A stretch of DNA of 64,000 bases from Streptomyces sp. NBC_01788 (GTDB lineage Bacteria > Actinomycetota > Actinomycetes > Streptomycetales > Streptomycetaceae). The DNA is taken from positions 6,014,001 to 6,078,000 of the forward strand of contig NZ_CP109090.1 in the NCBI RefSeq assembly GCF_035917575.1, read 5' to 3'. Below, one piece after another: positions 1 through 64,000 of the stretch. How positions within the stretch are numbered: the first letter of the stretch is position 1; each line of letters begins with the position of its first letter. The notes under the pieces were generated by a model that did no database searches, was not told where the DNA came from, and was given only the letters and a program-made list of their open reading frames with translations. A program made the translations under genes and the position numbers.

Positions 1-2
1 GA

Positions 3-926
3 GTGCGCGAGAGCGCCCGGGCGACCGCCGCGATGGCCGTGCTCAAGATCGTCATCCTGGTCGCCTTCTGCGCCATCGGGTTCTCCGCCTTCAAGCACGG
101 CAACCTCACCCCGTTCTCGCCGGCCGGACTCGGCGGCATCGGCGCGGGCACCACGGCCGCGTTCTTCTCCTACATCGGCTTCGACGCGATCACCACCGCG
201 GGCGAGGAGGCCAGGAACCCGCGCCGGGACATCCCGGTCGCCATCCTCGTCTGTATCGGCCTGGTCACCCTGCTGTACTGCGCGGTCGCGCTCGCCGCGA
301 TCGGCGCCATCGGCGGCGACCAGGTCGGCGGCCGGCCCGCGGCACTGTCGTACGTCGTCAACACGGTCACCGGCTCCACGGTCGGCGGCGCCGTGATCGC
401 CTTCGGCGCGGTCGTCGCCATCGCCTCCGTGGTGCTGACCGTGACGTACGCCCAGTCCCGCATCCTGATGTCGATGTCGCGTGACGGGCTCGTGCCGCCC
501 GTCCTGCAGAAGGTCTCGCCGCGCACCTCGGTGCCCGTCGCCGGCACCCTGATCGTCGGCGTGGTCTTCGCGATCCCCGCGGCGTTCGCCTCGCTGGACG
601 TCGTGGTCAACCTCTGCACCATTGGCACGCTCGCCATCATGGGCGTCGTCAACATCGCCGTGATCACGCTGCGCCGCCGCGAGCCGGGGCTCGCCCGCAC
701 CTTCCGGGTGCCGCTGTACCCCGTGCTGCCGGTGCTCGGCGTCGGCTGCTCCCTGTACCTGATGTACGAGACCGGCTGGACCACCTGGCTCCAGTTCGCC
801 GGCTTCCTCGTGGCCGGGCTGCTGGTGTACGCCGTCTACGGCCGCCGGCACTCCCGGCTGGCGGCGCGGGCCGGGGCCGCGGAGGTCACGCCGGGTGCAG
901 CCGGGGCGGACCCGCGGACAACCTGA
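3..926 (+). CDS. Amino-acid permease, APC superfamily (C-terminal part)
   Basis: Integral membrane permease that would import an amino acid or amine by cation symport. Only the last 307 residues lie in the window; the 5' end is cut by the edge, so the apparent GTG at position 3 is not a real start. Visible are about six to seven hydrophobic segments, the APC-typical stretch FFSYIGFDAITTAGEEARNP (around residues 50-70), where transporters of the cationic amino-acid type carry the conserved E-E-NP motif, and a basic cytoplasmic tail YGRRHSRLA. The paralogue at 45731-47242 has the same motif (FIGFDVVATAAEETRNP) and the same YGRKHSRLA ending, so both belong to the YfnA/cationic amino-acid transporter branch. 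The 3' end overlaps the convergent anti-sigma-like gene by 41 bp. Substrate cannot be read from the sequence. Confidence 0.85.
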   Translation: MRESARATAAMAVLKIVILVAFCAIGFSAFKHGNLTPFSPAGLGGIGAGTTAAFFSYIGFDAITTAGEEARNPRRDIPVAILVCIGLVTLLYCAVALAAIGAIGGDQVGGRPAALSYVVNTVTGSTVGGAVIAFGAVVAIASVVLTVTYAQSRILMSMSRDGLVPPVLQKVSPRTSVPVAGTLIVGVVFAIPAAFASLDVVVNLCTIGTLAIMGVVNIAVITLRRREPGLARTFRVPLYPVLPVLGVGCSLYLMYETGWTTWLQFAGFLVAGLLVYAVYGRRHSRLAARAGAAEVTPGAAGADPRTT

Positions 927-1419
927 ACCACACCGCCTTGCCCGAGGCGGTCACGCGGTGCCCGCAGGCGGAGCTGAGGGCGCGGATCAGCAGCAGGCCG
1001 CGCCCGTGCTCCTGCCAGGGGTCCGGGGCGGCGAGGCCCGGCCGGGTCAGGCCGCCGGGCGGGTCCGGGTCCGGGTCGTGCACCTCGACATGGCAGCCGG
1101 TCGGCAGCAGCTCCACCACCAGCTCTATCGGGCCCCGGCCCACGGCGTGCTCCACGGCGTTCGCGACCAGCTCCGCGGTCAGCAGCTCCGCGGTGTCGCA
1201 GTCGGCCGTGTGCTCCAGCTCCGTCAGCGCCGTCCGCACCAGGGCGCGCGCCACCGGCACGGCGGCCGCCGAGTGCGGCAGCGCGACGCGCCAGGACGGA
1301 GAGGACGGCACGAAGTGCCTCCGCGAGGGACGGTCGTCGGGTGACGGGTGGGCCGGGGCTGAAGGGTGCTCGGGCAAGGTGGGTCCGTTCGGGGCGGGGG
1401 GCGTCCCGGCGGCGGCCAC
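886..1419 (-). CDS. ATP-binding protein, HATPase_c / anti-sigma factor type
   Basis: Small cytoplasmic protein (177 aa) of the RsbW/SpoIIAB-like GHKL ATPase family, which is very numerous in Streptomyces. The N-box is visible as ELVANAVEHA (around residue 85), a G1-like box as DPDPDPPGG and a G2 box as HGRGLLLI. Family members bind sigma factors or anti-anti-sigma partners, often as kinases. No sigma or STAS partner gene is adjacent, so the partner is unknown. The first 50 residues are proline-rich and probably disordered. The GTG start at 1419 has only a weak purine tract upstream, so translation could start a little further in. The gene ends inside the convergent permease gene. Confidence 0.8.
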   Translation of the reverse strand: MAAAGTPPAPNGPTLPEHPSAPAHPSPDDRPSRRHFVPSSPSWRVALPHSAAAVPVARALVRTALTELEHTADCDTAELLTAELVANAVEHAVGRGPIELVVELLPTGCHVEVHDPDPDPPGGLTRPGLAAPDPWQEHGRGLLLIRALSSACGHRVTASGKAVWFRLSAGPPRLHPA

Positions 1420-1526
1420 CAGGTTGTCCCGCTTTCAACGAGGGGAATGGTACGGGGGCCGTCCAGGCGATCTTGTGGCGGCCTCGGCTCCGGAGCCGGC
1501 GGCGCCCCGCACGCGTATCTATCGCG

Positions 1527-1561
1527 CACTCGTGACGACAGTCAGGAACGAGTGATAACTT
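1527..1561 (+). promoter_or_regulatory. Promoter/operator of the crotonase-monooxygenase operon
   Basis: GTGACGACAGTCA (1532-1544) lies inside an inverted repeat CACTCGT (1527-1533) / ACGAGTG (1548-1554). A plausible sigma-70 promoter is GTGACG (1532-1537), 18 bp, TAACTT (1556-1561), so the motif covers the -35 element. The identical 13-mer recurs at 7540-7552 in the other control region of this cluster. Operator function, probably for the PaaX-type regulator, is inferred. Confidence 0.5.
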
Positions 1562-1669
1562 CGTGGGGAGAGTCCGGCGCGGCAGAGGCCCGGCGCTTCA
1601 TCGGCGCAGCGCGGCCCCGGCGCAGCGCGGCAGAGGTTTCGTGGCAGTCCCCCGAGGAGGCCCCACGTC

Positions 1670-2497
1670 ATGAGTCCCTTCACCGGCTCCACCGACCGCA
1701 CCCCCCACTGGCGCCATCTGCGCGTCGAGCGCGCCGACGGCGTCGCCACGGTCACCCTCGCCCGCCCCGACAAGCTCAACGCGCTCACCTTCGGCGCCTA
1801 CGCCGACCTGCGCGACCTGCTCGCCGAACTGTCCCGCGAACGTGCCGTGCGCGCCCTGGTGCTGGCCGGCGAGGGCCGCGGCTTCTGCTCCGGCGGCGAC
1901 GTGGACGAGATCATCGGTGCCACCCTGAGCATGAACACGTCCGAGCTGCTCGACTTCAACCGGATGACCGGACAGGTCGTGCGCGCCGTACGGGAGTGCC
2001 CGTTCCCGGTGATCGCCGCCGTGCACGGGGTGGCGGCCGGGGCCGGAGCGGTCCTCGCCCTGGCGGCGGACTTCCGGGTCGCGGACCCCACCGCACGGTT
2101 CGCCTTCCTCTTCACCCGCGTCGGCCTCTCCGGCGGCGACATGGGCGCCGCCTACCTGCTGCCCCGGGTGGTCGGGCTCGGCCACGCCACCCGGCTGCTG
2201 ATGCTCGGCGAGCCGGTGCGGGCGGCCGAGGCCGAGCGGATCGGCCTGATCAGCCACCTCACCGACGAGGGCAGCGCCGACGAGGCCGCGCGGTCCCTGG
2301 CCCGCCGGCTGGCCGACGGACCCGCCCTCGCCCACGCCCAGACCAAGGCCCTGCTCACCGCCGAACTCGACATGCCCCTGTCCGCCGCGGTCGAACTGGA
2401 CGCCTCCACCCAGGCCCTGCTGATGAACGGCGAGGACTACGCCGAGTTCCACGCGGCCTTCACCGAGAAGCGCCCGCCGAAGTGGCGGGGGAGGTGA
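1670..2497 (+). CDS. Enoyl-CoA hydratase/isomerase (crotonase) family protein
   Basis: Cytoplasmic 275-residue crotonase-fold enzyme acting on a CoA thioester. It shows the acyl-CoA binding stretch RPDKLNALTFGAYADL near the N-terminus, the oxyanion-hole region GRGFCSGGDVDEI (about 65-77) and AAVHGVAAGAGAVLALAADF (about 115-134), and the usual length for the family. A clear SD (CCGAGGAGG, about 10 nt upstream) supports the ATG at 1670. It is the first gene of a two-gene plus-strand operon, with its stop only a few bases from the monooxygenase start, so translation is probably coupled. In this context it likely hydrates or hydrolytically opens the ring product formed by the next enzyme; that step is inferred from context, not from residues. 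Confidence 0.85.
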   Translation: MSPFTGSTDRTPHWRHLRVERADGVATVTLARPDKLNALTFGAYADLRDLLAELSRERAVRALVLAGEGRGFCSGGDVDEIIGATLSMNTSELLDFNRMTGQVVRAVRECPFPVIAAVHGVAAGAGAVLALAADFRVADPTARFAFLFTRVGLSGGDMGAAYLLPRVVGLGHATRLLMLGEPVRAAEAERIGLISHLTDEGSADEAARSLARRLADGPALAHAQTKALLTAELDMPLSAAVELDASTQALLMNGEDYAEFHAAFTEKRPPKWRGR

Positions 2498-2502
2498 CCG
2501 GG

Positions 2503-4833
2503 GTGACCGGTGCCATGAGGGTGGCGGTCATCGGCGGCGGACCCGGCGGCCTGTACGCGGCGGCCCTGCTGAAACGGCTAGACCCGGCCCGTGAGATCAC
2601 CGTCTGGGAGCGCAACGCGCCCGACGACACCTTCGGGTTCGGCGTCGTGCTCTCCGACGAGACACTCGGCGGCATCGAACACGCCGACCCGGTGGTGTAC
2701 GAGGCACTGCGCCGGGAGTTCGTGCGCTGGGACGACATCGACATCGTCCACCGGGGCACCCGGCACACCTCCGGCGGCCACGGCTTCGCCGCGCTCGGCA
2801 GACGGCGCCTGCTGCGGATCCTGCACGAACGCTGCCGCGCGCTCGGCGTCGACCTGCGCTTTCGCACCGAGGCACCGGACCCCGCGCGGCTGACACGGAC
2901 GTACGACCTGGTCGTCGCCGCCGACGGCGTGCACAGCGCCACCCGCGAGGCCTACGCCCACGTCTTCCGGCCCCGGGTGACCGGCCACCGCTGCCGCTAC
3001 ATCTGGCTGGCCGCCGACTTCGCCCTCGACGCCTTCCGCTTCGAGATCGCCGAGACCGAGCACGGCGTGGCACAACTGCACGGCTACCCGTATTCCCGCC
3101 CGTCGCCCGACCACCACCCCTCGACGAGGCCCTCCGGGCCGCAGGACAATGGCGCCTCGACGGTCATCGTCGAGATGCGCGAGGAGGTGTGGCGCGCGGC
3201 CGGCTTCGACACCATGGACGAGCAGGAGTCCGTCGAGCGCTGCGCCAAGATCTTCGCGGACGCCCTCGGCGGGCGGCCGCTGCGCTCCAACAAGTCCACG
3301 TGGACCACCTTCCGCACGGTCGTCACCGAACGCTGGTCGCACGGCAACCTCGTACTGCTCGGCGACGCCGCCCACACCGCCCACTTCTCCATCGGCTCCG
3401 GCACCAAGCTCGCCGTCGAGGACGCCCTCGCCCTCGCCGCCTGCCTGGACGAACAGCCGTCCCTGCCCGAGGCGCTCACCGCCTACGAGGAGGAGCGCAG
3501 GCCGGTCGTCACCTCCACTCAGCGCGCGGCCCGGGCCAGCCTGGAGTGGTTCGAGAACCTGGACCGCCACCTCGGCATGCCGCCCCGCCAGTTCGCCTTC
3601 AACCTGCTCACCCGCAGCCGCCGCGTCACCCACGGCAACCTCCGCCTGCGCGACCCCCGCTTCACCGACGCCGTGGAGCGCGAGTTCGGCTGCCCGCCCG
3701 GGACGCCGCCCATGTTCACCCCGTTCCGGCTGCGCGGACTGACCCTGCGCAACCGGGTCGTCGTCTCGCCCATGGACATGTACTCGGCCACCGACGGCGT
3801 CCCCGGCGACTTCCACCTCGTCCACCTGGGCGCCCGGGCGCTCGGCGGCGCCGGACTGGTGATGACCGAGATGGTCTGCGTCAGCCCCGAGGGCCGGATC
3901 ACCCCGGGCTGCGCCGGCCTGTGGACCGGACGGCAGGCCGAGGCCTGGCGGCGGATCACCGGCTTCGTGCGCCGGCAGGCCCCGGACACCGCGATCGGCG
4001 TGCAGCTCGGCCACAGCGGACGCAAGGGGTCGACCCGGCTCATGTGGGCGGGCATGGACGAGCCGCTGCCGCAGGGCAACTGGCCGCTGGTGGCCGCCTC
4101 CCCGCTCCCGTACCGGCCGGACAGCCAGGTCCCGCGCCAGGCCACCCGGGCCCAGCTCACCGACATCCGCGAGCAGTTCACCGCCGCCGCCCGGCGAGCC
4201 GCCGGGGCCGGCTTCGACCTGCTCGAACTGCACTGCGCCCACGGCTATCTGCTCTCCGGCTTCCTCTCCCCGCTGACCAACCGGCGCACCGACGCCTACG
4301 GCGGCTCACTGGACAGGCGGCTGCGCTTCCCGCTGGAGGTCTTCGACGCCGTACGCGGAGTGTGGCCCGAGGAACGGCCGATGACCGTACGGATCTCCGC
4401 CACCGACTGGGCCGAGGGCGGTACGACCGCCGCCGAGGCCGTGGAGATCGCCCGCGCCTTCGCCGCGCACGGCGCCGACGCGATCGACGTGTCGACCGGG
4501 CAGGTGGTCTCGGACGAGCGCCCCGAGTTCGGGCGCTCGTACCAGACGCCGTTCGCCGGCCGCATCCGCCAGGAGGCGGGCGTCCCGGTGATCTCGGTCG
4601 GCGCGATCTCCTCCTGGGACGACGTCAACTCCCTGATCCTGGCCGGTCGTACGGACCTGTGCGCGCTGGCCCGCCCACATCTGTACGACCCGCACTGGAC
4701 CCTGCACGCGGCCGCCGAACAGGACTACACGGGCCCGGCCGCGCCCTGGCCGGCGCCCTACCGGGCGGGCAGCCGCCGCCCGCCGACGGGGCGTACGGAC
4801 GCGCCCAAGCCGCGGCTGGGGCTAAGGGGTTGA
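2503..4833 (+). CDS. Fused FAD monooxygenase / OYE-type reductase, likely 2-aminobenzoyl-CoA monooxygenase/reductase
   Basis: Two-domain flavoprotein of about 775 residues. Residues 5-390 are a class A FAD hydroxylase: GGGPGG dinucleotide motif, VVAADGVHS (the DG motif) and LLGDAAHTAHFSIGSGTK (the GD motif). Residues 400-770 are an old-yellow-enzyme FMN/NADH oxidoreductase domain, beginning FTPFRLRGLTLRNRVVVSP, with GVQLGHSGRKG and ELHCAHGYLLSGFLSPLTN. This fusion is annotated either as salicylyl-CoA 5-hydroxylase/oxidoreductase or as anthraniloyl-CoA monooxygenase. The latter (Azoarcus evansii) hydroxylates and then reduces the ring of 2-aminobenzoyl-CoA, which explains the reductase half. 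GTG 2503 has GGAGG 8 nt upstream; ATG 2515 is an alternative. It is convergent with the PaaX-type regulator. The neighbouring ligase and RidA favour anthranilate. Confidence 0.8.
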   Translation: MTGAMRVAVIGGGPGGLYAAALLKRLDPAREITVWERNAPDDTFGFGVVLSDETLGGIEHADPVVYEALRREFVRWDDIDIVHRGTRHTSGGHGFAALGRRRLLRILHERCRALGVDLRFRTEAPDPARLTRTYDLVVAADGVHSATREAYAHVFRPRVTGHRCRYIWLAADFALDAFRFEIAETEHGVAQLHGYPYSRPSPDHHPSTRPSGPQDNGASTVIVEMREEVWRAAGFDTMDEQESVERCAKIFADALGGRPLRSNKSTWTTFRTVVTERWSHGNLVLLGDAAHTAHFSIGSGTKLAVEDALALAACLDEQPSLPEALTAYEEERRPVVTSTQRAARASLEWFENLDRHLGMPPRQFAFNLLTRSRRVTHGNLRLRDPRFTDAVEREFGCPPGTPPMFTPFRLRGLTLRNRVVVSPMDMYSATDGVPGDFHLVHLGARALGGAGLVMTEMVCVSPEGRITPGCAGLWTGRQAEAWRRITGFVRRQAPDTAIGVQLGHSGRKGSTRLMWAGMDEPLPQGNWPLVAASPLPYRPDSQVPRQATRAQLTDIREQFTAAARRAAGAGFDLLELHCAHGYLLSGFLSPLTNRRTDAYGGSLDRRLRFPLEVFDAVRGVWPEERPMTVRISATDWAEGGTTAAEAVEIARAFAAHGADAIDVSTGQVVSDERPEFGRSYQTPFAGRIRQEAGVPVISVGAISSWDDVNSLILAGRTDLCALARPHLYDPHWTLHAAAEQDYTGPAAPWPAPYRAGSRRPPTGRTDAPKPRLGLRG

Positions 4834-4894
4834 GCGGGGGCAGGGGCTCGGACCCCCGGTCGTGCGGAGGTCAACGCTCGGAAGGTGACCGGCG

Positions 4895-5716
4895 TCAGAG
4901 ACCGGCGAACTCGGCGCCCGTGTCCCGCAGCCGCTCGTGCAGCCCCTGGAAGACGGCGGCCGAGCGGGCACCGGGCCAGTCGGCGGGCAGCAGCCGCGCG
5001 GGCAGGCCCGGGTCGGCGTACGGCAGATGGCGCCAGGAGTCCAGGGCGAGGAGGTAGTCGCGGTAGGCCTCCTCGGGCGGGGTGTCCGCACGCTCCTCCC
5101 AGGAGCGCAGCACGCGCGCGTGCCGGTCGAGGAACGCCTCGTGCTGCTCGGCGATAGCCGCCAGGTCCCACCACCGTGCGACCGCCTGAGCGGTCGGGGT
5201 GAACCCCAGGTGCTCACCGCGGAAGAAGTCCACGTACGGGTCAAGGTCCAGGCGCCGCAGGGTGTGCCGGGTCTCCTCGTACAGACGGGCCGGAGCGATC
5301 CACACACCGGGCGCCGCCGTGCCGAAGCCGAGCCCGGCCAGCCGGGAGCGCAGCACGTGCCGCTTGTTGCGCTCCGACTCCGGCACGGAGAACACGGCCA
5401 GCACCCAGTCCTCGTCCCCGGACTGCGCCGTGGCATAGATGCGGCGGTCGCCGTCGTCGAGCAACTGCCGTGCTTCGTCCGACAGTTCGTACCCGGCCGC
5501 GCCCTGCGCCGTACGGGCGGGCAGCAGCAGCCCGCGCCGCTTGAGCCGCGACACCGAGGAGCGCACGGACGGCGCGTCCACCCCGACGGCGGCCAGCAGC
5601 CGGATCAGCTCGGCGACGGGCACGGGGCCCGGCGCGAAGCGGCCGTAGGCGCCGTAGAGCGTGACGATGAGGGACCTCGGGGCGTGTAGCGCCTGCTGCT
5701 CGGACACGTTGATCAT
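4895..5716 (-). CDS. PaaX-family transcriptional regulator
   Basis: Cytoplasmic 273-residue regulator. The N-terminal winged helix reads SLIVTLYGAYGR...LIRLLAAVGVDAPSVRSSVSRLKRRG, followed by the PaaX central domain (WVLAVFSVPESERNKRHVLR) and the C-terminal domain containing LLALDSWRHLPYADPGLPARLLP, a hallmark of the family. Known PaaX proteins are repressors released by aryl-CoA thioesters such as phenylacetyl-CoA, so an aryl-CoA of this cluster is the likely ligand. ATG 5716 has no good SD. A -10-like TAAAAT (rc of 5715-5720) overlaps it, so GTG 5707 could be the true start on a leaderless mRNA (270 aa). GTGAC-type half sites lie upstream at 5740-5762. Confidence 0.85.
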   Translation of the reverse strand: MINVSEQQALHAPRSLIVTLYGAYGRFAPGPVPVAELIRLLAAVGVDAPSVRSSVSRLKRRGLLLPARTAQGAAGYELSDEARQLLDDGDRRIYATAQSGDEDWVLAVFSVPESERNKRHVLRSRLAGLGFGTAAPGVWIAPARLYEETRHTLRRLDLDPYVDFFRGEHLGFTPTAQAVARWWDLAAIAEQHEAFLDRHARVLRSWEERADTPPEEAYRDYLLALDSWRHLPYADPGLPARLLPADWPGARSAAVFQGLHERLRDTGAEFAGL

Positions 5717-5770
5717 TTTAGGTCTTCGGCATCACTGCTGGTCACCGTCACGACTGGTCACCCGGGCCGC

Positions 5771-5860
5771 TGCGGGCCGTCACCGCCGGGCGGCGCCACG
5801 TGCGCGCTGTCACCGCCGGGTGGTGTCATGTCTGCGCTGTCACCGCTGGGCGGTGTCACC
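5771..5860. repeat. Three imperfect 30-bp tandem repeats between ligase and paaX-type gene
   Basis: GTCACCGCCGGG at 5779 and 5809, and GTCACCGCTGGG at 5839, recur with an exact 30-bp period; the flanking bases are also largely conserved. The third copy overlaps the last codons and stop of the ligase. Each copy can fold (GTCACCGC with GCGGTG), so the array may act as terminator/processing structure for the ligase mRNA or as a binding array upstream of the regulator gene. Function is not known. Confidence 0.7.
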
Positions 5861-7487
5861 GGCGGCCGCCGTCGGCGCGCAGCCGGAACCGCTGGAGCTT
5901 CCCGGTGGCCGTGCGCGGCAGCGCGTCCAGGAAGACGATCTCGCGCGGGCACTTGTACGGAGCCAGCTCCGACTTGAGGTACGCGCGCAGCGCCTCCGCG
6001 TCCCGCCGAGCGCCCTGCCGCAGGACGGCGTAGGCGACCACGACCTGCCCGCGGTCCTCGTCCGGCCGCCCGACGACCGCCGTCTCCACCACGTCCGGGT
6101 GGCGCAGCAGCGCGTCCTCGACCTCCGGACCGGCGATGTTGTACCCGGCCGAGATGATCATGTCGTCGGCGCGGGCGACGTAGCGGAAGTAGCCGTCGGG
6201 CTCGCGGACGTAGGTGTCGCCGGTGACGTTCCAGCCGTCCCGCACGTACACGCGCTGCCGGGGATCGGCGAGGTAGCGGCAGCCGACCGGACCCTGGACG
6301 GCGAGCAGCCCCGGGACCCCGTCCGGCACAGGCTCACCGTGCGCGTCCTGCACGCGCGCGTGCCACCCCGGTACGGGAAACCCGGTCGTGCCGGGCCGGA
6401 TGTCCTCGTCCGCCGCCGAGATGAAGATGTGCAGCAGCTCGGTGGCGCCGATGCCGTTGACGATGCGCACTCCGGTCCGCTCGTGCCAGGCGTGCCAGGT
6501 GGCCGCGGGCAGGTTCTCCCCGGCGGACACGCAGCGCCGCAGCGAGGAGACGTCGTACGCGCCGAGTTCGTCGAGCATCGCGCGGTAGGCGGTGGGGGCG
6601 GTGAACAGCACGGACACCCGGTGCTCGGCGATCGCGGGCAACAGCTGCCGCGGGTGGGCCTGTTCGAGCAGGAGCGCACAGGCGCCGGCCCGCATCGGGA
6701 AGACCACGAGCCCGCCGAGCCCGAAGGTGAAACCGAGCGGGGGACTGCCCGCGAACACGTCGTCCGCGCGCGGTCCGAGCACATGGCGGGAGAAGGTGTC
6801 CGCGACGGCCAGCACGTCCCGGTGGAAGTGCACGCAGCCCTTGGGCCGCCCGGTGGTGCCCGAGGTGAACGCGATGAGCGCGACGTCGTCGGCGGCGGTG
6901 TCCACGGCCGGGTACGGCGTGCCGGGCACCGCACGGCGCAGCAGGTCGTCGGGGCCTTCGCCGCCGTAGGTCGTGACGACGAGACCCGGTATCCCCGCCT
7001 TGGCCAGGTCGTCCACGGCCCGGATGTCGCACAGCGCGTGCCGGACCCGGGCGATCTCGCAGATCGTGCTCAGCTCGTGCGGGCGCTGCTGGGCCAGCAC
7101 GGTGACGGCGACCGCGCCCGCCTTGAGCACGGCCAGCCAGCAGGCCGCCAGCCAGGGGGTGGTGGGGCCGCGCAGCAGCACCCGGTTGCCGGGGACCACA
7201 CCGAGGTCGCCGGTCAGCACGTGCGCGATGCGGTCGACGCGGGCGCGCAGGTCGCCGTAGGTCCACGTCTCCCCGGCGGCGGTACGGAACACCGGGCGCC
7301 CGGCGTCGGTGCGGTCCAGCAGCTCGGCGGCGCAGTTGAGCCGGTCCGGGTAGCGCAGCTCCGGGAGGTCGAAGCGGAGTTCGGGCCACTGGTCCGGGGG
7401 CGGCAGGTGGTCGCGCGCGAAGGTGTCCACGTGCGCGGAGGCCGTCGGCCGCGCGGTGCCGCCCCTGCCGGAGTCCACGGTGTCCAT
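5856..7487 (-). CDS. Aryl-CoA ligase (AMP-forming), likely 2-aminobenzoate-CoA ligase
   Basis: Cytoplasmic adenylate-forming enzyme (543 aa) that activates an aromatic acid to its CoA thioester with ATP. Motifs: P-loop-like AFTSGTTGRPKGCVHFHR (about 175-192), GIGATELLH, the Y-x-x-GD equivalent WNVTGDTY, RADDMIISAGYNIAGPEVE and the C-terminal lysine in RTATGKLQRFR. The N-terminal stretch SAHVDTFARDHLPP followed by PDRLNCAAELLD is, from memory, characteristic of the 2-aminobenzoate-CoA ligase branch within benzoate-CoA ligases. ATG 7487 is chosen because AAGGGGG lies about 9 nt upstream; an upstream ATG at 7553 would run through the promoter. It is divergent from the acyl-CoA dehydrogenase. Substrate assignment is inference from branch and neighbourhood. 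Confidence 0.8.
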   Translation of the reverse strand: MDTVDSGRGGTARPTASAHVDTFARDHLPPPDQWPELRFDLPELRYPDRLNCAAELLDRTDAGRPVFRTAAGETWTYGDLRARVDRIAHVLTGDLGVVPGNRVLLRGPTTPWLAACWLAVLKAGAVAVTVLAQQRPHELSTICEIARVRHALCDIRAVDDLAKAGIPGLVVTTYGGEGPDDLLRRAVPGTPYPAVDTAADDVALIAFTSGTTGRPKGCVHFHRDVLAVADTFSRHVLGPRADDVFAGSPPLGFTFGLGGLVVFPMRAGACALLLEQAHPRQLLPAIAEHRVSVLFTAPTAYRAMLDELGAYDVSSLRRCVSAGENLPAATWHAWHERTGVRIVNGIGATELLHIFISAADEDIRPGTTGFPVPGWHARVQDAHGEPVPDGVPGLLAVQGPVGCRYLADPRQRVYVRDGWNVTGDTYVREPDGYFRYVARADDMIISAGYNIAGPEVEDALLRHPDVVETAVVGRPDEDRGQVVVAYAVLRQGARRDAEALRAYLKSELAPYKCPREIVFLDALPRTATGKLQRFRLRADGGRR

Positions 7488-7523
7488 GGCGGTTCGCCCC
7501 CTTGTCGTGGTGGGCACGCACAA

Positions 7524-7567
7524 GGAGCGTATCGTGTTGGTGACGACAGTCAACGGTACGCGATACG
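7524..7567 (-). promoter_or_regulatory. Divergent control region with the shared 13-bp motif
   Basis: GTGACGACAGTCA (7540-7552) is identical to 1532-1544. On the minus strand it contains the -35 TTGACT, followed after 16 bp by TACGCT (-10), giving a promoter for the ligase with a leader of about 30 nt. It sits within inverted arms CGTATCG (7528-7534) and CGATACG (7561-7567). Probably the operator of the cluster regulator; the regulator identity is inferred. Confidence 0.5.
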
Positions 7568-7623
7568 GTGGACCGTGCCTCGGGTGGTCGGGGCGGTGCA
7601 GGGTTGGCGGCTGGCCTTTGGTT

Positions 7624-7730
7624 GTTGACCGTTGACCGTTGACCGTTGGCTGGCGGCTGGCGGCTGGCGGCTGGCGGCTGGCGGCCGGCGGATCGGCCGG
7701 TCGGGAGGTCGGGAGGTCGGGAGGCAGGGA
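7624..7730. repeat. Consecutive short tandem repeat arrays in the acyl-CoA dehydrogenase leader
   Basis: Three arrays follow one another: GTTGACC three times (7624-7644), GGCTGGC five times plus one variant (7648-7689), and GGTCGGGA three times plus one variant (7699-7730). Periods are 7, 7 and 8 bp. They fill the 5' leader of the dehydrogenase; the last array runs into its SD. Such short-period arrays are prone to slippage. Confidence 0.9.
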
Positions 7731-7739
7731 GGACGGCGA

Positions 7740-8879
7740 ATGCCCGCATTCTCACTCGAACCGGAACAGGCTGCCTGGTGCGCCGAGTTGCGCACCCTGG
7801 CGGCTGAACGGCTGCGCCCGCTCGCCGAGAAGGGCGAGCCGGGCCACGTCAACCGCGCGCTCCTCGCCGAACTGGGCCGACTCGGCCTGCTGGAGCGCCT
7901 GTTCACCTCCGGCGCCCTCGATCTGTGCCTGATGCGCGAGTCCCTGGCCCACGCCTGCACCGAGGCCGAGACCGCCCTCGCCCTCCAAGGCCTCGGCGCC
8001 CACCCCGTCCATGCCCACGGCACCCACGCACAGCGCGCCCACTGGCTGCCGAGGGCGACGGACGGCAGCGCGGTCGCCGCCTTCGCCCTGAGCGAGCCGG
8101 GCGCGGGCTCGGACGCGGCGGCACTGGCGCTGGCGGCCCGTCCGGACGGCCCCGCCCGCTGGCGGCTCACCGGCGAGAAGTGCTGGATCTCCAACGCCCC
8201 CGAGGCCGACTTCTACACCGTCTTCGCCCGTACGACACCGGACGCGGGCTCCCGCGGCGTGACCGCGTTCCTGGTGCCCGCCGACCGCCCCGGCCTCACC
8301 GGCACCGCGCTGGAGATGCTGTCGCCGCACCCCATCGGCGCGCTCCACTTCGACGGCGTTCCCGTCACGTCCGAGGACGTGATCGGCGAGAGGGACCGCG
8401 GCTTCCGGGTGGCCATGGGCACGCTCAACCTGTTCCGCCCCAGCGTCGGCGCCTTCGCCGTGGGCATGGCTCAGGCGGCGCTGGACGCCACCCTCGTCCA
8501 CACCGCCCGCCGGGACGCCTTCGGCGGCAAGCTGAGGGACCTCCAGACGGTCGCCCACCAGGTCGCCGAGATGGCCCTGCGCACGGAGGCGGCCCGCCTG
8601 ATGGTGTACGCGGCGGCGACGGCGTACGACGAGGGCGCCCCCGGCGTCCCCGGCCGCGCCGCCATGGCGAAGCTCCTCGCCACCGAGACCGCGCAGCACG
8701 TCGTCGACACCGCCGTCCAACTCCACGGCGCCCGCGCCCTGCACCGCGGCCACCTGCTGGAACACCTCTACAGGGAGGTGCGCGCCCCCCGGGTGTACGA
8801 GGGGGCGAGCGAGGTACAGCGGGGAATCATCGCGAAGGAGCTGTACGCGGGGCTGGATGAGCGCGGGGAGGGCCGGTGA
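7740..8879 (+). CDS. Acyl-CoA dehydrogenase family protein
   Basis: Cytoplasmic FAD-dependent enzyme (379 aa, usual length) that introduces a double bond into an acyl-CoA. Visible are FALSEPGAGSDAAAL (about 115-130, FAD/substrate loop), GEKCWISNA, and near the C-terminus VYEGASEVQRGIIAKELY, which carries the catalytic-base glutamate at the medium/short-chain position. ATG 7740 is preceded by GGGAGG at a spacing of 7 nt; in-frame sequence further upstream is only repeat DNA. It is divergent from the ligase and is followed after 79 bp by ridA, probably in one transcript. In an anthraniloyl-CoA route it would oxidise the reduced ring or the chain product downstream of the monooxygenase/reductase; this assignment is inferred. 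Confidence 0.85.
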   Translation: MPAFSLEPEQAAWCAELRTLAAERLRPLAEKGEPGHVNRALLAELGRLGLLERLFTSGALDLCLMRESLAHACTEAETALALQGLGAHPVHAHGTHAQRAHWLPRATDGSAVAAFALSEPGAGSDAAALALAARPDGPARWRLTGEKCWISNAPEADFYTVFARTTPDAGSRGVTAFLVPADRPGLTGTALEMLSPHPIGALHFDGVPVTSEDVIGERDRGFRVAMGTLNLFRPSVGAFAVGMAQAALDATLVHTARRDAFGGKLRDLQTVAHQVAEMALRTEAARLMVYAAATAYDEGAPGVPGRAAMAKLLATETAQHVVDTAVQLHGARALHRGHLLEHLYREVRAPRVYEGASEVQRGIIAKELYAGLDERGEGR

Positions 8880-8897
8880 CCGACTTTTGTGACTGTC

Positions 8898-8967
8898 GAG
8901 CCGCGTACGACCCGGGAGGTCATGTGACCGCCGAGCCGCGTACGACCCTGGAGGCCATGTGACCGCC
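8898..8967 (+). repeat. 35-bp tandem duplication of the ridA initiation region
   Basis: Copies 8898-8932 and 8933-8967 differ at only two positions. Each carries GGAGG and ATGTGACCGCC, so the SD and start codon context of ridA are present twice. Confidence 0.9.
8924..8962 (+). CDS. Possible 12-codon leader ORF coupled to ridA
   Basis: Created by the 35-bp duplication. A GTG at 8924 with GGGAGG upstream opens a 12-codon frame ending in TGA at 8960-8962, which overlaps the ridA GTG (8959). If translated it would couple initiation at ridA. It may equally be an accidental by-product of the duplication; no similarity is recognisable. Confidence 0.25.
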   Translation: MTAEPRTTLEAM

Positions 8968-9363
8968 GACCGTGTGAACCCTCCCGTCCTGTCCCCGCCC
9001 ACCGGCTTCTCGCACGCGGTGGTCGCCACCGGCTCACGGCTGGTGTTCCTGGCGGGCCAGACGTCGCTGGACGCCGACGGCAAGGTGGTCGGAGAGACCC
9101 TGCCCGAGCAGTTCGAGCGGGCGCTGACCAACCTGCTGACCGCGCTGGCGGCGGCCGGCGGCACCGCGTCGGACCTGGCCAGGGTCACGGTGTACACCAC
9201 GGACGTCGCCGCCTACCGAGCCCGCGCCGCCGAACTCGGCCGCATATGGCGCCGGTTGGCGGGCCGCGACTACCCCGCGATGGCCGTGGTCGGGATCGTA
9301 CGGCTGTGGGACGAGCGCGCCCTGGTGGAACTCGACGGCTTCGCGGTACTGGGCGAGGGCTGA
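8959..9363 (+). CDS. RidA/YjgF/Rid family enamine/imine deaminase
   Basis: Cytoplasmic 134-residue Rid-fold protein, expected to be trimeric, hydrolysing enamines or imines to ketones with release of ammonia. Seen: FSHAVVATGSRLVFLAGQTS near the N-terminus, QFERALTNLLTAL, the SDLARVTVYTTD stretch and VELDGFAVL at the end. The arginine that binds the substrate carboxylate in canonical RidA (in the P-A-R turn) is replaced by methionine (YPAMAVVGI), so the substrate is probably not a free imino acid. Next to a 2-aminobenzoyl-CoA-type monooxygenase this suggests deamination of a ring enamine held as CoA thioester. GTG 8959 has GGAGG a few bases upstream, inside the duplicated segment. Confidence 0.8.
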   Translation: MTADRVNPPVLSPPTGFSHAVVATGSRLVFLAGQTSLDADGKVVGETLPEQFERALTNLLTALAAAGGTASDLARVTVYTTDVAAYRARAAELGRIWRRLAGRDYPAMAVVGIVRLWDERALVELDGFAVLGEG

Positions 9364-9487
9364 TCGGGCGGTGTCGGCCAAGTGGTCGACGGGCACGCGC
9401 CGCCGAAGAGTGAGGATCGCGGCCAACGCCGAGGACGCCGGGTACGAGTGGAAGCTCGTGTTCACCAGCCACCCGGGAGGTTCTTCC

Positions 9488-9913
9488 ATGCCCCTGCGTC
9501 CCGTACTCGGAGCCCTGGGCGCGGCGGCGGCCGCCGTGCTCACGCTGGGCACACCCGCGACGGCCGCTCCGGACGCCAACCTGACCATCGACCAGACGGC
9601 CCGCCTGTCGGCGGACGGCACCGTGACCGTCTACGGCACCTACCGCTGCTTCGACGCGAACGGCCTGGTCTTCGTCGGCGCCGCCATCAGCCAGGACCCG
9701 TCGGCCACCCGTTACGGCATCGGCGGCACGCGTGCCGTGTGCGACGGCGCCTACCACCGCTGGCACAACTCCGGCACGGTGACGCCGAACCGGCTCACCC
9801 CCGGCCCGGCCCGCGTCGAGGCCGCCCTCGTCGAACTCCGCTCCCACAGCGGCCTGCCCCTGCCCGACGTCCACGCCGCACGCCATCGGGACGTGGTACT
9901 GGTCGCAGACTGA
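9488..9913 (+). CDS. Small secreted protein (DUF6299-like)
   Basis: 142-residue protein with a Sec signal peptide: MPLRPVLGALG, then an alanine/valine-rich core and a cleavage site after PATAA (about residue 28). The mature part is a compact beta-rich domain containing two cysteines (YRCF and AVCDG) that could form a disulfide, and a GTVTVYGTYRC repeat-like strand. It resembles the DUF6299 family of small streptomycete secreted proteins, whose function is unknown. ATG 9488 is supported by GGGAGG at a spacing of 7 nt. It stands alone, convergent with the cupin gene across a strong terminator. Confidence 0.75.
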   Translation: MPLRPVLGALGAAAAAVLTLGTPATAAPDANLTIDQTARLSADGTVTVYGTYRCFDANGLVFVGAAISQDPSATRYGIGGTRAVCDGAYHRWHNSGTVTPNRLTPGPARVEAALVELRSHSGLPLPDVHAARHRDVVLVAD

Positions 9914-9922
9914 ACCCACACC

Positions 9923-9956
9923 GGGCTGCCCGGCACCAGCGGGTGCCGGGCAGCCC
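9923..9956. terminator. Bidirectional hairpin terminator
   Basis: Perfect 15-bp stem GGGCTGCCCGGCACC / GGTGCCGGGCAGCCC with an AGCG loop, between convergent genes. Confidence 0.85.
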
Positions 9957-10011
9957 AGGTATCCCGTCCGGACCCTCGGCGTACGAACTGGTCACGGACA
10001 GGGCCGGCCGG

Positions 10012-10497
10012 TCAGTTGCCGACGGCCTCCGTGATGTCCCAGTAGGCGAGGTAGTCCGAGTTCTCCCCTTCGGGGTTGGAACCGTAGACGGCGAACATGC
10101 GGGCGTACTCCGGTGCCCAGTACCGACCGGTCTCGCCCTTGGCGACCAGCGCCGCGTCACCGGGACGCAGGACCACTGTCGTCCCGCCGCTCTCGATGTG
10201 CAGCTCGCCTTCGATGACGTAGTTGAGCTCGTCGTGCGGGTGGCGGTCGGACCAGCCCGCCCGGGTCAGGCTCCACTCGGAGACCGAGTACTCGCTGCCG
10301 CCGTCGACCGGCGGGATGATCCAGCGGCTGCGCATCCCTCCTGTCGCCGCGTTGAGGGGACGCAGTTCGCTCGGCCGCCAGACCGCGATGCCGTCGTTCT
10401 GCGTCGCGGTGGCCAGCCGGTCCTCGCGGGCCGCACGGGGTTCGCGCGGTGTGGTTCCCGGGCCGCTCTCCGGCCGCGTGCTGTCTTGCTGGGTCAC
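10012..10497 (-). CDS. Cupin-domain protein
   Basis: 161-residue cytoplasmic protein with a single cupin barrel in the second half: HPHDELNYVIEGELHIESGG gives the first cupin motif (two histidines and a glutamate as potential metal ligands), then LRPGDAALVAKGETGRYWAPEYARM as the second. The first 40 residues are charged and probably flexible. The SD AAGGAGG directly precedes the ATG. It is the last gene of the operon that starts at the TorT-like binding protein, 53 nt after the aldehyde dehydrogenase. It might be an isomerase, dioxygenase or lyase handling an intermediate of the imported compound, or a sensor. The reaction cannot be determined. Confidence 0.75.
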   Translation of the reverse strand: MTQQDSTRPESGPGTTPREPRAAREDRLATATQNDGIAVWRPSELRPLNAATGGMRSRWIIPPVDGGSEYSVSEWSLTRAGWSDRHPHDELNYVIEGELHIESGGTTVVLRPGDAALVAKGETGRYWAPEYARMFAVYGSNPEGENSDYLAYWDITEAVGN

Positions 10498-10550
10498 GGG
10501 TGTGCCTCCTTGTCCTTTGCCTCTCGCGGGTCAGCCGGGTCGTCGTCGGC

Positions 10551-11996
10551 TCAGCCCGCGAGGGAGGCCATCACGTGCTTCACGCGGGTGTAGTCCTCGA
10601 ACCCGTACTGCGACAGGTCCTTGCCGTATCCGGAGTGCTTGAAGCCGCCGTGCGGCATCTCGGCGACGAGCGGGATGTGGGTGTTGATCCAGACGCAGCC
10701 GAAGTCCAGGTCGCGGCTGAACCGCAGGGCGCGGCCGATGTCCGAGGTCCACACCGAGGACGCCAGGCCGTACGGCACGTCGTTGGCCAGCGTCAGGGCG
10801 GACTCCTCGTCGGGGAACTCCTGCACGGTGATGACCGGTCCGAACACCTCGTGCTGGACCAGTTCGTCGTCCTGCCGCAGTCCGGAGACCACGGTCGGAG
10901 CGTAGTGGAAGCCCTCCTCGCCCAGCCGATGGCCGCCGGTGTGCAGGGTGGCATGGTCGGGGAGCCGGTCGAGGAAGGCGGCGACCCGCTCGAAGTGGCG
11001 CGCGCTGTTGAGCGCCGGCATCAGGGCGTCCTCGCTGTGCACGCCGACCGCGTGTGTCGTGACGATGTTCCTGGCCTGCTCGGTGAGGGCGGCCACGAGG
11101 TCGGCGTGGACGGACGGCGCGGCCAGGACCCGGGTGGCGGCCGTGCAGTCCTGACCTGCGTTGAAGAACGCCGCGATGGCGATGGCCTCGGCAGCGGCCG
11201 CGACGTCGGCGTCGTCGAACACGACGACCGGTGCTTTGCCTCCGAGTTCGAGGTGAACACGCTTGACGTCACCAGCTGCTGCCGCCGCCACTTGCTGCCC
11301 GGCGCCGACCGAGCCGGTGATGGCGACCATCTCGGGACGTGGGTGGGACACCAGCGCGCGGCCCGTGTCACGGTCACCGCACACCACGTTGAGCACACCC
11401 GGCGGCAGGAACTCGGCGGCGATCTCGGCAAGCAGCAGCGTGGAGGCCGGCGTCGTGTCGCTGGGCTTGAGGACGACCGTGTTCCCGGCGGCGATCGCGG
11501 GCGCGAACTTCCAGACGGCCATCATCATCGGGTAGTTCCAGGGGGCGACCTGGCCGATGACGCCGACCGGTTCCCGGCGGATCCACGAGGTGTGGTCGGC
11601 CATGTACTCGCCGGCCGCCTTGCCTTCGAGCTGGCGGGCGGCCCCGGCGAAGAACCGCAGGTGGTCGGCCATCGGCGGGATCTCCTCGGCGGCCGTCAAC
11701 GGGATCGGCTTGCCGGTGTTGCGGGACTCGGCGGCGACCAGGTCGGCGGACCGGGCCTCCACCGCGTCGGCGATCCCGAGGAGCGCCCTCTGCCGTTCGG
11801 CGGGCGTCGTGCGGCGCCAGTCGGTGAACGCCGCCGACGCGGCCTCGTACGCCTGGTCGAGGTCGGCGCGCCCCGAGACGGGCGCGGTGGCGAAGACGGC
11901 GCCGGTGGTGGGGTCGACCAGGTCGCTGGTGACGCCGTCGGCGGTGTCGGTGTACGCGCCGCCCACGAAGTTGCGCAGGTGCTGCTTCTCGCTCAA
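10551..11996 (-). CDS. NAD(P)-dependent aldehyde dehydrogenase
   Basis: Cytoplasmic 481-residue ALDH-superfamily enzyme. Seen: Rossmann segment APWNYPMMMAVWKFAPAIAAG (about 150-170), the glutamate motif LELGGKAPVVV, the catalytic cysteine in FNAGQDCTAATR (about 285) and EVFGPVITV. The sequence lies in the betaine-aldehyde / gamma-aminobutyraldehyde dehydrogenase part of the family (FNAGQDC, HSGYGKDLS). It probably oxidises an aldehyde derived from the compound imported by the upstream ABC transporter. It follows the permease after 92 nt in the same direction and precedes the cupin gene. Confidence 0.85.
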   Translation of the reverse strand: MSEKQHLRNFVGGAYTDTADGVTSDLVDPTTGAVFATAPVSGRADLDQAYEAASAAFTDWRRTTPAERQRALLGIADAVEARSADLVAAESRNTGKPIPLTAAEEIPPMADHLRFFAGAARQLEGKAAGEYMADHTSWIRREPVGVIGQVAPWNYPMMMAVWKFAPAIAAGNTVVLKPSDTTPASTLLLAEIAAEFLPPGVLNVVCGDRDTGRALVSHPRPEMVAITGSVGAGQQVAAAAAGDVKRVHLELGGKAPVVVFDDADVAAAAEAIAIAAFFNAGQDCTAATRVLAAPSVHADLVAALTEQARNIVTTHAVGVHSEDALMPALNSARHFERVAAFLDRLPDHATLHTGGHRLGEEGFHYAPTVVSGLRQDDELVQHEVFGPVITVQEFPDEESALTLANDVPYGLASSVWTSDIGRALRFSRDLDFGCVWINTHIPLVAEMPHGGFKHSGYGKDLSQYGFEDYTRVKHVMASLAG

Positions 11997-12088
11997 GGGG
12001 TTCTCCGTAAGGTGTCGAAACGTTTCGCCGGTGTCGGCGGTACGGTCGGATGTTCCGCGCGGGGGCGCGGTCGGGTGGACTCGCGGGG

Positions 12089-13126
12089 TCAGGCCAGCCG
12101 CATACGCTTTCTGAGCCGGTCCACGAGCAGCGCGGTCACCAGCAGGGCGCCGAGCAGGATCTGCTGGACGTAGCTCTGGACCCGGATCAGGTCCATGCCG
12201 TTGCTGAGCAGGACGAGGAAGAGGGCACCCATGAGCACGCCGGACACCCGGCCCTCGCCGCCGTCGAGTGTCACTCCGCCGAGTACGGCCGCGATGATCG
12301 ACATCAACGGGTACTGCACACCGACGTTCGCCTCGCCCGTGGACATCCGGGCGGTCAGCATGAGCCCGACCAGCGCGGCGAGCAGACTTCCGATGATCAT
12401 GACGGTGAAGAGGGTGCGGCGCACGTTGACGCCGGACTGGAACGCGGCGCTCTCGTTGCCGCCGACCGCGTACGCCTGGCGGCCGACGCGCGTCCAGTTG
12501 AGGAAGACGTAGGCCGCGCCGAGGGCGATCAGCAGGACAACCGTGGGGAACGGCACGCCGAGCACCATCGAGGTTCCGAACTGCCGGGAGAACTCAGGAG
12601 GCAGGCCTACCACGGGCGTTCCACCGGACAGCATCAGGGCCGCGCCGGAGGCCACCGAGGCCATGCCCAGGGTCACCATGAACGCGGAGATCCGGAACAC
12701 GGCGATGAGCAGGGCGTTGACGAGTCCGACGACGAGCCCGACCGCGATGCCCGCGAGGCAGCCCAGCAGGATCGCCGTCCCCGGGTCGCCGGGAGCGACC
12801 GAGGTCATCACGGTGGCGCTGACGATGGAGGACAGCGCGACGCAGGCGCCGTTCGACAGGTCGTAGTGACGGGTGATCAGGTACAGCATCTGGCCGATGG
12901 CGACGATGCCCAGGAAACTGAGCTGCCGGCCGACGTTGGTGATGTTCGCCGAGGCGATGAACCGGGGTTCGATCACGGCGAAGGTGATGATCAGCGCCAG
13001 CAGCAGCACGGGCAGGATGCCCCAGCGGACGAAGAGGCGCCGGAGCAGGGCGCCCGCTCCGGCGGGCGGCGGCACGGCGGGTGCCGTCGGCAGCTCCTGG
13101 ACGGGCGGTCTCTGGGTCTCGGTCAC
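12089..13126 (-). CDS. ABC transporter permease, RbsC/sugar type
   Basis: Inner-membrane permease of the ribose/galactose (CUT2) type, 345 aa, with eight to ten hydrophobic segments. The conserved cytoplasmic loop reads TRVGRQAYAVGGNESAAFQSGVNV. The strongly conserved motif near TM3 (usually GxIDLSVG in sugar permeases) reads ITRHYDLSNGACVALSS here, so the usual glutamate/isoleucine and serine-valine positions are altered, which may reflect a non-sugar substrate. GTG 13126 overlaps the ATPase stop (GTGA). It works with the two preceding genes as an importer. Confidence 0.85.
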   Translation of the reverse strand: MTETQRPPVQELPTAPAVPPPAGAGALLRRLFVRWGILPVLLLALIITFAVIEPRFIASANITNVGRQLSFLGIVAIGQMLYLITRHYDLSNGACVALSSIVSATVMTSVAPGDPGTAILLGCLAGIAVGLVVGLVNALLIAVFRISAFMVTLGMASVASGAALMLSGGTPVVGLPPEFSRQFGTSMVLGVPFPTVVLLIALGAAYVFLNWTRVGRQAYAVGGNESAAFQSGVNVRRTLFTVMIIGSLLAALVGLMLTARMSTGEANVGVQYPLMSIIAAVLGGVTLDGGEGRVSGVLMGALFLVLLSNGMDLIRVQSYVQQILLGALLVTALLVDRLRKRMRLA

Positions 13127-14694
13127 GATGTCGTTCCGGTCTCTTGAGGGAAGAAGTGGGGCAGCACGATCTCCTCGGCGAGCTGGTCGCCGGAGAGTTC
13201 CGCGGCGACCCGGCCCTCGGTGATCACATAGAGGCGGTGGGCGAGGTTGAGCACCTCGGGCAGGTCGGAGGAGATCAGCAGGACACCCGCGCCGGAATCG
13301 ACGAGGTCGCGTATCGCCGCGTAGATGTCGGCGCGGGCGCCGACATCCACGCCGGCGGTCGGCTCGTCGAAGACGTGCAGTCTGTAGGGCCGGGTGAAGC
13401 CGCGGGCCAGTACGATCTTCTGCTGGTTGCCGCCGGAGAAAGTGAGCGGCAGCGCCTCCGGCCGCATCGGGCGCAGCGTGAGACGGTCGAGGACGGCGGT
13501 GGTGTCCCGGCGCTCCGCGCGGCGCCGGAGGAACCCGCGGCCGGTCCAACTGCCCAGCGCCGACAGGGACACGTTCTCGGCGGCGGGCCGGACGCCGATC
13601 AGACCGTCGCGCTTGCGGTCCGCCGGGTAGTACATGACGCCTTCGGCGATATGCCGGGCGGGAGTCGCCCGGGGGCCGAGGGATCTGCCCCGGATCAGCA
13701 CTTCGCCCGCGTCGAGGCGGGCCAGGCCGAAGCAGAGCCGTCCGATCGTCCCCTTGCCCGATCCGACCAGGCCGGCGAGTCCGACGATCTCCCCGGCCCG
13801 CACGGTCAGGTCGACGCCGCGCACGTCTTCGCCGCTGACGCCGCGCAACTCCAGGACAGGGGCGCCCGGCCGGTGGTGGATCTCCGGGAAGAGGGCGTCC
13901 AGTCTGCGGCCCGTCATCAGGGTGACCAGGCCGTCGTCGTCGATCTCGTCGAGCGGACAGGTCCGCACATGGGCGCCGTCGCGCAGGACGGTGACCACAT
14001 CGCCGATGGCGCGGATCTCCTTCATCCGGTGGGTGATGTAGATGACGGCGAGCCCTTCCCGGCGCAATCCGCGTACCAGCGTGAACAGCCGGTCGGTCTC
14101 CTCGTCGGTGAGGGAGGCGGTGGGTTCGTCGAGGATCAGCACCTTCGCCGAGTCCTGGAGGGCACGGGCGATCTCCACGATCTGCTGCTCCGCCCGGCGC
14201 AGATCGCCGGTGACCGCGTCGGGCCGGATGGCGGAGCCGACGCGGCGAAGCGCCTGCTCCGCGACGCGCCGCCGCTCGCGCCGGGAGATCATCCCTGCGC
14301 GGCCCGGCTCCCGGCCCAGCGTCAGGTTCTCGGCGACCGTCAACTGCGGAACCAGCGCGGGGTCCTGGAACACCGCTGTGACGCCCAGCTCCCGTGCCTG
14401 CTGGGGGCTCGACGCGCTGGCAGCGACGCCGTCGACGAGCACCGTGCCCTCGTCCGCCCGGTGCACGCCGGCGAGGATCTTGATGAGGGTCGATTTCCCG
14501 GCGCCGTTCTCCCCGAACAGGACATGGACCTGTCCCGGCAGGAAGTCCACACTCACGTCGCGCAGCGCGGTGACGGCCTGAAAACGCTTCGTCAGGTCCC
14601 GTATGGAGAGCGTGGGCCGGGGCGGCTGGAGCGCCGGGCCGGTGCCCGCCGCCGGCGACGCTGGTTGCGTGGTCATGGACGAACGCCCCTTCAT
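13123..14694 (-). CDS. ABC transporter ATP-binding protein with two ABC domains, RbsA/MglA type
   Basis: About 520 residues, duplicated nucleotide-binding domain as in sugar CUT2 importers. Domain 1 has Walker A GENGAGKSTL, a signature RRAEQQIVEIAR lacking the usual LSGG serine, and Walker B VLILDEPTAS. Domain 2 has an altered Walker A (GLVGSGKGTIGR) and the signature FSGGNQQKIVLARGF. Two starts are possible: ATG 14694 overlaps the binding-protein stop (ATGA), while ATG 14676 has AAGGGG 9 nt upstream; both are in frame. It drives uptake through the permease at 12089-13126. Confidence 0.85.
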   Translation of the reverse strand: MKGRSSMTTQPASPAAGTGPALQPPRPTLSIRDLTKRFQAVTALRDVSVDFLPGQVHVLFGENGAGKSTLIKILAGVHRADEGTVLVDGVAASASSPQQARELGVTAVFQDPALVPQLTVAENLTLGREPGRAGMISRRERRRVAEQALRRVGSAIRPDAVTGDLRRAEQQIVEIARALQDSAKVLILDEPTASLTDEETDRLFTLVRGLRREGLAVIYITHRMKEIRAIGDVVTVLRDGAHVRTCPLDEIDDDGLVTLMTGRRLDALFPEIHHRPGAPVLELRGVSGEDVRGVDLTVRAGEIVGLAGLVGSGKGTIGRLCFGLARLDAGEVLIRGRSLGPRATPARHIAEGVMYYPADRKRDGLIGVRPAAENVSLSALGSWTGRGFLRRRAERRDTTAVLDRLTLRPMRPEALPLTFSGGNQQKIVLARGFTRPYRLHVFDEPTAGVDVGARADIYAAIRDLVDSGAGVLLISSDLPEVLNLAHRLYVITEGRVAAELSGDQLAEEIVLPHFFPQETGTTS

Positions 14695-15917
14695 CTGACG
14701 TTGAAGACGGGCCGGAAACCCGCCGACGGAAGGTTCAGTTCCTGGACCAGCTCGCTGAGGTTGTCGGCCTTCGCCCCGGCAGCCGGGCCGCAGATCACCT
14801 GCGCGTTGGTACCGATGTAGGGACCGCCGACAAACGGCTTGTTCTCCAGCACGCGCAACGCCATGTCCATCGCGATGCGGGACAGGATCAGGTCGTTGCC
14901 CGCGCTGGCGCAGGTGGCGTCCCCAGACTTCAGCAGCGCGTACACATCAGGCGTGAAGTAGTACGAGGCGGTGCGGACCTTGCGGCTCAGACCCCGTTCC
15001 TTCAGTACCCCGTGGGCCGCGTCGGCCGTGGTGGCGCTCCCGAGGACGTAGTCCATCCCGGGGTAGGCGCCGAGGGCGTTCTCCACCAGGTTGAGCTGGG
15101 TGTCCTTGCCGGTGTCGCCGTACTTGGTGCCGAGCACCCTGATGTCGCTCCCCTTGGCCTGGTCCTTGAAGCAGGACATCAACTGCTCCAGGGAACCGAC
15201 TCCCGAAGGACCGGGGAACCAGACGCCGTTGACAGGATCGCCTTGCGCCTTGAGGTACTTCGCGAGGCTGCCGCCGAGCGTGCAGTAGTCGAACAGGGCC
15301 CGGCCGTGCACCTTCTTGGAAGTGACGCCGTTGACTGTGTCGATCACGACGACGCCCTGGTCGGCGATCTCCTCGATCTTCGGGTTCAGCGCCTCGTTGC
15401 TCACCGCGCCGATCAGCACCGCGTCGGCGCCCTTTGCCACGCAGTTGGAGAGCTGGTCGAGCTGTTTGCCGACCTCGGTATAACCGCCCGCCTCGTACAC
15501 CTGGAGGTGGACGCCGGTGCGCTTGGCCTCGGCGACCAGGGCCTCGTTCTGCCCCAGCCAGTAGGGGTCCTTGACGTGGGGGAGCAGGGCGCACACCGTC
15601 CAGTCGCCCTTGATCTGGTCCTTGGGCAACGGGGTGTAGACGCCCGGTGTGCGGTGGCCGTCGCAGCCGGGTGACGCACAGTCGATCACCTGGACGGGAA
15701 CAGCCCAGTCCTTCTTGGTCACAGCCGCCCGCAGCGCGTCCGGGGTGTTCTTCGCGGGGTCGGCGAACAGGCCGGCCGCCTGGGCCGGGGCGGGCTTGGG
15801 CGAGGGCTGGTCCCTGCCGGCCGCACGCGAACCTTCCTGGGAGCAAGCAGCGAGTCCTAGCGAGCAGGCCACGGCGGCGGCCAGCAGCGCACGCCGGCGG
15901 GGAAGGTTGGTTGCCAT
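14691..15917 (-). CDS. TorT-like periplasmic-binding lipoprotein of an ABC importer
   Basis: 408-residue extracytoplasmic lipoprotein with lipobox LGLAACS (lipidated cysteine near residue 25). The mature part aligns by eye, from memory, with Escherichia coli TorT, the TMAO-sensing binding protein: TVCALLPHVKDPYWLGQNEA, VYEAGGYTEVGKQ, the L-x-x-C-x-x-x-GADAVLIG block, and the C-terminal GFRPVFNV. TorT proteins are relatives of ribose-binding proteins that recognise TMAO or similar small amines and signal to a histidine kinase. Here the gene instead heads an operon for an ABC ATPase and permease, so it most likely delivers ligand for import. The ligand is unknown; an N-oxide, quaternary amine or related small molecule is an inference. 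Confidence 0.8.
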   Translation of the reverse strand: MATNLPRRRALLAAAVACSLGLAACSQEGSRAAGRDQPSPKPAPAQAAGLFADPAKNTPDALRAAVTKKDWAVPVQVIDCASPGCDGHRTPGVYTPLPKDQIKGDWTVCALLPHVKDPYWLGQNEALVAEAKRTGVHLQVYEAGGYTEVGKQLDQLSNCVAKGADAVLIGAVSNEALNPKIEEIADQGVVVIDTVNGVTSKKVHGRALFDYCTLGGSLAKYLKAQGDPVNGVWFPGPSGVGSLEQLMSCFKDQAKGSDIRVLGTKYGDTGKDTQLNLVENALGAYPGMDYVLGSATTADAAHGVLKERGLSRKVRTASYYFTPDVYALLKSGDATCASAGNDLILSRIAMDMALRVLENKPFVGGPYIGTNAQVICGPAAGAKADNLSELVQELNLPSAGFRPVFNVR

Positions 15918-16022
15918 GTGCTGTGCACCTCGTGGATCAGCGGGCCGTAGCCCGGGGGATGGACGCGCAGTGGCGCGCGGGCGGGGTGATGCGGGGTGGG
16001 CAGCCGCACGCGGAGTTGCGGC

Positions 16023-16058
16023 GTTGGGGCAGTTGGGTCAGTTGGGGCAATTGGACAG
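16023..16058. repeat. 9-bp tandem repeat, four copies
   Basis: GTTGGGGCA, GTTGGGTCA, GTTGGGGCA and ATTGGACAG follow without gaps, about 110 bp upstream of the TorT-like gene. Confidence 0.8.
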
Positions 16059-16232
16059 GCGATGGCGCAACGTGTCGTAGGTGCCCGTCCTCGCAGCCTC
16101 AGGCGGTGGCCCTGGGAAGTCGAGACACGGTCGGATCCGGCTTCCAACGGGCGGCCGTGTGGGCTGCGTTGGCCCGCTGACCAGGGAAGGAAGCTGCCCG
16201 GAGAACGTCGTTTGGGGCGTCTTGTGTCCGGG

Positions 16233-16294
16233 AGTCAAACATGGTCAACTGTCTTGGTCAATAGTCTTAGTCAAACGTCCATGTCACGGACTGT
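16233..16294. repeat. Array of (A/G)GTCAA half-sites with 13-bp period, candidate operator
   Basis: GGTCAA at 16243 and 16256 and AGTCAA at 16269 are spaced exactly 13 bp, each followed two bases later by GTC; a weaker TGTCAC follows at 16282 and an extra AGTCAA precedes at 16233. This lies between the divergent importer operon and its tetR gene, as expected for a binding site array. That the TetR protein binds it is inference. Confidence 0.55.
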
Positions 16295-16476
16295 TACCTG
16301 CTGGTACAAGCGATTGGTGCAGTGCCGAGGGCCGGAACGCGAGAGCGGCCATACCGGAGAACAGGGCTGAAGAGGCGGCCCGAAAGCGGATGGCCCGGCG
16401 ACGGACACCTCCGCCCCGGGCCGATACGGTCCGCGCAGTGGACGGACAAGAGGAACATCAGAAGGAACGAGGCATC

Positions 16477-17079
16477 GTGCGGGTTCCCACCACCGAGCGG
16501 CGGCTACAAATCATCGAAGCGGCTGTTGAGCTGATGCGGCGCAACGGCGTCGACCAGGTCACGCTGCGCGCCATCGCGCAACAGGCGGGTGCGCCGCTCG
16601 CCACGCTCCACTACTGCTTCCGCGACAAGGACGAGCTGATGCGCGCGGCGGCCGATCACTGGCTCGAACGCTTCGTCCACGACCCGGTCCCCGACGAGGT
16701 TCCGCTGGAGGGCGGTCTACGGGCGGTCATGGACCGGATCTCGGCCGCGTTCTGGACGCTGATCGAGACCACTCCGGCCGACCTGCGAGCCCAGATCGAA
16801 CTGGTCACCTGGGCCGTACGGGACGGAACGCACCCGGCGCTCGCCGAGTCGATGTACTCGCGCTACGAGGTGACGCTCGGCGACGTGTTCGCCCGGGCGC
16901 TGGACGCTGCGGGCCAGCGCTCCGAGGTCGACCCCCGGGTGTTGGCGCGCGGCTACATCGCCGCGGTGGACGGCGCGGTCCTCCAGCACATCTCGGAGCC
17001 CGCCTCTCCCCGCCCACGTGAGGTGTTCGACCTCATGGTGGAGGCGCTGCTGCTGCGGGCGGGCATCATCGAACGGTGA
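16477..17079 (+). CDS. TetR/AcrR-family transcriptional regulator
   Basis: 200-residue cytoplasmic regulator. The N-terminal helix-turn-helix is clear: RRLQIIEAAVELMRRNGVDQ, VTLRAIAQQAGAPLATLHYC and FRDKDELMRAA; the remaining 140 residues form the ligand-binding helical domain (BetI-like in general appearance). GTG 16477 is chosen because AAGGAACGAGG lies just upstream; a GTG at 16438 is in frame but has no SD. It is divergent from the TorT-type importer operon and is the obvious candidate repressor for it. The ligand would be the imported compound or its aldehyde. Confidence 0.8.
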   Translation: MRVPTTERRLQIIEAAVELMRRNGVDQVTLRAIAQQAGAPLATLHYCFRDKDELMRAAADHWLERFVHDPVPDEVPLEGGLRAVMDRISAAFWTLIETTPADLRAQIELVTWAVRDGTHPALAESMYSRYEVTLGDVFARALDAAGQRSEVDPRVLARGYIAAVDGAVLQHISEPASPRPREVFDLMVEALLLRAGIIER

Positions 17080-18043
17080 CGGTCCGGGTGGTGCGGACGG
17101 CTGGTCGGCCGTACCCGGCGACGGCCGGGAAGGCCGATCGCGGAGCGCGGTCGACGGCTACCGCAAGGCCGTGCGCCGGCAGCCGACACTGCCGGTGCGC
17201 GGGCCGTGGCGGCAACTCCACCACGTCGTGGACGTAGGCGTGCGCGGCGCCGGCGGCGATGTCCGATCCTGTGGCGGCTTGTGTCCGCGGTCGCTACTCG
17301 CTAGCTCATCAGCATCGGAACGGAAGCGACGCGGAGCTGGAAGAAGCGGTTGGAGAAGGACCTCGGTCCCACCTCCATCGAGGCCGACGTGATCGCCCCG
17401 TTGGAGGAGAGCGCCTCGGGCGGAGCCCTCGCGAGAGCACGGCTACCACGCCCTGCGTCATTTCCACGCCTCTCCCGGAAGAGACCAGGCGGCCCCGTGA
17501 CCTGCCGCGATGGGTGGTCGCGGGACGCTGACCCGGGGACCGGAGCGTCGGGCGGGCGATGAAGCACTGAGCGGGCGGCCGACCGAGCCCCGGCATCGAG
17601 CAACGACGGGTCGGCTCACCGTGGCATCTGACGACCTTGCTGAAGGTGCCGGCGGGCAGTCCCTCGCCGAGTTTCGCTCGGCGTCGCACGCAACGCCTTC
17701 CAACGCGCCGGGCTGTGTGCAGCCGACCGCACGCCTCACCGCAGCTCCGCAGACGGCCTGTGGCCGGCTGCCGAAACCACCGCACGCGTGGGAGCTAGGC
17801 AGCGTTGGGTCGCGCGCCACGCATGCCCGAGGCGGGCCCCTGTACATCCTCGGCCAGGAAGATCTCACCTTCCCCGAAGTCCGGCGCCCGGAAGGGGTTT
17901 GTCGCCGGAGGGGGCGATGCTGCAGTGGAACAGCCGGGTTGGTCTTCCAGGGCGGAGAACAGCGACGTCACATCGATGAGGGGCCTCCCTTTCGTCGCAG
18001 GTCCCTGAGGGGGCCTGGCGTGCCGTGGCCGGGCACAGTGGTC
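17080..18043. other. 964-bp region with no supportable gene
   Basis: All frames here give low-complexity, Arg/Pro-rich translations without recognisable domains, and base composition at codon positions is not consistently gene-like. It may hold decayed genes. It separates the TorT-type cluster from the rpoA/Tudor pair and could mark an insertion or deletion boundary. Confidence 0.5.
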
Positions 18044-18265
18044 CTACAGCTTGGTCATCTTGGCGTACGGGCTCAGGATCCGCATTTGCGCCGAGCCGAA
18101 ATCCACGAGCGCCGCGATTCCGTCCTCGATGCCGATCACCCGGCCGAGGCCGTACACGTCGTGCGTGACCTGGTCGCCCACGGCGAAGTGCTTGGGAGGC
18201 GGCGCGACCGGGGCCTTGAAGGGGCTGGTGGGCAAATGACGCTTCGGTGCAGCAGGCTTTGTCAT
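18044..18265 (-). CDS. Small stand-alone Tudor/CarD-like domain protein, PcrA/UvrD C-terminal type
   Basis: 73-residue basic protein: a lysine/proline-rich N-terminal tail (first 24 residues) followed by one small beta-barrel domain reading FAVGDQVTHDVYGLGRVIGI and then ALVDFGSAQMRILSP. This resembles the C-terminal Tudor-like domain of PcrA/UvrD helicases (GDRV-HDKYGLG...DFGS...RYAPV-KL) and, more distantly, the RNA-polymerase-interacting domain of CarD/TRCF. Both known domains contact RNA polymerase. Similar small proteins occur, from memory, widely in Streptomyces without assigned function. ATG 18265 has a close purine run (GGGGGCG). It is divergent from rpoA at 18483. RNAP binding is inferred from the fold only. 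Confidence 0.65.
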   Translation of the reverse strand: MTKPAAPKRHLPTSPFKAPVAPPPKHFAVGDQVTHDVYGLGRVIGIEDGIAALVDFGSAQMRILSPYAKMTKL

Positions 18266-18387
18266 CGCCCCCAGTATGCACCTACGAACCGCGCTGGTGG
18301 CCGACACCCTGCGGTAGGAGGAGCTGATCATCGCCCTCCACTCCGCGAGAGCTGAGCCCGCCGACCGGTCGGCAGACGGGCGGGGTC

Positions 18388-18421
18388 GGGCGGTTCGGCC
18401 TCGCAGGCGGCCGAACCGCCC
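18388..18421. terminator. Hairpin upstream of rpoA copy
   Basis: 13-bp perfect stem GGGCGGTTCGGCC / GGCCGAACCGCCC, 8-nt loop, ending 61 nt before the rpoA start. It has terminator shape but no gene ends just before it on the plus strand, so it may insulate rpoA, act in the leader, or be a leftover of a rearrangement. Confidence 0.5.
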
Positions 18422-18482
18422 GTATCCTTCGTGGTGTCTACGGCGTCACATGGCGGGCGCCAAACACTGGAGGCAATACCCC

Positions 18483-19499
18483 GTGCTGATCGCTCAGCGT
18501 CCCTCGTTGACCGAAGAGGTCGTCGACGAGTTCCGGTCCCGGTTCGTGATCGAGCCGCTGGAGCCGGGCTTCGGCTACACCCTCGGCAACTCCCTTCGCC
18601 GTACCCTCCTGTCGTCGATTCCCGGTGCCGCTGTCACCAGCATCCGCATCGACGGTGTCCTGCACGAGTTCACCACCGTGCCGGGCGTCAAGGAGGACGT
18701 CACCGACCTCATCCTCAACATCAAGCAGCTGGTCGTCTCCTCGGAGCACGACGAGCCGGTCGTGATGTACCTGCGCAAGCAGGGCCCGGGTCTGGTCACC
18801 GCCGCCGACATCGCGCCGCCGGCCGGTGTCGAGGTGCACAACCCGGACCTCGTCCTCGCCACGCTCAACGGCAAGGGCAAGCTGGAGATGGAGCTGACCG
18901 TCGAGCGCGGTCGCGGTTACGTCTCCGCCGTGCAGAACAAGCAGGTCGGTCAGGAGATCGGCCGTATCCCGGTCGACTCGATCTACTCGCCGGTGCTCAA
19001 GGTCACGTACAAGGTCGAGGCCACGCGTGTCGAGCAGCGTACCGACTTCGACAAGCTGATCGTCGACGTCGAGACCAAGCAGGCCATGCGTCCGCGTGAC
19101 GCCATGGCGTCCGCCGGTAAGACCTTGGTGGAGCTGTTCGGTCTGGCCCGCGAGCTCAACATCGACGCCGAGGGCATCGACATGGGTCCGTCCCCGACGG
19201 ACGCCGCCCTGGCCGCCGACCTGGCGCTGCCGATCGAGGAGCTGGAGCTCACGGTCCGCTCCTACAACTGCCTCAAGCGTGAGGGCGTCCACTCCGTGGG
19301 CGAGCTCCTGGCGCGTTCCGAGGCGGACCTGCTGGACATCCGCAACTTCGGTGCGAAGTCCATCGACGAGGTCAAGGCGAAGCTGGCCGGCATGGGCCTG
19401 GCCCTGAAGGACAGCCCGCCCGGATTCGACCCGACCGCCGCCGCCTTCGACGCGGACGACAACGGGAACACGGGTTTCGTGGAGCCCGAGCAGTACTGA
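18483..19499 (+). CDS. rpoA: DNA-directed RNA polymerase alpha subunit, apparently an extra copy
   Basis: 338-residue alpha subunit, full length. The N-terminal domain carries the dimer and beta/beta'-contact regions ([37 protein letters not shown]). The C-terminal domain keeps the DNA/activator residues: [16 protein letters not shown] includes the equivalents of E. coli R265, N268 and C269, and NFGAKSIDE the G296/K298/S299 positions. From memory it is nearly identical to streptomycete RpoA apart from the far C-terminal tail. Codons include many CGT/GGT, as in highly expressed genes. Normally rpoA lies between rpsD and rplQ; no ribosomal gene occurs anywhere in this window, so this is a relocated or second copy. 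GTG 18483 has GGAGG 9 nt upstream; a strong terminator follows. Confidence 0.95.
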
Positions 19500-19510
19500 A
19501 CGCCGCGCCA

Positions 19511-19550
19511 GGCCTGCGGGGAGCCGGCCACGGCCGGCTCCCCGCAGGCC
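19511..19550 (+). terminator. rpoA terminator
   Basis: 19-bp perfect inverted repeat GGCCTGCGGGGAGCCGGCC separated by AC, 11 nt after the rpoA stop. Confidence 0.9.
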
Positions 19551-19688
19551 CCCCGGCGGAGAAGCGGTGCACCACACCACGCGGACCCCTCCGGTGCCGC
19601 GGCCATCCCGGACTCACTCCTTCGCGACTCGACGCCGGTTCGGAAAACCGCTCGACCGGCCGAGTCGGAGTCGTCATGATCCGCACTC

Positions 19689-20402
19689 GTGACGACTCCG
19701 AAGCAACTCCCGGTCAGCGTCGGCGCCCGCAACAACGCTGAGTGGTGCGCAGCGATGAGCCGATCGCACGGCTTGGCCGGCGAGTTCGGGGCACAGGCTT
19801 GGGCCGCCCCGTCCCGCACACCGCTCTACTACCCTGACGCGGTGACGCTGGTGCCGGGAGCCGACCGGACCGCGCTGGCGGCCCGGATAGACACCACCGC
19901 ACCCGGCGCCAGCGTGAAGGACAGTTTCGCCGACCTCGACCTGACGGGGATCGGTTTCCAGGTGTTGTTCGAGGCGCAGTGGATCCACCACCCGGCAAGT
20001 CCGCCCGCTCCCGCGTCGGACCTCGCCTGGGCCGTGGCGGACGCCCCGGACAGGCTGCGCGCCTGGGCGCTCGCCTGGGACGACGGGGACGGCAACACGG
20101 ACCTCTTCCAGCCCGGACTGCTCGAAGACCCCACCACTTTCGTGCTCACCGGACACTCCACCGATGGCCAAGTGGTCGCCGGCGCAGTGGCGAGCCACAG
20201 CCACCACGTGGTCGGGATCTCCAATCTATTCGCGCTGGACGGCGGCCCCGACGCGGCCTGGCCGGTGGTACTGGACGCCGTACACAGCCTGTTCCCCACC
20301 TTGCCGGTGGTCGGCTACGAGCAGGGTGACGACCTGGCGGCAGCCATCCGCCACGGCTTCGAGCCGGTCGGTCCACTGCGGATCTGGCTGCACGGCCGGT
20401 AA
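19689..20402 (+). CDS. GNAT-like hypothetical protein
   Basis: 237 residues, cytoplasmic. The first 110 residues look like a divergent acyltransferase N-terminal half (RNNAEWCAAMSRSHGL, LYYPDAVTLVPG), and the C-terminal part TFVLTGHSTDGQVVAGAVAS, VVGISNLFAL and HGFEPVGPLRIWLHGR resembles the last strands of a GNAT fold (FEPVGPLRIW as the FxxxG ending). The acetyl-CoA loop (R/QxxGxG/A) is not obvious, so activity is uncertain. GTG 19689 lacks a good SD; ATG 19755 is an alternative. The gene lies between the rpoA copy and a transposase remnant. Similar single genes occur in Streptomyces; substrate unknown. Confidence 0.6.
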   Translation: MTTPKQLPVSVGARNNAEWCAAMSRSHGLAGEFGAQAWAAPSRTPLYYPDAVTLVPGADRTALAARIDTTAPGASVKDSFADLDLTGIGFQVLFEAQWIHHPASPPAPASDLAWAVADAPDRLRAWALAWDDGDGNTDLFQPGLLEDPTTFVLTGHSTDGQVVAGAVASHSHHVVGISNLFALDGGPDAAWPVVLDAVHSLFPTLPVVGYEQGDDLAAAIRHGFEPVGPLRIWLHGR

Positions 20403-20446
20403 CTGGACCGCTCCAGGGCCACCCGGCCCGGGAACTGCCACGCCCA

Positions 20447-20530
20447 GTGAACAACGCCGCCCAGCGAAAGATCCGCGCCCGCGTCGAGCACGTACTGGGC
20501 CGGATGCGGTGCCGCCGCACCCCTCCAGGC
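20447..20530 (+). pseudogene. IS5-family transposase C-terminal remnant
   Basis: A short plus-strand stretch encodes NNAAQRKIRARVEHVLGRMR, which matches the conserved segment following the last acidic residue in IS5/IS112-type DDE transposases (typical form: H-K-x-x-RKVRARVEH-x-x-ARMK). Nothing of the remaining transposase is present on either side. It records an old insertion-sequence event between the GNAT-like gene and murA. Confidence 0.6.
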
Positions 20531-20547
20531 CCGCAGCAACGCGGGCC
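20528..20547 (-). terminator. Hairpin downstream of the HTH-MurA gene
   Basis: GGCCCGC (20528-20534) pairs with GCGGGCC (20541-20547) over a 6-nt loop, about 27 nt after the murA stop on the minus strand. Confidence 0.5.
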
Positions 20548-20573
20548 GGACAGGGTGCGGCGGCAGCCGTCGG

Positions 20574-22103
20574 TCAGATGTCCCGGAACGTCTCGATCTG
20601 CGCCCCGATCGAGTTCAGTCGCTCCGCCAGGTCCTCGTAGCCGCGGTTGATGACGTAGACGTTGCGCAGGACCGACGTGCCCTCCGCGGCCATCATGGCC
20701 AGGAGGACGACCACGGCGGGGCGCAGGGCCGGTGGGCACATCATCTCGGCTGCGCGCCAGCGGGTGGGGCCTTCGACCAGGACCCGGTGGGGGTCGAGGA
20801 GTTGCAGGCGGCCGCCCAGGCGGTTCAGGTCCGTCAGGTAGATCGCGCGGTTGTCGTAGACCCAGTCGTGGATCAGTGTCTTGCCCTGCGCGGCGGCCGC
20901 GATCGCCGCGAAGAACGGGACGTTGTCGATGTTCAGGCCCGGGAACGGCATCGGGTGGATCTTGTCGATCGGCGCCTCCAGCTTGGAGGGCCGTACGGTG
21001 AGGTCCACCAGCCGGGTGCGGCCGTTGTCGGCGAAGTACTCGGGCGTGCGGTCGTGGTCCAGGCCCATCTCCTCCAGGACCGCGAGCTCGATCTCCAGGA
21101 ACTCGATCGGCACCCGGCGCACCGTCAGCTCCGACTCGGTGACCACGGCGGCCGCCACCAGGCTCATCGCCTCCACCGGGTCCTCGGAGGGCGAGTAGTC
21201 GACGTCGACGTCGATCTCCGGCACACCGTGCACGGTGAGCGTCGTCGTGCCGATGCCCTCGACCCTGACGCCGACCACCTCCAGGAAGAAGCACAGGTCC
21301 TGGACCATGTAGTTGGAGGAGGCGTTGCGGATGACCGTCACGCCGTTGTGGCGGGCCGCCGCCAGCAGCGCGTTCTCGGTCACGGTGTCGCCGCGCTCGG
21401 TCAGCACGATCGGGCGGTCCGGGCGGACGGCGTGGTCCACCACGGCGTGGTACTGGCCCTCGGTCGCGGTGATGTCCAGACCGAACCGGCGCAGCGCGAT
21501 CATGTGCGGCTCGATGGTCCGCGTACCGAGGTCGCAACCGCCCGCGTAGGGCAGCTTGAACTGGTCCACCCGGTGCAGCAGCGGCCCGAGGAACATGATG
21601 ATGGACCGCGTGCGGCGGGCGGCCTCGGCGTCGATGGCGTCCAGGTCGAGGTCGGCCGTCGGCACGATCTCCAGGTCGGTGCCGTCGTTGATCCAGCGGG
21701 TGCGCACGCCGATGGAGTTCAGCACCTCCAGCAGGCGGTACACCTCCTCGATCCTGGCGACCCGGCGCAGCACCGTGCGCCCCTTGTTGAGCAGCGAGGC
21801 GCACAGCAGCGCCACGCACGCGTTCTTGCTCGTCTTCACGTCGATCGCGCCGGAGAGCCGGCGGCCGCCCACCACCCGAAGGTGCATGGGGCCCGCGTAG
21901 CCCAGCGAGACGATCTCGCTGTCCAGGGCTTCACCGATGCGGGCGATCATCTCAAGGCTGATGTTCTGGTTGCCCCGCTCGACGCGATTGACGGCGCTCT
22001 GACTGGTGCCGAGTGCCTCGGCCAGCTGTGCCTGCGTCCAGCCCCGGTGCTGTCGGGCGTCACGGATGAGCTTGCCGATGCGTACGAGGTAGTCGTCTGC
22101 CAT
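20574..22103 (-). CDS. murA: XRE-type HTH fused to UDP-N-acetylglucosamine 1-carboxyvinyltransferase (MurA-like)
   Basis: 509-residue fusion. Residues 1-70 are a Cro/CI-type helix-turn-helix (IGKLIRDARQHRGWTQAQLA, LGTSQSAVNRVERGNQNIS); residues 72-509 are an EPT-family MurA domain (LRVVGGRRLSGAIDVKTSKN, and the loop YAGGCDLGTRTIEPH in which the cysteine corresponds to the phosphoenolpyruvate/fosfomycin-reactive Cys115). MurA catalyses the first committed step of peptidoglycan precursor synthesis. The fused architecture is conserved in streptomycetes (SCO5998, from memory) and may represent a second MurA or a DNA-binding sensor. A palindrome ATCTC-N6-GAGAT lies 13 bp upstream of the start. It is divergent from acnA. 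Confidence 0.85.
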   Translation of the reverse strand: MADDYLVRIGKLIRDARQHRGWTQAQLAEALGTSQSAVNRVERGNQNISLEMIARIGEALDSEIVSLGYAGPMHLRVVGGRRLSGAIDVKTSKNACVALLCASLLNKGRTVLRRVARIEEVYRLLEVLNSIGVRTRWINDGTDLEIVPTADLDLDAIDAEAARRTRSIIMFLGPLLHRVDQFKLPYAGGCDLGTRTIEPHMIALRRFGLDITATEGQYHAVVDHAVRPDRPIVLTERGDTVTENALLAAARHNGVTVIRNASSNYMVQDLCFFLEVVGVRVEGIGTTTLTVHGVPEIDVDVDYSPSEDPVEAMSLVAAAVVTESELTVRRVPIEFLEIELAVLEEMGLDHDRTPEYFADNGRTRLVDLTVRPSKLEAPIDKIHPMPFPGLNIDNVPFFAAIAAAAQGKTLIHDWVYDNRAIYLTDLNRLGGRLQLLDPHRVLVEGPTRWRAAEMMCPPALRPAVVVLLAMMAAEGTSVLRNVYVINRGYEDLAERLNSIGAQIETFRDI

Positions 22104-22113
22104 GAGGTTGAGG

Positions 22114-22132
22114 TTATCTCAGATATGAGATG
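22114..22132 (-). promoter_or_regulatory. Operator-like palindrome upstream of HTH-MurA
   Basis: TTATCTC-AGATAT-GAGAT: ATCTC (22116-22120) and GAGAT (22127-22131) separated by 6 bp, ending 13 bp before the start codon. The same half-sites and spacing recur before acnA. Confidence 0.55.
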
Positions 22133-22329
22133 GCGCTTCCTGGGGGGTCCATTCGAGTGATGAGCCGTCAGTGGCGCCCGGACCGACGGGTTCGAGCCTG
22201 TCGGAGAGGTCCGGGTGTGGCAGGTATGCCGGGTGTGCCTCTCGGGTGCAGCCCTCGGATGTGTCCCTGGCGTGCGTCCATCGGCTGCACGCAGCGGCGC
22301 CCATTGGTGGCGTGCGACGTCCGGCGTGC

Positions 22330-22381
22330 GGCGTGCCCGCGCCTCTGTGCTGCGCGGCGTGCCCGCGCCTCTGTGCTGCGC
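22330..22381. repeat. Two perfect 26-bp tandem repeats
   Basis: Unit GGCGTGCCCGCGCC followed by TCTGTGCTGCGC at 22330 and again at 22356; degenerate copies continue to the right. Confidence 0.85.
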
Positions 22382-22536
22382 GGCGTGTCGGCGTGATGCG
22401 CGGCGTTCCCGCACCGCGCGCGGCGCTCCCGCGCGGTCCGCGGCGCGCCCGTGCGGTGCGCGACGCCCCGCGTATCCCGCCCCGCCCCCCTCTCCGCCCG
22501 GTCCGCGCATGACCATCCGGCCCCCATGTACTAGAG

Positions 22537-22555
22537 TTATCTCGACATCGAGATA
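22537..22555 (+). promoter_or_regulatory. Operator-like palindrome upstream of acnA
   Basis: TATCTCGA-CA-TCGAGATA, an 8-bp perfect inverted repeat (22538-22555), containing ATCTC-N6-GAGAT as found before the HTH-MurA gene. Confidence 0.6.
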
Positions 22556-22586
22556 TCTGCCGGGGTGCACCACAGCCGCCACTTGG

Positions 22587-22605
22587 TAAGGGTGACCTAA
22601 CTTAG
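22587..22605 (+). promoter_or_regulatory. Candidate iron box (DmdR/IdeR type) in the acnA leader
   Basis: Read on the minus strand, CTAAGTTAGGTCACCCTTA matches the DtxR/IdeR-type consensus TTAGGTTAGGCTAACCTAA at 13 of 19 positions by eye. It lies about 80 bp before the acnA start. Iron control of an Fe-S enzyme is plausible, but the match is only moderate. Confidence 0.35.
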
Positions 22606-22668
22606 CCGTACCTTACTGGATCGGCCGAGTCGCCGTGGCGGCAGGATCGTGGTGGTAGGCGCACATGA

Positions 22669-25401
<2,733 letters not shown>

Positions 25402-25420
25402 CGGATCCCGCAAGGCAGTT

Positions 25421-25452
25421 GGGCCGCATCCCCGGTAACGGGGGTGCGGCCC
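25421..25452 (+). terminator. acnA terminator
   Basis: 13-bp stem GGGCCGCATCCCC / GGGGGTGCGGCCC (one G-T pair), 6-nt loop, followed by a pyrimidine-rich stretch. Confidence 0.9.
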
Positions 25453-25840
25453 TCCCTCTTTCTCCCCAGGCGTTTACAGCCGCCGCCGTCCACGCTAGCT
25501 TTCACTGACAAGCGAGGTGGGAGCGCTCCCATGACAGCGGACCGGAACCCGTCGTCCCTGGGGGTATCCCACCTCGCCCCCGGTGCGGCCGGCTTGTGCG
25601 ACACCGTGGTGCGACAACGTTGTCGTATTGGTCTGTACATGACTTTACTGGGGGACCATGCCCGCCGACAACGATGTCAGCACGGCCGACGCCGAGACTC
25701 CGCCCGCGTGAGCACGGCGTCGGCACCGAGCGCGCCCGCGCGCCCGAACGCGGTCTTCCGTGATACCACCGGCGCACGCTACTGTCCCCGAGGCTTGTGC
25801 GACCCGTGGTGCGCGACCCGTCCGAAGGAGGGGCCGCGTC
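25453..25840. other. Upstream region of the first GH92 gene
   Basis: 388 bp with two LacI-type operators (25612-25625 and 25667-25678). A 17-codon ORF (25658-25711, ATG with GGGGGACC upstream) spans the second operator. Near-identical segments starting GGCTTGTGCGAC (25591 and 25792) continue with CCGTGGTGCG. No full gene is seen. Confidence 0.5.
25612..25678 (+). promoter_or_regulatory. LacI-type operators upstream of GH92 gene 1
   Basis: CGACAACGTTGTCG (25612-25625) is a perfect 14-bp palindrome with central CG; GACAACGATGTC (25667-25678) is a one-mismatch second copy 55 bp downstream. The core GACAACGTTGTC is also present at 33027-33038 before the second GH92 gene. Confidence 0.65.
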
Positions 25841-28800
25841 ATGCGTTTCCGTCCCATGTCCCTGCTGCTGGCCGCGGTGCTCGCGACCGGCGGCGCCACC
25901 CCTGCCCTCGCGGCGTCCGCCGCGCCACCGGGACCCGGTCCCGCCCTGGTCCAGGACGCGACCGCGTACGTGGACCCGCTGATCGGCACCAGGAACGGCG
26001 GCAACGTCTTCCCGGGCGCCGTCGCCCCGTTCGGCATGCTCTCCTTCAGCCCCGAGAACACCCGCGGCGACGCCACGAGGACGGCCGCGCCCGGCGGCTA
26101 CCAGTACGACGCGACCCGCATCCGCGGCTTCAGCCTCACCCACATGTCCGGCACCGGTTGCGCGGGCGGCAGCGGCGACATCCCCTTCTTCCCGTACGCG
26201 GGGAAGGTCACCACCTCACCGGCGAGCGACACCAAGGACGCCGTCTACGCCTCCGACTTCCGCCACTCCGACGAGACCGCCGAGCCCGGCCACTACAAGG
26301 TGGGCCTCGCCTCCGGAGTCACCGCCGACCTCACGGCCACGGCCCGCACCGGCTCGGCCCGCTTCACCTACCCCGCGGACCAGCCCGCCTCGCTTCTCAT
26401 CCGTACCGCCAACTCCCAGGTGGGCTCGACCGGTTCGTCGGTCACCATCGACCCGGCGAAGCGCACCGTCTCCGGCTCCGTCACCTCCGGGAACTTCTGC
26501 GGCTACCTCGACCCCGAGGGCCGGCGCGCCTACTACACCCTGTACTTCACCGCCCGCTTCGACCGCCCCTTCACGGCTTCCGGCACCTGGCAGGACGACA
26601 AGCTGAACCCGGGCGCGACCTCGGCGACCGGCGGCACGGGCGGCTTCGCGAACGGCGGCAGGCCCGTGGCGGGCAAGGGCGCCGGCGGCTACGTCGAGTT
26701 CGCCCCCGGCACCGGCCCGGTCGGCGTCAAGGTCGGCGTCTCCTACGTCAGTCAGGCCGGCGCCGAGGCCAACCTGGCCGCGGAGAACCCGCCCCAGCGC
26801 TCCTTCGACTCGGTCAAGGACGCGGCCCGCCGCGCCTGGCGGGACCGACTGCGCGCGATCCGCGTCGGCGGCGGCACCGACGACGAGCGCACCACCTTCT
26901 ACACCGCGCTCTACCACGCCCTGCTCCACCCGAACGTCATCAGCGACGCCGACCGCCGGTATCGCGGCGCCGACGACAAGGTCCACACCGTGGGCCGCGG
27001 CCACCAGGCCCAGTACGGCACCTTCTCCGGCTGGGACGTCTACCGCGACCAGGTGCAGCTGCTGACCCTGCTCAGCCCGGACACCGGTTCGGACATCGCC
27101 CAGTCCCTGTACGAGCTGGCCGGCCAGAACGGCGGTGTCTGGGACCGCTGGCTGCACGGCGCGAGCGGCACCCACGTCATGAACGGCGACCCCTCGCCGA
27201 CCGCCCTCGCCGGCATCCACGCCTTCGGCGGCACCGGCTTCGACCTGAAGGGGGCCCTCGCCTCCCTGGTGAAGGCGGCGACCGTGCCGACCGAGCGGGA
27301 CCTGTCCCCGGCGGGCAAGCCGGTCCTGTCGGCCGGCCAGCGGCCCTCCCTGGACAAGTACCTGAAGCTGCACTACATGCCGTCCGTCTCCAACGCCTGG
27401 GGCGGCGCGGCCGAAACGCTGGAGATGTCCACGGCCGACTTCGCCCTGGCCCAGCTCGCCGACGCGGCCGGGCAGAAGAAGACCGCCGCCGCCTTCGCCG
27501 AGCGCGCCCAGTGGTGGCAGAACAACTTCAACGTCGCGGCCCACTCCTCCGGCGGCTACATCGCCAACCGCAAGGCCGACGGCAGTTGGGTCACCGGCTT
27601 CACCCCGGACACCGGCAACGGCTTCGTCGAGGGTTCGGCGGCCCAGTACACCTGGATGGTCCAACACAACCCGGCCGGCCTGTTCGCGGCGATGGGCGGC
27701 CGGGAGACGGCGCTGGCCCGCCTGGACGACTTCTTCCACAACGCCGACGGCGGTTGGGCGTTCACCGGCAACGGCGGCGCCAAGTCCGAACTCGACAACG
27801 AGCCCTCGATCAACGTCCCCTACCTGTACGACTACGCGGGCGCGCCCTACAAGACGCAGGAGACCGTCCGCGCGGCCATGCGGCAGCTGTGGACCACGCA
27901 GCCGGGCGGTATCCCCGGCAACGACGATCTCGGCGCGATGTCCGCCTGGTACGTCTTCTCCGCGCTCGGCATGTATCCGCAGGTGCCCTCTCGCGCCGAA
28001 CTCGTGCTGGCCTCACCGCTGTTCGAGCGGATCGACATCCAACGCCCGCACGGCAGGGGCATCTCCGTGCGCGCCACGGGAGCGGCGGCCGGATCCCCGT
28101 ACGTCCGGTCCCTGAAGGTGAACGGCCGGGCGAGCGACCGCCCCTGGCTGCCGGCGAGCTTCGTCCGTGACGGCGGCCGGCTCGACTACACCCTCGCGTC
28201 CACCCCGGACCGCGCCTGGGGCAGCGCCGCGTCCGCCGCCCCGCCCTCCTTCCGCCAGGGCGAGCAGCCGTACCAGATCGGTGTGGGCCCGACCGCGGCG
28301 ACGCTCGCGCCCGGCGGCAGCACGACGATCGGGGTCCGCGCCCTCTCCCTGAACGGCGGCCAGGGCCCCGAGGTGCGCTTCAGCGTCCGCACCCCGTCCG
28401 GTGTCACGGCCACCCCCGCCGAGGGCACGGTGACCGACGGCGCCCGACAGATCACGCTCACCGCCGCCCCGGACGCCGAACAGGGCTTCTACGACACGCA
28501 GGTCACGGTCACCTCCGGCAGCCAGTCCTACGAGCAGCCGGTGTCCCTGACGGTGGCGGCCCCGGGCAGCCTGCTGGCCGCCTACGACAACACCGGGATC
28601 TCGGACGACGAGGGCGAACACGACGAGGCCGACTACGACGGGGGCGGCTGGAGCTACTCCCGCCAGGCCCTCGCGGCGGCCGGCCTGACCCCGGGCGGGC
28701 AGGGCACGGTGAACGGCCTGTCCTTCACCTGGCCCAACTCGCCCAGCGGGCGCCCGGACAACGCCTCGGGAGCCGGCCAGAGCATCGAACTGAGGACGCC

Positions 28801-29125
28801 CGCTTCCCGGTTGTCCTTCGTCGGCAGCGCGGTCAACGGCAACCAGCAGACGAAGGCCACCGTCACCTACACCGACGGCACCACGGGCACCGTCGACCTC
28901 TCCTTCACCGACTGGACCGTCGGCGGGGGCGGCGGCACCGTCCAGTTCGGGAACACGGTGGTGGCCAGGACCGCGTACCGCAACGTCGCGGGCGCGGACC
29001 AGGACAAGGTGACCACCTACGTCTTCGCCACCGCGCCGTACGAGGCCCCGGCGGGCAAGCGGATCAGCGGCGTGCGGCTGCCCGGCAACGCCGACCTGCA
29101 CGTCTTCACCGTCGCCACGGGCTGA
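25841..29125 (+). CDS. Secreted GH92 alpha-mannosidase
   Basis: 1094-residue exo-acting alpha-mannosidase that would trim alpha-linked mannose from N-glycans or mannans outside the cell. A Sec signal (MRFRPMSLLLAAVLATGG, cleavage near ALAAS, residue 28) is followed by the GH92 fold: YVDPLIGTRNGGNVFPGAVA, HMSGTGC, the catalytic-domain stretch GWDVYRDQVQLLTLL, GFVEGSAAQYTWMVQHN and the base motif GIPGNDDLGAMSAW. GH92 enzymes are Ca-dependent inverting hydrolases. Residues about 840-920 form an Ig-like domain and the last 170 a beta-sandwich (AAYDNTGISDD) probably used for carbohydrate binding. ATG 25841 has AAGGAGG. Shares its operator sequence with the convergent GH92 gene. Confidence 0.92.
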   Translation: MRFRPMSLLLAAVLATGGATPALAASAAPPGPGPALVQDATAYVDPLIGTRNGGNVFPGAVAPFGMLSFSPENTRGDATRTAAPGGYQYDATRIRGFSLTHMSGTGCAGGSGDIPFFPYAGKVTTSPASDTKDAVYASDFRHSDETAEPGHYKVGLASGVTADLTATARTGSARFTYPADQPASLLIRTANSQVGSTGSSVTIDPAKRTVSGSVTSGNFCGYLDPEGRRAYYTLYFTARFDRPFTASGTWQDDKLNPGATSATGGTGGFANGGRPVAGKGAGGYVEFAPGTGPVGVKVGVSYVSQAGAEANLAAENPPQRSFDSVKDAARRAWRDRLRAIRVGGGTDDERTTFYTALYHALLHPNVISDADRRYRGADDKVHTVGRGHQAQYGTFSGWDVYRDQVQLLTLLSPDTGSDIAQSLYELAGQNGGVWDRWLHGASGTHVMNGDPSPTALAGIHAFGGTGFDLKGALASLVKAATVPTERDLSPAGKPVLSAGQRPSLDKYLKLHYMPSVSNAWGGAAETLEMSTADFALAQLADAAGQKKTAAAFAERAQWWQNNFNVAAHSSGGYIANRKADGSWVTGFTPDTGNGFVEGSAAQYTWMVQHNPAGLFAAMGGRETALARLDDFFHNADGGWAFTGNGGAKSELDNEPSINVPYLYDYAGAPYKTQETVRAAMRQLWTTQPGGIPGNDDLGAMSAWYVFSALGMYPQVPSRAELVLASPLFERIDIQRPHGRGISVRATGAAAGSPYVRSLKVNGRASDRPWLPASFVRDGGRLDYTLASTPDRAWGSAASAAPPSFRQGEQPYQIGVGPTAATLAPGGSTTIGVRALSLNGGQGPEVRFSVRTPSGVTATPAEGTVTDGARQITLTAAPDAEQGFYDTQVTVTSGSQSYEQPVSLTVAAPGSLLAAYDNTGISDDEGEHDEADYDGGGWSYSRQALAAAGLTPGGQGTVNGLSFTWPNSPSGRPDNASGAGQSIELRTPASRLSFVGSAVNGNQQTKATVTYTDGTTGTVDLSFTDWTVGGGGGTVQFGNTVVARTAYRNVAGADQDKVTTYVFATAPYEAPAGKRISGVRLPGNADLHVFTVATG

Positions 29126-29145
29126 CCGGTCCGCCGGGCGGCAGG

Positions 29146-29174
29146 AAGGGGCGGGCCCGGCGGGCCCGCCCCTT
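29146..29174. terminator. Bidirectional terminator between the GH92 genes
   Basis: Perfect 13-bp stem AAGGGGCGGGCCC / GGGCCCGCCCCTT with a GGC loop. Confidence 0.9.
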
Positions 29175-29197
29175 CGCCATGCCGGATGCTCGGCGGC

Positions 29198-32100
29198 TCA
29201 GGCCAGCAGCTCCACCTCCGCGAGCGTCGCGGTGCCGTCCAGGACCAGGCGGTACTTCTGGTAGGTGCCCGGAGAGGCGATGGTGAAGGGCCGGGTCTGC
29301 TTGTTCCAGGCGAAGGACTCGCCCGAGCGCTGGTCCACCGTCTTCCAGGTCGTGCCGTCGGTGGAGGCCTGGAGCGTCCAGCCGGCCGGGGCCTTGGCGC
29401 GGTCGGCGGACGAGGTCAGGGTGTACTGGACCGCCTTGACGGGCCCGGACACCGGCAGGTCCACCGTCGTCACCGCGGCCTCCGTCGACGAGGTGTCGTC
29501 GAACAGCGCCCCGGCGCCCTTCAGCACGTCCGCCCGCGGGCTCGGCGCCTTGTCACTCGTCGTGATCGACACCGGCGCCGCGTCCTTGCCCGTGCCCCAC
29601 GACGAGGGCCGCGGGCCCATGTCGAACTGCAGGACACCACCCTTGGACAGCAGGGAGTGGGGCAGGCTCGTCGAGTTCCACGCCTTGCCGTTGAACCGCA
29701 CGCCCTGCACGTACACGTTCTTGGCGCTGTTCTTCGGGGCCTGGATCACCAGATCGCGGCCGCCGTCCAGATGCAGCGTCGCCTTGGTGAACAGCGGGGA
29801 GCCGATGGCGTACTCGCCGCTGCCCATGGCCAGCGGGTAGAAGCCGAGAGCGGAGAACAGGTACCAGGCCGACTGCTCGCCGTTGTCCTCGTCGCCGTGG
29901 TAGCCCTGGCCGATCTCGCTGCCCACGTACAGCCGGGAGAGCGCCTCACGGACGTTCGCCTGCGCCTTCCACGGCTGCCCCGCCGCGTCGTACATGTAGA
30001 TCACGTGGTGGGCGACCTGGTTGGAGTGGCCGTACTGGCCCATCCGCACGTCCCGCGCCTCGGTCATCTCGTGGATGACACCGCCGTAGGACCCGACGAA
30101 CTCCGGGCCGGCCGTCTCGGGCGTGGCGAAGTAGGTGTCCAGCTTGTCGGCCAGGCCCTTCTGCCCGCCGTACAGGTTCGCCAGGCCCCGGCTGTCCTGC
30201 GGGGCGGTGAAGGCGTAGCCCCAGCCGTTGGTCTCCGTGTAGTCGTAGCCCCACACGCGCGGGTCGTACTTCGAGGAGTCCAGGCGCCAGTTGCCCCGGG
30301 CGTCGCGGCCCTGGAAGAAGCCGACCCGGGAGTCGAACAGGTTCACGTAGTCCTGGGCCCGGTTGAGGAAGTAGTCCGCCTCCTCCTTGTAGTGCTTCTC
30401 GCCCGTCTTCCTGTAGAGGGCCTCGCCCATCTTCGCGATGCCGTAGTCGTTGACGTAGCCCTCCATCGCCCAGGACAGGCCCTCGCCGGTGGACGTGCTG
30501 GTGTAGCCGAGGAAGGGCGAGGTGGCCATGCCCTTGCGGCCCACGCCCGAGGACGGAGGCACCACGGTAGCGTTCTTCAGGGCCGCGTCGTAGGCCGCCT
30601 CGGCGTCCATCGGCACGCCCTTGACGTAGGCGTCCGCGAAGGCGACGTCCGAGGAGGTGCCGGTCATCAGGTCGGCGTAGCCGGGGGAGGACCAGCGCGA
30701 GGTCCAGCCGCCGTCCTTGTACTGCTGCACGAAGCCGTCGACCATCTGCCCGGCCTGACCCGGTGTCAGCAGCGAGTACGCCGGCCAGGTGGTCCGGTAG
30801 GTGTCCCAGAAGCCGTTGTTGACGTACACCTTGCCGTCGACGATCTTCGCACCGGTGTGCGTCGGCGTGTCCTGGCTCGGCATCGGTGAGAACGGGGAGG
30901 CGTACTGGTACTTCCCGCCGACCTTCTCGAAGCCGGAGTTCGGGTACAGGTACAGCCGGTACATGCTGGAGTAGAGCGTGGTGAGCTGGTCGGGCGTGGC
31001 GCCCTTGACCTCGACCTTGCCGAGCAGCTTGTCCCAGGTCCGCTGGGCGGACGCCTTGACGGTGTCGAAGGAGGTGCCGTCCGGGACCTCCTGGCGGAGG
31101 TTGTCCTTCGCCTGGTCGAGGCTGATGAGGGAGGTGGCCAGGCGCAGGGTGACCGTACGGTCCTTGCCCGCGTCGAAGCGCAGGTGGCCCTTGACGCCGC
31201 TCGACGAGCCGTCCTTCACCGGCTTGTCGAACGTGCCGTAGACGAACAGCCGGGTGGCGCCGGTGGACAGCCCGGACTTGACGTCCGAGTAGCCGGTGAC
31301 GACGCCGTGCTCCTTGTCCAGGGTCAGGCCCGCCTGCTCGGTGACGTTGTCGAACACCACGCTCGCGTCGTCGCCCGGGTAGGTGAAGCGCAGGACGGCC
31401 GCGTGGTCGGTCGGCGTCATCTCGGCCTTGAGGCCGTTCTCGAAGCGCACCCCGTAGTAGTAGGGCCGCGCGGTCTCGTTCTCGTGCCGGAAGGCGAGCG
31501 CGCGGGCGGCGCGGCCGGTGTCGGGGGTGCCCGCGGCGGCGGACGGCATCACCTGGAAGGTCTGCCGGTCACCCATCCAGGGGCTCGGCTCGTGGCTCAC
31601 GCTGAGCGCCTGGATCGTCGGCAGGTTGTCCTCGTTGTTCGCGCGCGCGTACTCGTAGAGCCAGCTCAGCGAGGACGCGTTGGTCACCGGCGTCCAGAAG
31701 TTGAAGCCGTGCGGCACCGCGGTCGCGGGGAAGTTGTTGCCGCGCGAGAAGCTGCCGCTGGAGTTGGTGCCGCGGGTGGTCAGCGCGTAGTCCGACAGGT
31801 GCGCCTTCGGCTTCTCCTGCGGCACCTGCTTGATCACCACGTCATCCAGCCAGCCGCGGAACTTCGCGGGGCCGGTGGGGGAGTCGTAGGCGAGCAGGAC
31901 CCGGTCGATCGTCTTGCCCGCGGCGACCGAGCCGATCCGGGAGGCCACGTTGTTCCACTGGTTGACGTACAGCGTCCTGGCCGCGCCCTGGCCCTGCGGG
32001 CTCAGGGTGAAACCGTGCTGGTCGGTCGCGCCGAGGCCGCTGAGGTAGGTGCCGTCGGTGAAGGCGAGGTCGACGGCGACGTTGGTGGCGTCGTAGTCGC

Positions 32101-33001
32101 GGTCGCCGTCGGCCATCGACGGGTAGAGGCGGTACGACAGTTGCGTGTCGGGCAGCACCTTGACGTCGACGTCGAAGACCTTGTTGTACGAGTACGCCCG
32201 GCCCTGCGCGGTGTGCCGGCCCGCGTAGCGCAGGGCCCGCTTGCCGGTGTAGCCGGCGCCGGACTTCGCGGTCGGGGAGCCGCTCGGGCCGCGGTCGACC
32301 AGCGAGAGCATGTCCTGCGGGACCGGCGCGTCGTCGCCGCCGGTGGAGAACTGCACATCGGCGAGCTGGAGTATGCCCGAGGCTCCGTTGTTCCTGGTGA
32401 CGTCGAGCCGGAAGTGCTGGTACTGGGCCGGCTCGGCCAGGTCGAAGGTCCTGGTCTGGAACCGTTCGGAGAACTTCTCCCCGGCACGGGTGTCGAGGGC
32501 CTTCCAGTCCTTGCCGTCGGTGGACCCCTTCAGGGTCCAGTCCTTGGGGTCGCGCCCGTCGAAGTCGTTGGCGGACGTGAGGGCGTAACGGGTGATGTTC
32601 ACCGGCTTGTCGAAGTCGAACTCGACCCAGCCGGTGTCCTCAAAGGCCAGCCACTTGGTGCCGGACTCACCGTCGATGAGGTTCTCCTTGACCTCCCCGC
32701 CGCCGGTGTTCTCCGCGCTGGCCCGGACCTCGGTGATGTGGTCGTCCACATTGCCGGGGATGCCGGTGCTGTAGCCGCCGTCCACGCCCGAGGCGCGCTT
32801 GCCGCCGCCCTTGGCGGTGTCGACCGTGTTCAGCCAGTCCGGCGCCGGGTCGCCGGCCTCGAACGAGGAGCTGAACTCCCGGCCGACGGCCGGGGGCTTG
32901 CCGGGCAGGGCGACCGCCGCCCCCTGCGAGCCGGCTGCCGTGACGAAGGCGGCCGTGACGACGACCGCCGGACCCCATCTGTGCCGTACTCTGCGCTGCA
33001 T
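29198..33001 (-). CDS. Secreted multidomain GH92 alpha-mannosidase with two F5/8-type C domains
   Basis: 1267-residue extracellular enzyme. Signal peptide MQRRVRHRWGPAVVV with an Ala-rich core; residues about 85-225 an F5/8 type C (discoidin/CBM32-like) domain (WVEFDFDKPVNITRYALTSA, YQHFRLDVTRN); about 225-410 a beta-sandwich; about 410-1120 the GH92 domain (NNGFWDTYRTTWPAYSLL, WGYAFTAPQDSRGLANLYGG); the last 130 a second F5/8-like domain. The motif around the catalytic base reads GDEDNGEQSAWYLFSALG, different from the GNDDxGxMSAW of the other GH92 here, suggesting another subfamily and linkage preference. ATG 33001 has GGGAGG 10 nt upstream; longer frames run into the operator. GACAACGTTGTC lies 26 bp upstream. 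Confidence 0.9.
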   Translation of the reverse strand: MQRRVRHRWGPAVVVTAAFVTAAGSQGAAVALPGKPPAVGREFSSSFEAGDPAPDWLNTVDTAKGGGKRASGVDGGYSTGIPGNVDDHITEVRASAENTGGGEVKENLIDGESGTKWLAFEDTGWVEFDFDKPVNITRYALTSANDFDGRDPKDWTLKGSTDGKDWKALDTRAGEKFSERFQTRTFDLAEPAQYQHFRLDVTRNNGASGILQLADVQFSTGGDDAPVPQDMLSLVDRGPSGSPTAKSGAGYTGKRALRYAGRHTAQGRAYSYNKVFDVDVKVLPDTQLSYRLYPSMADGDRDYDATNVAVDLAFTDGTYLSGLGATDQHGFTLSPQGQGAARTLYVNQWNNVASRIGSVAAGKTIDRVLLAYDSPTGPAKFRGWLDDVVIKQVPQEKPKAHLSDYALTTRGTNSSGSFSRGNNFPATAVPHGFNFWTPVTNASSLSWLYEYARANNEDNLPTIQALSVSHEPSPWMGDRQTFQVMPSAAAGTPDTGRAARALAFRHENETARPYYYGVRFENGLKAEMTPTDHAAVLRFTYPGDDASVVFDNVTEQAGLTLDKEHGVVTGYSDVKSGLSTGATRLFVYGTFDKPVKDGSSSGVKGHLRFDAGKDRTVTLRLATSLISLDQAKDNLRQEVPDGTSFDTVKASAQRTWDKLLGKVEVKGATPDQLTTLYSSMYRLYLYPNSGFEKVGGKYQYASPFSPMPSQDTPTHTGAKIVDGKVYVNNGFWDTYRTTWPAYSLLTPGQAGQMVDGFVQQYKDGGWTSRWSSPGYADLMTGTSSDVAFADAYVKGVPMDAEAAYDAALKNATVVPPSSGVGRKGMATSPFLGYTSTSTGEGLSWAMEGYVNDYGIAKMGEALYRKTGEKHYKEEADYFLNRAQDYVNLFDSRVGFFQGRDARGNWRLDSSKYDPRVWGYDYTETNGWGYAFTAPQDSRGLANLYGGQKGLADKLDTYFATPETAGPEFVGSYGGVIHEMTEARDVRMGQYGHSNQVAHHVIYMYDAAGQPWKAQANVREALSRLYVGSEIGQGYHGDEDNGEQSAWYLFSALGFYPLAMGSGEYAIGSPLFTKATLHLDGGRDLVIQAPKNSAKNVYVQGVRFNGKAWNSTSLPHSLLSKGGVLQFDMGPRPSSWGTGKDAAPVSITTSDKAPSPRADVLKGAGALFDDTSSTEAAVTTVDLPVSGPVKAVQYTLTSSADRAKAPAGWTLQASTDGTTWKTVDQRSGESFAWNKQTRPFTIASPGTYQKYRLVLDGTATLAEVELLA

Positions 33002-33026
33002 GCGCGGCGTCCCTCCCTGCGTTTCG

Positions 33027-33038
33027 GACAACGTTGTC
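33027..33038 (-). promoter_or_regulatory. LacI-type operator upstream of GH92 gene 2
   Basis: Perfect palindrome GACAACGTTGTC, same core as at 25613-25624. Confidence 0.65.
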
Positions 33039-33230
33039 AGCTCTGTACGCAAGGACCAGTAGGGAGCCAAGTGGCCAGTGATGTCAAGGGTGTTGGGTGT
33101 GGCATTCGGGCGCAAAGGCGCGGATATATCCGTCAACGGAAGCCCATGGGCGGCTCATATTCCGCGTGAGGTCTCAACTCGGAAAAGACCCGCGGCGAAC
33201 CTTGCTTCTGATCTTGCTCCGCTGACCGGA

Positions 33231-33246
33231 AGTGGACTATACCTGT
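33231..33246. promoter_or_regulatory. dre-like DasR box
   Basis: AGTGGACTATACCTGT matches the DasR consensus AGTGGTCTAGACCACT at 12 of 16 positions by eye. It lies on the far side of the tnpB element from ngcE, 230 bp upstream of the GH92 gene. Confidence 0.3.
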
Positions 33247-33465
33247 CGGCGTCCGCGCGACCGTGAGACCGGCCGGAAGCGGACCCGGGGGAGTCGGAAA
33301 GGGTGGTACGACGTGCCAAACACGCCAACCTCTTTGGTTTTAGGCCGTTTCTGGTGGATGACGCACGAAGCACTCCTGCACGGCCCAGCCTCATCCGACC
33401 GCGGTGCAGTCGAGAATCGTCCGGTTCCCCGCCTGAGTCCTGGAGGAGAAAGCGAGGACTTGAGC

Positions 33466-33510
33466 GTGACTCCACCCACGCGTTGGCGCGCGGGCTTCCC
33501 GCGTCGCCTG
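33466..33510 (-). ncRNA. Candidate 3' end of the TnpB omega (guide) RNA and element right end
   Basis: Just after the tnpB stop the minus strand reads a hairpin with arms CCCGCGCG and CGCGTGGG (loop CCAA), followed by TGGAGTCAC. This is the form found at the right end of IS605/IS1341-type elements, where the omega RNA scaffold ends and the guide begins. The guide would then start with GCTCAAGTCCTCGC below 33466. The 5' part of such RNAs overlaps the tnpB 3' end; its start cannot be placed. Confidence 0.4.
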
Positions 33511-34719
33511 CTAAGCAGCCTCGCGGAGGGCCAGCCCGGCCCTGTTGACGATATTGCGTGCGCCGACATGGTCCGCATTGGCGAAGAAACCACAGGAGAC
33601 GCAGGCGAACTTCGCTTGGGTGACGCGGTTCTCCTTCGACACGTGCCCGCATGTGGGGCAGGTGCGCGAGGTGTTGCGGGCGTCCACCGGGATCAGGAGG
33701 CGACCGGCACTCTCAGCCTTGTTCGCCAGGATCCTGAAGAACTGTCCCCAACCCGCATCCAGAATACTGCGGTTGAGGCCAGCCTTGGCGGCAGCCTTGT
33801 TGGGAAGGAACGCTCCCTCGTCGGCCGGGTCGGGCTTGGGCTTCGGGGCGCGGGTCATGTCTGCGATGTTCAGCCGCTCGTGCACGATCACGTCGTTGTC
33901 GCGGATCAGCGCGTTCGTGGCCTTGTGATGGTGGTCGAGGCGCTGACGCCGAACCTTGGCGTGCAGCTTGGCGACTTTCCGAGCGGCTGCTCGGTGCTTC
34001 TTGGACCGTTGGCGGGTGCGCTTGGGGAAGCTGTCCAGGTGCCGTTGTGCGTCGGCCAAGGCATTGGCGGTGGCCTGGAGGAAGCGCGGATTCTCGGCGT
34101 GCTTGCCGTTGGAGTCGGTGAAAAAGTGCACCGTACCCATGTCGATGCCCACGATGTTGCCGGTGGCATCCAGGGGCTCGGTCGGCACCTCGTCGCACGC
34201 GAGAACTGCGTACCAGCGCTTGCCCTCGCGTTTTACCGAGACCGTCTTCACCCGCCCCTTCACCTTCCGGTGCTGGTGCACGCGCACGTGCCCGACGCCT
34301 TGGAGACGTACGCGAGTCTGGCGGTCGTGAGGGGTGGAGTCCCAGCGGCAGCCGTCCCCGTCCTTCGGGAAGACGACGGTGTCGAAGTGCCCGGCGCCTC
34401 TGAATCGCGGGTACCCCGCCTTCTTGCCCTTCCTGACTCGGCGGAAGAACGCCTGGAACGCCTTGTCCAAGCGACGCAACGTCGCCTGCTGCGAGCTGAA
34501 GGACCAGTGGCCTTGGTGCTCCGGGTCGAACGTCCGGATCTCCTTCAACTGCGCGGAATGGTCGCCGTATTTGATGTGCGTCCTCGACGGGTGCCGGTAA
34601 GCGTCACGCCGCTCCTGCAAGGCGCCGTTGTAGAGCGAGCGGTGGTCTCGCAGCATCTCTGTCAGGGCCTGGGCCTGCCGGGCAGTGGGGCGAAGCCGGA
34701 ACTTGTACGCGCGGATCAT
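33511..34719 (-). CDS. tnpB: TnpB, RNA-guided nuclease of IS200/IS605 family
   Basis: 402 residues, full length. N-terminal part IRAYKFRLRPTARQAQAL and FQAFFRRVRKGKKAGYPRF; the RuvC active site appears intact: Asp in GIDMGTVHFF (RuvC-I), Glu in VIVHERLNIADM (RuvC-II) and Asp in NADHVGARNIVNRA (RuvC-III). A four-cysteine zinc ribbon (CPTCG and CVSCG) sits before the last motif. TnpB proteins cut DNA next to a transposon-associated motif using an omega RNA and are the ancestors of Cas12. ATG 34719 is preceded by AGGGG about 9 nt upstream. No TnpA transposase is present, so movement would need help in trans. Confidence 0.92.
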   Translation of the reverse strand: MIRAYKFRLRPTARQAQALTEMLRDHRSLYNGALQERRDAYRHPSRTHIKYGDHSAQLKEIRTFDPEHQGHWSFSSQQATLRRLDKAFQAFFRRVRKGKKAGYPRFRGAGHFDTVVFPKDGDGCRWDSTPHDRQTRVRLQGVGHVRVHQHRKVKGRVKTVSVKREGKRWYAVLACDEVPTEPLDATGNIVGIDMGTVHFFTDSNGKHAENPRFLQATANALADAQRHLDSFPKRTRQRSKKHRAAARKVAKLHAKVRRQRLDHHHKATNALIRDNDVIVHERLNIADMTRAPKPKPDPADEGAFLPNKAAAKAGLNRSILDAGWGQFFRILANKAESAGRLLIPVDARNTSRTCPTCGHVSKENRVTQAKFACVSCGFFANADHVGARNIVNRAGLALREAA

Positions 34720-35093
34720 GGCGCTGCCCCTGTGTGCTGTGGCCGGAGACGCTCCCGCTGGGCGTGGTCGGGCATCGCCTCAGACGCCATGACCTGCCAC
34801 CCCCGTTCGTCGGCATTCTGCTCGATCGGCTCACGCGGTCGGACCGCGACACGGTCGCCGAGGACTGTTCGGCCGTACGTCGAGAACCACACCGCGCACA
34901 GCCTGAGATCGAACTCGCCGGAGGGGCGAAGAACCTCGCTATCCGCGGTCAAGCTGGAACCTTGCCTGCGTAGCGTATCCAACGGTACACCGTTCGTGAC
35001 AGTCGCAGGCCGGGCTCCGCGCCACGCCGTGGCTCGACTGACGATTCGATCTCCCCACCGGCCGAGGCCGGTGGCTCCCTCGAAAGGAATCTG
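34720..35093. other. Region between tnpB and ngcE, with a hairpin before the ngcE SD
   Basis: 374 bp without a convincing gene. CCACCGGCC (35055-35063) pairs with GGCCGGTGG (35066-35074), placing a 9-bp hairpin directly 5' of the ngcE SD (GAAAGGAA). It could be part of an element end or a leader structure. Confidence 0.4.
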
Positions 35094-36539
35094 ATGGGAT
35101 CCACTTCTGTCGAGAACACCGGTTCGGCAGGCGTCGGCCGCCGGGATCTGATCAAGCGGTCCGCCGCACTCGGTCTGATCAGCGTTCCTGCCATGAGCTT
35201 CCTGTCCGCGTGCGCCAGTGGTGGCGGTGGCGACAGCTCGGACAACAACACCAAGGGCAAGACGTCCAAGGACAACCCCTTCGGTGTGGAGAAGGGCAGC
35301 AAGCTCGACGTCGTCGTCTTCAAGGGCGGCTACGGCGACGACTACGCCAAGGCGTGGGAAACCTCCTTCCAGAAGAAGTGGGGCGTCACCAGCACGCACA
35401 CGGGTACCCAGGAGATCACCGGAAAGCTCCAGCCGCGCTTCAACGGTGGTAACCCGCCGGACATCGTCGACGACTCCGGCGCCCAGAAGATCAACCTGGA
35501 CGTGCTGTACAAGAACGGCCAACTCCTGGATCTTTCCGAGGTCCTTGACGCGCCGTCGGTCGACGACCCGAGCAGGAAGGTCCGCGACAACCTGATCACG
35601 GGCACCCTTGACCCGGGCCTGCAGGAGGGCAAGGTCGTCGCCCTCAACTACATCTACACCGTGTGGGGCCTGTGGTACTCCGGCAAGCTCTTCAAGGAGA
35701 AGGGCTGGGAGGAACCGAAGACCTGGGACGACTTCCTCGCGCTGTGCAAGGACGCCAAGGCGCAGGGCATCGGTGGTCTCGCCCACCAGGGCAAGTACCC
35801 GTACTACATCAACGTCGCCATCATGGACCTGATCGCCAAGAAGGGCGGCCTGGACGCCATGAAGGCGATCGACAACCTGGATCCGAAGGCGTTCGTCGGC
35901 AGCGACGCCGCCAAGGAGGCGATCGAGGCGATCTACGAGATCGTCGAAAAGGGCTACCTGATGCCGGGCACCAACGGCCTGACGCACACCGAGTCGCAGA
36001 CCCGCTGGAACCAGTACAAGGCCGCCTTCATCACCTGCGGCTCCTGGCTGGAGAACGAGCAGCTCAAGCAGACCCCGTCGGACTTCGACATGAAATTCAT
36101 GCCGATGCCGAACCTGCCCGACAGCAAGCTGCCCTTCGAGGCGATCCGGGCCGGCTCCGGCGAGCCCTTCATCATCCCGGCCAAGGCGGCGAACCTGCCC
36201 GCGGCCAAGGAGTTCATGCGGATGATGCTGTCGAAGGAGTGGTCGACGCTCTTCGCGCAGCAGGCCAACTCCCTCACCATCGTCAAGGACGGCGTCAACT
36301 CGGGCGTCCAGCTGCGTCCCGGCACCCAGTCCACCGTCGAGGTCAGCAAGGCTGCCGGCGACAACACCTTCAACTACCTGTACCCCAACTGGTACAGCCA
36401 GATGGACACCGACATTCAGAACGCGTCCAATGAGCTGATGGCCAAGCGCATCCAGCCGACAGAATGGCTCAAGCGGGCGCAGGCCGCCGTCGACAAGGCG
36501 GCCAAGGACCCTGCCTCCAAGAACAACCACCGCGACTGA
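35094..36539 (+). CDS. ngcE: NgcE-type carbohydrate-binding lipoprotein
   Basis: 481-residue extracytoplasmic binding protein of a CUT1 ABC importer for N-acetylglucosamine / chito-oligosaccharides, by gene order and similarity to S. coelicolor SCO6005 (NgcE, from memory). The N-terminus has a twin-arginine-like GRRDLIKRSAALGL and a lipobox FLSACAS, so it may be exported by Tat and lipidated. Mature domain features: NGGNPPDIVDDSG, YTVWGLWYSGKLFKEKGW, FITCGSWLENEQ. SD GAAAGGAA supports ATG 35094. It is followed closely by the two permeases. A tnpB element lies directly upstream, so its original promoter region may be disturbed. Confidence 0.88.
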   Translation: MGSTSVENTGSAGVGRRDLIKRSAALGLISVPAMSFLSACASGGGGDSSDNNTKGKTSKDNPFGVEKGSKLDVVVFKGGYGDDYAKAWETSFQKKWGVTSTHTGTQEITGKLQPRFNGGNPPDIVDDSGAQKINLDVLYKNGQLLDLSEVLDAPSVDDPSRKVRDNLITGTLDPGLQEGKVVALNYIYTVWGLWYSGKLFKEKGWEEPKTWDDFLALCKDAKAQGIGGLAHQGKYPYYINVAIMDLIAKKGGLDAMKAIDNLDPKAFVGSDAAKEAIEAIYEIVEKGYLMPGTNGLTHTESQTRWNQYKAAFITCGSWLENEQLKQTPSDFDMKFMPMPNLPDSKLPFEAIRAGSGEPFIIPAKAANLPAAKEFMRMMLSKEWSTLFAQQANSLTIVKDGVNSGVQLRPGTQSTVEVSKAAGDNTFNYLYPNWYSQMDTDIQNASNELMAKRIQPTEWLKRAQAAVDKAAKDPASKNNHRD

Positions 36540-36574
36540 GCACGTTCACCCGGCAGCAGCAGGAGCAGGATGTC

Positions 36575-37507
36575 ATGCGAAAAGGGCAGTACCGATTCAT
36601 CACGGGGTTTCTCCTCTTCCCCATGGCGCTGTATCTGATCTTCGTGATCTGGCCGTACATCCAGACATTCGGTTACTCCTTCACCGACTGGAAGGGCCAG
36701 TCCCCGACGTTCCGTTTCATCGGCCTGGACAACTACAAAGCACTCTTCCAGGACGATGTCTTCCTCGGAGCGATCTGGCACAACATCCTGCTCCTGCTCT
36801 TCGTTCCGGTCATCACCATCCTGCTCGCCCTGTTCTTCGCCTTCATGGTGAACGCGGGCGGGCGGGGTGGTGCCGGTGGTGTCCAGGGCGTGCGGGGATC
36901 GAAGTTCTACAAGATCGTCTACTTCTTTCCCCAGGTGCTCTCCCTCGCGATTCTCGCCGTTCTCTTCGGCGCCGTGTACCGCAGTGACACGGGCGGACTC
37001 CTCAACGGCGTACTGAACAAGATCGGACTGGTCGACTCCGACAGTCCCGTCGAATGGCTTAACAGTCCCAACCTGGTGCTGTGGTGCCTCATGATCGTGG
37101 TGATCTGGCACGGCGTCGGCTTCTACCTGGTGCTGTTCTCCGCCGCCATGCAGTCCATTCCGCGCGACATCTACGAGGCCGCGCTGCTGGACGGAGCCGG
37201 CCGCGCGCAGACCTTCTTCCGCGTCACGCTGCCGCTGCTGTGGGACTCCGTGCAGACCGCCTGGGTGTACCTCGGCATCGTCGCGATGGACATGTTCGTC
37301 CTCGTCTCCACGATGACGGCCGGCACCGGCTTCGGCGGCGGCCCCGACCACCACAGCGATGTCATGGCGACCGTCATGATGCGCAACTTCCTCTACTTCG
37401 GAAAGAGTGGCTACGCCTGCGCCATGGGCGTGGTCATGCTCCTGCTCACCCTGATCCTGTCCATCGTCACGCTGCGCGCTTCCCGCCGCGAGCGCATCGA
37501 GTACTGA
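36575..37507 (+). CDS. ngcF: Carbohydrate ABC transporter permease NgcF
   Basis: 310-residue inner-membrane permease with six hydrophobic segments. It carries the EAA loop EAALLDGAGRAQTFFRVTLP (residues about 205-225) that docks the ATPase, and the N-terminal form ALYLIFVIWPYIQTFGYSFTDW typical of MalF-like subunits. ATG 36575 has AGGAG 9 nt upstream, 35 nt after the ngcE stop. It pairs with NgcG. There is no ATPase gene in this operon; in Streptomyces such importers share the ATPase MsiK encoded elsewhere. Confidence 0.9.
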   Translation: MRKGQYRFITGFLLFPMALYLIFVIWPYIQTFGYSFTDWKGQSPTFRFIGLDNYKALFQDDVFLGAIWHNILLLLFVPVITILLALFFAFMVNAGGRGGAGGVQGVRGSKFYKIVYFFPQVLSLAILAVLFGAVYRSDTGGLLNGVLNKIGLVDSDSPVEWLNSPNLVLWCLMIVVIWHGVGFYLVLFSAAMQSIPRDIYEAALLDGAGRAQTFFRVTLPLLWDSVQTAWVYLGIVAMDMFVLVSTMTAGTGFGGGPDHHSDVMATVMMRNFLYFGKSGYACAMGVVMLLLTLILSIVTLRASRRERIEY

Positions 37508-37519
37508 GCGGGGCCCGTC

Positions 37520-38464
37520 ATGACCACATCGAGTACACCCATCGCGAAGCCGACGACCCCCGCCGACGGCGTTCCGGGCCGGCGGTCCGGCAGGGGTGCG
37601 CCGCTGCGCCCGGGCGGCCGGCACACCGAGGGCGTGACCCTCAACGTCTTCTCGCACGGCTTCCTCGCCGTGTGGGCCGTGCTGATCGTCCTGCCGCTGC
37701 TGTGGCTGGTGCTCAGCTCCTTCAAGACCGATGCCCAGATCGGCGGTTCGGCGCTGAGCTGGCCCACGACCTGGGACTTCGACGTCTTCCGGCGCGCCTG
37801 GGAGAAGGGCATCGGGGACTACTTCCTGAACACCGTCATCGTGCTGGTGTTCTCCGTGCCGCTGACGATGCTGCTGGGCTCGATGGCCGCCTACGTCCTG
37901 GCGCGCTACGAGTTCCCCGGCAACCGGCTGATCTACTACTTCTTCGTCGGCGGGGCGATGTTCCCCGTGTTCCTGGCACTGGTGCCGCTGTTCTTCATGG
38001 TCAAGCGGCTCGACATGCTCAACTCGTACCAGGGCCTGATCCTGGTCTACATCGCGTACTCGATGCCGTTCACCGTCTTCTTCATGCATTCGTTCTTCCG
38101 CACGCTACCGACGGCCGTGCACGAGGCGGCGGTGATCGACGGGGCCTCGCACACCCGGGTGTTCTTCCAGGTGATGTTGCCGATGGCGAAGCCCGGTCTG
38201 TTGAGCGTGGGCATCTTCAACACCCTCGGCCAGTGGAACCAGTACATTCTGCCCTCGGTGCTGATGCAGCCGCAGAGCGGAGCCGATCCGGAGCGGTACA
38301 TGCTGACGCAGGGGCTCATCCAGCTCCAACAGCAGCAGGGATACGCGACGGACCTGCCCGTTCTGTTCGCGGGCGTGACCATCGCGATGATCCCGATGCT
38401 GGCGGTGTACCTGTCCTTCCAGCGTCAGGTGCAGGCCGGGCTGACCTCGGCGACGCTGAAGTAG
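37520..38464 (+). CDS. ngcG: Carbohydrate ABC transporter permease NgcG
   Basis: 314-residue MalG-like permease, six membrane segments after a polar N-terminal tail of about 45 residues. The EAA loop reads EAAVIDGASHTRVFFQVMLP. It lies 12 nt after ngcF and ends the transporter operon before a strong hairpin. It forms the membrane channel with NgcF for chitin-derived sugars delivered by NgcE. Confidence 0.9.
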   Translation: MTTSSTPIAKPTTPADGVPGRRSGRGAPLRPGGRHTEGVTLNVFSHGFLAVWAVLIVLPLLWLVLSSFKTDAQIGGSALSWPTTWDFDVFRRAWEKGIGDYFLNTVIVLVFSVPLTMLLGSMAAYVLARYEFPGNRLIYYFFVGGAMFPVFLALVPLFFMVKRLDMLNSYQGLILVYIAYSMPFTVFFMHSFFRTLPTAVHEAAVIDGASHTRVFFQVMLPMAKPGLLSVGIFNTLGQWNQYILPSVLMQPQSGADPERYMLTQGLIQLQQQQGYATDLPVLFAGVTIAMIPMLAVYLSFQRQVQAGLTSATLK

Positions 38465-38484
38465 CGCTCCTGACTTTCCCCAGG

Positions 38485-38520
38485 GCGGCGGGCCCCCGCA
38501 CAAACGCGGGGGCCCGCCGC
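38485..38520 (+). terminator. ngcEFG terminator
   Basis: Perfect 15-bp stem GCGGCGGGCCCCCGC / GCGGGGGCCCGCCGC with a 6-nt ACAAAC loop, 20 nt after ngcG. Confidence 0.92.
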
Positions 38521-38606
38521 GTGCGTGCGGGGGCGTGCGGGCTCGGGTCGTGCGCGGGCGCGTGGCACGGGCGCAGCTGTTTGTCCAAGGGGGCGGATAC
38601 CGTTCA

Positions 38607-38617
38607 ACCTCTTGACG
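38607..38617 (+). promoter_or_regulatory. Element shared by rok7B7 and xylF upstream regions
   Basis: ACCTCTTGACG here and ACTTCTTGACG at 39944-39954 differ at one base. Either a shared -35 context or a Rok7B7 operator half-site; undecided. Confidence 0.3.
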
Positions 38618-38706
38618 GGAGGGGACCCGAACAGCTCAGCTTAGAGTTCACTAGTTGGACATGGACCGGGGCCTCGCTGATGCGGCCCCGCGCTCAGGAG
38701 GTCGTC

Positions 38707-39906
38707 GTGGAGACTCCAGGCTCGCAGTCATCGCTGCACCGAGCCAACCTGGAGCGGGTCGTACGTGCCGTGCGCCTTGCCGGATCACTCACGCAGGCGG
38801 AGATCGCGCGGACCACGGGCCTGTCCGCGGCGACGGTCTCCAATATCGTGCGCGAGCTGAAGGACGGCGGAACGGTCCAGGTCACGCCCACTTCCGCGGG
38901 CGGCCGCCGGGCCCGCAGCGTCTCCCTGAGCGGAGACGCCGGCATCGTGATCGGCGTGGACTTCGGGCACACCCACCTGCGGGTCGCGGTCGGCAACCTC
39001 GCCCACCAGGTGCTCGCCGAGGAGTCCGAGCCGCTGGACGTGGACGCCTCCTCGGCGCAGGGTTTCGACCGCGCGGAGGAACTGGTCAACCGCCTGATCG
39101 CGGCCACGGGCGTCGACCGTTCCAAGATCGCCGGCGTGGGTGTCGGCGTACCCGGCCCGATCGACGTGGAGTCCGGCACGCTGGGCTCCACGGCCATCCT
39201 GCCGGGCTGGACGGGCGTCAGGCCCGCCGAGGAGCTGCGGGGGCGCCTCGGAGTGCCGGTGCACGTGGACAACGACGCCAACCTCGGCGCTCTGGGCGAG
39301 TTGGTCTGGGGCAGCGGCCGGGGCGTGCGCGACCTGGCGTACATCAAGATCGCCAGCGGGGTCGGCGCCGGCCTGGTGATCAGCGGCAGGATCTACCGCG
39401 GCCCCGGCGGCACGGCGGGTGAGATCGGGCACATCACGCTCGACGAGTCCGGCCCGGTCTGCCGCTGCGGCAACCGCGGTTGCCTGGAGACCTTCACCGC
39501 CGCCGGGTACGTGCTCCCGCTGCTGCGGCCCAGTCACGGCACCGACCTGACCATGGAGGGCGTCGTACGGCTGGCGCGGGAGGGCGATCCGGGCTGCCGC
39601 CGGGTGATCGCCGACGTCGGCCGCCACATCGGCAGCGGGGTCGCCAACCTCTGCAACCTGCTCAACCCCAGCCGGGTGGTGCTCGGCGGGGACCTCGCCG
39701 AGGCCGGTGAGCTGGTGCTCGGCCCGATCAGGGGGTCGGTCGGGCGGTACGCCATCCCCAGTGCCGCGCGCCAACTCTCCGTGCTTCCCGGCGCGCTTGG
39801 CGGCCGCGCCGAAGTACTTGGCGCGCTGGCCCTCGCGTTGAGCGAGATGGGCGATTCAACCCTTTTGGACGGTACACTCAACGCGGCGACTCCTGCCTTC
39901 ACTTAG
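38707..39906 (+). CDS. rok7B7: ROK-family transcriptional regulator Rok7B7
   Basis: 399-residue cytoplasmic regulator. An N-terminal winged helix (NLERVVRAVRLAGSLTQAEI, ARTTGLSAATVSNIVREL) precedes a sugar-kinase fold: IGVDFGHTHLRVAVG, GVGVPGPIDVESG, VDNDANLGALGE and the ROK zinc motif CRCGNRGCLE. By position between ngcEFG and xylFGH it corresponds to SCO6008, known as a pleiotropic regulator of xylose uptake, carbon catabolite repression and antibiotic production. GTG 38707 has AGGAGG 5 nt upstream; an in-frame ATG at 38680 is possible. Its likely target is the xylF promoter directly downstream. Confidence 0.92.
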   Translation: METPGSQSSLHRANLERVVRAVRLAGSLTQAEIARTTGLSAATVSNIVRELKDGGTVQVTPTSAGGRRARSVSLSGDAGIVIGVDFGHTHLRVAVGNLAHQVLAEESEPLDVDASSAQGFDRAEELVNRLIAATGVDRSKIAGVGVGVPGPIDVESGTLGSTAILPGWTGVRPAEELRGRLGVPVHVDNDANLGALGELVWGSGRGVRDLAYIKIASGVGAGLVISGRIYRGPGGTAGEIGHITLDESGPVCRCGNRGCLETFTAAGYVLPLLRPSHGTDLTMEGVVRLAREGDPGCRRVIADVGRHIGSGVANLCNLLNPSRVVLGGDLAEAGELVLGPIRGSVGRYAIPSAARQLSVLPGALGGRAEVLGALALALSEMGDSTLLDGTLNAATPAFT

Positions 39907-40028
39907 AGAACGGATGGCACCGTTGCCATCTCGTTAAGGATTTACTTCTTGACGTCGCACGCGCAGCCGAGTTGACTTCCAGCCACCTCGGCCGCAACGA
40001 CGCGGCCTCGTCAGGGAGGTTTGAAGAA

Positions 40029-41147
40029 GTGAACACGCGTATGCGTCGCGCGGCTTTCGCCGTTGCTGCTGGTGCCATGGCCGTCTCGCTCGCCGCCTGT
40101 GGCAGCGCCAAGGAGTCCGGTGGCTCCTCGAAGTCGACCGGCAGCGAGAAGAAGGGCGACAACATCACGGTCGGCCTGCTCCTGCCGGAGAACCAGACCG
40201 CTCGTTACGAGAAGTTCGACAAGCCGATCATCGAGAAGCAGATCGCGGAGCTGACGAACGGCAAGGGCAAGGTCGAGTACCTCAACGCCAAGGAGGACGC
40301 GACCCTCCAGGCGCAGCAGATCGACACGATGATCACCAAGAAGGTCGACGTGCTGATCCTGGACGCGGTCGACTACAAGGCCGTCGCCTCGGGCGTGAAG
40401 AGGGCCAAGGAGGCCGGCATCCCGGTCGTCGCCTACGACCGCCTCGCCGAGGGCCCGATCGCCGCCTACACCTCGTTCGACAACGAGGAGGTCGGCAAGG
40501 CTCAGGGCGAGGCCCTGCTGAAGGCCATGGGTGACAAGGCCAAGTCCGGCAAGATCGTCATGATGAACGGCGCCGTGACCGACCCGAACGCCGCGCAGTT
40601 CAAGAAGGGCGCCCACGCCGCCCTCGACGGCAAGGTGAACGTCGGCAAGGAGTACGACACCAAGCAGTGGAAGGCGGAGAACGCCAACGCCAACATGGAG
40701 GGTGCCATCTCCGCCCTCGGCAAGGACAAGATCGTCGGCGTCTACTCCGCCAACGACGGCATGGCGGGCGGCATCATCACCGCGCTCAAGGGCGCGGGCC
40801 TCAAGACGCTTCCCCCGGTCACCGGCCAGGACGCCGAACTCGCGGGCGTGCAGCGCATCGTGACCGGCGAGCAGTACATGAGCGTCTTCAAGTCGTACCC
40901 TCAGGAGGCCGAGACCGTCGCCAAGATGGCCGTCTCGATCGCCAAGACCGGCAAGCTCGACAGCTCGCTGACGACGAGCACCGTCGACAGCGGTACCGAC
41001 AAGGGCGTCCCGGCGGTCATCGTCCCCGTCGTCTCGCTGACGAAGGACAACATCAAGGACACGGTCATCGACCAGGGTTACTACACCATCGGCGAGATCT
41101 GCACGGCCAAGTACAAGGCCGCCTGCGACAAGATCGGCCTGAAGTAA
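40029..41147 (+). CDS. xylF: D-xylose-binding lipoprotein XylF
   Basis: 372-residue solute-binding lipoprotein. Signal RMRRAAFAVAAGAMAVSLAACGS with the lipobox cysteine near residue 25, then a two-lobed periplasmic-binding fold: VGLLLPENQTARYEKFDKP, VLILDAVDYKAVASGVKRA, VAYDRLAEG and YSANDGMAGGIITALKG, in line with xylose-binding proteins. GTG 40029 has GGGAGG 9 nt upstream. It is the first gene of xylFGH, followed by hairpins that probably keep its mRNA more abundant than that of the membrane components, as usual for binding proteins. Confidence 0.92.
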   Translation: MNTRMRRAAFAVAAGAMAVSLAACGSAKESGGSSKSTGSEKKGDNITVGLLLPENQTARYEKFDKPIIEKQIAELTNGKGKVEYLNAKEDATLQAQQIDTMITKKVDVLILDAVDYKAVASGVKRAKEAGIPVVAYDRLAEGPIAAYTSFDNEEVGKAQGEALLKAMGDKAKSGKIVMMNGAVTDPNAAQFKKGAHAALDGKVNVGKEYDTKQWKAENANANMEGAISALGKDKIVGVYSANDGMAGGIITALKGAGLKTLPPVTGQDAELAGVQRIVTGEQYMSVFKSYPQEAETVAKMAVSIAKTGKLDSSLTTSTVDSGTDKGVPAVIVPVVSLTKDNIKDTVIDQGYYTIGEICTAKYKAACDKIGLK

Positions 41148-41154
41148 CACCTCC

Positions 41155-41177
41155 GGGGCCGCCCGAGCGGCGGCCCC
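41155..41177 (+). terminator. Hairpin after xylF (partial terminator or stabiliser)
   Basis: GGGGCCGCC / GGCGGCCCC, 9 bp, 5-nt loop. A second larger inverted repeat GTCCGGCGCC (41231) / GGCGCCGGAC (41273) follows in the 209-bp gap to xylG. Confidence 0.65.
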
Positions 41178-41356
41178 GCCGACCTGCACGGGACACCGCG
41201 TCCATCGAACACGCGGCCCCGTGTCGGCTCGTCCGGCGCCCTGCCGCCGACAGCCCCGCAGCACAACGGCGGGGCGCCGGACGGAACACCCCCCTCACTC
41301 CTCTTGTATCAACCTCCCGCCGGGGTCAGGCTCGGGCGGCGAAGGAGATGGTTCAC

Positions 41357-42139
41357 GTGTCCGCTACGCCCGTGCTGGCGTTGCGCGGGGTCTCCAAGCG
41401 ATTCGGTGCTGTCCAGGCGCTCACCGACGTAGAGCTTGAGGTCCACGCCGGAGAGGTCGTCGCCCTCGTCGGCGACAACGGCGCCGGAAAGTCCACCCTT
41501 GTCAAGACGATCGCCGGCGTGCACCCCATCGATGACGGTGTCATCGAGTGGGAGGGCAACCCCGTCACGGTCAACCGGCCGCACGACTCCCAGAACCTGG
41601 GCATCGCGACGGTCTACCAGGACCTGTCCCTGTGCGACAACATCGACGTCGTCGGCAACCTGTTCCTCGGCCGTGAGATCAAGCGCCGCGGTGTCCTGGA
41701 CGAGGTCGAGATGGAGCGCCGCTCGCGCGATCTGCTCCAGACCCTGTCCATCCGCATCCCCAGCGTGCGCATCCCGATCGCCTCGCTCTCCGGCGGTCAG
41801 CGCCAGGTCGTGGCCATCGCCCGCTCCATGCTCGGCGAGCCCAAACTGGTCATCCTCGACGAGCCGACGGCCGCCCTCGGCGTCGAGCAGACCGCCCAGG
41901 TCCTCGACCTCGTCGAGCGGCTGCGTGAGCGCGGCCTCGCGGTCATCCTCATCAGCCACAACATGGCGGATGTGAAGGCCGTCGCCGACAAGGTCGCCGT
42001 CCTCCGGCTCGGCCGCAACAACGGCGTGTTCGAGGTCGGGACCACCTCGCAGGAAGAAATCATCTCCGCCATCACCGGTGCCACGGACAACGCCGTGACC
42101 CGTCGTGCGGCGCGCACCAACGCGGAGGCTCAGAAGTGA
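41357..42139 (+). CDS. xylG: Xylose ABC transporter ATP-binding protein XylG (single domain)
   Basis: 260-residue ATPase with Walker A GDNGAGKSTL (about 40), signature LSGGQRQVVAIARSML and Walker B LVILDEPTAALG. E. coli XylG/RbsA have two fused ABC domains of about 500 residues; here there is one, so it presumably works as a homodimer. GTG 41357 is preferred since AAGGAG (41342-41347) sits 9 nt upstream, whereas ATG 41348 directly abuts the SD. It overlaps xylH by GTGA. Confidence 0.9.
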   Translation: MSATPVLALRGVSKRFGAVQALTDVELEVHAGEVVALVGDNGAGKSTLVKTIAGVHPIDDGVIEWEGNPVTVNRPHDSQNLGIATVYQDLSLCDNIDVVGNLFLGREIKRRGVLDEVEMERRSRDLLQTLSIRIPSVRIPIASLSGGQRQVVAIARSMLGEPKLVILDEPTAALGVEQTAQVLDLVERLRERGLAVILISHNMADVKAVADKVAVLRLGRNNGVFEVGTTSQEEIISAITGATDNAVTRRAARTNAEAQK

Positions 42140-43428
42140 GCATCGACAAGTCCCAGGCCGCCCCCGCCGACGCCCCCGTGGACGCGCCCGCCGCCGCGGC
42201 CGACGCCGCCCCCGCCGTCGACCCCCGCCTGCTCGTGCGCGAGCAGGGATTCGCCGGCTACATCGGCGAGTTCAAGCGCAAGATGCGCGCCGGCGACCTA
42301 GGGGCCATCCCGGTCGTCATCGGCCTCATCGCCATCTGCGCGATCTTCCAGAGCCTCGACTCGGCCTTCCTGGGCGCGGAGAACCTCAACAACATCTTCG
42401 TCGCCATGGTGGCCACCGGCATGATGTCGGTCGGCATCATCTTCGTGCTGCTGCTCGGCGAGATCGACCTGTCGGTCGGCTCCGTCTCCGGTGTCTCCTC
42501 GGCGATCATGGCCGTGATGAGCATCACCCACGGCGTGAACGAGTGGCTCGCCGTCGTCACCGCCCTCGCGGCCGGCGCGGTCATCGGCGCCCTGCACGGC
42601 TTCTTCTTCGCCCGGATCGGTGCGCCCGCGTTCGCGGTGACCCTGGCCGGTCTGCTGTTCTGGAACGGCTTCATGCTCCAGATCCTGGGTTCCAACGGCA
42701 CGATCAACATCGACGGCGACGGCGTGGTCGGCAAGCTCACCACGTACTACTTCTCGGACGTGGCCGCCGCCTACCTCCTGGCCGTCGTCGCGGTCGCCGG
42801 ATACTTCCTGTCGGCCTTCCTCGGCAACCGCCGCCGCGAGGCCGCGGGCATCCCGTCCCGCCCGCTGAGCGACATAGTGCTGCGCACCGTGCTGCTCGCG
42901 GTCGCCGCGTTCGCCGTGGCGTTCATGTTCAACCAGTACAAGGGTCTTCCGCTCGCGGTGCTGCTCTTCGCGATCGTCCTGGTCGGCAGCGACTTCGTGT
43001 TGCGCCGCACCGCGTACGGCCGCAAGGTCTTCGCGCTCGGCGGCAGCGTCGAGGCATCCCGCCGCGCCGGTATCAACGTCACCGCGGTCCGTGTCTCGGT
43101 CTTCGCCGTCGCGGGCCTCTTCGCCTCGGTCGGCGGTCTCTTCTGGGCCTCCAAGATCGCGGCCGCCAACCAGAGCGCCGGCTCCGGCGACCTGCTGATG
43201 AACGTCATCGCCGCAGCCGTCATCGGCGGCACCAGCCTCTTCGGCGGCCGGGGCCGCACCTGGAACGCGCTGCTGGGTGTGCTCGTGATCACGTCGATCC
43301 AGTACGGCCTCGCCCTGCAGGGCATCGCCACCCCGATCCAGTACATGATCACCGGTGGTGTGCTTCTCGCCACGGTCGTCATCGACTCGGTCACCCGCAA
43401 GACGCAGAAGTCGGCCGGACGCGCCTGA
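42136..43428 (+). CDS. xylH: Xylose ABC transporter permease XylH
   Basis: 430-residue inner-membrane permease of the CUT2 type with about ten hydrophobic segments and a 50-residue Ala/Pro/Asp-rich cytoplasmic N-terminal tail. The conserved LLLGEIDLSVGSVSG motif (about residue 105) and the loop TAYGRKVFALGGSVEASRRAG are present. It forms the channel for xylose delivered by XylF. A strong terminator follows. Confidence 0.92.
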   Translation: MSIDKSQAAPADAPVDAPAAAADAAPAVDPRLLVREQGFAGYIGEFKRKMRAGDLGAIPVVIGLIAICAIFQSLDSAFLGAENLNNIFVAMVATGMMSVGIIFVLLLGEIDLSVGSVSGVSSAIMAVMSITHGVNEWLAVVTALAAGAVIGALHGFFFARIGAPAFAVTLAGLLFWNGFMLQILGSNGTINIDGDGVVGKLTTYYFSDVAAAYLLAVVAVAGYFLSAFLGNRRREAAGIPSRPLSDIVLRTVLLAVAAFAVAFMFNQYKGLPLAVLLFAIVLVGSDFVLRRTAYGRKVFALGGSVEASRRAGINVTAVRVSVFAVAGLFASVGGLFWASKIAAANQSAGSGDLLMNVIAAAVIGGTSLFGGRGRTWNALLGVLVITSIQYGLALQGIATPIQYMITGGVLLATVVIDSVTRKTQKSAGRA

Positions 43429-43446
43429 GCGCCGCCCGCACCAGGA

Positions 43447-43480
43447 CCGTGCCCGGCACCGACGACGGTGCCGGGCACGG
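43447..43480 (+). terminator. xylFGH terminator
   Basis: Perfect 15-bp stem CCGTGCCCGGCACCG / CGGTGCCGGGCACGG, ACGA loop. Confidence 0.92.
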
Positions 43481-43619
43481 CCGTGTCTGACAGTCCTTTC
43501 GCTGGGTACCGCCGTTCGCGTGACATACGACCCCCAGCCCGGACACCGGGCGCTCGAACGGAACATTAGACTCGACGAGCCCGGCAACAGCTCGATCAGC
43601 TCTACGCAAGGAGGCACGG

Positions 43620-45557
43620 GTGCCGCTGCTGACCCGCATCAGGGGACCGCGCGATCTGGACCGGCTCAGCCTGGAGGAGCTGGACCAGCTGGCGCAGGAG
43701 ATCCGGACCTTCCTCGTCACCGAGGTCTCCAAGACCGGCGGCCACCTCGGCCCCAACCTGGGTGTGGTGGAGCTGACCATCGCCCTGCACCGCGTCTTCC
43801 AGTCGCCCAAGGACAAGGTGCTGTGGGACACCGGCCACCAGTCCTACGTGCACAAGCTGCTCACCGGCCGCCAGGACTTCTCCAAGCTGAAGATGAAGGG
43901 CGGCCTGTCCGGCTACCCCTCGCAGGCCGAGTCCGAGCACGACGTCATCGAGAACAGCCACGCCTCGACCGTGCTGGGCTGGGCCGACGGCATCGCCAAG
44001 GCCAACCAGCTCCTTGAGCGGGACAGCCACGTCGCCGCGGTCATCGGTGACGGCGCGCTGACCGGCGGCATGGCCTGGGAGGCGCTGAACAACATCGCCG
44101 ACGCCAAGGACCGCCCGCTCGTCATCGTCGTCAACGACAACGAGCGCTCCTACGCCCCGACCATCGGCGGCCTCGCCAACCACCTGGCGACCCTGCGCAC
44201 CACCGACGGCTACGAGCGCTTCCTGGCCCGCACCCGTGAGGTGCTCGAGCGCACCCCGGTCGTCGGCAGACCGCTGTACGAGACCCTGCACGGCGCCAAG
44301 AAGGGCCTGAAGGACTTCATCGCCCCGCAGGGCATGTTCGAGGACCTGGGCCTGAAGTACGTGGGCCCCATCGACGGCCACGACATCGAGGCCCTGGAGT
44401 CGGCGCTGGCCCGCGCCAAGCGGTTCGGCGGTCCCGTCATCGTGCACTGCCTCACCGAGAAGGGCCGCGGCTACCAGCCCGCCCTCCAGGACGAGGCCGA
44501 CCGCTTCCACGCCGTGGGGAAGATCCACCCCGACACCGGGCTGCCGATCGCCACCTCCGGCGCCGACTGGACCTCCGTCTTCGGTGACGAGATGGTCAGG
44601 CTCGGCAAGGAGCGGAAGGACATCGTCGCCATCACCGCGGCCATGCTCCAGCCGGTCGGCCTGGACAAGTTCGCCAAGGCCTTCCCGGACCGGGTCTACG
44701 ACGTCGGCATCGCCGAGCAGCACGGCGCCGTGTCCGCGGCCGGCCTCGCCCACGCCGGCGTGCATCCCGTCTTCGCCGTCTACGCCACCTTCCTCAACCG
44801 CGCCTTCGACCAGGTTCTGATGGACGTGGCCCTGCACAAGTGCGGGGTCACCTTCGTCCTGGACCGGGCCGGTGTCACCGGCACCGACGGCGCCTCCCAC
44901 AACGGCATGTGGGACATGTCGATCCTTCAGGTCGTCCCGGGTCTGCGGCTGGCCGCCCCGCGCGACGCCGACCAGGTCCGCGCCCAGCTCCGCGAGGCCG
45001 TCGAGGTCGACGACGCGCCGACCGTGGTCCGCTTCTCCAAGGGCGCCGTCGGTCCCGCCGTACCCGCGGTGGGCCGCGTCGGCGGCATGGACGTACTGCG
45101 CGAGCCCGGCACCGAGACCCCGGACGTCCTGCTCGTCTCCGTCGGCGCCCTGGCCCCGATGTGTCTCGAGGTGGCCACGCTCCTCGACAAGCAGGGCATC
45201 ACCACCACCGTCGTCGACCCGCGCTGGGTCAAGCCCGTCGACGATGCCATGGCGCCGCTCGCCGCGCGGCATCGCGTGGTCGTCACCGTCGAGGACAACT
45301 CCCGTGTCGGCGGTGTCGGCTCGGCGATCGCCCAGGCCCTGCGGGACGCGGGCGTGGACGTGCCGCTGCGCGACTTCGGCATTCCGCCGCGCTTCCTCGA
45401 CCACGCCTCCCGCAACGAGGTGCTGGTGGAGATCGGACTGACCGCGCCGGACATCGCCCGTCAGGTCACGGGCCTGGTCTCCAAGCTGGACGGCCGGTTC
45501 GAGCGGCCGGAGGCCGAGACGGGGGTCGACGCGGCGGTGCAGTCCGCGCGCGACTGA
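43620..45557 (+). CDS. dxs: 1-deoxy-D-xylulose-5-phosphate synthase
   Basis: 645-residue cytoplasmic thiamine-diphosphate enzyme making DXP from pyruvate and glyceraldehyde-3-phosphate, the entry step of the MEP isoprenoid pathway. Seen: [18 protein letters not shown], the ThDP motif GDGALTGG through NDN ([13 protein letters not shown]), the transketolase-like pyrimidine domain [17 protein letters not shown] with the catalytic glutamate, and [18 protein letters not shown] 43620 has AAGGAGG about 6 nt upstream. Single-gene unit between two terminators, just after the xylose operon; this order is conserved in S. coelicolor (SCO6013, from memory). Confidence 0.96.
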
Positions 45558-45581
45558 CCACCGGGACCTCCCCGACGCGGT

Positions 45582-45626
45582 ACGGGCCGGTCGCTCCCCC
45601 TCTTACGGGTGGCGCGACCGGCCCGT
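45582..45626 (+). terminator. dxs terminator
   Basis: 13-bp stem ACGGGCCGGTCGC / GCGACCGGCCCGT with a 19-nt loop. Confidence 0.8.
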
Positions 45627-45730
45627 CTGCGTGAACCTGCGAGTGCCGGGGCATACGCATCCCCAGCTCTCTCGATCATGCCGAGCAGTGGCGAGCCGGG
45701 TCGAGGACGACAAGCAGGGGAGGTCACGCC

Positions 45731-47242
45731 GTGAGCAGCACGCTCTTTCGGACCAAGAACGTCGAGCAGTCGATCCAGGACACCGAGGAACCCGAGCACG
45801 CGCTCAGAAAATCCCTGTCCGCCCTCGATCTGACGGTCTTCGGCGTCGGCGTCATCATCGGCACCGGCATCTTCGTCCTCACCGGCACGGCGGCCAGGAA
45901 CACCGCCGGCCCCGCCGTCTCGCTGTCCTTCGTCGTCGCCGGTGTGGTCTGCGCGCTCGCCGCGCTGTGCTACGCGGAGTTCGCCTCCACGGTCCCGGTG
46001 GCCGGCTCCGCCTACACCTTCTCCTACGCCTCGCTCGGCGAGTTCCCCGCCTGGATCATCGGCTGGGACCTGGTCCTCGAACTCGCGCTCGGCACGGCGG
46101 TGGTCGCCGTCGGATGGTCCGGCTACATCCACTCGCTGCTCGACAACGCGGGCTGGCACCTGCCCGAATACCTCAGCGGGCGTGACACGGCGTCCGGCTT
46201 CGGCTTCGACATCCTCGCCGCCCTCCTGGTCCTGGTCATCACCGTCATCCTCGTACTCGGCATGAAGCTCTCCGCGCGGGTCACCTCGGTCGTCGTGGCC
46301 ATCAAGGTGGCCGTCGTGCTCGTGGTGATCATCGCGGGCGCCTTCTTCATCAAGGGCGGCAACTACGACCCGTTCATCCCGAGTCCGCAGCCGGTGCCCG
46401 CGGGCGGCAACCTCAAGGCACCCCTCATCCAGCTGATGTTCGGCTGGGCGCCCTCGAACTTCGGCGTCATGGGCATCTTCACGGCCGCGTCCGTCGTCTT
46501 CTTCGCCTTCATCGGCTTCGACGTGGTCGCCACGGCGGCCGAGGAGACCCGCAATCCGCAGCGCGACGTGCCGCGCGGCATCCTCGGCTCGCTGATCATC
46601 TGCACCGTCCTGTACGTCGCCGTGTCGATCGTCGTCACCGGGATGCAGAAGTACAGCGCGCTGTCCATCGACGCGCCGCTCGCCGACGCCTTCAAGTCCA
46701 CCGGGCATCCGTGGTACTCGGGCCTGATCAGCTTCGGCGCGGCCATCGGCCTGACCACCGTGTGCATGATCCTGCTCCTGGGCCAGGCGCGGGTCTTCTT
46801 CGCGATGAGCCGGGACGGACTGCTGCCCCGCTTCTTCTCGCACACCCACCCGCGGTTCCGCACCCCGTACCGGCCGACCATCCTGCTCGGCGTGATCATC
46901 GCCGTCGTCGCGGGGTTCACCAGCCTGAGCGAACTGGCCGAACTCGTGAACATCGGCACCCTGTTCGCGTTCATCGTCGTCGCGATCAGCGTGATCATCC
47001 TGCGCAACACCCGGCCCGACCTGCCCCGCGCCTTCCGCACCCCCTGGGTCCCGGTGATCCCGGTCCTCTCCGTCTGCGCCTGCCTCTGGCTGATGGTCAA
47101 CCTCCCCGCCGAGACCTGGCTCCGCTTCGCCATCTGGATGGTCGTCGGATTCGTCGTGTACTTCCTCTACGGCCGCAAGCACAGCAGGCTCGCCGAACGC
47201 CAGGCACAGGAGCGCCGCACGGCGGGCGGCGGCACCTCCTAG
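45731..47242 (+). CDS. Amino-acid permease, cationic amino-acid transporter type (APC)
   Basis: 503-residue permease with about 12 to 14 membrane segments. Starts with LRKSLSALDLTVFGVGVIIG, a classic APC N-terminal motif (GVGVIIGTGIF), and has FIGFDVVATAAEETRNPQRD in the middle, as in the partial gene at the left edge of the window. Basic tail YGRKHSRLAERQ. GTG 45731 is preceded by GGGGAGG. It is monocistronic and followed by a textbook terminator. Probable substrates are cationic amino acids, though this is not certain. Confidence 0.88.
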   Translation: MSSTLFRTKNVEQSIQDTEEPEHALRKSLSALDLTVFGVGVIIGTGIFVLTGTAARNTAGPAVSLSFVVAGVVCALAALCYAEFASTVPVAGSAYTFSYASLGEFPAWIIGWDLVLELALGTAVVAVGWSGYIHSLLDNAGWHLPEYLSGRDTASGFGFDILAALLVLVITVILVLGMKLSARVTSVVVAIKVAVVLVVIIAGAFFIKGGNYDPFIPSPQPVPAGGNLKAPLIQLMFGWAPSNFGVMGIFTAASVVFFAFIGFDVVATAAEETRNPQRDVPRGILGSLIICTVLYVAVSIVVTGMQKYSALSIDAPLADAFKSTGHPWYSGLISFGAAIGLTTVCMILLLGQARVFFAMSRDGLLPRFFSHTHPRFRTPYRPTILLGVIIAVVAGFTSLSELAELVNIGTLFAFIVVAISVIILRNTRPDLPRAFRTPWVPVIPVLSVCACLWLMVNLPAETWLRFAIWMVVGFVVYFLYGRKHSRLAERQAQERRTAGGGTS

Positions 47243-47258
47243 GGTCTTTCGTTGCCGG

Positions 47259-47298
47259 ACGGGCCCGGGTTCCTCGCCGACGAGGAACCCGGGCCCGT
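47259..47298 (+). terminator. Rho-independent terminator of the permease gene
   Basis: 18-bp perfect stem ACGGGCCCGGGTTCCTCG with its complement over a CCGA loop, followed by TTTT. Confidence 0.95.
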
Positions 47299-47344
47299 TT
47301 TCTGTGGGCGCGAGAACAACCGGAGTTCATCTTCCCGACAACCG

Positions 47345-47397
47345 TTGACTATGGACATCCCTGTACCTACGATCTCGCTTGTCCATGGTTGTCCATA
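47345..47397 (+). promoter_or_regulatory. Promoter and operator of the RbsK-RbsCBA-RbsD-DeoC operon
   Basis: -35 TTGACT (47345-47350), 17 bp, -10 TACGAT (47368-47373), an excellent HrdB-type promoter. TGTCCAT occurs three times around it: inverted as ATGGACA at 47351-47357 in the spacer, and direct at 47380-47386 and 47390-47396, 10 bp apart, over the expected transcription start. Likely operator for the GntR regulator encoded at the end of the operon. Confidence 0.65.
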
Positions 47398-47414
47398 CAC
47401 AAAGCGGTGCGCCC

Positions 47415-48332
47415 ATGAAGATCGCGGTTGTCGGAAGTTATGGAGCCGGCCTCACCATGCGGGTCCCCAAGGCCCCCGCCGCCGGTGAGACCGTCTCGGG
47501 CGGGGTGTTCGATCCCGGCCCCGGCGGCAAGGGCAGCAACCAGGCCATCGCCGCCGCCCGGCTGGGGGCCGAGGTCTCGCTGCTGACCGCCGTGGGCGAC
47601 GACGACTTCGGCCGCTCCGCACGCGAGTTGTGGCAGCGCGAAGGGGTCGGCGCCGAGCATGTGCTGACCGCCGGGGCCCCCACGATGGTCGGCTTCATCC
47701 TGGTCGAACCGTCCGGGGAGAACCGCATCGCCATCGCACCGGGCGCCCTGGACGAACTGGACGCCGCTGCCGTCGAACCCTTCCGCGCCGAGATCGCCTC
47801 CGCCGACATCCTGGTCGTGTCGATGGAGATCCCCGAGGAGGCCGTGGCCGCCGCGCTCCGTCTGGGCCGTGAGACCGGTACGCGGACCCTGCTGAACCCC
47901 GCGCCCGCCCGTCCGCTTCCCGACGAGTGCTGGCCGCTCATCGACGTGATCACGCCGAACCAGACGGAGGCGCCCGTCCTCCTCGGCCTCGACGAGGGTC
48001 ACGGGCTCAGCGACGAGGAACTGGTCCACGCCCTGCGGGAACGCACCGGGGGCGCCGCCGTCCTCACCCGGGGTGGCGAGGGCGCCCTGATCGCCCAGGC
48101 CTCCGGGGTGACCGCGGTGCCACCGCACCCGGCCGGGACGGTCGTCGACACCACGGGCGCCGGCGACTCCTTCACCGCCGCCCTCGCCGTCGCCCTCGCC
48201 GAAGGGCAGCCCCTCGACCGGGCGGCCCGGTTCGCCGCCGCCGCGGGCGCCCACACCGTGACGATCGCGGGCGTCGTCCCCGCCCTGCCCACCCGAGACC
48301 AGCTGAACGCCCGGATTGGAAGAACCCCGTGA
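47415..48332 (+). CDS. PfkB/ribokinase-family sugar kinase
   Basis: 305-residue cytoplasmic kinase. The ribokinase signatures are present: PGPGGKGSNQAIAAARLGAE (about 35-55), LNPAPARPLPDECWPLIDVI, TPNQTEA and DTTGAGDSFTAALAVALAEG with the catalytic aspartate. However, the N-terminal GSINADH of true ribokinase, whose Asn and Asp contact ribose, reads GSYGAGL here; both residues are glycine. The substrate is therefore probably a related sugar such as a deoxy-pentose, not ribose. ATG 47415 has only a weak SD, about 35 nt after the predicted transcription start. It overlaps the permease gene (GTGA). Confidence 0.88.
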   Translation: MKIAVVGSYGAGLTMRVPKAPAAGETVSGGVFDPGPGGKGSNQAIAAARLGAEVSLLTAVGDDDFGRSARELWQREGVGAEHVLTAGAPTMVGFILVEPSGENRIAIAPGALDELDAAAVEPFRAEIASADILVVSMEIPEEAVAAALRLGRETGTRTLLNPAPARPLPDECWPLIDVITPNQTEAPVLLGLDEGHGLSDEELVHALRERTGGAAVLTRGGEGALIAQASGVTAVPPHPAGTVVDTTGAGDSFTAALAVALAEGQPLDRAARFAAAAGAHTVTIAGVVPALPTRDQLNARIGRTP

Positions 48333-49366
48333 CCTCGACGACCTCGAAACCCCCGACCGCCGCGGCGCCGTCGGCCACCGGACCGGCACGACAGGCCCCG
48401 CTCGCGTTGCGCAGGCTGCTGCACGCACGCGAGGCCGGCGTCTTCGCCGCGCTCGTCCTGCTCTTCCTGCTGGGCACCGTGCTCTCGCCGACCTTCGCCC
48501 AGTCCGACAACCTGCTCTCGGTGGGGCAGCAGATCGCGCAGATCGGCATCATGGCCGTCGGTGCGACCTTCGTGATCCTCAACGGCGAGATCGACCTCTC
48601 GGTCGGCTCGACCTACGCCCTGTCCGCGATCTCCACCGGCCTGCTCATCTCGGACGGCTGGAGCTGGCCCGCGGCGATGCTCGTCGGACTGGCCGTGGGC
48701 GCCCTGGCCGGACTGCTCAACGGGCTGGCGGTGGTGGTCCTCGGCGTGCCGTCCTTCATCGTCACCCTCGGCACGCTCAGCGTCTTCCGCGGTATCGCCC
48801 TGCTCATCTCCGACGGGGCCCCGATCTCCCTGAGTTCCTCCCGGCCCGGGGTCGCGGAGTTCAACCTCCTCGGCCAGGGACGGCTCTTCGGGGTGGTCCC
48901 GATGCAGTTCGTCTTCTTCGCCGCCGTCGCCGCCCTCGGCGTGGTGCTGCTGTCCCGCTCCCGTTTCGGCTTCAACACCTACGCGGTCGGCGGCAACCAG
49001 GAGGCCGCCCGCCTCGTCGGCGTCAACGTCAAGCGGGTCAAGCTCACCGCGTTCGTCCTGTCCGGTTTCACCGCCGGCCTCGCCGGCGTACTCGGCCTGT
49101 CCTTCCTCTCCTATGTGCAGGGCGTGACCGGCCAGGGGCTGGAACTCACCGTCATCTCCGCCGTCATCATCGGCGGCGCGGCCCTCTTCGGCGGCTCCGG
49201 CACCATGTGGGGCACCGTCATCGGCGTCGCCTTCATCGGCCTGCTCCAGAACATCCTGAACATCAAGGGCATCTCCTCCTTCTGGCAGACCGTGGTCACC
49301 GGTCTCGTCATCGTCGCCGCCGTCGCGGCCGACACCTGGCAGCGCAAGCGCAAGACCCGCGCCTGA
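48329..49366 (+). CDS. Sugar ABC transporter permease, RbsC type
   Basis: 345-residue permease, eight to ten hydrophobic segments, with FVILNGEIDLSVGSTYALSA (about 75-95), the conserved CUT2 motif, and SRFGFNTYAVGGNQEAARLVG as the cytoplasmic loop. GTG 48329 overlaps the kinase stop. It works with the binding protein and ATPase encoded downstream. Confidence 0.9.
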   Translation: MTSTTSKPPTAAAPSATGPARQAPLALRRLLHAREAGVFAALVLLFLLGTVLSPTFAQSDNLLSVGQQIAQIGIMAVGATFVILNGEIDLSVGSTYALSAISTGLLISDGWSWPAAMLVGLAVGALAGLLNGLAVVVLGVPSFIVTLGTLSVFRGIALLISDGAPISLSSSRPGVAEFNLLGQGRLFGVVPMQFVFFAAVAALGVVLLSRSRFGFNTYAVGGNQEAARLVGVNVKRVKLTAFVLSGFTAGLAGVLGLSFLSYVQGVTGQGLELTVISAVIIGGAALFGGSGTMWGTVIGVAFIGLLQNILNIKGISSFWQTVVTGLVIVAAVAADTWQRKRKTRA

Positions 49367-49426
49367 CCGCCGCCCGCTTCCCACCTCACGCAGACGCAGA
49401 CTCACGGACACGACAAGGGAGTCACG

Positions 49427-50452
49427 ATGTCCCCGCGCACCCTCCTCAGATCCCTTTTTGCTGCGACGGCCGCAGCCGCGGCGCTCACCCTCACCGCGTG
49501 CGGCGCCGTCACCGCCGGCGACTCAGCCGGCTCGAGCGACGGCTCCTTCAAGCTCGCCCCGTACATCCAGCAGCGGGTCGACGACCACAAGCCGATGCGT
49601 ATCAAGCTGAGCTACCACGACCCGTCCCTCGCCTTCGCGACGCCGATCGGCGCGGGCATGAAGCGGGCCGGCAAGGAACTCGGGGCCGACGTCTCCCTCA
49701 TAGGCCCCACCGGCGGCGACGCCGCCAAGCAGGTCTCCGAGATCCAGACGCTCATCCAGCAGAAGGCCGTGGACGGGCTCGCCGTCTCCTCCGCCTCCAG
49801 CGACGCGCTGAAGCCGGTCATCAGCCAGGCCTACAAGGCGGGCATCCCGATCATCTCGTTCAACACCGACAACCCCGACTCCCAGCAGATGGGCTTCGTC
49901 GGCCAGGACCTCAAGGCCTCCGGCAAGGCCGAGGCCGAACAACTGCTCAAGGACCTCAAGGGCACCGGCAAGGACAAGTCCGTCGTCGTCTTCTCCGTGG
50001 ACACCGGCGCCGGCTGGTCGCACGACCGGTTCAACGGCTTCAAGGAGGGCCTGGCCGACAGTGATCTGAAGGTCGTCGGACCGGTGAACGTCGGCAACGA
50101 GCCCAACGCCGCGTACAACACCGTCGAGTCCACCATGTCCGGCCAGTCCGGTGTCGTGGCCGTCGCCGGGCTCGACTGCTGCTCGACCACGGCCGCCGCC
50201 AAGTGGGTGGCCCAGTCCGGACGCGCCGACGCCATCACCATGGGCGGCTTCGACCTGCTCACCCAGACCGCCGAGTACATCGACCGCGGGGTCCTGGACT
50301 TCACCATCAGCCAGAACCCGTCCGAGCAGGGCTACCAGGCGGTCAAGGTGCTGTACGACTTCCTCACCAAGGGCACCGAGATCGCCGGTGTGGACACCGG
50401 CGCGCAGTTCATCACCCGTAAGAACCTCGACGCCGCGACGGTGGAGGACTGA
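49427..50452 (+). CDS. Sugar-binding lipoprotein, RbsB type
   Basis: 341-residue extracytoplasmic binding protein. Signal with RTLLRSLFAATAAAAALTLT and lipobox LTACGA; a type I periplasmic-binding fold follows (IPIISFNTDNPDSQQMGFVG, VDTGAGWSHDRFNGFKEGL, AVAGLDCCSTTAAAKWVAQSG). ATG 49427 follows AAGGGAG. Its stop shares one base with the ATPase start (TGATG). It determines the specificity of the importer. Confidence 0.9.
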   Translation: MSPRTLLRSLFAATAAAAALTLTACGAVTAGDSAGSSDGSFKLAPYIQQRVDDHKPMRIKLSYHDPSLAFATPIGAGMKRAGKELGADVSLIGPTGGDAAKQVSEIQTLIQQKAVDGLAVSSASSDALKPVISQAYKAGIPIISFNTDNPDSQQMGFVGQDLKASGKAEAEQLLKDLKGTGKDKSVVVFSVDTGAGWSHDRFNGFKEGLADSDLKVVGPVNVGNEPNAAYNTVESTMSGQSGVVAVAGLDCCSTTAAAKWVAQSGRADAITMGGFDLLTQTAEYIDRGVLDFTISQNPSEQGYQAVKVLYDFLTKGTEIAGVDTGAQFITRKNLDAATVED

Positions 50453-52020
50453 TGAGCGCCGCCTCCCGCGACGCCGCCACGGGCGGCTCGGCGCCTCCCG
50501 GTGGCCCGCCCGCCGCCGTCCCGGCCGTCCGGATTCGCGGCCTGTCCCGCAACTTCGGTCCGGTCCGTGCCCTCGGCGACGTCTCCTTCGACGTCCCGGC
50601 CGGCGAGGTCACCGCCCTGCTGGGGGAGAACGGGGCCGGCAAGTCGACCCTGCTCAAGATCCTGGCCGGCCTCCAGCCGCCCAGCGACGGGAGCGTCACC
50701 GTCTTCGGCGAGGAGGTCACGTCCTTCGACCCGAGCACCATGCTCGGCCGGCACGGCGTCGCGATCGTCCCCCAGGAGCTGTCGCTGCTGCCCGACCGCA
50801 GCGTGGCGGAGAACGTGCTGAGCGGGGTCGAGCCGGGCAACCGCTGGTTCCCCTCCCGGCGCCGCATGCTGGAGCGCACCACCGAGCTCCTCGCCGAACT
50901 CGACCTCAGCCTGGACCCGAACGCCTCCGTGCGGACCCTGGACCTGGCCACCCAGCAGCTCATCGTGGTCGCCCGGTCCATCGCCCGGGGCTGCCGAGTG
51001 CTGATCCTGGACGAACCGACGGCCATGCTCACCCCGGCCGAGGCCGACCGGCTGTTCGCCCTGATGGACAAGCTCAAGGCGGCCGGGACGACCATGCTCT
51101 ACGTCTCCCACCGCATGCCCGAGGTCTTCCGCCTCGCCGACCACATCCAGGTGCTGCGCGACGGCACCCACGTCGCGTCCTGGCGGAGTGCGGACACCAC
51201 CCCCGACCAGGCGGTCGCCGCCATGGTCGGCCGTGAACTGGGCCAGTTCACCCGCCGCGCGGAGCGCAGCACCGAGTCCTCCGGCGAACCCGTTCTGAAG
51301 GTACGGGAGTTGAGTGGGCGTCGGCACAATGACGTCTCCTTCGACCTGCGCCCCGGCGAGATCCTGGGCGTGGCCGGACTGCCGGACTCCGGCCGGGTGG
51401 AGATGCTGCACAACCTCTTCGGCGGGGACCGGGGGACCGGCGGCACCGTGGAACTGCTGGGCAAGCCCTACGAACGGCGCGACCCGATCGCCAGCGTCGA
51501 ACGCCGGCTCGCGTTCGTGCCCGGCGAGCGCCGCGCCCAGGGGCTGCTGACCACCATGAGCGTCGGCGAGAACATCGGCGCGCTCACCACGAGGACCTTC
51601 AGCCGGTTCGGGCTCGTCCGCCGACGTGCCTTCGACACGAGCGCCGCCGACCAGGCGAAACAGCTGCGGGTCAAGACCGCCACCATGAACCAGCCCATCA
51701 CCAGCCTGTCCGGCGGCAACCAGCAGAAGGCCGTACTCGGACGCTGGCTGGCGATCAACCCCGATGTGCTGATCCTCGACGAGCCCACCCGCGGCGTGGA
51801 CATCGGGGCGAAGGCCGAGATCTACGAGCAGTTGTTCGCGCTCGCCCAGAAGGGCCTGGCGATCCTCTGCTCCTCCTCCGACCTGCCCGAACTGCTGACC
51901 CTGACCGACCGGATCGCCGTGATGAGCGAGGGCCGGCTGGTGAAAATCGTCGACACCGCGGAGGCGACCGAAGAATCCATCATGGCCCTCGCGACCGGAG
52001 CGACGCCGGCGGCGGCCTGA
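50452..52020 (+). CDS. Sugar ABC transporter ATP-binding protein, RbsA type (two domains)
   Basis: 522-residue duplicated ATPase. Domain 1: GENGAGKSTL, VLILDEPTAML; domain 2: GLPDSGRVEMLHNLF as a degenerate Walker A, SLSGGNQQKAVLGRWLA, LILDEPTRGVDIG. The degenerate second P-loop is usual in RbsA. The domain-1 signature LDLATQQLIVVARS lacks the SGG serine, also common in this family. Translationally coupled to the binding protein. Confidence 0.92.
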   Translation: MSAASRDAATGGSAPPGGPPAAVPAVRIRGLSRNFGPVRALGDVSFDVPAGEVTALLGENGAGKSTLLKILAGLQPPSDGSVTVFGEEVTSFDPSTMLGRHGVAIVPQELSLLPDRSVAENVLSGVEPGNRWFPSRRRMLERTTELLAELDLSLDPNASVRTLDLATQQLIVVARSIARGCRVLILDEPTAMLTPAEADRLFALMDKLKAAGTTMLYVSHRMPEVFRLADHIQVLRDGTHVASWRSADTTPDQAVAAMVGRELGQFTRRAERSTESSGEPVLKVRELSGRRHNDVSFDLRPGEILGVAGLPDSGRVEMLHNLFGGDRGTGGTVELLGKPYERRDPIASVERRLAFVPGERRAQGLLTTMSVGENIGALTTRTFSRFGLVRRRAFDTSAADQAKQLRVKTATMNQPITSLSGGNQQKAVLGRWLAINPDVLILDEPTRGVDIGAKAEIYEQLFALAQKGLAILCSSSDLPELLTLTDRIAVMSEGRLVKIVDTAEATEESIMALATGATPAAA

Positions 52021-52065
52021 AAACGCACAGTCCGACCTGCAAGAACCCACCGAAAGGAACCCACC

Positions 52066-52521
52066 GTGAAACGCTCCGGCATCCTCAACGCCGAACTGAG
52101 CGGGGCCCTGGCCACGCTCGGCCACACCGACCTGCTGCTGGTCGTGGACGCCGGCTTCCCCATCCCGCGGGACGCGCACCGCGTCGATCTCGCCCTCGCC
52201 GAGAACCTGCCGGACCTGCGGACGGTGCTCGGGCTCATCGCCGACGAACTGGTCGTCGAGGGCGTGGTCCGGGCCGAGGACGTCCCCACCCACAACCCCC
52301 GGCTGGACGCGTGGCTGCGCGAACGCTTCTCCGGCGCCGAGTTCACCACCCGTCCGCACGCGGAGGTCCTCGGCGAACTGGCCCGGCAGGCCAAGGTCGT
52401 CGTACGCACCGGAGCCTTCGAACCCTGGGGCAACATCGGTTTGTTCTGCGGCGTCGACGTCCCCAGGTGGTTCGGCGGCGAGGGCGTCGTCGTCCCGGAC
52501 CACTACGCGTCCAGGCTCTGA
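52066..52521 (+). CDS. RbsD/FucU-family sugar mutarotase/pyranase
   Basis: 151-residue cytoplasmic protein that interconverts pyranose/furanose or alpha/beta forms so the kinase receives its substrate. Visible: GILNAELSGALATLGHTDL with the catalytic histidine (about residue 20), VVDAGFPIPRDAHRVDLAL, and EPWGNIGLFCGV near the C-terminus with the aromatic/NIG motif of RbsD. GTG 52066 has GAAAGGAA 7 nt upstream. Its presence implies a pentose-like substrate for the operon. Confidence 0.9.
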   Translation: MKRSGILNAELSGALATLGHTDLLLVVDAGFPIPRDAHRVDLALAENLPDLRTVLGLIADELVVEGVVRAEDVPTHNPRLDAWLRERFSGAEFTTRPHAEVLGELARQAKVVVRTGAFEPWGNIGLFCGVDVPRWFGGEGVVVPDHYASRL

Positions 52522-52634
52522 GCCCCCGCCGGCCTGTACACCGCCCACCGGCCGGTACGCCGCCACGGCTCGTACGCGGCCGCCGGACCCCACGTCCCGG
52601 CTCCTGTTTTCCTGCGACGGCCCGTCCGTCGAAA

Positions 52635-52661
52635 GCACCCGGCGGCCGATTCGCCGGGTGC
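52635..52661 (+). terminator. Hairpin between rbsD-like and deoC-like genes
   Basis: GCACCCGGCG / CGCCGGGTGC, 10 bp, 7-nt loop; probably an attenuating or stabilising element inside the operon. Confidence 0.5.
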
Positions 52662-52692
52662 CCCACCGCCCTCCACACAGGGAGATCACTCC

Positions 52693-53406
52693 GTGTCCAC
52701 CACGACCGCCATCGCAGCCGAACTCGACCTCACCCCTGCCGAGTTGGCTCCCTACATCCAGCACACCAAGATCGATCCGGATGCGACCCGCGACGACATG
52801 GTCGCCCACGCCCAGGAGGCGGTCACCCACGGTTTCAACGCCGCGATGGTTCCCGCGTCCTGGCTGCCCGTCGTGGCGGCCGAACTGCGCGGCACCGGGG
52901 TCGGAGTGGCCTCCGCCCTGGACTTCCCGACCGTCGGCGTCATGACCAGCGCGGGCAAGGCCGCCGAGGCCGCGGAGATAGCCCGGCTCGGCGCGACCCA
53001 GCTCGACATCGGCGTCCAGATCGGCTGGCTCAAGAGCGGCCGCTACGACGACTTCCGCGAGGACATCGCGGGCGTGGTCCGGGCCTCGGGCCTGCCCGTC
53101 AAGGTCATGCTGGAACTGCCGCTGCTCACCGACGACGAGAAGGAGGCCGCCGTCGAGCTCGCCATGGAGGCGGGCGCCGCCTTCCTGAAGAACGCCAGCA
53201 GCGGACAGATCGAGACTGCGAATCCGACGAGCGTTCGCTACCTTGTTGACCGGGCGCGGAACGGGGTTCAGGTGAAGGCGTCCGGGTCCATCAAGACCTA
53301 CCGGCAGGGCCTGGAACTCCTGCGCGCGGGTGCCTCCCTGCTCGGGACCAGCGCCGGCCTGGCGATCGTGGCCGACACCGGTGACGAGTCGACCGTCAGC
53401 TACTGA
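52693..53406 (+). CDS. DeoC/DERA-like class I aldolase
   Basis: 237-residue TIM-barrel aldolase. The N-terminal IQHTKIDPDATRDDM corresponds to the usual DHTxL-P-T entry of deoxyribose-phosphate aldolase. The Schiff-base lysine is expected in AGAAFLKNASSGQIE, where canonical DERA has K-T-S-T-G-F; lysine is kept, but the T-S-T-G phosphate/substrate loop is changed to N-A-S-S-G. The second lysine lies in VQVKASGSIKTY. LIYR-like proton-relay aspartate region VMLELPLLTDDEKEAAVELA. It would cleave the phosphorylated sugar to an aldehyde plus a triose phosphate. GTG 52693 follows GGGAG. A terminator follows, before the regulator gene. Confidence 0.82.
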   Translation: MSTTTAIAAELDLTPAELAPYIQHTKIDPDATRDDMVAHAQEAVTHGFNAAMVPASWLPVVAAELRGTGVGVASALDFPTVGVMTSAGKAAEAAEIARLGATQLDIGVQIGWLKSGRYDDFREDIAGVVRASGLPVKVMLELPLLTDDEKEAAVELAMEAGAAFLKNASSGQIETANPTSVRYLVDRARNGVQVKASGSIKTYRQGLELLRAGASLLGTSAGLAIVADTGDESTVSY

Positions 53407-53418
53407 CCGGCCACTGCC

Positions 53419-53455
53419 GCCGCACCCCGCCCGCATCTCGCGGCCGGGGTGCGGC
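53419..53455 (+). terminator. Terminator after the deoC-like gene
   Basis: 11-bp stem GCCGCACCCCG / CGGGGTGCGGC, 15-nt loop, followed by a T-rich ATTTTCC. Confidence 0.75.
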
Positions 53456-53516
53456 TCCCCATTTTCCGGAGCGACGCCCGTCCTCCGGTGAGACCGGAGA
53501 AGGAGATGCGACAACT

Positions 53517-54275
53517 GTGACGGCCGACAAAGGGGGGCTTCCGGGCATCAAGCGTGACGTCCCCACGGCGATCCACGTCCAGATCTCGGAGCACATCCGA
53601 CTGCGTATCGCCAGCGGCGAGTGGCCGGCGCACTACCGCCTCAAGAGCGAGCCCGAACTGGCTCAGGAGTTCGGTGTCAGCCGCGGCACCCTGCGGCGCG
53701 CCCTGACCACGCTCATCGAGGAGGGCCTGCTCCGGCAGGTGCGCGGGCGCGGCACGTTCGTCACCTCGACGACGATCGAACCGGCCATCGCCCAGAAGCT
53801 GAGCACCCTGTCCGAGGACTTCGCCAGCCAGGGCGTGGTCACCACCACGTCGGTGCGGGAGTGCTCGCTGATCATTCCGCCCCGGCCCGTCGCGGCCCTG
53901 CTCGACGTCGCTCCCGGCACCCGTGTGCTGCGCCTGGTGCGGGTGCGCAGCACCGGCGAAGGCCCGGTCGCGCTGCTGTTCAACTTCGTGCGCACGGACG
54001 TCGCGCCCGGCATCGAAGAGGTGGACTTCACCGCCTCCAGCCTCTTCGGGGTCCTGGAGGGCACGTATGGACTGAAGATCGCCACGGCCCGCCGGACCTT
54101 CAGCGCGGAGGCCGCCACCGCCGATGTCGCCGACGCCCTGTCACTGCCCGAGGGCGCGCCCGTGCAGTATCTCCAGCAGGTCACCTACCTCGCCGACGAC
54201 CGGCCGGTGGAGTACTCGGATGTATGGATCCACAGCGGCCGGCTGCGGGTCACCTCGCTGCTGCTGCGCAGATGA
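53517..54275 (+). CDS. GntR/HutC-family transcriptional regulator
   Basis: 252-residue regulator. N-terminal winged helix: IHVQISEHIRLRIASGEWPA, LAQEFGVSRGTLRRALTTL and LLRQVRGRGTFV; C-terminal UTRA ligand domain (GTRVLRLVRVRSTGEGPVAL, PVQYLQQVTYLADDRPVEYS). It ends the sugar operon and is the probable repressor acting at the TGTCCAT repeats near 47380, released by the sugar or its phosphate. GTG 53517 lies 11 nt after AAGGAG. It may be made by read-through past the preceding terminator. Confidence 0.88.
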   Translation: MTADKGGLPGIKRDVPTAIHVQISEHIRLRIASGEWPAHYRLKSEPELAQEFGVSRGTLRRALTTLIEEGLLRQVRGRGTFVTSTTIEPAIAQKLSTLSEDFASQGVVTTTSVRECSLIIPPRPVAALLDVAPGTRVLRLVRVRSTGEGPVALLFNFVRTDVAPGIEEVDFTASSLFGVLEGTYGLKIATARRTFSAEAATADVADALSLPEGAPVQYLQQVTYLADDRPVEYSDVWIHSGRLRVTSLLLRR

Positions 54276-54398
54276 GGACGGTGCCGGGCGTTCTCCGGGT
54301 GCCCCCGAGAGGCGGTGCGCGCTCTCCCGCTCGGTAATGTGCGGGAGGTACAGGGGCGGACGGGTCACCCCGTCGGCAGCGGGCCGGAGAGGGAGCAC

Positions 54399-55127
54399 GT
54401 GACGACCACCCTGATCGCCGAGGTGGCGCTGGTCACCGCGCTGGCGTCGTTCGCACAGGCGCTGAGCGGCTTCGGGTTCGCGCTGGTGGCGGTGCCGCTG
54501 CTGACCCTGCTCACCACCCCTCAGAACGCCGTCGTCGTGGTCACCGCGCTGGGCGGGGTGCTCTCTCTGGCGGTCTGCGTCCACCAGAGGGAACACGTCA
54601 GTGTGCGCACCGCGGGCCTGGTGAGCGGAGCCGGACTGGTGGGCATGCCGCTCGGGCTGCTCGCGGTGACGGTGCTGGGCGCCCGCTCGCTGTCCGTCCT
54701 CATCGCCTGCGTGGTGCTGGTGTTCGCCGTCCTGATCGGCCGGGGCCTGACCTTCCGGCGCGGCACCGGGCCCACCGTCGCCGCGGGTGTCGCCAGCGGG
54801 GCGCTGCTGACCGCGACCGGCATGAACGGGCCGCCGCTGGTTGCCGCCTTCCAGGCCATGGGCCTGACGCCCCGCGAGTTCCGGGCCACCCTCCAGGCCA
54901 CCTTCTGCGTCCAGGACGCCCTGGCCCTCGCCGGGTTCCTCGCCGTCGGCCGGCTGACCGGGGACAGCCTGCTGCTGACCGCCGCCGGGCTCCCCGGTCT
55001 GCTGGTGGGCTGGTGGCTCGGCGACCGTCTCTTCACCCGCACGGACCCCGCGCGCTTCAAGAAGATCGTCCTCGGGGTACTGGTCGCCAGCGCCTGCGCC
55101 GCGCTGTACCAGGCCACGCTGGGCTGA
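54399..55127 (+). CDS. TauE/SafE (sulfite exporter) family membrane protein
   Basis: 242-residue membrane protein with seven to eight hydrophobic segments. The duplicated TauE/SafE half-motifs are visible: FAQALSGFGFALVAVPLL at the N-terminus and ATGMNGPPLVAAFQAMGL in the second half. Family members export sulfite, sulfoacetate or other organic anions, often with no proven substrate. GTG 54399 has GGAGA 8 nt upstream. It stands alone after the sugar operon; no sulfur genes are near. Confidence 0.85.
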   Translation: MTTTLIAEVALVTALASFAQALSGFGFALVAVPLLTLLTTPQNAVVVVTALGGVLSLAVCVHQREHVSVRTAGLVSGAGLVGMPLGLLAVTVLGARSLSVLIACVVLVFAVLIGRGLTFRRGTGPTVAAGVASGALLTATGMNGPPLVAAFQAMGLTPREFRATLQATFCVQDALALAGFLAVGRLTGDSLLLTAAGLPGLLVGWWLGDRLFTRTDPARFKKIVLGVLVASACAALYQATLG

Positions 55128-55158
55128 CCCGGTCTCCGAGCCCTGCCCGGTCCCGCGC

Positions 55159-55560
55159 TCAACGCTCCTGACCGGAGGCGTCCTGGCCGCCGGGGCCGTA
55201 CACCGTGCGCGGGCCCACGGCGGTGGCGCCCGTCGCGGTCACCCTGCGGCGCAGTTCGCGGTCGGCGGTGACGACCACGCGGGACCGGTCCGCCGTGGCG
55301 GCGGCCAGCCGGGCGATGTGGTCGTCGCCGCTGCCGGACGCCTCCTCGACCCGTACGCCGGGCAGGGACGGCACGCCCCGGGCGGCGCCCTCGAGGACCA
55401 GGACGATCTCCAGTGGACCGGGCACGCCGGGAACGCCCTCCTCGACGTACCCGGCGAGCCGGTCGCGCAGGCGTTCGGCGGCGGCCCGCCGGTCGCGCCA
55501 CCATCCGTCCGGGACGGAGCCGACGACGTTGGCCCCGTCGACGATCAGCAGGGTCGGCAT
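55159..55560 (-). CDS. NYN/PIN-like domain protein
   Basis: 133-residue cytoplasmic protein with the acidic residues of an NYN nuclease fold: LLIVDGANVVGSVPDGWW at the N-terminus, SGSGDDHIARLAAATAD, and VVVTADRELRRRVTATGA. This arrangement is that of YacP/Rae1-like ribonucleases, although orthologues are often labelled NTP pyrophosphohydrolase. Probably an RNase; the target is unknown. Convergent with the TauE-type gene. Confidence 0.7.
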   Translation of the reverse strand: MPTLLIVDGANVVGSVPDGWWRDRRAAAERLRDRLAGYVEEGVPGVPGPLEIVLVLEGAARGVPSLPGVRVEEASGSGDDHIARLAAATADRSRVVVTADRELRRRVTATGATAVGPRTVYGPGGQDASGQER

Positions 55561-55701
55561 CCTGGTTCGGTCCTTCCGTCGGGATCAGACGCGGTACCAG
55601 TGTCGATGACGTGGCGCGCCCGCGGGCTTCCCGCCCGTCCCGCCCGCCCCGTCCCGCCCGGCGGACGCCGGCCCGTGGACGAGCCCGACCCGCTGGGCGG
55701 A

Positions 55702-56781
55702 TCAACCGCCCGTCGCGGGGGACTTCCTGGCGGACTCCGGGATGGTCGAGTCGGTGCGGAGCGCCTCCCACAGTTCGGTCGCCTGGGGCTCCGCGGCCAC
55801 CACGCGGTTGGGGTCGATCTTGTCGTACTTCACCGGCAGCATGATCGTCTCCATGCTGGACGGGTCGACCCCGTTCAGGCTGCGCCCGAACTCCGCCAGC
55901 TTGGTGAGGGAGGCGAGCTCGGAGTCGGTGGTGAGGGCCGCGGTGAGGCTGTCGGCGATCTTGTACGTCTTGGTGGGGCTGCCCAGGAGGTCCTGCTTCT
56001 TGATCTCGCTCAGCAGGTCCAGCATGAACTGCTGCTGGAGGCTGATGCGTCCGAGGTCGCTGCCGTCGCCGATGCCGTGCCGGGTGCGGACGAACTGCAG
56101 GGACCGGGTGCCGTCCAGACGGTGGGTACCGGCGGTCAGGTCCAGGCCGCTGGACTTGTCGTGGATGTCCTGGTCCACGGTGACGGTGACCCCGCCTATC
56201 GCGTCCACCAGCCCCTGGAAGCCGGAGAAGTCGATCTCCATGTAGTGGTCCACGCGGGTGCCGGACATCTGCTCCACGGTCTTCACCACACAGGCCGGAC
56301 CGACCTGTCCGTAGATGGAGTTGAACATCACGCGCTTCGCCGACGCCACCGCCGTGCCGTCGGACTTCGTGCACTCGGGCCGGGTCACCAGGGTGTCGCG
56401 GGGAATGCTGATGGCGACGGCCTGGGTGCGGCCCTCGGGTATGTGCATCATCAGCGCGGTGTCGGAGCGGGCGCCGGAGACGTTGCCGGTGTTGAGCGCG
56501 GCGTTGGCGCCGGCGCGGGAGTCGGAGCCGAGGATCAGGACGTTCTGCCCGGACGTGGGCAGCCTCTCGGGCCGGTCGTCACCGATGGCCTGGTCGATGT
56601 CGACGCCCTTGATGTTGTTGTCCAGGCCGCTGTACAGCCAGTACACGGTCCCCGCCCCGGCCGCGACCAGCACGGCCAGTGAGAGCAGGATCCACCGGCC
56701 GGTGCGGCGCCGGCGACGGGGAGTCCCCTCCTGGTCGGGGCGGTGCGGGCCGCGGGGGCTCTCTACGGCTGGGTTTGTCAT
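55702..56781 (-). CDS. LytR-CpsA-Psr (LCP) family glycopolymer ligase
   Basis: 359-residue membrane-anchored protein: basic N-terminus (RRRRRTGRW), one transmembrane helix (ILLSLAVLVAAGAGTVYWLY, about 30-50), then the extracytoplasmic LCP domain with NVLILGSDSRAGANA, GARSDTALMMHIPEG and VAISIPRDTLV, which provide the arginines and aspartates that hold the polyprenyl pyrophosphate. LCP enzymes attach wall teichoic acids or other glycopolymers to peptidoglycan; older annotations call them LytR transcriptional regulators. ATG 56781 has AGGAC 6 nt upstream. Two cysteines (ECTK and ACVV) may form a disulfide. Confidence 0.88.
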   Translation of the reverse strand: MTNPAVESPRGPHRPDQEGTPRRRRRTGRWILLSLAVLVAAGAGTVYWLYSGLDNNIKGVDIDQAIGDDRPERLPTSGQNVLILGSDSRAGANAALNTGNVSGARSDTALMMHIPEGRTQAVAISIPRDTLVTRPECTKSDGTAVASAKRVMFNSIYGQVGPACVVKTVEQMSGTRVDHYMEIDFSGFQGLVDAIGGVTVTVDQDIHDKSSGLDLTAGTHRLDGTRSLQFVRTRHGIGDGSDLGRISLQQQFMLDLLSEIKKQDLLGSPTKTYKIADSLTAALTTDSELASLTKLAEFGRSLNGVDPSSMETIMLPVKYDKIDPNRVVAAEPQATELWEALRTDSTIPESARKSPATGG

Positions 56782-56979
56782 CGCGCGCTGTCCTCGTCTC
56801 CTCATGCCCGGGCAGGGAGCGCTCGGGCTATCGGACAGACCCGTGACCCATGGGGGGCGTTGTACGGCAGTGGCGTACATCACGCGCTGTGCGTAAGGGA
56901 GTTGAAGTGACCGCCGGCCGCGGCAGCGGCGTCGTGTCCCCTCCACCGCGGAACGCCCGCGGATCGACCCGCGGTACGC

Positions 56980-57017
56980 GTCCGCCCCTGCCGCTGCGAT
57001 GAGCGACAGGGGCGGAC
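56980..57017 (-). terminator. fadB terminator
   Basis: 11-bp stem GTCCGCCCCTG / CAGGGGCGGAC, 16-nt loop, downstream of the minus-strand fadB stop. Confidence 0.75.
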
Positions 57018-57049
57018 GGCGGTGCGGGGCCGCTGCGGGCCGGGAGGCG

Positions 57050-59179
57050 TTACGCCGGGACGCTCGCCACCCCCGGCTCCAGGAACCGCCTGCCGTTCAC
57101 GCGCTCCGACACGCCCTCGCGGTCCAGGTACGGCGTGATGCCGCCCAGGTGGAAGGGCCAGCCGGCGCCGGTGATCAGGCACAGGTCGATGTCCTGGGCC
57201 TCGGCGACGACGCCCTCGTCAAGCATGAGCCCGATCTCCTGCGCGACCGCGTCGAGCACCCGCGCCCGCACCTGCTCCTCCGTCAGGACGCTGTCGCCCT
57301 GCTTCAGAAGGGCGGCGACCTCCGGGTCCAGCTCGGGCCTGCCGCTGTCGTACACGTAGAAGCCGCGCTTGCCGGCCTCGACGACCGCCTTGAGGTTCGG
57401 GGAGACCGTGAAGCGGTCCGGGAAGGCCCGGTGGAGGGTCTCCGAGACGTGCAGGCCGATCGCCGGACCGACCAGTTCGAGCAGGACCAGCGGGGACATG
57501 GGCAGGCCGAGCGGCTCCACCGCACGCTCCGCCACGTCGACCGGGGTGCCCTCGTCGATGACGTTCTGGATCTCGCCCATGAAGCGGGTCAGGATGCGGT
57601 TCACGACGAACGCCGGGGCGTCCTTGACCAGGACCGCGGTCTTCTTCAGCTTCCTGGCCACCCCGAAGGCGGTCGCCAGCGAGGCATCGTCGGTCTTCTC
57701 GCCGCGGACGATCTCCAGCAGCGGCAGGATCGCGACCGGGTTGAAGAAGTGGAAGCCGACGACCCGCTCGGGGTGCTTCAGCTTCGACGCCATCTCCGTG
57801 ACGGAGAGGGAGGAGGTGTTGGTGGCGAGGATCGCGTGCGCCGGGGCGACCGCCTCGACCTCGGCGAACACCTTCTGCTTGACGCCCATCTCCTCGAAGA
57901 CCGCTTCGATGACGAAGTCGGCGTCCGCGAAGCCCTCCGCCTTGTCCAGGACACCGGTCACCAGCGCCTTGAGGCGGTTGGCCTTGTCCTGGTTGACGCG
58001 GCCCTTGCCGAGCAGCTTGTCGATCTCGGCGTGCACGTAGCCCACGCCCTTGTCGACACGCTCCTGGTCGATGTCCGTGAGAACGACGGGCACTTCGAGG
58101 CGGCGCAGGAAGAGCAGCGCGAGCTGGGAGGCCATCAGGCCCGCGCCGACCACGCCCACCTTGGTCACCGGGCGCGCCAGGTTCTTGTCCGGGGCGCCGG
58201 CCGGGCGCTTGGCGCGCTTCTGCACCAGGTTGAACGCGTAGATGCCGGCGCGCAGTTCGCCGCTCATGATCAGGTCGGCGAGGGCCTCGTCCTCGGCGTC
58301 GAAGCCCTGCTGGAGGTCGCCGTTCTTCGCGGCGGCGATGATGTCCAGGGCGCGGTAGGCGGCGGGGGCCGCACCGTGCACCTTGGAGTCGGCGATGAAC
58401 CGGCCGCGCGCGACGGCCTGGTCCCAGGCCTCGCCCCGGTCGATCACCGGGCGCTCGACCTCGATCTCGCCCTTGAGGACCGCCGTCGTCCAGACCAGCG
58501 ACTGCTCCAGGAAGTCCGCGCCCTCGAACAGCGCGTCGGCGATGCCGAGTTCGTGGACCTGCCTGCCCTTGAGCTGCTTGTTCTGGTTGAGGCTGTTCTC
58601 GATGACGACCGTGACGGCCCTGTCGGCGCCGATCAGGTTCGGCAGCAGCGTGCAGCCGCCCCAGCCCGGGACCAGGCCCAGGAACACTTCGGGGAGCGAG
58701 AACGCCGGGAGGGCCGCGGAGACCGTGCGGTAGGTGCAGTGCAGGCCGACCTCGACGCCGCCGCCCATCGCCGCGCCGTTGTAGTACGCGAAGGTGGGCA
58801 CGGCCAGCGTGGACAGCCGCTTGAAGACCTCGTGGCCGCCCCTGCCGATGGCCAGCGCGTGCTCGCGCTCCTTGAGCAGCTCCACGCCCTTGAGGTCGGC
58901 GCCGACCGCGAAGATGAACGGCTTGCCGGTGATGCCGACGCCGACGATCTCGCCGTCCGCGGCCTCCTTCTCCACCTGGTCGATCGCCGCGTCCAGGTTC
59001 GCCAGCGAGGCCGGCCCGAAGGTGGTCGGCTTGGTGTGGTCCAGGCCGTTGTCCAGGGTGATGAGGGCGAAGCGGCCCGCTCCCCGGGGCAGGTCGAAGT
59101 GGCGTACGTGCGCCTGTGTGACGACCTCGCCCGGGAACAGCTCGGCCGCGCCCTTCAACAGCTCAGCGGTGGTGCTCAC
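57050..59179 (-). CDS. fadB: Fatty-acid oxidation multifunctional protein (enoyl-CoA hydratase / 3-hydroxyacyl-CoA dehydrogenase)
   Basis: 709-residue cytoplasmic beta-oxidation alpha subunit. Residues 1-280 are the crotonase domain with both catalytic glutamates in place (AAMGGGVEVGLH and SLPEVFLGLVPGWGG). Residues about 335-620 are the NAD-dependent 3-hydroxyacyl-CoA dehydrogenase (KVGVVGAGLMASQLAL, GFHFFNPVAILPLLEIV with the catalytic histidine, NRILTRFMGE), followed by the second C-terminal domain. GTG 59179 overlaps the thiolase stop (GTGA), so the pair is co-translated. With FadA it forms the trifunctional complex. Corresponds to SCO6026 in order. Confidence 0.95.
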   Translation of the reverse strand: MSTTAELLKGAAELFPGEVVTQAHVRHFDLPRGAGRFALITLDNGLDHTKPTTFGPASLANLDAAIDQVEKEAADGEIVGVGITGKPFIFAVGADLKGVELLKEREHALAIGRGGHEVFKRLSTLAVPTFAYYNGAAMGGGVEVGLHCTYRTVSAALPAFSLPEVFLGLVPGWGGCTLLPNLIGADRAVTVVIENSLNQNKQLKGRQVHELGIADALFEGADFLEQSLVWTTAVLKGEIEVERPVIDRGEAWDQAVARGRFIADSKVHGAAPAAYRALDIIAAAKNGDLQQGFDAEDEALADLIMSGELRAGIYAFNLVQKRAKRPAGAPDKNLARPVTKVGVVGAGLMASQLALLFLRRLEVPVVLTDIDQERVDKGVGYVHAEIDKLLGKGRVNQDKANRLKALVTGVLDKAEGFADADFVIEAVFEEMGVKQKVFAEVEAVAPAHAILATNTSSLSVTEMASKLKHPERVVGFHFFNPVAILPLLEIVRGEKTDDASLATAFGVARKLKKTAVLVKDAPAFVVNRILTRFMGEIQNVIDEGTPVDVAERAVEPLGLPMSPLVLLELVGPAIGLHVSETLHRAFPDRFTVSPNLKAVVEAGKRGFYVYDSGRPELDPEVAALLKQGDSVLTEEQVRARVLDAVAQEIGLMLDEGVVAEAQDIDLCLITGAGWPFHLGGITPYLDREGVSERVNGRRFLEPGVASVPA

Positions 59180-60405
59180 TTGTCGCCTCCGGAAGCGCTC
59201 TCGAAGTGTGGGTTCTCCCAGATGACCGTGGCGCCCATGCCGAAGCCGACGCACATGGTGGTCAGGCCGTAACGGACCTGCGGCTGCTGCTCGAACTGGC
59301 GGGCCAGCTGCGTCATCAGGCGGACGCCTGAGGAGGCGAGGGGGTGGCCGAAGGCGATCGCGCCGCCGTACTGGTTGACGCGCTCGTCGTCGTCCGCGAT
59401 GCCGTAGTGGTCGAGGAAGGCCAGGACCTGCACGGCGAAGGCCTCGTTGATCTCGAACAGGCCGATGTCGGAGATCGACAGGCCCGCCTTGGCCAGGGCC
59501 TTCTCGGTGGCCGGGATCGGGCCGTAGCCCATGACCTCCGGCTCCACGCCCGCGAAGGCGTAGGAGACCAGGCGCATCTTGACCGGCAGGCCGTGCTCGT
59601 GGGCGAACTCCTCGCTCGCGACGATCGAGGCGGTGGCGCCGTCGTTCAGACCGGCCGCGTTGCCCGCGGTGACCCGGCCGTGCACGCGGAACGGCGTCTT
59701 GAGGCCCGCCAGGTCCTCCAGGGTGGTGCCCGGGCGCATCGGCTCGTCCGCCGTGACCAGGCCCCAGCCGGTCTCGCCGCCCTCCGGGGTGGTCCGGCGC
59801 ACGGAGATCGGGACCAGGTCGGCCTGGATGCTGCCGTCGGCGTACGCCTTGGCGGCCTTCTCCTGCGAGCGCACCGCGTACGCGTCGGCGCGCAGCTTGG
59901 TGATGTGCGGGAAGCGGTCGTGCAGGTTCTCCGCGGTCATGCCCATGAACAGGGCGGACTCGTCGACCAGCTTCTCGCTGACGAAGCGCGGGTTGGGGTC
60001 CACGCCCTCGCCCATCGGATGGCGGCCCATGTGCTCGACACCGCCCGCGATGGCGACGTCGTACGCGCCGAACGCGACGGAGCCGGCCACCGTGGTCACG
60101 GCGGTCAGCGCGCCCGCGCACATCCGGTCGATGGAGTAGCCGGGCACCGAGGCGGGCAGGCCGGCCAGGATGCCCGCGGTGCGGCCGATGGTCAGGCCCT
60201 GGTCGCCGATCTGCGTGGTCGCGGCGACGGCGACCTCGTCGACCTGCCGCGGGTCGAGACCGGGGTTGCGGCGCAGCAGCTCCCGGATCGCCTTGACGAC
60301 GAGGTCGTCGGCGCGAGTCTCGTGGTAGATGCCCTTCGGGCCCGCCTTGCCGAACGGGGTGCGGACGCCGTCGACGAAGACGACGTCCCTGACGGTACGA
60401 GGCAC
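59176..60405 (-). CDS. fadA: Acetyl-CoA acyltransferase (3-ketoacyl-CoA thiolase)
   Basis: 409-residue cytoplasmic thiolase performing the last step of beta-oxidation. Catalytic residues: Cys in IDRMCAGALTAV (about 95), His in GGAIAFGHPLASSG (about 360) and Cys in TTMCVGFGMGATVIW (about 390), plus NEAFAVQVLAF. GTG 60405 has GGAGGAG about 8 nt upstream. First gene of the fadAB operon; a 12-bp palindrome TACTCATGAGTA lies 68 bp upstream and is a likely operator. Confidence 0.95.
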   Translation of the reverse strand: MPRTVRDVVFVDGVRTPFGKAGPKGIYHETRADDLVVKAIRELLRRNPGLDPRQVDEVAVAATTQIGDQGLTIGRTAGILAGLPASVPGYSIDRMCAGALTAVTTVAGSVAFGAYDVAIAGGVEHMGRHPMGEGVDPNPRFVSEKLVDESALFMGMTAENLHDRFPHITKLRADAYAVRSQEKAAKAYADGSIQADLVPISVRRTTPEGGETGWGLVTADEPMRPGTTLEDLAGLKTPFRVHGRVTAGNAAGLNDGATASIVASEEFAHEHGLPVKMRLVSYAFAGVEPEVMGYGPIPATEKALAKAGLSISDIGLFEINEAFAVQVLAFLDHYGIADDDERVNQYGGAIAFGHPLASSGVRLMTQLARQFEQQPQVRYGLTTMCVGFGMGATVIWENPHFESASGGDK

Positions 60406-60472
60406 GATGGCTCTCCTCCAGGGTGCGGAACGGCACTGCCGCGCAGCGCTGAGCGCGCGCTCACCCCCATGC

Positions 60473-60484
60473 TACTCATGAGTA
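60473..60484 (-). promoter_or_regulatory. Palindromic operator candidate of fadAB
   Basis: TACTCATGAGTA, perfect 12-bp palindrome, followed by a related broken repeat (GTAACTGCCCAGT). The shape suits a TetR-type fatty-acid regulator; the regulator is not in the window. Confidence 0.5.
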
Positions 60485-60522
60485 ATGTAACTGCCCAGTC
60501 CCCGCGCCCACAGCGGTGAACG

Positions 60523-61551
60523 TCACACGTCCGGCGGTGCCGTCGAACCCCGCGGAGTCAGCACCGGAGTCGGCACCGGATGCGGGCCCGGACCCTCGTC
60601 CAGGAGGACGCCGAACAGCGTGCGGGCCACGTCCGCGCCGAAGCCGTGCACGTCGTGGCTCATCGCGGACAGCGTCGGATGGGTCAGCCGGCACAGCTGG
60701 GAGTCGTCCCAGGCCAGCAGGGACACGTCGGCCGGGACGCGCAGACCCATCTCCGCCGCCACCGACAGTCCGGCCACCGCCATGATGTCGTTGTCGTAGA
60801 CGATCGCCGTGGGCCGCTCCGGCGGCGCCGCGGACAGCAGTGACCGCGTCGCCCGCGCCCCCGTCTCGCCGGAGAAGTCGGTCGCCACCTGCCATGCCCC
60901 GGCCAGCCCCAGGCTCCGCGCCGCCGTGTCGAACGCCGCCGCGCGGATCGCCGTGTGCCCGAGCGCCGCAGCCCCGCCGACGCGGGCGATCCGCCGGTGC
61001 CCGAGCGCCGCCAGATAGCGCACGGCCTCGGTGACCGCGGTGGTGTCGTCGGTCCACACCGAGGTGAGCCCGCCGGTCAGCGACGGGTGGCCCACGGCCA
61101 CCGCGGGCAGCCCGATCCGCTGCGCCACCGCCGGCCGGGGATCGTCGGTGCGGAAGTCGACCAGGATCGAACCCGCGATCTGCCGGGCCTTCCACCACGT
61201 CTCCAGCAGGCCCGCCTCCTCCTGCGGCGCGCGCACGAGCCGCAGCAGCAGCGAGCAGGAGTGCTCGGCGAGGACGCTCTCCACGCCCGAGATGAACTCC
61301 ATGTAGAAGGGTTCGAGCCCGAGCAGCCGGGCCGGCCGGCAGATGGCGAGCCCGACCACGTCCACGCGTGAACCGGCCAGCGACCGGGCGGCCGGGTTCG
61401 GCGCCCAGCCCAGCTCGCGCGCGGCCCGGAAGATGCGCTCGCGGGTCGCCTCCGAAAGCCCCGGCTTGCGGTTGAAGGCCAGCGACACCGCTCCCTTCGA
61501 CACCCCCGCACGGGCGGCGACGTCCTTGATGGTGACGCGGGGAGCCGTCAT
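60523..61551 (-). CDS. LacI-family transcriptional regulator
   Basis: 342-residue regulator. N-terminal LacI HTH: VTIKDVAARAGVSKGAVSLA and hinge region NPAARSLAGSRVDVVGL; C-terminal periplasmic-binding-like effector domain (AIVYDNDIMAVAGLSVAAEM, DVSLLAWDDSQLCRLTHP). ATG 61551 overlaps the beta-mannosidase stop (ATGA), so regulator and enzyme are one operon and the effector is likely mannose, mannobiose or a glycan fragment. It is also a candidate to act at the GACAACGTTGTC sites before the GH92 genes (inference). Confidence 0.9.
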   Translation of the reverse strand: MTAPRVTIKDVAARAGVSKGAVSLAFNRKPGLSEATRERIFRAARELGWAPNPAARSLAGSRVDVVGLAICRPARLLGLEPFYMEFISGVESVLAEHSCSLLLRLVRAPQEEAGLLETWWKARQIAGSILVDFRTDDPRPAVAQRIGLPAVAVGHPSLTGGLTSVWTDDTTAVTEAVRYLAALGHRRIARVGGAAALGHTAIRAAAFDTAARSLGLAGAWQVATDFSGETGARATRSLLSAAPPERPTAIVYDNDIMAVAGLSVAAEMGLRVPADVSLLAWDDSQLCRLTHPTLSAMSHDVHGFGADVARTLFGVLLDEGPGPHPVPTPVLTPRGSTAPPDV

Positions 61552-63986
61552 CGGGCGGGCTCCACGCAGTACAGGGCGGCCCGTACGGCTTCGGCCGCCT
61601 CCTGGCCGCCCGGGATCCGCCAGCCGTCGACCCCGATGGTCACCCGTTCACCGGGGAGCAGCGTGACCAGCCCCGTGTCCGCCCGCGCGGACGGGTCAAG
61701 ACGGTCCGCCTGGAGCAGCAGGTCCCGCACCAGGGTGCGGGCCGTCACGGTGACCGCTCCCGGCGCCACGGACACGTCGAACTCCGGCCGGGGATAGGGG
61801 ATGTCGCGGTCCGGCACCGGGAAGTACAGGGCGCGCAGGCCGCCGCCACCCCCGCCCTCGCTCGAGCGGGGGGACCCCGACGCGTCCGCGACCAGGAACT
61901 CCTTCGGTCCGTCCGGCACCAGTTCGGGCGGGACGCGGACGTCCGCGACCGTGCGTGCCGCGGCGCGCAGGTCCGTGTGCGTGGCGGCGACCACCTCGCC
62001 CGCCACGGACATCCGGCGCAGGGTGAGCTCACCCGCCCACGGCGCGGCCGACTGGTTGACCGCCGCCAGCACGAGCCCGCCCTCCCGCTCCCCGAGTGTC
62101 AGCAGCCGGTCCGCGTAGAGCCGCTTCAGCTCGTGGTACAGCGGCTTCTCCCGCCCGTCGCCGTCGATCGCCGCCCAGGACGTCACCGGCCAGCAGTCGT
62201 TGAGCTGCCACACGATGGTGCCCGCGCACACCGGCCAGTGCGCGCGCCAGTGCTCGATGCCCGCGGCCACCGCGCGGGCCTGGTTGAGCTGGGTGAGGTA
62301 GTGCCAGCGGTCGAAGTCTCCCTCGGGCAGGGCGAAGTGCGGGGCAAGACCGCGCTCCAGCTTGCCGTTGCCGTCCTCGGCCTTCTGATGGTGCAGCATG
62401 CCGGGGGAGTCCGGGGCCAGCTCCTCGCCGGGCAGGGCGCGCCGCAGGGTCGCGTGGGCGGGCGGCGCCTGCCAGCCGAACTCGGCCACGAAACGCGGCA
62501 CGTTCAGCCGGTAGTCGGCCCAGCCGCGCCGGTTCCACACCTCCCACGAGTGGTGGGTGCCGTGCGCCGGGTCGTTGGGGTGGTGCGCCCAGGACCCGGA
62601 CCAGGGGCTGCCCGCCGTGTACGGCCGGGTCGGGTCGAGGTCGGCCACCACCCGGGGCAGCAGCCCCAGGTAGTAGCCCTCGCCCCACGAGTCGCCGGCC
62701 AGCTCCGGCTCCCAGCCCCAGTCCCTGAAACCCCACAGGTTCTCGTTGTTGCCGTTCCACAGCACGAGCGAGGGATGCGGCATCAGACGTACGACGTTCT
62801 CGCGCGCCTCGGCCACCACCTCGCCGCGCAGCGGCTGCTCCTCGGGGTAGGCGGCGCAGGCGAACGGGAAGTCCTGCCAGACCAGCAGGCCGAGTTCGTC
62901 GCAGGCGTCGTAGAAGTCCGCGCTCTCGTAGATCCCGCCGCCCCACACCCGGACCAGGTCCACTCCCGCCGCTGCCGCCTGGCCGAGCCGCTCCCGGTAG
63001 CGTTCGCGGGTGACCCGGGAGAGGAACACGTCGTCCGGGATCCAGTTGACGCCCCGCGCGAACAGCCGCTCCCCGTTGACCACGAGGGTGAAACCGGTGC
63101 CGTGCGCGTCGGCTGAGGTGTCGAGCTCCACGGTCCTGAAGCCGATCCGGAGACGCCTCGCGTCCAGCGCCTCCGCGCCGTGCAGCAGCGTCAACTCCAG
63201 CTCGTACAGCGGCTGTCCGCCGTATCCCCGGGGCCACCACAGGTCGGCGTCCGGCACCCGGAGCCGCACCACCCCGGTCGTGCCGTCGACGGCCGCCCGC
63301 GCCCGCACCCCACCCACCCGTGCCTCGACGGCGAGTTCGGCCTCCGGGCGGGTCCGCTCCACCTCGATGTGCGCCTCGACCACGCCCGTGCCCTCCTCGA
63401 CGGTGACGAGAGGGCGCACCCGGTCGATCCGGGCCGTGGACCACGACTCAAGGCGCACCGGGCGCCAGATGCCCGCCGTGACCAGGGTCGGCCCCCAGTC
63501 CCAGCCGAAGGAGCAGGCCATCTTGCGGATATGGGCGTAGGGCTCGGCATAGGCACCGGGCCGCTCACCGACCAGTGCCCGCACGGCCTCCGCCTCCGTG
63601 TACGCGGAGTCGAAGCGCACCGCCAGGCAGCCCTGACGGCCGGTCACGTCGAAGCGGTACGAGCGGTGCATGTTGCGCACCCGGCCCAGCGGTTCGCCGT
63701 CCAGGGTGATCTCGGCGGCGGTGTCGAGCCCGTCGAAGACCAGGTCGGTCCGCTCGTGCCCCGAGCCATGCGGTGAGGCGCTGCTCAGGTGCCTCTCGTA
63801 CGTCCACTCCCGGCGGCCCACCCAGGCCACGTCCGCCTCGTTCCGGCCGAGGAAGGGATCCGGGATCAGTCCCGCGGCCAGCAGATCCGTGTGCACGCAG
63901 CCCGGCACGGCCGCCGGGAGCGCCGCACCCGTGTCGTCGGGGTGCCGCAGGATCCATCCCTCGGTGAGCGGTGTGGCCCGAAGCAT
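61548..63986 (-). CDS. GH2 beta-mannosidase
   Basis: 812-residue enzyme without a signal peptide, so probably cytoplasmic. Domains: sugar-binding N-terminal sandwich (LTEGWILRHPDDTG), Ig-like GH2 domain, TIM barrel about 300-600 with GVNWIPDDVFLSRVTRERYR, the acid/base glutamate in VLWNGNNENLWGF and the nucleophile in FVAEFGWQAPP, then C-terminal sandwiches. It removes terminal beta-1,4-mannose, for example from the N-glycan core or manno-oligosaccharides, and so complements the secreted GH92 alpha-mannosidases. ATG 63986 has GGGAGGG just upstream at the window edge. It shares an operon with the LacI gene. Confidence 0.92.
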   Translation of the reverse strand: MLRATPLTEGWILRHPDDTGAALPAAVPGCVHTDLLAAGLIPDPFLGRNEADVAWVGRREWTYERHLSSASPHGSGHERTDLVFDGLDTAAEITLDGEPLGRVRNMHRSYRFDVTGRQGCLAVRFDSAYTEAEAVRALVGERPGAYAEPYAHIRKMACSFGWDWGPTLVTAGIWRPVRLESWSTARIDRVRPLVTVEEGTGVVEAHIEVERTRPEAELAVEARVGGVRARAAVDGTTGVVRLRVPDADLWWPRGYGGQPLYELELTLLHGAEALDARRLRIGFRTVELDTSADAHGTGFTLVVNGERLFARGVNWIPDDVFLSRVTRERYRERLGQAAAAGVDLVRVWGGGIYESADFYDACDELGLLVWQDFPFACAAYPEEQPLRGEVVAEARENVVRLMPHPSLVLWNGNNENLWGFRDWGWEPELAGDSWGEGYYLGLLPRVVADLDPTRPYTAGSPWSGSWAHHPNDPAHGTHHSWEVWNRRGWADYRLNVPRFVAEFGWQAPPAHATLRRALPGEELAPDSPGMLHHQKAEDGNGKLERGLAPHFALPEGDFDRWHYLTQLNQARAVAAGIEHWRAHWPVCAGTIVWQLNDCWPVTSWAAIDGDGREKPLYHELKRLYADRLLTLGEREGGLVLAAVNQSAAPWAGELTLRRMSVAGEVVAATHTDLRAAARTVADVRVPPELVPDGPKEFLVADASGSPRSSEGGGGGGLRALYFPVPDRDIPYPRPEFDVSVAPGAVTVTARTLVRDLLLQADRLDPSARADTGLVTLLPGERVTIGVDGWRIPGGQEAAEAVRAALYCVEPAR

Positions 63987-64000
63987 TCGCCCTCCCTGAA

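Follow-up and report, generated by a model that had tools for sequence, protein, structure and literature searches.

The window analysed here is a stretch of 64,000 nucleotides from Streptomyces sp. NBC_01788, and it contains a complete gene for the alpha subunit of RNA polymerase, hereafter rpoA2 (Table 1). Scores above the equivalog cut-offs of NF003514 (655 bits, cut-off 434) and TIGR02027 (380 bits, cut-off 227.8) over the full length of the gene identified it as a bacterial rpoA, consistent with the original prediction of an intact rpoA outside the ribosomal operon. The positions of the alpha C-terminal domain (CTD) that we take to contact DNA, named by E. coli numbering (R265, N268, C269, G296, K298, S299 and E302), were all present as predicted, and the gene indeed has its own Shine-Dalgarno sequence. 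An in-frame ATG at 18450 was set aside as the start codon because this Shine-Dalgarno sequence fits the start at 18483. Further upstream, the hexamer TATCCT may function as a promoter element; TAnnnT is a weak consensus. The proposed 19-bp terminator was recovered in part: a perfect 19-nt inverted repeat begins 12 bases past the stop codon, with an RNA fold z score of −7.4, but it lacks a T run and is terminator-like only.

Table 1 Features of the rpoA2 locus, in window positions
Feature	Position	Strand	Description
Inverted repeat	18387..18422	+	perfect, 14 nt; directly upstream of the -10-like hexamer
TATCCT	18423..18428	+	-10-like hexamer (TAnnnT); same place as CGTACCCT, which extra and ribosomal-operon leaders share
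Leader hairpin motif	18441..18462	+	CGGCG-TCACATGGCGGG-CGCCA; related to the ribosomal-operon rpoA hairpin GGGCG-TCAAATAGYGGG-CGCCC
Shine-Dalgarno GGAGG	18469..18473	+	ends 9 bases before the GTG start of rpoA2
rpoA2	18483..19499	+	complete alpha subunit gene, 338 aa, GTG start
Terminator-like inverted repeat	19511..19550	+	perfect, 19 nt (arms 19511-19529/19532-19550); no T run
74-aa protein gene	18044..18268	-	stand-alone UvrD1-type Tudor / CarD-RID-like protein; divergent from rpoA2

The "gene desert" described beside rpoA2 is a gap of about 1 kb between a TetR gene (ending at 17079) and the gene of the 74-aa protein. A transposase remnant had also been placed next door; Pfam detected no transposase in six ORFs (five within 17018–17868 and one at 19674–20207), positions 17080–18040 gave no match to plasmid records, and the remnant was not confirmed; a shorter one may be present. 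Among the scanned neighbours are genes for an aconitase, a MurA-like and a GH92 enzyme, and the near ones are metabolic and regulatory. The MurA-like gene (20574–22103, minus strand) encodes a fusion of an N-terminal helix-turn-helix with an EPSP-synthase-family enzyme (PF01381 plus PF00275) and is divergent from the aconitase gene at 22669. Aconitase/IRE regulation of rpoA2, from which the aconitase gene lies about 3 kb away, was rejected: in the available text of PMC3912134, the alpha subunit is listed only among the indirectly affected proteins, those without an IRE.

The 74-aa protein gave Pfam matches below cut-off to PF02559 (E 8.5e-4) and PF21196 (E 0.016), and its sequence matched the Tudor domain of Mycobacterium smegmatis UvrD1 (PDB 9dqs, E 5.5e-6). 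Its AlphaFold model has a mean pLDDT of 81, with block means of 89–93 over residues 31–74, and the best PDB match of the model is again 9dqs (E 2.7e-4), indicating a predicted Tudor fold. The same fold forms the C-terminal Tudor domain of UvrD/PcrA, which binds RNA polymerase according to the available text of PMC8318588 and PMC7585439. Unlike that domain, the window protein stands alone at 74 aa, without a helicase; it is probably a free RNA-polymerase-binding domain. The protein has 443 homologues; the names among the best 120 of these 443 are mostly Streptomyces, and some homologues are annotated as CarD family regulator or ATP-binding protein.

The genome was assembled as a single contig of 8,269,445 bases and is 100% complete. 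It contains one further rpoA (start C1:4691523) and one rpoB, with no second rpoB. The further rpoA lies in the ribosomal operon, in the context map ... rpsM-rpsK-rpoA-rplQ-truA; gene names were read there from ORFs of at least 100 aa, a list for which infA and rpmJ are too short. We call the ribosomal-operon rpoA "resident" and any full-length rpoA without rplQ or rpsK neighbours "extra". Because a resident is present in the same genome, rpoA2 is an additional and not a relocated gene, as had been proposed. Of the ribosomal neighbours described as lacking, rplQ is indeed not alongside, and neither is rpsK; the leader and start of the gene have GGAGG and GTG instead of GAAGG and ATG. Alignment of the two copies, suggested originally as a check, showed identity at 991 of 1017 aligned nucleotides, with 26 substitutions and a 6-nt gap. 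Fourteen codons differ silently and 10 with a changed residue (resident first: the start, V56I, I269V, V276L and six in the tail), giving 97% amino-acid identity. The expected difference in the C-terminal tail is thus real, the rpoA2 tail being two residues shorter in addition to its six changes, and the N-terminal domain (NTD) differs, apart from the start residue, at V56I only.

A pair of this kind might be suspected of being an assembly artefact, since in some draft relatives contigs are broken or fused within rpoA and one contig, that of G166, has an N inside the gene. We give this explanation almost no credence: the window genome is a single complete contig whose two copies differ in their flanks as well as by the substitutions and gap listed above, and the leader of the window copy, its divergent Tudor neighbour and the spacer recur in other species.

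The rpoA2 family is found beside the Tudor gene on the chromosome, in chromosome arms and on plasmids. A single rpoA, described as normal in streptomycetes, is the rule for the majority, but full-length extras occur in at least 59 of 392 Streptomyces genomes (15%) and on Streptomyces plasmids too. Two or more rpoA matches at E ≤ 1e-40 were obtained in 79 of the 392 genomes, some of which reflect a gene cut in two at the end of a contig; 59 of the 79 yielded full-length extras, and the remaining 20 were not retrieved or are interrupted at contig ends. A PLSDB search matched rpoA in 40 plasmid records, 21 of them from Streptomyces, and our plasmid counts rest on nine of these 21 (a tenth was read and stands outside the counts). 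The collection of 74 extras therefore comprises nine from plasmids and 65 from the 59 genomes, the 65 being partly non-independent, with two each in G166, G199, G229, G236, G278 and G412. The two extras of G278 (L135 and L179) have identical coding sequences and mirror positions, each 0.61 Mb from a contig end, and perhaps lie inside long terminal inverted repeats. On contigs with the resident rpoA in the middle half (6 of 38 were unusable), a contig end lay within 2 Mb of 20 of the 27 extras found elsewhere than at the Tudor site, versus none of the five found at it. Six annotated records among the nine plasmids showed varied neighbours, including some transposases and toxin-antitoxin genes, and no constant partner. 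A perfect downstream stem of at least 10 was present at only 13 of the 74 extras.

The Tudor gene is divergent within 450 bp at 12 of the 74 extras, including the window and the distant lineages G093 and G314, and the spacer between the two genes is homologous in most of these 12 loci. Across the 74 extra loci no constant neighbour besides the Tudor gene was found, two families occurring at 4–6 loci in variable places, in a survey by a rough GC3 gene caller that missed some Tudor genes found by the linkage search. The link between the Tudor gene and rpoA2 is suggestive only, because the Tudor gene is also present in 27 of 36 other Streptomyces genomes examined and the exact rpoA2 leader strings are absent from 29 Tudor-gene loci (~3 kb each) other than that of the window. 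The regions by the Tudor gene in relatives were too variable to define an ancestral empty site.

Comparison of the leaders separated extras from residents. GGAGG precedes 70 of 74 extras versus GAAGG in 82 of 88 residents, and the start codon is GTG in 58/74 and ATG in 87/88, respectively; a typical extra leader reads CCGTACCCTTCGTGGTGTCTACGGCGTCACATAGCGGGCGCCAAACACTGGAGGCAATACCTC-GTG, and a typical resident leader ends GTCGGGCGTCAAATAGCGGGCGCCCACGACTGAAGGATCTGATCCACAC-ATG. CG-TAnnnT is present in both groups (60/74 and 87/88). For 69 of the 74 extras the best leader match was the extra of another genome and no resident, and the mean leader score of extras was 13.6 to the own resident, 13.3 to residents generally and 35.1 between extras. 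Reciprocally, 85 of 88 residents matched a resident best. The three exceptions matched an extra best, for G000 and G412 via converted extras; one of the three, the resident of the window genome, had its best match in the converted G261 leader. A resident-type leader, or a switch within the leader, was observed on the extras of G261 and G279 and on one of the two in G412. GGAGG is also carried by the residents of G008, G093, G031 and G309 and by all five outgroup copies, and for this reason the extra-type leader looks ancestral; the duplication may be older than the leader change in the main line.

These leaders bear on the simplest account of the locus, a recent rpoA duplication in a single strain, or redundant DNA being lost, with no special history. 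The 97% amino-acid identity and the sister position of rpoA2 to its own resident in the tree described below agree with such an origin. However, the leader, Shine-Dalgarno sequence, start codon and neighbour of rpoA2 match the extras of other species and not its own resident, and the extras as a group show purifying selection (see below), so that we regard a recent duplication as improbable.

The resident leader forms a hairpin with the loop TCAAATAGYGGG in 82 of 88 cases, and all five pairs form in 87/88. Its inner pair is G-C in 64 and A-T in 24, counted without a shuffle control; such paired changes suggest an RNA element, and the hairpin is a candidate autoregulatory RNA. In the locus L003, a hairpin GGGCR-TCAAATAGYGGG-YGCCC lies ~18–46 bases upstream of the ribosomal-operon rpoA (start 8524). 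Among extras the commonest loop is TCACATAGCGGG (23/74); all five pairs form in 25/74, and the hairpin is degenerate in many. When the window genome was scanned for the motif with 0–1 mismatch, the two rpoA leaders alone matched, and the hairpin may be an rpoA-specific control element. A role as a genome-wide regulatory site was discarded, matches with up to 3 mismatches being at control level (48 vs 42). Searching the window leader against Rfam gave chance-level matches only, below gathering scores. Nor was unusual RNA stability of the short leader supported (z 0.41); the 102 nt including the upstream inverted repeat folded with z −3.0. The resident rpoA of S. coelicolor, SCO4729, is among the most highly expressed genes in the available text of PMC4895711.

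The coding bodies gave a different grouping. We compared codons 2–308 of each extra with those of the 88 residents, and 45 of the 65 extras had the resident of their own host as the closest of the 88, where chance would give 0.7. In G166 the supposed resident (L176) is a chimeric contig that combines rplQ and an extra-type leader with an N within rpoA; without genome G166 the count was 43 of 63. L176 was dropped from the clustered-identity test and kept among the 88 in the body, leader, hairpin, dN/dS and residue counts. In 20 of 65 extras the own resident was not the closest, G288, G347, G115 and G309 being among those that look imported, and a foreign extra was at least as near as the own resident for 23 of 65. 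The window copy and its own resident were sisters in a tree of 167 coding sequences (SH-aLRT 96), in which many other extras likewise paired with theirs. The excess of identity to the own over other residents was 1.9–5.7 points per 25-codon block across codons 1–300, with peaks at codons 26–50 and 101–225, and was nil or nearly nil beyond codon 300. Clustered identity was detected at p<0.01 in 43 of 63 own pairs versus 9 of 63 mismatched pairs, and at p<0.05 in 48 versus 22; the 9/63 and 22/63 of the controls mark the test as poorly calibrated. The longest identical run was 814 nt (G404), and the window pair taken alone showed no significant clustered tract (p 0.22).

Further supporting exchange within hosts, a tree uniting 13 Tudor-linked extras in one clade was rejected (AU p 2.84e-5, lnL 366.6 lower). 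This test leaves out G261, whose leader is converted, and takes in G276 and G412 although their Tudor genes are 3.7 and 1.8 kb off and the G276 spacer is not clearly homologous. Starred support for joining by host was obtained in nine of the 13 pairs (100/98 for the window pair), and the other four did not resolve. A site shared between species together with host-specific bodies points to gene conversion; it is far less likely that independent duplications entered one site, each with the same leader. At the level of the family, bodies thus group by host, and leader and site by locus, as in concerted evolution, and rpoA2 is best described as an old duplicate whose coding body is homogenised with the resident. 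Across the family, the comparisons indicate that this homogenisation extends to about codon 300, and that the leader and usually the tail remain the gene's own. The G404 resident, alone among the 88, carries the extra-type V269 and L276; together with the leaders of G261, G279 and G412, this hints that conversion also runs from extra to resident, with traffic in both directions.

We then considered selection. Between extras and their own residents, dN/dS was 0.084 for the NTD, 0.117 for the CTD and 0.170 for the tail, and mean NTD dN was 0.009 over the 65 pairs. Between residents (300 random pairs), the corresponding ratios were 0.035, 0.005 and 0.037. By these ratios the extras show purifying selection, relaxed compared with residents because their values exceed those between residents; the ratio still shows selection though conversion lowers both dN and dS counts. 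The CTD contact residues are kept in all 74 extras, save K298 in 73 (one K298R), and the extra of one relative (G266) has an internal stop codon. Selection and the intact contact residues together suggest that the rpoA2 product is a working alpha subunit.

The 3' end of the gene raises the question of specialisation. V269 occurs in 59 of 74 extras versus 1 of 88 residents and L276 in 32 versus 1; G307 recurs in 36 of the 74, and residues 321 and 322 are lost in 36 and 37. These differences, with a two-residue tail deletion in about half of the extras, persist despite conversion upstream, and might mean that V269/L276 and the altered tail shift the activator response, so that a polymerase containing the second alpha prefers other promoters. 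But these are conservative changes at positions other than the tested DNA-contact residues, some of them may remain just because conversion seldom reaches the 3' end, and the tails vary among extras. Specialisation of this kind is therefore a tentative reading, which we consider possible and on balance doubtful. Some actinomycetes duplicate other RNA polymerase subunits for drug resistance, and the many relatives of rpoA2 on plasmids and in arms would also suit a resistance or decoy gene that counters an RNA polymerase inhibitor or an alpha-targeting phage protein. The unchanged CTD contact residues, the lack of a second rpoB and the absence of a resistance-type gene among the scanned neighbours (aconitase, MurA-like and GH92 enzymes among them) speak against that role, and the toxin-antitoxin or transposase genes near some plasmid copies form no constant partner; we consider it quite improbable.

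Collectively, our analysis favours with good confidence that rpoA2 is an old, accessory, free-standing second rpoA of Streptomyces with its own leader and a converted body, which would provide a second supply of alpha. In the mechanism we envisage, rpoA2 would form a single-gene transcription unit with a promoter of its own, and its product would join the RNA polymerase pool as a working alpha. The cell would then have two separately controlled alpha sources, slightly different in the CTD core and tail. Ectopic homologous recombination, that is gene conversion, would hold the assembly domain identical to that of the host, and an often mobile gene would thereby stay compatible with its host. 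The benefit is most likely the second, separately controlled supply itself, any change at the alpha C-terminus being subtle at most; the mixed RNA polymerases originally envisaged are plausible. A bolder possibility, which we judge unlikely, is that rpoA2 is a mobile RNA-polymerase remodelling gene: it would create a distinct polymerase population under its own leader, perhaps with the Tudor protein, while conversion tailors the assembly domain to each host and leaves the C-terminal part and leader element-specific. If so, a core polymerase subunit would be moving horizontally and be continually re-fitted by recombination.

Duplicate essential genes held alike by gene conversion have a precedent in tufA/tufB of enteric bacteria, whose concerted evolution resembles that of rpoA and rpoA2. 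In contrast to tufA/tufB, only a minority of genomes carry rpoA2, which is located also in arms and on plasmids and has a separate leader. Duplicate rpoA genes are reported for S. avermitilis, Francisella, Chloroflexus and two others in the available text of PMC3294249. According to the same text, Francisella resembles the window genome in having two rpoA genes (rpoA1/rpoA2), one of them outside the ribosomal operon, but its copies are diverged, subfunctionalised and mainly form a heterodimer. The Streptomyces NTDs are instead almost identical and kept so by apparent conversion, the second gene is accessory and mobile, and the window pair does not show the diverged NTD dimer and beta/beta' interfaces of the Francisella type. 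In the open-licence PMC literature, we found two rpoA genes in Streptomyces for S. avermitilis only, though a report may exist elsewhere, and did not find the spread, plasmid carriage, separate leader or concerted evolution of rpoA2 in print. The S. avermitilis pair is called a fairly recent duplication in the available part of PMC3294249. Its second rpoA probably belongs to the same gene family as rpoA2; it is treated there as an isolated recent duplication, whereas rpoA2 here is a scattered, partly plasmid-borne family. The apparent youth of a second rpoA can stem from conversion.

A core RNA polymerase subunit is normally single-copy and treated as a vertical marker. Conversion between copies would blur rpoA as a phylogenetic marker in Streptomyces, and would bring arm or plasmid sequence within reach of an essential gene. 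The rpoA2 family offers a ready natural system for the role of a second alpha in antibiotic-producing bacteria. Near-identical copies can also break draft assemblies, and an rpoA from a draft can be chimeric. Among the drafts in our set, L176 (G166) is broken or fused inside rpoA near 6897, and contig ends fall inside the gene in G032, G108, G121, G319 and G343.
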